A program made the position numbers and the translations under genes. A model generated the notes under the pieces. That model was not told the origin of the DNA, searched no databases, and saw only the letters and a list, made by a program, of their open reading frames with translations. A DNA stretch of 22,144 nt from Candidatus Auribacterota bacterium (GTDB lineage Bacteria > Auribacterota > JAFGBW01): contig JAFGBW010000043.1 in assembly GCA_016932965.1 (NCBI GenBank), positions 1 through 22,144 of the forward strand, in the 5' to 3' direction. Below are positions 1-22,144 of the stretch, one piece after another; the stretch's first letter is position 1, and every line of letters starts with the position of its first letter.

Positions 1-288
1 CGTGGAAAAACCAGAAAATGGAAACGGGACAGGAACGGCGCCATGAATGATTATCAAAAGGCCATCGAATTGAATCCTCTGCTCACGGAAGCATGGTATA
101 ATCTTGGCTGGATGAAATATGATCAGGGCAATTACCGTGAAGCCATCCAGAATTTTGATAAAGCCATCCAGATCAATCCCGGATATGCTCCTGCTTATAA
201 TGTCCGTGCCTGGGCCAAGGAAGATATGGGCGATGTAACAGGCGCTCAAAGCGATCAGAAAAAGTATAAGGAACTCACGGGATTCTGA
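1..288 (+). CDS. TPR-repeat protein, 3' end (5' end outside window)
   Basis: The frame is open from base 1 to a TGA at 286-288. An ATG at 43 could start an 81-residue protein, but the 14 codons before it (beginning RGK and ending RNGA) have the form of the first helix of a TPR unit that leads straight into DYQKAIELNP, so I read this as the C-terminal part of a longer gene. Two further TPR units follow, with the usual A..NLG/Y..AI..F.KAI..NP spacing, then a short charged tail. TPRs are protein-interaction scaffolds; no catalytic motif is visible and the partner is unknown. It resembles the small TPR protein at 3100-3369 in repeat pattern and in its second-helix GD..GA.SD motif. A hairpin follows the stop by about a dozen bases. 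Confidence 0.75.
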   Translation, partial: RGKTRKWKRDRNGAMNDYQKAIELNPLLTEAWYNLGWMKYDQGNYREAIQNFDKAIQINPGYAPAYNVRAWAKEDMGDVTGAQSDQKKYKELTGF

Positions 289-299
289 TTAATCCGGTA

Positions 300-323
300 A
301 ACCCCCGCCTTAAGTCGCGGGTT
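300..323 (+). terminator. Imperfect hairpin after the TPR gene
   Basis: AACCC at 300-304 pairs with GGGTT at 319-323, and 10 of 12 opposed positions pair around a CTTAAG centre. It lies 12 bases past the TPR stop. Only a weak T-containing tail follows (AGTCAAATTT), so termination is plausible rather than certain. Confidence 0.4.
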
Positions 324-393
324 AGTCAAATTTAACAGATACGAAAGTATCATAAGAATAATTTCCACCCCGAAGGTAATTGGGAAAAGTTTT

Positions 394-464
394 GAGTTGT
401 GACTGTTGAGTTATGAGTTAACAAATGAAATTTCATTTAACTCAAAACTTAAAACTCAACACTC
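394..464. repeat. Inverted pair of heptamer arrays around a palindrome
   Basis: Four 7-base units (GAGTTGT, GACTGTT, GAGTTAT, GAGTTAA) run from 394 to 421. Four units on the other strand (TTAACTC, AAAACTT, AAAACTC, AACACTC) run from 437 to 464. Folded on each other they match at 22 of 28 positions. The 15-base centre contains the perfect palindrome ATGAAATTTCAT at 425-436. This occupies most of the 307-base gap between the TPR gene and dnaG; no coding frame is convincing there. Confidence 0.7.
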
Positions 465-595
465 ATCATTCTATTTTACGCTCCGTGGTGATATTATTCC
501 CTTAAAAATCAGATTTCAATGCGTTCCAAATATTCAATAAGATCAATTTACACATTTAGTGATCGGAAATAGATTCATTATTTTTTGGGGATACC

Positions 596-2383
596 TTGTT
601 CATTGACGAAGCCACAATCGAAGAAATCAGACAGCGGGTGGATATCGTTGAAACCGTCTCATCCTTTGTCGAGCTGAAACAATCAGGAAGATCTTTCAAG
701 GGGCTTTGCCCTTTTCATCTGGAAAAAACGCCGTCTTTTTTTGTTAACAGGGAAAGACAGAATTTTCATTGTTTTGGATGCGGTGTCTCAGGCAATGTGT
801 TTACTTTTTTAATGAAAATGGAGGGTTCCACTTTTGTGGATACGGTTCAAAAACTGGCCCAAAAGGTCGGGATCACTGTTCATAAACAGGAAGCCATTGA
901 TCCCAAGGCGAAAATAAAAGAAGAACTGTATCATCTGAATGAAATCATTTCGACCTGGTATGTCAAAAATTTGCTGCATTCGCAAAACGGAAAAGTTTCC
1001 CGTGAATATCTGGAAAAAAGGGGGCTGACTGATGAAACCATCCGGAATTTTTCCCTTGGTTATGCTCCGCCTTCGTGGGATGCTTTATCTCTCTATCTTA
1101 TTAAAAACGGATTCTCCCAAGAACGGCTGCTGGAAGCGGGCGTCTCACTTGTTTCTTCGAAACAAAAAAAGCTTTACGACCGCTTCAGAAACCGGGTGAT
1201 TTTTCCTATCTTGAATGCCTCCGGCCGTGTCATGGGATTTTCCGGCAGAACGCTGGATCCTAAGGAAAATGCCAAATATCTCAATTCGCCTGAATCCCTG
1301 ATCTTCAAAAAAAATCAGCTTTTATACGGGATTTTCCAGGCCAAAGAGGAGATGGTTAAAAAAGATTCAGTGATCCTGGTGGAAGGACACCTGGACCTTT
1401 GCATGATGCACCAATATGGATTTAAAAACGTTGTGGGGGTTCAGGGAACTGCTTTTTCGGATGAACAGGCACGGCTCATTTGCCGGTATACAAAAAATGC
1501 CGTTGTCTCTTTTGACGGAGATGAGGCCGGGATCAAGGCCTCCTTCCGGTTCCTTCCTATTGCCCTTTCTCATGAAATGAACTGCAAAATAGCCCCGCTC
1601 CCGATGGGGCAGGATCCCGCATCTTTATTGTTATCCAAAGGGAAAAAAGCCATGGAATCCGTCATGAAAGAATCCATCTCTCTTTTTGAATACAAGATAA
1701 AATATCTGATAGGGAACCAGGTGCTGACCCCGGAATTGAATCTGAGTGTGGTAAGGGAAATGATCCAGGATATACGCTCTGTCAAAAACCTGATTCTGTT
1801 GGACGGATTTGTACACTCGCTCTCTGTTTATTTAAGAGTCGGTGAAGAGTCCATCCGGATGGAAATAAACAAATCCAGCGCCAGGCATTTTTCTTATGAA
1901 CAACCGGGTGGGGTTGAAACAGGAAAGAAGCCACCGGATATTCACCCGGCAGAGAAAGAATTGATCCGGCTTGTTCTTTCCGCTCCAGAAATCCACGCCC
2001 ATATCTTCAGCAAGCTGAATTTTTCATGGATCATGCATCCGGCATGCAAACAAATCGCAGAAGCCGTGTTCAGGCTGCATTGTGACAGTCAGTTTCATCC
2101 GGATACTTTGAAGAGCCTTTTCAGGGATTCTCCGGAACTAGTGATGCTGATCGAATGGGGAGAGAGATTCCATTATGGTGAAAACCTCGATCAGGCTGTT
2201 TTTGATACCCTGAAAGGCCTGGAAAATCTTTCCTATCAGAATGAACTCAGGGAATTAAACGCCTCTTTAAAAGTAAAAGAGTCCCGCCATGAAAATGTGA
2301 CTGAACTGCTTCAGCAGATCGACCGCTGCCATAAAAAAATCAAGTCCGTCACTTTTGCCATCAACGGAAAAGAATTAAAATAA
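596..2383 (+). CDS. dnaG: DNA primase DnaG
   Basis: Makes the RNA primers used in chromosome replication, working with the DnaB helicase. The 595 residues match the usual bacterial length. The N-terminal CHC2 zinc-binding module is complete (C38, H41, C59, C62, inside CPFH...FHCFGC). The central RNA-polymerase domain includes a TOPRIM fold with VEGHLD near residue 262 and FDGDEAG near 306, the acidic metal-binding residues of the family. The C-terminal 150 or so residues are divergent, as expected for the helicase-binding domain. The start is TTG at 596: it aligns with the normal DnaG N-terminus (IDEATIEEIRQRVDIVE), a GGGG stretch sits 5 bases upstream, and the next internal ATG would delete the zinc finger. 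The gene is alone on its strand and converges on the 2401-3093 gene, sharing an inverted repeat at the stop codons. Confidence 0.97.
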   Translation: MFIDEATIEEIRQRVDIVETVSSFVELKQSGRSFKGLCPFHLEKTPSFFVNRERQNFHCFGCGVSGNVFTFLMKMEGSTFVDTVQKLAQKVGITVHKQEAIDPKAKIKEELYHLNEIISTWYVKNLLHSQNGKVSREYLEKRGLTDETIRNFSLGYAPPSWDALSLYLIKNGFSQERLLEAGVSLVSSKQKKLYDRFRNRVIFPILNASGRVMGFSGRTLDPKENAKYLNSPESLIFKKNQLLYGIFQAKEEMVKKDSVILVEGHLDLCMMHQYGFKNVVGVQGTAFSDEQARLICRYTKNAVVSFDGDEAGIKASFRFLPIALSHEMNCKIAPLPMGQDPASLLLSKGKKAMESVMKESISLFEYKIKYLIGNQVLTPELNLSVVREMIQDIRSVKNLILLDGFVHSLSVYLRVGEESIRMEINKSSARHFSYEQPGGVETGKKPPDIHPAEKELIRLVLSAPEIHAHIFSKLNFSWIMHPACKQIAEAVFRLHCDSQFHPDTLKSLFRDSPELVMLIEWGERFHYGENLDQAVFDTLKGLENLSYQNELRELNASLKVKESRHENVTELLQQIDRCHKKIKSVTFAINGKELK

Positions 2384-2413
2384 CATTTTTGAAAAAAAAG
2401 TTATTTTAATTCT
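2371..2413. terminator. Perfect 14-bp inverted repeat joining two convergent gene ends
   Basis: AGAATTAAAATAAC at 2371-2384 is the exact reverse complement of 2400-2413, with a 15-base A/T loop between. The arms carry the last codons of both convergent genes, so dnaG and the minus-strand gene both end Glu-Leu-Lys-stop. The stem is very A/T-rich, flanked by A and T runs, and would be symmetrical for both transcripts. A bidirectional terminator is the likely role. Confidence 0.55.
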
Positions 2414-3093
2414 CCGGTATAACGACACTGGCCTACGCGGGGTGAGTTGACGATAGGCAGGAGATGATCTGGTCCGCATTTATGGGAACAAGAGCAGGTC
2501 TCACAAAGCCAGCCTTTGTCATCCCAGAGACAGTCCGAGCAGACTAGTTCCGCTTTTTTTCCGCATTCGATGCATCGGATTTCCGGCGTATTGTTCTGGG
2601 CGATCAAATGGACTTTTTTAGATGAACACCCTTGAAAAACATCTAAAACATGGATGGTCAATTCAGTGGGCGTTCCATAATCATATAGATAAGAGGCCCT
2701 GTCACCCTCGGACAGCAATGCATCCAGGGTATAATCCATGCTTTTTTCCTTGCCCGAGCGTTCTTCCTCTTCAGCAGGCGTGGAACAGTATCGTACGCCA
2801 TGGATCTTGAATTCACTCAAATGGCCGCAGCATTCCAGCCAGATTTCTCTCAAGAATTCATCGAGCAAAGACAGCTTGGCTTTTCCTGGAATTTCCGCGT
2901 AAAGCCAGTATAGCGGAATGGCGCTGCTTTCGATACTCAGACGAAAAATGGTCTCCTTTTTGGATTTTTTATCAGGACTCGGACTGTGTTTGCAGTTTTT
3001 CAGATGGGTCGGCATGCCGGTTTTGGGAAATTCTTTTCTGCACAGAAAACATCGGCCTTTTAAATTTTTAGATGAATGAGCGTGAGGCATCAT
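2401..3093 (-). CDS. pRiA4b ORF-3-like protein with two zinc-binding modules
   Basis: A 230-residue protein of unknown function. The N-terminus has a C-x2-C-x11-H-x3-C arrangement (C15, C18, H30, C34) that looks like a small zinc finger. The middle (about 50-155) resembles the plasmid pRiA4b ORF-3 family: an initial IRF-type strand, a helix reading LLDEFLREIWLECCGHLSEF, then an aromatic Y-YDYGTPTEL strand pair. The C-terminal 60 residues hold paired cysteines (C174/C177, C185/C188, C197/C200, C206 and H210), suggesting a second cross-braced zinc site, and end with an NSPRVGQCRYTG motif that I recall from this family. Start at 3093 with AAGGAG 6 bases upstream; the AAGGAG overlaps the stop codon of the preceding TPR gene, so the two are probably translationally coupled. 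The family assignment is by motif memory. Confidence 0.7.
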   Translation of the reverse strand: MMPHAHSSKNLKGRCFLCRKEFPKTGMPTHLKNCKHSPSPDKKSKKETIFRLSIESSAIPLYWLYAEIPGKAKLSLLDEFLREIWLECCGHLSEFKIHGVRYCSTPAEEEERSGKEKSMDYTLDALLSEGDRASYLYDYGTPTELTIHVLDVFQGCSSKKVHLIAQNNTPEIRCIECGKKAELVCSDCLWDDKGWLCETCSCSHKCGPDHLLPIVNSPRVGQCRYTGELK

Positions 3094-3099
3094 AACTCC

Positions 3100-3369
3100 T
3101 TACGAATCGTTTTTCTTTGCTTTTTTTCCTTTGGATTTTAATTTTTTTGATTTCGAGAAATCGGATCTGGCACCTTTAATATCCCCTTTGGAATAGCGCG
3201 CGTGCCCGCGCAAGTTATAGAGATTGGGGTTATCCGGATCCATTTCTATGGCCTTGTTAAAGTCATCAATCGCAGAAAGGTAATTACCTTTATTGAATTT
3301 ATCGGTCCCAACACGGCAGATATAATTAATCTCAGCCGCCTTTAAATCCAATAATTCATCATCTGTCAT
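3100..3369 (-). CDS. Small TPR-repeat protein
   Basis: 89 residues. Residues about 20-70 form one clear TPR plus a partial second (NYLSAIDDFNKAIEMDPDNPNLYNLRGHAR, shown here only as the family pattern: AI..F.KAIE.DP..), followed by a lysine-rich tail. There is no signal peptide, so it is probably cytoplasmic and acts as a protein-binding adaptor. A strong AAAGGAG lies 8 bases before the ATG at 3369 and a good promoter lies just upstream. It is the first gene of a two-gene minus-strand unit; its TAA sits inside the ribosome-binding site of the zinc-finger gene, so the two proteins may act together. Confidence 0.8.
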   Translation of the reverse strand: MTDDELLDLKAAEINYICRVGTDKFNKGNYLSAIDDFNKAIEMDPDNPNLYNLRGHARYSKGDIKGARSDFSKSKKLKSKGKKAKKNDS

Positions 3370-3429
3370 GAAAGGTCTCCTTTGTCGGTCAGAGCTTTTT
3401 CAACTCAATAAGAAAAATAAAGACGTTCT

Positions 3430-3459
3430 ATTATACATTATGTTAATTTCAAAAAACAA
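3430..3459 (-). promoter_or_regulatory. Sigma70-type promoter for the TPR/zinc-finger unit
   Basis: Reading the minus strand, TTGTTT (3459-3454) is followed after 18 bases by a perfect TATAAT (3435-3430). It lies about 60 bases upstream of the TPR gene start and overlaps the start region of the divergent mltG, so the two directions could interfere with each other. Confidence 0.5.
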
Positions 3460-4520
3460 TGAAAAATATTCCATCCAAACTCGTCAAGGCAAAGGATGTA
3501 ATCATAAAATGGTTTTTAATCGGATGCAATCTTCTGCTGTCATTATTTATTCTGAATCTTTTTTCCGGCAGTTTTCTTGAACTGCATACGCGAACATCCT
3601 CTGAAAAAGAGGATGGCAACTCAAAGCTTTTTATCATTAAACAGAATCAAAGTCTTCAAGATGTGGCCGCCCGACTGGAAGAGGCCGGATTGATCCCTTC
3701 AAAAAAAAATTTTTTACAATGGATCATCCGGATGAATTTGGACAGGACCATTCAGACAGGCCGATTTCATATTAAAAAAGATTTTTCTCTATGGAAGATC
3801 ATAAAAAAACTGTGCAATCACGCTTCCTCCATGGAAAAGATAACCTTTCCGGAAGGGTTGAATCTCAGGCAGACTTTCAATCTGCTCGAAGAGTATGGAT
3901 TGGATAAAAGTAAATTGCTTTTACTATCCAGGGATAAAGCGTTCATTGAATCACTGAATATCGAGGTCTCCAGCCTGGAGGGTTTTCTTTTCCCGGATAC
4001 TTATTTCATCTATTACGGGGAAGACGAAAAAAAAGTCCTTAAAATGATGGTCAAACGTTTCCATGAGATCATTGGGTCCTTGAATATTGCTTCTTCAGTG
4101 TGTTATCAATCCCATGGCCTATACACGGGAATCATTCTCGCCTCCATCATAGAAAAGGAGGCCGCCTATCCTCCGGACCGCCCTCATGTTTCTTCTGTAT
4201 TCTGGAACCGTTTGAATCAAAATTGGAGGCTGGATGCGGACACCACGGTTCATTACATCCTCAATCAATGGCAGAGGCCTCTGACCAGACAGGATTTGAA
4301 AGTCGATTCCCCTTATAACACACGGCGTTACAAGGGACTTCCTCCCACACCCATCTGTAATCCCGGCAGGGTATCGATTCAGGCGGCTTTTTTTCCGGAT
4401 AAAAGCAAAGACATGTTTTTCATTTGTTCCGGGGACGAGGTTGGTTCATCCATTTTCAGCCGGACACACTCCGAGCATAATCAAATCAAGAAAAAGTTAA
4501 AAAAAGAGGGTAAATTGTAA
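3459..4520 (+). CDS. mltG: Endolytic murein transglycosylase MltG (YceG-like)
   Basis: Cleaves nascent peptidoglycan strands within the chain, setting glycan length; acts in the periplasm, anchored in the inner membrane. The 353-residue protein has a short basic N-terminus, one membrane helix at about 17-36, a LysM-like segment (VAARLEEAGLIPS, about 69-81), and the YceG catalytic domain. Family signatures visible are FPEGLNLRQTF, LEGFLFPDTY, the ASIIEKEA catalytic-glutamate motif (E232/E234), VFWNRL, DADTTVHY, SPYNTRRYKGLPPTPICNPG (split here: SPYNTRRY then GLPPTPICNPG). No strong ribosome-binding site precedes the ATG at 3459; the start is chosen because it gives a normal cytoplasmic tail. 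It is divergent from the TPR unit and upstream of the msbA-like gene. Confidence 0.93.
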   Translation: MKNIPSKLVKAKDVIIKWFLIGCNLLLSLFILNLFSGSFLELHTRTSSEKEDGNSKLFIIKQNQSLQDVAARLEEAGLIPSKKNFLQWIIRMNLDRTIQTGRFHIKKDFSLWKIIKKLCNHASSMEKITFPEGLNLRQTFNLLEEYGLDKSKLLLLSRDKAFIESLNIEVSSLEGFLFPDTYFIYYGEDEKKVLKMMVKRFHEIIGSLNIASSVCYQSHGLYTGIILASIIEKEAAYPPDRPHVSSVFWNRLNQNWRLDADTTVHYILNQWQRPLTRQDLKVDSPYNTRRYKGLPPTPICNPGRVSIQAAFFPDKSKDMFFICSGDEVGSSIFSRTHSEHNQIKKKLKKEGKL

Positions 4521-4561
4521 CTGCTGTCGGTAAAGGGATGAAGCAAGGCCCGAAAAATTTT

Positions 4562-4588
4562 TTCGTGCTCTTCATGTCCTTCATGGTA
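4562..4588 (+). repeat. Three tandem 9-base units
   Basis: TTCGTGCTC, TTCATGTCC and TTCATGGTA follow one another exactly at period 9 in the gap between mltG and the msbA-like gene. A short palindrome (CGAAAAA/TTTTTCG, 4551-4565) touches the left edge. No gene is present in this gap. Confidence 0.65.
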
Positions 4589-4639
4589 TGATAGCTTTTC
4601 ATGCCTTATGACGTCATTTACAAGCAAATGGATTAAGCG

Positions 4640-6442
4640 ATGAAAAAATATCTCAAAGTTTTAAGGGTGGCTTTTCCCTATGCTCATGTATGGACAGCGG
4701 CCCTTGTTTTTATGGGCATCTTTACCTTGTGCAACGCTGTATCTGTCATGGGAATGATCCCGTTGATTGACAGGGTTCTTGCCGGAAAACCCGTGACATT
4801 TCATCTTTCAGTTGATGTGCCTTATAAGGAGAAACTGGATTGGCTTCTGGCATGGGTGAATCAATACCAGCCCCTGGTTCTTTTGAAAATGATCTGCTTT
4901 TTTCTGGTGACGGCTACCGTCATCAAGGGCATCTCCCAGTTCTTTCAGGAAGTCCTGATGGAATGGGTCAGCCAGAAAATCGCCAGAGATTTGCGGTGCG
5001 CCCTGTTTAACAAATTTTTTTACCTCCCCATGAGTTTTTTTTCGGGAAGCCGTACCGGTGAATTGATCACACGGATCACTTCCGACGTCGGCCTCCTGCA
5101 GGTCATTTTTTCCGGCCGTTTCACCAATTCCATTCTGGATTGCCTGCATTTTTTTCCATTCATGATCATCGTGATCCTCATGGACTGGAAAATGGCGCTC
5201 ATTTGCCTTGTTGTGATCCCTCTCGCCATGACTCCTATTGTCTTAATCGGCAGAAAAATCCGAAAATTTTCCAGAAAGACCCAGGAAAATCTCGCTGATG
5301 TATCCTCCCGGGTCCATGAAGTTGTCGGGGCGTTGAAAATAGTCAAGGTGTTCGGACAAACTGAAAAGGAACAGAGCCGTTTTGGAGATGTTTGTGGAAA
5401 AGCCGTTAAAATCAGGGTGAAATCGCAGAAAAAGGAAGCCATTCTGACTCCGGTCACGGAATTAATCGGAGTCGGAACTGGAGGCCTGTTATTATGGTGG
5501 TTCGCCCCTTTAGTGTTACATGGAAAAATGAGTCTGGGCACTTTTTTGACGTACTTCACCTGCATCGGCTGTATGATTAAACCCATCAAAACGTTTGGAA
5601 AAATCCAGGCCACCATTCAGATAGCCATGGGAGGAGCGGACAGGATTTTTCATCTTCTGGAACAACCGGATGAAACAGGGGAGTTGACCGGAGAAAAAAT
5701 GGACTTGAAATTCACTGAACAGATCCGGTTCGAGCAGGTGAGCTACTCCTATCAAAAAGACATTCCCGTATTAAGAAATATTAATTTTGAAATGAAGAAA
5801 GGCGAGGTGATCGCCCTGGTTGGACCTTCTGGATCCGGCAAAACCACGATCGCCAATATGATCCCCCGTTTTTTTGATCCTCTTTCCGGAAGCATCTGGA
5901 TTGATGGAAAAAATATGAAAAATATCCATGTCTCTTCCATCCGGAAAATCATGGGACTGGTGACCCAGGAGCCTATTCTTTTTAACGCAACGGTGAGGGA
6001 AAATATCTGCTACGCTAAACCGGACGCCGCAATGGAAGAAATCGTCAAAGCCGCGAAACTAGCCAGAGCGCATGAATTTATCTCTTCCATGGAAAAGGGT
6101 TATGATACCGTCATCGGAGAGAGGGGGGTGAGGCTGTCAGGCGGTGAAAAACAGCGTATTTCCATTGCCAGAGCATTATTAAAAAACCCGGATGTGTTTA
6201 TTTTCGATGAAGCGACTTCAGCTCTGGACACGGAAAATGAAAAATACGTTCAGGAAGCCATTGATCAAGTCATGGAGGATAGAACCGTCCTGGTCATTGC
6301 CCACAGGTTGTCCACGGTTGTCAAAGCCCATCAGATTCTTGTTCTGGAGAACGGCCGGATCATTCAGCGCGGTACACACAGTGAATTGATCAACACGGAA
6401 GGTTTATATAAAAAATTGTATGAAATGAATTTTGAGACATAA
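4640..6442 (+). CDS. msbA: ABC exporter of the MsbA/lipid-flippase type
   Basis: A 600-residue half-transporter with a fused membrane and ATPase domain, the architecture of MsbA and related exporters that act as homodimers in the inner membrane. About six membrane helices lie in residues 15-320. The ATPase domain has Walker A GPSGSGKTT at 395-403, Q-loop TQEPILFNATVREN, signature LSGGE at 499-503, Walker B FIFDE near 520-524 followed by ATSALD, and the H-loop IAHRLS. The N-terminal layout (a long first loop, VMGMIPLIDRVLAG) fits lipid-A-core flippases. LpxL-like and MltG genes in the same window support an envelope role, but substrate cannot be read from sequence and related drug or peptide exporters share the fold. 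The ATG at 4640 has only a weak GGA upstream. Confidence 0.85.
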   Translation: MKKYLKVLRVAFPYAHVWTAALVFMGIFTLCNAVSVMGMIPLIDRVLAGKPVTFHLSVDVPYKEKLDWLLAWVNQYQPLVLLKMICFFLVTATVIKGISQFFQEVLMEWVSQKIARDLRCALFNKFFYLPMSFFSGSRTGELITRITSDVGLLQVIFSGRFTNSILDCLHFFPFMIIVILMDWKMALICLVVIPLAMTPIVLIGRKIRKFSRKTQENLADVSSRVHEVVGALKIVKVFGQTEKEQSRFGDVCGKAVKIRVKSQKKEAILTPVTELIGVGTGGLLLWWFAPLVLHGKMSLGTFLTYFTCIGCMIKPIKTFGKIQATIQIAMGGADRIFHLLEQPDETGELTGEKMDLKFTEQIRFEQVSYSYQKDIPVLRNINFEMKKGEVIALVGPSGSGKTTIANMIPRFFDPLSGSIWIDGKNMKNIHVSSIRKIMGLVTQEPILFNATVRENICYAKPDAAMEEIVKAAKLARAHEFISSMEKGYDTVIGERGVRLSGGEKQRISIARALLKNPDVFIFDEATSALDTENEKYVQEAIDQVMEDRTVLVIAHRLSTVVKAHQILVLENGRIIQRGTHSELINTEGLYKKLYEMNFET

Positions 6443-6788
6443 AAAGGAATCATGAATGTCCGGCTTAAAAATCAAGAAATAACGTGAAACACAATAAAAT
6501 AGTGCGATTGATTAAAAATAAAAGGAAGCCGGACATGGAATTAAGAATTTTAAAAGAAACGTCTTCGACTTTTGTGATGGATGGAGTCCGAAGGCCGGAA
6601 CAATACTGAATTATCAATTCTAAAAAATGTTGCTCAAAATTTGATACGATAGAGAAGAACATAAGCGCGAAAAAAAAACAGACCTGACAGTAGTGAAACA
6701 GTATACATCAAAATTTCTCTGCGCCTCAGCGACTCTGCGCGAAATCAATATTTATGGATGAAAGTGACCTGATACTTGAGTACTTCAT
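6443..6788. other. 346-base gap between msbA-like and M20 genes
   Basis: It contains an 11-base inverted repeat, ATGTCCGGCTT at 6456-6466 and its complement at 6526-6536, and a 24-codon open stretch from an ATG at 6535 to a TGA at 6607-6609 that I do not recognise. It also contains the period-8 array at 6717-6740. No credible full-length gene is seen on either strand; the region may hold decayed sequence. Confidence 0.5.
6717..6740 (+). repeat. Three tandem 8-base units (CTCTGCGC type)
   Basis: CTCTGCGC, CTCAGCGA and CTCTGCGC are perfectly in register at period 8, flanked by TTT and GAAA. The same core occurs inverted at 8225-8250. It is G/C-rich against an A/T-rich gap. Confidence 0.7.
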
Positions 6789-8183
6789 ATGACTGACAGA
6801 AAAACACAAGACGCACTCCTCTATGCTTCGAATCATTTTGACGAAACCCTGGACCAATTGAAGGAATTGGTTCGGATCCCAGGAATCAGTTTTAAAGATC
6901 ATGACCCATTATACCTGGAACAAACCGCGGATGCGTGTATGGCTCTGTTGAAGAAAACGGGTCTTGGGCATGTTAAAAAAATCCGTGTAAAAAATGCGCC
7001 TCCCTACGTATACGGGGACTGGCTTCATGCCAGGAATCCTTTTACCATTTTATTGTACGCTCATTATGATGTTCAGCCGCCGTTAAGAGAAACATATTGG
7101 CATTCACCTCCTTATGAACCCCTTGAAAAGAACGGCCGTTTATACGGGCGAGGCACAGCCGATGATAAGGCCGGAATATTGATTCATGCCGCCAGCATTC
7201 ATGCCTGGCTCAAGACAGCGGGGTCTCTTCCCGTCAATATCAAAGTGATCATAGAGGGAGAAGAAGAGACAGGGTCGCGTCATTTCAGATCTCTGCTTGA
7301 ACAATACTCTCATGAGCTTAATAATGACTGCCTGATTGTGGCTGACATGTCTAATTTTGACACAGGCTTTCCTGCCATCATCTGTTCTATTCGGGGACTT
7401 GTGTCTGTTGAACTTTTCCTTCAAACCATGGATCATCCGCTGCACTCGGGTATGTGGGGTGGGCCGCTTCCTGATCCCATTCTGGCCATGGCCAAAATAT
7501 TGTCAGGTTTGGTGGATAGAAAGGGGCGGATAGCCATCCCGGGCCTTTATCCCATGATACGGCCCTTATCCGGGAAAGAAAACAAACAGTTGAGCAAACT
7601 TCCTCTTTCGATCAGTTCTTTTAGAAAACAGGCAGGTCTTTTATCAGGAGTGCCTCTTTTTCCCGCAAATGGACCGGTCTGGAAACAGCTCTGGCGGGAG
7701 CCGTCACTGGCGGTGAATTCAATTGAATCCGGAAGCAGAAAAGGGGCAGGGAATGTGATCATGAACGAGGCATGGTGCCGTATCGGAATACGGACCGTCA
7801 ATGACATGAAGCCGGAAAAAGTGATGAAGTTGCTCGTGAGAAAAATACAATCGCTGGTTCCTTGGGGTGCAAAACTCAAAATAATCCCTGACGGAATGGT
7901 GGATTCCTGGATTGCGGACATCTCCCATCCCGCATATGAACTGATGAAACAGGCCATGACATCAGGGTATGGGAAAGCGCCTGTCTTTGCAGGCAGTGGA
8001 GGCTCTATTCCTTTGGTGTTTGATTTTTCAAAGATTTTTCCGCGAGTTCCAGTACTTTTGACCGGAGTAGAAGACCCTTGTTCACAGGCTCATTCTGAAA
8101 ACGAATCTTTGAGTCTTTTGGATTTTAAAAAAGCCATTTATTCACAGATTCATTTTTTTGAAAAAGCGGGAGAATCTTTTTAA
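6789..8183 (+). CDS. M20-family metallopeptidase (dipeptidase-like)
   Basis: A 464-residue two-zinc hydrolase of the M20 (ArgE/DapE/CPG2/CNDP-like) family, probably cytoplasmic because no signal peptide is visible. The active-site set is complete: H92 and D94 in AHYDVQP, bridging D125 in GRGTADDKAG, the general-base/metal glutamate pair E159-E160 in EGEEETGS, D186 in VADMSN, and the C-terminal metal histidine H435 in QAHSENE. A dimerisation/lid insertion lies at about 195-320 (LHSGMWGG...). Length and the YDVQPP form resemble non-specific dipeptidases more than DapE or ArgE, so peptide turnover is the best guess; exact substrate unknown. The ATG at 6789 is the first start after an in-frame stop at 6777 and has no strong ribosome-binding site. 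Monocistronic by appearance. Confidence 0.9.
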   Translation: MTDRKTQDALLYASNHFDETLDQLKELVRIPGISFKDHDPLYLEQTADACMALLKKTGLGHVKKIRVKNAPPYVYGDWLHARNPFTILLYAHYDVQPPLRETYWHSPPYEPLEKNGRLYGRGTADDKAGILIHAASIHAWLKTAGSLPVNIKVIIEGEEETGSRHFRSLLEQYSHELNNDCLIVADMSNFDTGFPAIICSIRGLVSVELFLQTMDHPLHSGMWGGPLPDPILAMAKILSGLVDRKGRIAIPGLYPMIRPLSGKENKQLSKLPLSISSFRKQAGLLSGVPLFPANGPVWKQLWREPSLAVNSIESGSRKGAGNVIMNEAWCRIGIRTVNDMKPEKVMKLLVRKIQSLVPWGAKLKIIPDGMVDSWIADISHPAYELMKQAMTSGYGKAPVFAGSGGSIPLVFDFSKIFPRVPVLLTGVEDPCSQAHSENESLSLLDFKKAIYSQIHFFEKAGESF

Positions 8184-8194
8184 AAAAAGATTCT
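8171..8194 (+). terminator. A/T-rich stem at the end of the M20 gene
   Basis: AGAATCTTTTT (8171-8181) pairs perfectly with AAAAAGATTCT (8184-8194), overlapping the TAA stop. The stem is long but poor in G/C and the T tail is short, so its strength as a terminator is uncertain. Confidence 0.4.
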
Positions 8195-8224
8195 TTGCTA
8201 TCGCTCAGAATAAAAAAAAGGAGT

Positions 8225-8250
8225 CCCGCAGAGGCTTGGGAGGCGCAGAG
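8225..8250 (-). repeat. Inverted copy of the CTCTGCGCC-type repeat
   Basis: On the minus strand this reads CTCTGCGCC, TCCCAAGCC, TCTGCGGG, sharing the CTCTGCGCCTC core with 6717-6740 in the opposite orientation. The two copies flank the M20 gene. Confidence 0.6.
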
Positions 8251-8276
8251 AATAGTAAATACTGAATAGTGAATAG
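8251..8276 (+). repeat. Heptamer array (AATAGTG type)
   Basis: AATAGTA, AATACTG, AATAGTG and a partial AATAG run at exact period 7, directly abutting the CTCTGCG repeat. It lies between two convergent genes. Confidence 0.65.
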
Positions 8277-8313
8277 AAATTGGGAAGGAAAAAAATCTTT
8301 CGGCGAATTCAAG

Positions 8314-8333
8314 CCTTCACCTCTGGTGGAAGG
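8314..8333 (-). terminator. Hairpin and T-run after the GGDEF-EAL gene
   Basis: On the minus strand CCTTCCACC pairs with GGTGAAGG around an AGA loop with one bulged base. It comes 13 bases past the stop of the GGDEF-EAL gene. A run of seven T follows 18 bases later, after a small TTCGCCGAA stem, so termination may use the second stem. Confidence 0.35.
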
Positions 8334-8346
8334 ATCTGACTTTAGA

Positions 8347-10428
8347 TCAACACGGAATCTTGAATTTCCCCTTCATCAATAAAGGAAATATATCTTCCGC
8401 GTTGAGAGGAGTGCAAAACAGATATCCCTGTACTTCCTTGCATCCGATGGCTTTTAAGCAATTCAGCTGCTCAACCGTTTCTATGCCCTCTGCGATCACA
8501 TCCAGATTAAGGCTTGAAGCCAAGCTGAAAATAGCCTTCACAATGGCCAGCACATCTTTTTTCTCCGTTATGTCCCGGATAAATGACCTGTCAATTTTTA
8601 AAGTATGGAACGGAAACCGTTTCAAATAACTCAAAGATGAATAGCCTGTTCCAAAATCATCAATGACAAAACGGATGCCGATTTTATTCAGTTGATTCAG
8701 GATGGGAGAGGTTACTTCCACATTGAACATCGCCATGTGCTCGGTGATTTCCATTTCCAAAAAAGATGAATCCATCCCGGACACACGAATGATCTGATTC
8801 ACTTTTTCAGGAAAATCCTTATTCTGGAACTGGACGGGTGAAAGATTCACTGCCATGCGCAGAGGCGGACAGCCTTTTCCCATCCAGACTTTATGCTGGG
8901 AACAGGCTGTTTGAAGAACCCAGTTTCCAATGGGGATGATCAGCCCGGTTTCCTCGGCAAGCGGGATGAAGGAATCAGGGGAAACAATTCCCAAATCAGG
9001 ATGTTTCCACCGGATGAGGGCCTCCACTCCTGAGATGAGTCCTGCGACCAGATTGATCCTGGGTTGATAATACAGGGTGAACTCTCCGTGATCCAGCGCC
9101 TTTCTAAGGCTGTTTTCCATCGCCAATTGTTCAAAAGTCCGGGTGTTGATTTCCGGAGTATAGAGCTGATAACTGTTTTTCCCCTGATTTTTAGCCCGGT
9201 ACATCGCAATATCTGCATGTTTGACCAGTGTTTCCATGTTTTCTCCATCCATGGGATAAAGACTGACACCCATGCTGGCTCCGATAAACCATTCCCTCTC
9301 ACCGAGGAAGAACCCCTTTGAAAGTTCATATAAAATTTTTTTGGCAACTAAAGTGGCATGCTGAACTTTTTTGATATCTGTCAGGATAAAAATGAACTCA
9401 TCCCCTCCCATGCGGGCAAGGGTATCTGTTTCCCGGATACATCCTCTCAGTTTTTCAGCTACATGCTGGAGTAGAAGATCCCCAAAATGATGTCCCATTG
9501 TATCATTGATGTTTTTAAATCCGTCGAGATCCAGAAGAAGAATGGCAATCATTTCATTGTAACGTTTGGAACGGGCCATGGATTGCTTCAAACGGTCATA
9601 AAAAAGATAGCGGTTGGGAAGTCTTGTGAGCGAATCCAAATGACCCATTTGGATGAGCGGCTCTTCCCCCTGTTTCTTTCCCGTGATATCCAGAATGGAT
9701 CCGGTCATTCGGCATGGGGAATTGTCCTGACTGAAAATGGTTTCTCCCCGCAGTTGAATCCATTTATATTCTCCGCTTTTAGTCAGAATACGCACCTGAA
9801 CCTGAAAACAGGACTGAGCATATTGATATCGATGAGTATGCATGAGACGTTCCAAAGCAATTCGTTCATCAGGATGGAACCAGTCCAGCCATTCTTGAAA
9901 GGAACAATGGTTTCCCTGTCCAGAGTGATCCATGATCTGAAGACACAGATCGGATAATAACATCACTTCCTGGTTGAAATTCCATTCCCAGAATCCTTCC
10001 TGAATCCATCCAAGAACCTCTTCCCACTGCTGCCCTCCTTCTGTGAGACGTTCTGTATTTTTTTGGATTTCCAGCAGAAAACGGATTTTGCTTCTTAGGA
10101 TTTCGCTGACAACGGGTTTTAAAAGACAATCAACAAAACCGTGGAATTTAACGAACCATTTATCATGCCATTCTTCTGTTACCAGAAAAACCGGTATGGA
10201 TTTTTTAAGATGCCGTTGCAGTTCGGTATAAACGGGAAAAATGGCTTTTGATGGAAAATCTAAAATGATCAGGAAGCAATCCTGTTTTGAAAGAAGAATG
10301 AGCGCTTTTGAGACAGAAGAAGTTTTGATGAGTGAATAGTCCTCTTCATTGGAAAAGGATTCCAGCATGGAAATGAGTTCTGAACGGTCGTCCGAAATAA
10401 GCAGAATGGGACTTTTCACATATGGCAT
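8347..10428 (-). CDS. REC-PAS-GGDEF-EAL c-di-GMP signalling protein
   Basis: A 693-residue soluble protein able, on motif evidence, both to make and to hydrolyse cyclic di-GMP. Residues 6-118 form a receiver-like domain with acidic pair D13/D14, candidate phosphorylation site D57, T84 and K104; the loop after D57 lacks the usual MPxxxG, so activity is uncertain. A PAS/PAC sensor covers about 130-250 (WEWNF...YKWIQLRGE...GSILDIT). The cyclase domain (262-425) has DxLTxLPNR, GGDEF at 341-345 and an intact inhibitory RxxD site at 332-335. The phosphodiesterase domain (435-690) has EAL at 469-471, NLS, EITE, DDFGTGYSSL, KIDRSFI, AEGIET and QGYLF, the full catalytic set. No strong ribosome-binding site precedes the ATG; GTG at codon 4 is an alternative. 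It is divergent from a kinase/HD-GYP pair with which it may form a circuit. Confidence 0.95.
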   Translation of the reverse strand: MPYVKSPILLISDDRSELISMLESFSNEEDYSLIKTSSVSKALILLSKQDCFLIILDFPSKAIFPVYTELQRHLKKSIPVFLVTEEWHDKWFVKFHGFVDCLLKPVVSEILRSKIRFLLEIQKNTERLTEGGQQWEEVLGWIQEGFWEWNFNQEVMLLSDLCLQIMDHSGQGNHCSFQEWLDWFHPDERIALERLMHTHRYQYAQSCFQVQVRILTKSGEYKWIQLRGETIFSQDNSPCRMTGSILDITGKKQGEEPLIQMGHLDSLTRLPNRYLFYDRLKQSMARSKRYNEMIAILLLDLDGFKNINDTMGHHFGDLLLQHVAEKLRGCIRETDTLARMGGDEFIFILTDIKKVQHATLVAKKILYELSKGFFLGEREWFIGASMGVSLYPMDGENMETLVKHADIAMYRAKNQGKNSYQLYTPEINTRTFEQLAMENSLRKALDHGEFTLYYQPRINLVAGLISGVEALIRWKHPDLGIVSPDSFIPLAEETGLIIPIGNWVLQTACSQHKVWMGKGCPPLRMAVNLSPVQFQNKDFPEKVNQIIRVSGMDSSFLEMEITEHMAMFNVEVTSPILNQLNKIGIRFVIDDFGTGYSSLSYLKRFPFHTLKIDRSFIRDITEKKDVLAIVKAIFSLASSLNLDVIAEGIETVEQLNCLKAIGCKEVQGYLFCTPLNAEDIFPLLMKGKFKIPC

Positions 10429-10551
10429 TTTAAAAAAAAATATCCTTTTTGGAAATAAGAATCGCTGCCGCGTTTCTTGGTTGAAATCAGCAGGACAAAC
10501 TGAATCCTTAAAAAAAGATTGAAAAAAAGAAAAAAAAGCAAAAGAATTGAA

Positions 10552-10587
10552 ATTCCCTGCAGTTCATTGTAGGAAACTGTAGGGAAT
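10552..10587. repeat. 13-base hairpin in the divergent signalling promoter region
   Basis: ATTCCCTGCAGTT (10552-10564) pairs with AACTGTAGGGAAT (10575-10587), one G-T position, loop of 10 bases. It is in the 265-base gap between the GGDEF-EAL gene and the kinase gene, about 107 bases before the kinase ATG. No T-run follows, so it looks like an operator or leader structure rather than a terminator. I see no c-di-GMP riboswitch consensus. Confidence 0.5.
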
Positions 10588-10693
10588 CAACGCTCAAAAG
10601 GATGCTTCGCAGCGGATTTTCCGGTTCTTTTTCGCGGCAGACAAGGGAGTTAAGGCTTGCGAATTCAACATCAATGAGACAATAAAGAAAAAT

Positions 10694-12397
10694 ATGGAAG
10701 AAAAACGCATACTGCTGGTGGAAGATGACGAAGAAGAGGCATTGAATCTAAAAACAGTGCTTGAAAACAGCGGTTATGCCGTCACGTTAGCCGATAACGG
10801 TGAGAGGGCTTATAAATTGTATCGAGCCTTCACAGGTTATCTTGTTCTCACTGATATCAACATGCCGGGCATGTCCGGTCTTGAACTTCTGAAAAAAATC
10901 AGGGAAATCAGCGAGGATGCCGTGGTCATTCTCATCACGGGTTATTCAGAACTGGAAAAAACCCGCGATGCCGTTCATTATGGAGCGTTTGATTATCTGG
11001 TCAAACCCCTGGAGAAAGCCAGCCTCTTGAAAAGCGTAGACAAGGCTTTTGATAAATATAAGGGGAGCCACGAGAAACGCCGCTATCAGGAAGAGCTGCA
11101 GCAAAATGTGGATGATATCTCTAAAACCCTTCAAATCCAGAAGGAGGCCCTTCAAAGGGAACAGGAGCGCACACGCGGTATCATAGAGGCCGCCCATATC
11201 GGCTTTCTGGTTCTGGACGGAGAAAGTGAGGAAGTCTATTTATTGAATAAACGCGGCAGGGAACTCCTTCTCTCCAAGCCGTGCAGAGAAGAGGATTATT
11301 TTTTAAAAAATTATTGCGAGATTTTTCCTGATAACATCGTTGAAATCATAAAAAAGCTCATCTTGAGAATTCAGACTGAGAAGTCCGTCATCAATGGGGG
11401 AATCCTGTCTCTCACGGAAGGTCCTGTTTTGGATTTTGTGGGTTACCCCATTCTCATGGAAGACCGCATCAGTTCTATTGTCATTGTCGTGGAAGACATC
11501 ACCGAAAAGCAGGTTTTGGAAAAACAAATCCTGCAGTCATCCCGTCTGGCGGATATTGGAGAACTGGCAGCGGTTGTGGGGCATGAAATCAATAATCCTA
11601 TCGCCTTCATCACCAGCAACACGCATTCTCTCGAGAAATACCTGAAAAAAATACAGGAATTTGCCGCGAAAATAGATGAAATCGAGGCCTTTTTCTCTGA
11701 AATTGAAATTGATGAGGCAAAGATCCTGGATATCTATCAGGGAGTCTTGAGTCTGAATGAAAAAATTCAAGGCAAAAAAGAGGAAATCAGCGCACTGAAA
11801 AAACAGCTTAAAATAAAGAGCGCGCTGTCCAGCATGGAGGAGATCATCCGGGAAAATCTGGAAGGATTGGACCGGATCAAAAAAATCGTCCTGGATTTAA
11901 AAACACTTTCCTATATGGGAGAAGAAAAAATCGAAGAAGCGGATATCAACAAAGTCATTCAAAACACGATAGACATGGTCTGGAATCAGTTGAAATACAA
12001 GGTCGAAGTGGTCCGTCGATTCGGCTCCATACCTTTATTGCGATGCTACCCCAGGCAGATTTCCCAGGTATTCACCAATATCATTGTCAATGCAGCCCAG
12101 GCCATTCATAAGAAGGGCACCATCACCATACGAACCTGGTATGAAAATCAGGCGGTCAATATTGAAATATCCGATACCGGATGCGGAATGGATGAATCGG
12201 TGCAAAAAAAACTGTTTAACCCGTTTTTTACCACCAAAAAAATCGGAAAAGGCACTGGACTGGGTTTGAGCATTTCCTATAAGATCATTTCAAAGCATCA
12301 GGGCACGATTACGGTAAAAAGTGAACCGGCTAAAGGTTCCACGTTTATTATCCGGCTGCCTCTGGCTGGAATGAAAGAAAACGAGGAAAAGGGATGA
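10694..12397 (+). CDS. REC-PAS sensor histidine kinase
   Basis: A 567-residue cytoplasmic kinase with no membrane segment. Residues 5-120 are a receiver domain with acidic pair D11/D12, phosphorylation site D54 (LTDINMPGMSG), ITGYSE and VKPLEK, all canonical. A coiled coil at about 125-160 leads to a PAS domain (about 162-275, ending VVVEDITEKQ). The HisKA domain carries H297 in GHEINNPIAF; a long charged coiled-coil insertion (about 320-395) separates its two helices, as seen in a common class of kinases. The HATPase domain has the N box (NIIVNAAQAI), DTGCGM, FFTTK and GKGTGLGLS. An N-terminal receiver implies the kinase is itself controlled by an upstream kinase. Its TGA overlaps the ATG of the REC-HD-GYP gene (ATGA), making that protein the obvious phosphotransfer partner. 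Confidence 0.95.
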   Translation: MEEKRILLVEDDEEEALNLKTVLENSGYAVTLADNGERAYKLYRAFTGYLVLTDINMPGMSGLELLKKIREISEDAVVILITGYSELEKTRDAVHYGAFDYLVKPLEKASLLKSVDKAFDKYKGSHEKRRYQEELQQNVDDISKTLQIQKEALQREQERTRGIIEAAHIGFLVLDGESEEVYLLNKRGRELLLSKPCREEDYFLKNYCEIFPDNIVEIIKKLILRIQTEKSVINGGILSLTEGPVLDFVGYPILMEDRISSIVIVVEDITEKQVLEKQILQSSRLADIGELAAVVGHEINNPIAFITSNTHSLEKYLKKIQEFAAKIDEIEAFFSEIEIDEAKILDIYQGVLSLNEKIQGKKEEISALKKQLKIKSALSSMEEIIRENLEGLDRIKKIVLDLKTLSYMGEEKIEEADINKVIQNTIDMVWNQLKYKVEVVRRFGSIPLLRCYPRQISQVFTNIIVNAAQAIHKKGTITIRTWYENQAVNIEISDTGCGMDESVQKKLFNPFFTTKKIGKGTGLGLSISYKIISKHQGTITVKSEPAKGSTFIIRLPLAGMKENEEKG

Positions 12398-13488
12398 ACT
12401 CAATCCCGTCCATATTATTCATTGATGATGAACCTTATATTTTAAAGAGTCTTCAACGTTTATTCGAAGATGAAAATTATGAGATCCTCACTGCCAATAA
12501 CGGTGAAGAAGGATTAAAGATACTGGAATCCAGACCGGTAACGCTGGTCATATCGGATTACCGGATGCCGGAAATTGACGGAGTGCAATTCTTTTTAAAG
12601 GCGGCGGAATTAAATCCCGATGCGATCCGGATCATGCTGACGGGATATGCGGACATTGAAGTCATTGTGAGCGCCATCAATCAGGGACAGGTTTTTCGTT
12701 TTATCACCAAACCCTGGAATGAGGAAGAATTCAAACTCATGGTGAAAGACTGCATCCAGCATCACGAACTGCGCATGGAAAACCGCCGTCTGAATGAGCT
12801 GACTTTCAGACAGAATGAGGAACTGAAGATCTTAAACACGAACCTGCAGTCAAAAATTGACGCCGCAACAAAAGAAATTCAGGGGAAAAACGTCAAGCTG
12901 GAACTGCTTTATAAAGCCCTGGATCAAAGTTTTTTTGAAACCATCAAATTGATTCTCAAAGTCATAGAAACGCACAACAATAAACTGGGCGAACATTCCA
13001 AGAAAGTGACTCATCTGGCGGAAAGCATAGGAAAAGACATGGGGCTTTCTCAGCAGGAACTCCGAAATGTGCAAATCGCCGGGTTGCTTCATGATCTGGG
13101 AAAGATCAATCTCCCTCTTGAAATTCTGTTTAAAAACGAAAGCTTATTGTCACCGGAACAGCGGCAGGCATTGCGGCAGCATCCCTTGACCGGCAATATG
13201 TATCTTGCCTCCATCGAACGCCTCAAACCTGTATCGGAAATCATCCTTCACCATCATGAAAACCTGGACGGGAGCGGCTATCCTTTCGGAAAAAAAGAGG
13301 AAGAGATTCCGCTGGAAGCAAAGATCATCAGCGTGGCGGATGCCTATGCCAATGCGGTCAGCGGTCTCATCCATGGAAGCGCGCCGCTGATGCCGCACGA
13401 GGCTTTCCAGCAGATAAAAGTCCAGGCAGGAACTAAATTCGATCCAAAAATCCTGGATCATCTGGAACAGGTTCTTAAAAAAAACTGA
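12394..13488 (+). CDS. REC-HD-GYP response regulator (RpfG-like)
   Basis: A 364-residue response regulator predicted to degrade c-di-GMP when phosphorylated. The receiver (6-120) has D11/D12, phosphorylation site D55 (VISDYRMPEIDG), LTGYAD and TKPW with the conserved lysine. A helical linker (about 125-175) leads to the HD-GYP domain: HD at 233-234 (LLHDLGKINLP), paired histidines HHENLDGSGYP with GYP at 295-297, and VADAYANAV. The metal-ligand aspartate of VAD is kept, but the usual following DALT motif reads ANAV, a departure from the family. Start overlaps the upstream kinase stop by 4 bases, with GAGG about 7 bases ahead, so the two are co-translated. Cyclic di-GMP hydrolysis is inferred from motifs. 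Confidence 0.95.
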   Translation: MNSIPSILFIDDEPYILKSLQRLFEDENYEILTANNGEEGLKILESRPVTLVISDYRMPEIDGVQFFLKAAELNPDAIRIMLTGYADIEVIVSAINQGQVFRFITKPWNEEEFKLMVKDCIQHHELRMENRRLNELTFRQNEELKILNTNLQSKIDAATKEIQGKNVKLELLYKALDQSFFETIKLILKVIETHNNKLGEHSKKVTHLAESIGKDMGLSQQELRNVQIAGLLHDLGKINLPLEILFKNESLLSPEQRQALRQHPLTGNMYLASIERLKPVSEIILHHHENLDGSGYPFGKKEEEIPLEAKIISVADAYANAVSGLIHGSAPLMPHEAFQQIKVQAGTKFDPKILDHLEQVLKKN

Positions 13489-13504
13489 CACGGACTATCC
13501 GTGT
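13488..13504. terminator. Bidirectional hairpin terminator
   Basis: ACACGGA (13488-13494) and TCCGTGT (13498-13504) form a perfect 7-base stem with a CTA loop in the 15 bases between two convergent stop codons. On the minus strand it is followed by CAGTTTTTTT, a proper T tract, so it should end the small membrane-protein transcript; on the plus strand the tail is only TATTTC. Confidence 0.65.
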
Positions 13505-13827
13505 TATTTCAACAACGCCAGCAGCTGTTCTATCAGATCCTTTTGTTCAGGGGGCAAAGTATTGACCAGATGTTGAAATTGATCCGATTTGATATAATGA
13601 ACAGCTTCAAAACCGAGATATAAGGGGAGAATCGTTATCGTAATCATCATGAGGGAAATCAGGATTTTTGAGGCCCAGTTGAATTTTGGGGAAAGAACTA
13701 AAAATGGGATGCCGAACGGGCCGACAGAGAGAAGCATCACCCATACTGCCCACTTGTTATAATACCATGGGACTTTAGGTTCAACGTCAGCATTTGATGC
13801 GTTTGTCTTTGTATCCGGATGTTGCAT
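13504..13827 (-). CDS. Small two-helix membrane protein of unknown function
   Basis: 107 residues from the ATG at 13827. A polar N-terminal tail is followed by PWYYNKWAVW, a first membrane helix with a VGPFGIPFL motif, an SPKFNWASKI loop, a second membrane helix (ISLMMITITILPLYLGF) and a C-terminal amphipathic tail ending EQLLALLK. The GPFGLP-loop-sP.F layout recurs in uncharacterised small membrane proteins, some with an N-terminal zinc ribbon, which is absent here. An upstream in-frame ATG at 13845 would add six residues, but the AAAGGCGG sequence that can serve as ribosome-binding site lies between the two ATGs, 7 bases before the one at 13827. Function unknown; divergent from the exported TPR gene. 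Confidence 0.7.
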   Translation of the reverse strand: MQHPDTKTNASNADVEPKVPWYYNKWAVWVMLLSVGPFGIPFLVLSPKFNWASKILISLMMITITILPLYLGFEAVHYIKSDQFQHLVNTLPPEQKDLIEQLLALLK

Positions 13828-13888
13828 GCGGTATCCGCCTTTCATCTTTTTCTGCCGAAAATAAAAAAATGCTTTCGCAGCTTTTTTG

Positions 13889-13918
13889 GAGACAAAAAAT
13901 ATTGTGATCGCCTATAAT
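13889..13918 (+). promoter_or_regulatory. Possible promoter for the TPR/acyltransferase unit
   Basis: A perfect TATAAT at 13913-13918 lies 18 bases after a poor -35 match (GAGACA, 13889-13894) and 53 bases before the GTG start of the TPR gene. Confidence 0.4.
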
Positions 13919-13971
13919 AAAATATCCGGTTAATCAGACAACTTCAAGATAAACAGGAGACGATTTCAACC

Positions 13972-15183
13972 GTGCGTTACATCTTTGTGTTTAGTTCATT
14001 GCTCGGATGCCTGACCTTTTTTTGTCCGGCTCAAGTCATCGAGGACGGTTCCATTTCCAGGAAGCTGGAACAATTGGAACAGCAAATCCGGGTTAATCCG
14101 GATGAACCTTCTTCCTATTATAACCGGGGCCTTGTTTATTTAAAACAAAAAGCCTGGGTTGAGTCCCGTCTGGATTTCAAGAAATATCTTTCCCTTTGTC
14201 CGGATCAGGCAAAAGGATGGAACAACCTGGCTGCCACTCAATTTCATCTTCAAGAATATCCGGAAGCGCTTGATTCATGGGAAAGGGCATTGAAACTCGA
14301 ACCGGATTCCATTGTTTTTTTTAAGAATAAGATCATTGTTCTGCAAAAATTAAAGCGTTACTCAGAGGCACTGGCTTTGATCGAACAAAGAAAACTCAAC
14401 GGGTTCAGATGGCATGTTTTGAAAGCAGACCTTTTACACGGATTGGACCGGCCGGAAGAGGAAATCAAAGAACTGAAAGCGGCGCTTGAGTCAAATCCGG
14501 ATAACGCAGACCTCCGTTATCGCCTGGCGAATCTCATTAAAAAAAGAGGCCATATCCGGGAAGCAAAAGAAGAATTCATGAAACTGACAAGGCCTGGAAA
14601 AGGACAAATGCCTGAAGCCTTCTATCAGCTGGCTTTACTGGAATATAAGGAAAATAATCTGAATCAGAGTCTTTCATACATCGACCGATGGCTCCTGATT
14701 TACCCGAATGATGTGACTGGACTGCAATTTCAGGCTTATCTGCGTGAAACTGTCTGGCAAAAGGAGGCCTATGACAGTTATAAGAAGGGGCTCATCTCGG
14801 AGAGCAGGCAGCTTTATGATAAACTGATCAAGGAATTCCCTGAAAAGGCCGTTTATTATTTCAACCGCGGATTGTGCCTGATGAAACTCAATAAAAATGA
14901 AGAAGCCATCCGTGATTTTACATTTGTGTTGAGCTTGCACCCGCGGCATCAGGAGGCGCTTTATCAAAGAGGACGGCTTTTTTTGCTTGAGAAGGGCTGG
15001 AAGGACGCGGCTTCCGATTTTCTGGCTCTTTCTGCTGTGACCCCTTCTAAAGAAATCTGGCTCAATCTTTCGGTCTGCTCCTATAACATGGATGAGGAGG
15101 AACTCTCAAATCAATATTATCAAAAGGCCAGGGATATGGATCCATCCCTGCCTGAGTACCATGAATTCTATAGGCAAAAATGA
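13972..15183 (+). CDS. Exported multi-TPR protein
   Basis: 403 residues starting at GTG 13972, with AGGAGA 11 bases upstream. The N-terminus (MRYIFVFSSLLGCLTFFCPAQ) is a Sec-type signal split here as MRYIFVFSS and LLGCLTFFCPA, with likely signal-peptidase cleavage after CPA. LLGC resembles a lipobox, but the hydrophobic run continues past the cysteine, so a lipoprotein is less likely. The rest is about eight TPR units (for example YYNRGLVYLKQ, WNNLAATQFHLQEYPEAL, YYFNRGLCLMKLNKNEEAI, WLNLSVCSYN), giving a periplasmic scaffold. The stop is followed after one base by the ATG of an LpxL-like acyltransferase, so both are probably made from one message. A role in envelope assembly is inference from that linkage only. 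Confidence 0.85.
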   Translation: MRYIFVFSSLLGCLTFFCPAQVIEDGSISRKLEQLEQQIRVNPDEPSSYYNRGLVYLKQKAWVESRLDFKKYLSLCPDQAKGWNNLAATQFHLQEYPEALDSWERALKLEPDSIVFFKNKIIVLQKLKRYSEALALIEQRKLNGFRWHVLKADLLHGLDRPEEEIKELKAALESNPDNADLRYRLANLIKKRGHIREAKEEFMKLTRPGKGQMPEAFYQLALLEYKENNLNQSLSYIDRWLLIYPNDVTGLQFQAYLRETVWQKEAYDSYKKGLISESRQLYDKLIKEFPEKAVYYFNRGLCLMKLNKNEEAIRDFTFVLSLHPRHQEALYQRGRLFLLEKGWKDAASDFLALSAVTPSKEIWLNLSVCSYNMDEEELSNQYYQKARDMDPSLPEYHEFYRQK

Positions 15184-15184
15184 C

Positions 15185-16069
15185 ATGATTTATCTGTTGA
15201 AAATATTTGCCGCATTGATCTGCCGTCTTCCCAGAGGGGTAGCGCTGAGCATGGGAAAATTATTCGGCGTCATTTTATCATCATGCCAATTCAGGAGAAA
15301 ATCTGTCTGCTTCATCAACATGGACATCTTGTATGAGCCCGTTCTTTCGTCTTCTGAGAAAATATCCTTGAGAAAGAAAATGTACGTTCACATGGGGAAA
15401 AACCTGGTTGAATTCCTGAGGCTTCCTTTGTATTCGGACGGATTTTCCGGTCCGTTCATGACCATGGAAGGGAAAGAGAACTGGGACAGCGCCATGAAAA
15501 AAGGAAAGTCTGTCCTTGTCGTGACTGCCCACCTTGGATTCTGGGATTTACTCACGGTTGCTTTCTTCTATTTGGGAGTCAAGAGCTCCTTTGTCACCAA
15601 GGAACTCAGGAATAAAACCTTGAATGAGTTCTGGATGTCTTACAGAAAGTTCGGATCCATCCAGCCTATCGATAAAAAAAACTCCAGCCGTGCCCTTATT
15701 CAGTGTATTCGGAACAAAGATCCAATAGGTTTCATCATGGATCAAAACATGAATTTAGACAGCGGCGTGTTTGTCCAGTTCGGAAATAAACAAGCCTGCA
15801 CTCTGAATGCCCCGGCTATTTTGGCCAGGCGTTATGATCTTCCGGTTTTGGCGGCATTTGCGGTACGCCTCCCTGACGATCACTATCGTTTCATTATCAC
15901 GCCGGAAATGCCTCTCATCAGGACCGACAATCCGGGAAAAGACGCGATCATCAATACGCAGACTTTTTCGGATACCATCCGGTCTCATATTCTGAAATAT
16001 CCTGATCAGTGGATCTGGATGCATCGCAGATGGAAAACCAGACCTGTTGGGGAACCCAGGGTTTATTGA
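15185..16069 (+). CDS. LpxL/HtrB-family lysophospholipid or lipid A acyltransferase
   Basis: 294 residues from the ATG at 15185. Transfers an acyl chain to lipid A precursors or a related glycolipid at the inner membrane. A hydrophobic N-terminal anchor (IYLLKIFAALICRLP) precedes the family domain, with the HxxxxD catalytic motif in TAHLGFWD (H116, D121), the later GFIMDQNM and GVFVQFGNKQA segments and the C-terminal YPDQWIWMHRRWKTRP motif, which are typical of LpxL/LpxM relatives. The frame extends upstream to 15092, but that segment overlaps the TPR gene and does not look like this family; the chosen start is one base past the TPR stop. With the MsbA-like exporter it supports an LPS-bearing outer membrane. 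Which acyl acceptor is used cannot be told from sequence. Confidence 0.9.
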   Translation: MIYLLKIFAALICRLPRGVALSMGKLFGVILSSCQFRRKSVCFINMDILYEPVLSSSEKISLRKKMYVHMGKNLVEFLRLPLYSDGFSGPFMTMEGKENWDSAMKKGKSVLVVTAHLGFWDLLTVAFFYLGVKSSFVTKELRNKTLNEFWMSYRKFGSIQPIDKKNSSRALIQCIRNKDPIGFIMDQNMNLDSGVFVQFGNKQACTLNAPAILARRYDLPVLAAFAVRLPDDHYRFIITPEMPLIRTDNPGKDAIINTQTFSDTIRSHILKYPDQWIWMHRRWKTRPVGEPRVY

Positions 16070-16070
16070 G

Positions 16071-16214
16071 TCAAGATGCCCGGATTTCCTGCTTTGTCCG
16101 GAATGAAAAAAGTTCATGTTCCCGGGCAGTCTCTTTAGCATCAGCTTCACGCATGATGGGGATGAACGCTGCATTAAACCGCGCCGCGTATGACCTGTCG
16201 GGTGTGAGCGTTGG
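16071..16214 (-). pseudogene. Possible coding remnant, minus strand
   Basis: A 47-codon open stretch ends at a TGA one base past the acyltransferase stop and is bounded upstream by TAA at 16215-16217. The translation looks protein-like (a YAARFNAAFIPIMREAD helix, then ETAREHELFSF). The only ATG would give 27 residues and no ribosome-binding site is seen. It may be the tail of a lost gene, or chance. I do not recognise the family. Confidence 0.25.
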
Positions 16215-16237
16215 TTATCCTTTTTATTTTTTACCCC

Positions 16238-16333
16238 CGAAAATCACAAAATGAGTAATCGAAATTACCGCATGCGATTTAAAAAAATCTTTTCATTTTC
16301 GTTTTGTTTGTGATTTTCGTGGTTTCTGATTTT
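16238..16333. repeat. Inverted 13-mers and period-9 TTTCGTGATT-type repeat
   Basis: CGAAAATCACAAA at 16238-16250 is the exact reverse complement of 16307-16319. The right copy continues as quasi-tandem units (TTTGTGATT, TTCGTGGTT, TCTGATTTT; 16307-16333). This lies between the convergent acyltransferase and hisC genes; the 56 bases between the arms contain no gene. Confidence 0.6.
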
Positions 16334-16358
16334 CCTGTTCTTAAGGATAACATATGAA

Positions 16359-17465
16359 TCAAAGAATCCACTGGAGTTCCCCCAATGCCTGAACCAACTT
16401 TTTATTGTGTTCCATACTGGAAACGGTCACACGGATGTATTCAGGCATTCCGAAAGAGGACAATTCTCTGACAATGATCCCGCGTTCCGCCAGATCATCG
16501 AAAGCCCTTTTACCATTGCCGGTCTTGATCATGATGAAATTGGCCTGTGAAGGCTGATAAGAAATTCCCATCTCAGAAAATTTTTGTTCCAGATACCGTC
16601 TGCCCACCCTGACCTGGTCAACAACCTCGCGGTAATGGCTCAAATTCTCCAAAGTGGCATTGGCGGCGGCAACAGCCATCGAATTCACATTGAAATGCTG
16701 TCCCATTTTTCGGAGCATCTCGATGGTATGCTTATGGGCGATTCCATACCCTAAACGTAATCCCGCCATGCCAAACGCCTTGGAAAACGTCCTGGTTACG
16801 ATTAAATTCGGATAATGGCCGGAACGGAGCATAGCTGAAAAATCCGGTTTGAACGCCGTATCGCAGAAATCCGAGTAGGCCTCATCGATGACCACCACAA
16901 TATTTTTTTGTATTCCCATTAAAAATAATTCCAGTTCCATCTTATCCATGATCATACCGGTGGGATTATTGGGATTGGACAGAAAGATCATTTTGGTTCT
17001 GGCCGTGATTTTTCTTTTTACAGCGGAAAGCGATATCGCATGGTCTTTCTGATGCGGTACAGAACTGACCCGCACATTCATGATCTGGGAGTATATCTTA
17101 TACATGGAAAATGTCGGTTCCGGGACCAGAACATGCTCCTTCGCAGAAACATAGGCCAGGATAACAAACTGGATCACTTCGTTTGACCCATTGCCGATGA
17201 TGATGTTTTCAGGCAGGACATGTGAGAACCTGGCAAGGCGTTCACGCAGATCATCGGACTGGGAAGGGGGGTACAAATGGACGGAATTCACCGCCCTTTT
17301 CAGGGCATTCTTGGCATCCTCCGATGGTCCCCATGTGGATTCATTGGAAGACAATTTGATCATATGCGATTTTTTACTGCTGATGTCTTTTGCTGTTTTC
17401 CCGGCTGAATAAGAATGGATTTTTTCCAGGTGAGCTCTGGCCTGGGGTAAAAAAGAATGGTTCAT
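16359..17465 (-). CDS. hisC: Histidinol-phosphate aminotransferase HisC
   Basis: PLP-dependent aminotransferase that converts imidazole-acetol phosphate to histidinol phosphate in histidine synthesis; a cytoplasmic dimer. Fold type I motifs are all present (numbering from the upstream ATG at 17474): SSNES near the N-terminus, GNGSNEVI (cofactor phosphate), N168 in SNPNNPTG, D197 and Y200 in VIDEAYSDF, the Schiff-base lysine K232 in FSKAFGMAGLRLGY, and a C-terminal EYIRVTV. Length (368-371) is normal. Two starts are possible: 17474 overlaps the aspS stop as ATGA but has AAGGGA directly against it; 17465 has the same AAGGGA 9 bases upstream and is preferred. It is the second gene of an aspS-hisC unit; no other his genes are in view, so a related broad-specificity aminotransferase cannot be excluded. 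Confidence 0.9.
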   Translation of the reverse strand: MNHSFLPQARAHLEKIHSYSAGKTAKDISSKKSHMIKLSSNESTWGPSEDAKNALKRAVNSVHLYPPSQSDDLRERLARFSHVLPENIIIGNGSNEVIQFVILAYVSAKEHVLVPEPTFSMYKIYSQIMNVRVSSVPHQKDHAISLSAVKRKITARTKMIFLSNPNNPTGMIMDKMELELFLMGIQKNIVVVIDEAYSDFCDTAFKPDFSAMLRSGHYPNLIVTRTFSKAFGMAGLRLGYGIAHKHTIEMLRKMGQHFNVNSMAVAAANATLENLSHYREVVDQVRVGRRYLEQKFSEMGISYQPSQANFIMIKTGNGKRAFDDLAERGIIVRELSSFGMPEYIRVTVSSMEHNKKLVQALGELQWIL

Positions 17466-17470
17466 GAAAC

Positions 17471-19243
17471 TCATTCCCTTCTGAGTTTGATATGGATCTC
17501 GCGGAGCTGTTTTTCATCCACGGTGGATGGTGAGCCGGTCATAGGACAGGTGGCTTTCTGAGTTTTTGGAAACGCAATGACATCCCGGATGCTGTTTAAT
17601 CTCAGAAGCAGCATGGCCAGACGGTCAAGTCCGATGGCAATACCGCCGTGGGGAGGCGCTCCGAATTTCAAAGCTGTGAGAAGAAAACCGAACCGCTCCT
17701 GGGCGGAGGATGCATCAATCCCCAGCACTCTGAAAACACGGCTTTGCATGTCTTCATTGTGCATTCGGATCGAGCCTCCGCCTACCTCGGTTCCGTTTAA
17801 AACCAAGTCATAGGCTCTGGCTTTGACTTCCAGCGGGCTTGTTTCAATTTTATCCAGGTCTTCCAGTCTTGGAGATGTGAAGGGATGATGGACTGCCTGA
17901 TACCTTTTCTCCTCTTCATTCCATTCGAACATCGGAAAATCCAAGACCCAGGAAAAATGAAACGTCTCCTTGTTGATCAGATTTTTGACGTTGCCGATTT
18001 TTAAACGGAGGGCGCCGAGGCTGTCGCATGCCACGTTGACATGATCCGCTACGAAGAATAAGACGTCGCCTGCTTTTGCATTGCCGGATTGCTTCAATTG
18101 TTTGAGCATCTCCGGTTTAAAAAATTTTACGATCGGAGATTTAAACTCTTCTCCTTCCAGGACCTTGATCCATGCCAATCCTTTGGCCCCGAAATTTTTC
18201 AAGAAGGAGGTGAGTTCATCCATATCTTTGATGGAAAAATCAGCGCAGCCGGGTCCCACAAGCATACGGACCACCCCGCCGTTTGAAAGGGTTTCCTTGA
18301 ACACATTGAAGTCGGTTTGAGAGACGATAGGGGAAACATCCATGATTTCACAACCAAAACGTAAATCCGGTTTGTCGGAGCCGTATTTCAACATGGCTTC
18401 TTCATAGGTTATCCTCTTAAATGGCGCGGGAATATCGAGGTTTAACGTTTTTTTAAAAATGCTCCGGATGAGTCCCTCGATCATTTCAATGATATCGTCC
18501 ACATCCACAAAAGACATCTCCATATCTATCTGAGTATGTTCAGGCTGCCTGTCCGCCCGTAAATCCTCGTCACGAAAACAGCGGGCAAGCTGGTAATATT
18601 TTTCAATTCCGGATATCTGAAGAATCTGTTTAAAAAGCTGGGGTGACTGCGGAAGCGCGTAAAAACACCCTTCATGAACCCGGGAAGGAACCAGATAATC
18701 CCGCGACCCCTCCGGAGTGGATTTTGTCAATACAGGCGTTTCCACCTCAATGAATCCGCTGCCGTCTAAATATTCCCTGGCCGCCTGAACGAGTTTGTGG
18801 CGAAACATGAGATTCGACATCATTTCCGGACGGCGAAGGTCCAGATAGCGGTATTTTAATCTCACTTCTTCGTTTAACTCGTCTTGGCATTCAATCTGAA
18901 AAGGGAGCATGGCCGTGGTATTCAAAATTTCTATTTCCGTGGCGATGACTTCTATCTCGCCTGTCGGAATTTTAGGATTGACGGTATCAGGAGAACGTTT
19001 TTCCACTGTGCCTTCGACGCGTACGGAGTATTCGGCCCGCACATGGTTGGCCTTTTCGTGAAGCTTTTCATTTTTTTCCTTGTTAAAGACCACCTGAATG
19101 CGGCCGCTCCTGTCCCTGAGATCGAGAAAAATCACTCCTCCCTGGTCCCGGATACTGGCCGCCCAGCCTGCAAGCTGGACTTGTTTTCCTATATTGGTTA
19201 GCGAAAGCATGCCGCAATGATGCGTTCTCTTGAATTTTGCCAT
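17471..19243 (-). CDS. aspS: Aspartyl-tRNA synthetase
   Basis: Charges tRNA-Asp with aspartate; class II synthetase, cytoplasmic. The 590-residue length and the inserted GAD domain (about 290-410) mark the bacterial type. The N-terminal OB-fold anticodon domain covers 1-110. Motif 1 lies near residues 138-165 (LRRPEMMSNLMFRHKL), motif 2 is RCFRDEDLRADRQPEHTQID at 221-240, and motif 3 is GIAIGLDRLAMLL. In the anticodon-contact loop the position occupied by Leu in discriminating and His in many non-discriminating enzymes is Gln (Q34, IRDQGGVIF), so I cannot tell whether it also charges tRNA-Asn. The ATG at 19243 follows AAAAAGGAAAACTCAC. A promoter lies about 100 bases upstream and hisC overlaps or abuts its stop. 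Confidence 0.97.
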   Translation of the reverse strand: MAKFKRTHHCGMLSLTNIGKQVQLAGWAASIRDQGGVIFLDLRDRSGRIQVVFNKEKNEKLHEKANHVRAEYSVRVEGTVEKRSPDTVNPKIPTGEIEVIATEIEILNTTAMLPFQIECQDELNEEVRLKYRYLDLRRPEMMSNLMFRHKLVQAAREYLDGSGFIEVETPVLTKSTPEGSRDYLVPSRVHEGCFYALPQSPQLFKQILQISGIEKYYQLARCFRDEDLRADRQPEHTQIDMEMSFVDVDDIIEMIEGLIRSIFKKTLNLDIPAPFKRITYEEAMLKYGSDKPDLRFGCEIMDVSPIVSQTDFNVFKETLSNGGVVRMLVGPGCADFSIKDMDELTSFLKNFGAKGLAWIKVLEGEEFKSPIVKFFKPEMLKQLKQSGNAKAGDVLFFVADHVNVACDSLGALRLKIGNVKNLINKETFHFSWVLDFPMFEWNEEEKRYQAVHHPFTSPRLEDLDKIETSPLEVKARAYDLVLNGTEVGGGSIRMHNEDMQSRVFRVLGIDASSAQERFGFLLTALKFGAPPHGGIAIGLDRLAMLLLRLNSIRDVIAFPKTQKATCPMTGSPSTVDEKQLREIHIKLRRE

Positions 19244-19339
19244 GTGAGTTTTCCTTTTTATGATGAAAATGGTCTTTGCCTGAATGATGATATAAACACC
19301 ATCTTTTTCAGCCCGTCCTCATTAATTTAATTTTGGTTT

Positions 19340-19367
19340 GTTATATCTATCTGTTTAAAAAAATCAA
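19340..19367 (-). promoter_or_regulatory. Likely aspS-hisC promoter
   Basis: On the minus strand TTGATT (19367-19362) is followed after 16 bases by TATAAC (19345-19340), about 95 bases before the aspS ATG. The -35 overlaps the stop codon of the STAS-like gene. Confidence 0.45.
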
Positions 19368-19719
19368 TAAATGATTTGGGTTTCTGAAGAAATCACTTTC
19401 AATTTGATGTTCGTCAGGAGCGTCATGACAGACGGCCCGATTTTAAACAGGGAGGAGGTGGAAATGATCCAAACGCAATCGATTTGATTTTTCATTTCTC
19501 CAAGCGCCTTCTGCCATTTCACTCTGGATTCATTGTCATATCCTTTCATGTTCATACAATCCCATATTAAAATGAACCGGCTGTCGTGATTTTCAGAGAA
19601 AATGTCTTTCCATCGTCCGATGGATTCACGGCATCTGAAGGTTCAAGGCGGTCATTGATAATGAACTTCAGATATTTTTTATTATTTTTATCGAACTGTT
19701 CTATTTTTGTGCGGTTCAT
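19364..19719 (-). pseudogene. Frame-broken STAS/SpoIIAA-like protein gene
   Basis: A start ATG at 19719, with AAGGGG 10 bases upstream, opens a frame reading MNRTKIEQFDKNNKKYLKF then IINDRLEPSDA, which closes at 19567. The second frame, closed by TGA at 19643-19645 upstream, reads RWKDIFSENHDSRFILIWD, CMNMKGYDNESRVKWQKAL and on to KVISSETQIIY, ending at 19366-19364. Joined, the two halves alternate strands and helices like a STAS/SpoIIAA-type domain (D.MNMKGYD followed by W...L..., VWIISTSSLFKIGP, a helix, KLKVISSE), which is a small signalling fold. A single indel between 19643 and about 19567 would restore a protein of about 118 residues. The family call is by fold pattern only. The distinctive start and ribosome-binding site argue for a real gene that is broken or mis-sequenced. 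Confidence 0.5.
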
Positions 19720-19770
19720 ATTCCTGCATCCCCTTATATGAATCAAGTGCCGTTGATTTACGGGGGTATA

Positions 19771-20016
19771 TTATTTAACCAGGATCAGCAATGCAGCATA
19801 CGGTGTGATATTAAAAATAAATATGGCTATTTTGAAAAAAGCCATGCCAGCGTAATGAATGGCATTAAATGTTTCCACCGGAATTTTGAACCATCTGCTA
19901 TGCATCCGGTAAATCCAGTCATGCGCAAAAGCAAAGAGGATAAACCACCACAGCAATAATCCCATATTCATTACAATGCACCAGAGGAATACTCCCCTCC
20001 ATGTTTCTGTTGTCAT
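19771..20016 (-). CDS. DUF6868-type small membrane protein
   Basis: 81 residues with two membrane helices: about 8-30 (FLWCIVMNMGLLLWWFILF) and about 55-78 (GMAFFKIAIFIFNITPYAAL). The loop carries AHDWIYRMHSRWF and the conserved-looking ETFNAIHYAGMA. I recognise the pattern of the DUF6868 family; its function is unknown to me. AAAGGGG lies 6-7 bases before the ATG at 20016. It sits 91 bases downstream of the nickel SOD on the same strand and ahead of the STAS-like gene, so it may be part of the same transcript. Confidence 0.8.
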   Translation of the reverse strand: MTTETWRGVFLWCIVMNMGLLLWWFILFAFAHDWIYRMHSRWFKIPVETFNAIHYAGMAFFKIAIFIFNITPYAALLILVK

Positions 20017-20107
20017 CTGACACCCCTTTCTATAAAAATCCTATTGAAGATATTTTTCGGCATGATCCCGGCTTTTTCTGCAGATGATGGAGAGGACCCG
20101 ATCATGT

Positions 20108-20566
20108 TTATTCATCTTTTATAAAATACGCATCATGGAAGTCAGCTATAGTCTGTTTTATTTTTTTAACGAAATCAAGGTCTGTTGTCTGTTTCAGCTT
20201 CATGGAATAGACGATCATCTGGTGCAAAAGAGTCAGTTTTTTTGAATAGGATCCGTCCTTTTCAGGTTCTAGGGGCAGGCGCTGGGCCAGGAAATAATCA
20301 CACGCAATGTCTGTGATTTTATTTGCGTGTTCATCCTTGTTGTCGATCCATCGGACGATCTGATTGAAATTCTTTTGATCCTCCGACGAAAGTCTTAAAA
20401 TCTCGTTGATGGATTTTTCTATGGTGGCAACATGCTCATTCAGCATGGCAAACCTGGCTTCATCGTTGTATATTCCGCAAGGTATCTGGCAATGGCTGTG
20501 GGCTGTCAGGGTGAATAAAAATAGGGTTCCCAATAACCATCCGGTAAAAATAAACGGTTTCTTCAT
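20108..20566 (-). CDS. sodN: Nickel superoxide dismutase with a Sec signal peptide
   Basis: Dismutes superoxide to oxygen and hydrogen peroxide using nickel held by the extreme N-terminus of the mature enzyme. The hook motif of the family (HCxxPCGxY) is present as HCQIPCGIY, with the histidine at residue 25 and cysteines at 26 and 30. The 128 residues after it match the usual four-helix bundle length, including TIEKSINEI and NQIVRWIDNKDEHANKI. Before the hook lies MKKPFIFTGWLLGTLFLF then TLTAHS: a classical Sec signal with an A-x-S cleavage site exactly before His25. Two upstream ATGs (20617, 20575) extend the frame, but GGAGG at 20576-20580 touches the one at 20575 and stands 9 bases ahead of 20566, which is therefore the start. 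It follows the rubrerythrin-like gene by 26 bases. No SodX-type maturation protease is visible nearby. Confidence 0.9.
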   Translation of the reverse strand: MKKPFIFTGWLLGTLFLFTLTAHSHCQIPCGIYNDEARFAMLNEHVATIEKSINEILRLSSEDQKNFNQIVRWIDNKDEHANKITDIACDYFLAQRLPLEPEKDGSYSKKLTLLHQMIVYSMKLKQTTDLDFVKKIKQTIADFHDAYFIKDE

Positions 20567-20592
20567 AACGGACATCCTCCTATCTGGGTTAA

Positions 20593-21078
20593 TCAATATT
20601 CTTCCTGATGGTTCCATTCAGCATTCTCAAGCCAGATTTTCGGTCTGGAAATAAATTCGATCAAGTCCTCGAGAAGCAAATAATGCTGATTCTCCTCATC
20701 GGCTATTCGTAAAATCATTTTTTTCTGGGTTTCTTTCGCGAATTTTTTGGCTATTTTTCTGTAAAAATTTTCAGTCTTTTTTTCCAAAGCCTGCGCCTGC
20801 CTGTATACCTCGTTTTGAGGGAGAGTCAGGTTGAACTTCTTGTTGTTCTTCTCCATTTTTCTGAAGATGTTTTTCAGTTCATCAAAAAAAGACGTTTCTT
20901 CAACCTGAACAGTTTCTTTTTCTTTCAGGGCTTTAAAAAAAAGATAATGTCTTTGTTCCTGAGAAGCCAATAGTTTAAATATATTCTTCAATCCTTTATC
21001 CTTGCTCTCTGCAGCCATTTTGAGATAAAAGGCCTCCCCGTCTCTTTCCATTTCCATCGCATAATCATATATATTCAT
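20593..21078 (-). CDS. Rubrerythrin-like ferritin-fold diiron protein
   Basis: 161 residues forming a four-helix ferritin-like domain. Diiron-ligand candidates occur in the usual places: ERDGEAFY in helix 1, SQEQRHY in helix 2, EKKTENFY in helix 3 and DEENQHY in helix 4. There is no C-terminal rubredoxin domain, so it belongs to the short rubrerythrin-like proteins often tied to peroxide reduction or iron handling in anaerobes. A linker of about 30 residues (about 55-90) separates the two helix pairs, which is longer than usual. AAGGATG 7 bases before the ATG at 21078 and a good promoter lie upstream. The Ni-SOD follows 26 bases after its stop: the SOD would make peroxide and this protein could remove it, although the SOD is predicted exported and this one cytoplasmic. 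Confidence 0.85.
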   Translation of the reverse strand: MNIYDYAMEMERDGEAFYLKMAAESKDKGLKNIFKLLASQEQRHYLFFKALKEKETVQVEETSFFDELKNIFRKMEKNNKKFNLTLPQNEVYRQAQALEKKTENFYRKIAKKFAKETQKKMILRIADEENQHYLLLEDLIEFISRPKIWLENAEWNHQEEY

Positions 21079-21105
21079 GACACATCCTTCTGTTTCCCGG
21101 GTTGA

Positions 21106-21133
21106 ATTTTATTTTCATGATTCCGATATTCAA
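21106..21133 (-). promoter_or_regulatory. Promoter for the rubrerythrin/Ni-SOD unit
   Basis: On the minus strand TTGAAT (21133-21128) is followed after 16 bases by TAAAAT (21111-21106), about 30 bases before the rubrerythrin-like start. It diverges from the pyr promoter at 21243. Confidence 0.5.
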
Positions 21134-21242
21134 ATTCCATTACAGCCCCTGTTTAATAATTCTCAATTCAAACTCATGCCTCATGTGTAACTCATGATGA
21201 TATTATTAACGGACACGAATGGAATTTCCAAAAATATTATTA

Positions 21243-21271
21243 TTGACTTATTCTCCATGAATCTTTATAAA
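21243..21271 (+). promoter_or_regulatory. pyr operon promoter
   Basis: TTGACT (21243-21248), a 17-base spacer, then TATAAA (21266-21271): close to the sigma70 consensus. It predicts a transcript starting near 21278, giving a leader of about 95 bases before pyrR that contains the PyrR-binding hairpin. Confidence 0.7.
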
Positions 21272-21296
21272 AGTCAAAAATTTAAGAAATGGTCAT

Positions 21297-21330
21297 CTTT
21301 TAATTTTAGTCCTGTGAGGCTAAAAAGGAG
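21297..21330 (+). promoter_or_regulatory. PyrR-binding RNA hairpin
   Basis: TTTTAGTCCTGTGAGGCTAA at 21304-21323 matches the conserved PyrR binding-loop core (AGUCC-N-GUGAGGCU). UUUUAG (21304-21309) pairs with CUAAAA (21320-21325), with an upper CC/GG pair and a UGUGA loop. Below an AA bulge, CUUUU (21297-21301) can pair with AGGAG (21326-21330), which hides a ribosome-binding site. No intrinsic terminator lies between this and pyrR, so control is probably on translation. Confidence 0.75.
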
Positions 21331-21334
21331 TCCT

Positions 21335-21376
21335 ATGCGAGCCAAGAACGCACCTTATTCGGGGGGACACTCATGA
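21335..21376 (+). CDS. Possible pyr leader peptide (13 codons)
   Basis: An ATG at 21335 stands 4 bases after AAGGAG (21325-21330) and reads [13 protein letters not shown] before TGA at 21374-21376, which overlaps the pyrR start as ATGA. Ribosomes finishing it would be placed on the pyrR start. The AAGGAG is in the 3' strand of the PyrR hairpin. pyrR also has its own GGGGGGA inside this ORF. It may be regulatory only. Chance occurrence is possible because the ORF is so short. Confidence 0.4.
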   Translation: MRAKNAPYSGGHS

Positions 21377-21909
21377 ATGAGTCCCTCCTTTTGAACGCCA
21401 AGGATATCGACCGCATTCTCACGCGGATGGCACATGAAATCACGGAGAAGTCTTCTTTCAATCCTGATAAAACCGCTCTGATCGGGATCAGAACCCGCGG
21501 AATATACCTGGCTGAACGTCTGAAGAAAAAAATCCACGCCATAGAAAATCATCTTTTAGATTTAGGCTCATTGGACATTTCCTTCCACCGGGACGATCTG
21601 GATCAAAGAACCAGTCTTCCTGTTGTCGGAGTCACGGAAATCACGTTCAATATCACGGGCAGGGAAATCATCCTGGTGGACGATGTGTTGTACACAGGCA
21701 GAACCGTCAGGGCGGCACTTGATGAACTCATGGATTTTGGAAGGCCGGACCGTATCTTGCTGGCTGTCTTAATCGACCGCGGCCACAGGGAACTCCCTAT
21801 CCGGCCGGATTTTGTCGGAAAAAACATCCCCACTCACGAACAGGATTCCATCCGGCTGCACCTTTCTGAATCCGATGGCAAAGACGAGGTGATCCTGCAA
21901 TGTCCCTGA
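21373..21909 (+). CDS. pyrR: PyrR: pyr operon regulator / uracil phosphoribosyltransferase
   Basis: 178 residues. PyrR proteins bind a hairpin in pyr mRNA when UMP or UTP is plentiful, and many also convert uracil plus PRPP to UMP. The type I phosphoribosyltransferase fold is clear: [14 protein letters not shown] near residue 38, the basic-acidic [10 protein letters not shown], and the PRPP loop [13 protein letters not shown] at 99-111, then [20 protein letters not shown] and the C-terminal flap. The ATG at 21373 has GGGGGGA 6 bases upstream and overlaps the leader ORF stop. A PyrR-type hairpin is in its own leader, so autoregulation is expected. Its end overlaps pyrB by 10 bases. Confidence 0.96.
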
Positions 21910-22144
21910 CCCATTGGAGAAGAAAAGATCTGATCGCAATCAAAGACCTAACTGTCGAAGAAATACAGATGGTTCTCGATACTGCCACCGCCTATAAGGA
22001 GCTGGTATTGCGCCCGATAAAAAAAGTGCCTCCCCTGAGGGGTAAAACCGTGGCGCTCCTTTTCTGTGAACCTTCCACACGCACCCGTACCTCCTTTGAG
22101 CTCGCCGCCAAACGTCTCAGTGCAGACATCATCAATATCAGTCC
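21900..22144 (+). CDS. pyrB: Aspartate carbamoyltransferase catalytic subunit, 5' part
   Basis: Condenses carbamoyl phosphate with aspartate in the first committed step of pyrimidine synthesis. Only the first 81 residues lie in the window. They begin [17 protein letters not shown], then the [20 protein letters not shown] segment, the carbamoyl-phosphate-binding STRTRTSFE signature of the family, and [13 protein letters not shown]. The ATG at 21900 lies inside the end of pyrR (10-base overlap), with GAGGTGA 7 bases upstream, so translation is coupled. Ornithine carbamoyltransferase shares the STRTR motif, but the pyrR linkage and the [11 protein letters not shown]-type continuation support PyrB. 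Confidence 0.93.

Follow-up and report, generated by a model that had tools for sequence, protein, structure and literature searches.

Control of pyr genes by PyrR is best known from the Bacillota, where its output is an RNA antiterminator. In Escherichia coli pyrBI, it is a ribosome on a leader open reading frame (ORF) that disrupts a terminator located before the pyr genes; this system senses UTP through the pausing of RNA polymerase and uses no RNA-binding protein. For the pyr leader of Thermus ZO5, Van de Casteele and colleagues reportedly proposed in 1997 that PyrR controls the translation of a leader peptide and that the translating ribosome, rather than an antiterminator, prevents the terminator. 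In Bacillus, PyrR bound to UMP stabilises its RNA hairpin (PMC7430163; PMC6296669), while PyrR-dependent translational repression is attributed to Mycobacterium smegmatis in a passage of a 2026 review (Fields and Switzer 2007, cited in PMC13328217) that presents PyrR as a Gram-positive regulator.

The window analysed here, a stretch of 22,144 nucleotides from a Candidatus Auribacterota bacterium (contig JAFGBW010000043.1), carries a pyr leader close to its end, with all features on the forward strand. Judged from its sequence, this leader represents a compact version of a leader-peptide attenuator that is widespread, and is not of the mycobacterial type; its novelty would lie in a terminator merged with the start of pyrR, within a kind of leader-peptide control that has already been proposed. 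The pyrR gene (21373-21909) encodes a full-length regulator/uracil phosphoribosyltransferase of 178 residues, which scores 227.7 bits with NCBIfam NF003549 (cutoff 138) and aligns to PyrR 1non (E = 6e-53) with both the conserved PRPP motif and a second conserved PyrR motif of 10 residues in place. It is followed by the 5' part of pyrB (21900-22144, where the contig ends), a partial match to aspartate carbamoyltransferase models; as the start of pyrB overlaps the end of pyrR by 10 nt (21900-21909), it may also be translationally coupled. Upstream, a predicted sigma-70-type promoter, TTGACT-N17-TATAAA (10/12), occupies 21243-21271, the end of its -10 box preceding the PyrR site by 22 nt; a scan demanding T at the last -10 position misses it. 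In many relatives, boxes resembling TTGACA-N16-18-TATAAT lie ahead of the PyrR site at a distance of 4-15 nt. With the promoter predicted upstream of the site, the transcript should include the PyrR loop; a transcript beginning downstream of the loop, which would have spoken against the original prediction, is thus disfavoured.

The putative PyrR-binding hairpin spans 21294-21330 and presents an ARUCCNGNGAGGYU loop on a two-part stem; the loop motif AGTCCTGTGAGGCT is matched exactly at 21308-21321, where the letters are ARTCCNGNGAGGYT. Searched with R1, a covariance model of 37 positions, the window yields a single clear match (39.1 bits, E 1.7e-6; runner-up 14.2 bits), a score that is partly obtained by construction since the window site is among the 26 leaders used for training. 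In the whole genome, R1 matches the site upstream of pyrR alone, and three further exact occurrences of the 14-mer were dismissed for this reason. The Rfam model RF00515, which is independent of R1, aligns with 40.9 bits (E 2.6e-4) without reaching its gathering score of 54 bits, so a scan of the window at this threshold returns no match; four of the relatives exceed it. Strict regular expressions for the loop miss many relatives. Covariation supports the structure of the site, as 8 of its 11 stem pairs have changed on both sides. The 3' strand of the hairpin contains AAGGAG (21325-21330), the Shine-Dalgarno sequence (SD) of a 13-codon leader ORF that starts with ATG at 21335 and stops with TGA at 21374-21376, the stop and the pyrR ATG at 21373 overlapping as ATGA. 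The PyrR loop before pyrR, the AAGGAG within its 3' strand and the short ORF overlapping pyrR had all been put forward in the original prediction and are borne out; recurrence across many lineages further supports the overlap of loop and SD, the leader ORF and the coupling of this ORF to pyrR. The SD is separated from the ATG by 4 nt, a short spacing, and its AGG is mostly paired in the predicted fold even without PyrR; with the SD largely paired already, PyrR would act by stabilising the hairpin. From the conserved site and protein, we infer that the stabilisation by PyrR and UMP described in Bacillus would carry over to this hairpin.

The PyrR site is present in 12 of the 43-44 genomes of the phylum (that of the window and 11 others), always as a single copy and always at pyrR. 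In two other genomes of the same order (L002 and L003), the leader is longer and is composed of the loop, the SD, a leader ORF and a terminator with 8-9 T located inside the ORF; further genera of the phylum share this layout, as do loci whose titles read Nitrospirae, Omnitrophota, Krumholzibacteriota and Nitrospinia. An SD within the PyrR site, associated with a leader ORF running into a terminator hairpin (terminator-like in the window), is shared by the window and 22 relatives. The terminators of these 22 leaders start at a median of +30.5 from the PyrR site (IQR 29-33), and the window hairpin at +30. The leader ORF is open as far as the hairpin in 22/22 leaders with a terminator, whereas the two remaining frames are open that far in 14 and 13 (Fisher p = 3e-4). 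The ORF stops inside the terminator in seven leaders, beyond it in 15 and before it in none; the 22 leaders do not represent 22 independent events, as they include close relatives (L006/L009, L045/L046 and L068/L075). An ATGA overlap between the leader stop and the pyrR start also occurs in five relatives (L005, L041, L050, L054 and L058).

An SD-like string proves little by itself, since the PyrR sites of Bacillota likewise end in AAGG. By comparison, an ATG placed at +3 to +10 after an SD-bearing site is found in 26 of 32 cases outside the Bacillota control set, where about four are expected, versus 6 of 42 SD-bearing sites in the Bacillota, for which chance gives ~7/47 over all sites (p = 6e-9). 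The Bacillota attenuator (RF00515; PMC7430163, PMC6296669) has the same PyrR site and the same terminator distance (median +31 in both), and it differs by its use of an RNA antiterminator and by the lack of a leader ORF. Antiterminator pairing has a median z of -0.58 in the leader-ORF group against -1.53 in Bacillota (p = 1e-4); the value for L003, whose second hairpin was taken as the terminator, is biased towards an antiterminator. In the window, a search by duplex energy gives no antiterminator signal (z +0.17). Classical attenuation of the Bacillus type, in which PyrR site, RNA antiterminator and terminator would do the work and the leader ORF would be incidental, is therefore very unlikely: the RF00515 alignment does span both helices, but the antiterminator signal is absent from the window and from the group, and a start codon follows the SD far more often than in the Bacillota.

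In the window, the counterpart of the relatives' terminators coincides with the start of pyrR. A terminator-like hairpin, GGGGGGAC-loop-GTCCCTCC followed by TTTT (21361-21392), has a loop that contains the start codon of pyrR; written as RNA, the hairpin reads GGGGGGAC ACUCAUGAAUGA GUCCCUCC, then UUUU. The hairpin proper (21361-21388) has 8 pairs and a G+C-rich stem with the T tract immediately after it, lies at +30 to +58 from the PyrR site, which is the place of the terminators in relatives, and aligns to the second helix of the RF00515 model. Its stability exceeds that of 197 of 200 shuffles (z -2.3), and the local energy at the pyrR start, -15.2 kcal/mol, is the lowest of the 18 gene starts in the window, the next being -10.8. 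An equally stable hairpin arises in 2.8% (140/5000) of synonymous recodings of the first pyrR codons; a stability beyond the constraint imposed by the codons is thus suggestive, not overwhelming. The original prediction had seen neither a terminator nor a T-run here, which this hairpin and its TTTT contradict, and had favoured translational control over an attenuator, a view not supported as stated since relatives, including both genomes of the same order, carry a T-rich terminator within the leader ORF at the position of the hairpin. By the standard of a Bacillus-type intrinsic terminator, an 8-pair hairpin is present at the expected place and its U-run is just UUUU, versus 7-9 T in most relatives; termination may hence be weak or absent in the window. 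The merged form is drawn from a single sequence, that of one genome of the family.

The reading that we favour, with a probability of roughly 60%, is that PyrR gates the translation of the leader, that the translating ribosome takes the place of an antiterminator and that the hairpin lies over the start of pyrR. While the parts, their distances, their recurrence and the lack of an antiterminator in the group emerge from sequence comparison, we infer the binding of PyrR, the action of the ribosome and the balance between termination and a hidden start. When UMP/UTP is plentiful, PyrR bound to 21294-21330 would lock AAGGAG and leave the 13-codon ORF untranslated; the 21361-21388 hairpin and its UUUU would then form unopposed over the pyrR start region, and either stop transcription, probably weakly given four U, or block the initiation of pyrR. 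With PyrR free, a ribosome would initiate at 21335, enter the hairpin and open it, halt at the UGA inside the hairpin loop and hand over to the overlapping AUG of pyrR, pyrB following pyrR through its own overlap. The ribosome would be here the counterpart of the Bacillus RNA antiterminator; as in pyrBI, a ribosome on a leader ORF would disrupt a terminator before pyr genes, with the difference that pyrBI does so without an RNA-binding protein. A close likeness is the leader reportedly proposed for Thermus ZO5, in which translation of a PyrR-controlled leader peptide prevents the terminator; the window departs from it by a hairpin merged with the pyrR start, a short U-run and a leader stop overlapping the pyrR AUG. 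Because terminator and start are merged, the same hairpin could both stop transcription and hide the pyrR start. That this single hairpin serves as attenuator terminator and as a lock on the start codon, with one PyrR-gated leader ribosome opening both and thereby placing the transcription and the translation of pyrR under the same structure, is a doubtful extension.

The short U-run, together with the weak lower stem of the PyrR hairpin in which U-G pairs occur, would also suit a decayed, vestigial attenuator that leaves pyrR-pyrB constitutive; a fully conserved loop motif and an intact promoter, SD, ORF and overlap make such decay highly improbable. The four U are also compatible with a purely translational repression, in which PyrR would block the ribosome-binding site of the leader and silence pyrR via coupling, the hairpin never terminating and merely making pyrR depend on the upstream ribosome. 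A coupled form devoid of terminator does exist: in compact leaders (L037, L044, L047-L049, L126, L129-L131) from Nitrospinota metagenome-assembled genomes (MAGs) and from loci of the phylum of a Nitrospinales MAG, the loop, the SD and a short ORF are followed by an ATGA on the pyrR start, the PyrR site being 34-65 nt from pyrR with no T-run longer than four. However, these Nitrospinota leaders show no hairpin above shuffles at the pyrR start, so a start-covering hairpin was dismissed as a general trait of compact leaders, while the window has one at the terminator position of its relatives (+30), with a T tract after its G+C-rich stem. Purely translational repression is rather unlikely, and less likely than the gating of an attenuator by a leader ribosome.

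In a second set of Nitrospinota leaders (L132, L133, L135-L143), the PyrR loop is kept and AAGATC mostly stands where AAGGAG is expected; most of them lack a start codon where one is usually found, and T-runs are few between the loop and pyrR. As both are lost in most of these leaders, the SD and the leader ORF go together. Relatives that keep the loop without the leader ORF had been named as grounds for giving up the original prediction; such relatives do occur, in L004 and in this Nitrospinota group, but the latter has lost the SD too and is therefore consistent with the model instead of speaking against it. L004 itself (genome G015) has the loop, AAGGAG and a terminator, with no ATG, GTG or TTG after the SD; its leader ORF may be decayed or may begin with a rare start codon.

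The likeness to mycobacterial repression, on which the original prediction had drawn, is that the PyrR loop carries a ribosome-binding site, AAGGAG, in its 3' strand; it ends with the gene that is served. In the mycobacterial relative Tsukamurella (L196), pyrR itself has the AAGGAGG of the loop as its SD, whereas in the window AAGGAG serves the leader ORF at 21335, with pyrR at 21373. A direct repression in which the loop would act on the initiation of pyrR, without any leader peptide, has the Tsukamurella arrangement as its precedent; in the window, the SD lies 4 nt before the leader ATG and 42 nt before the start of pyrR, which has a G-run of its own upstream, and such repression is scarcely credible here.

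Taken with the relatives, these leaders suggest that AAGG, in the lower stem of the site, offers a ready-made SD from which outputs other than the RNA antiterminator can arise: leader-peptide attenuation in many lineages, direct repression in Actinobacteria and ATGA-coupled compact forms in the window and in Nitrospinota. The proposal reported for a single Thermus species would become testable across phyla, and the window provides a specific example in which terminator and start codon have merged. Some loci have peculiarities of their own. In L008, the ORF starting with ATG has 3 codons, and an overlapping frame starting with GTG runs for 28 codons through the terminator. Diverged pyrR genes (42-50% identity) from other families of the phylum (L013-L024) have no PyrR loop detectable upstream. 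Lastly, L039 bears the title 'Chlamydiae bacterium' and shares its PyrR match with G016:C29 from the phylum of the window; the title is probably misassigned.
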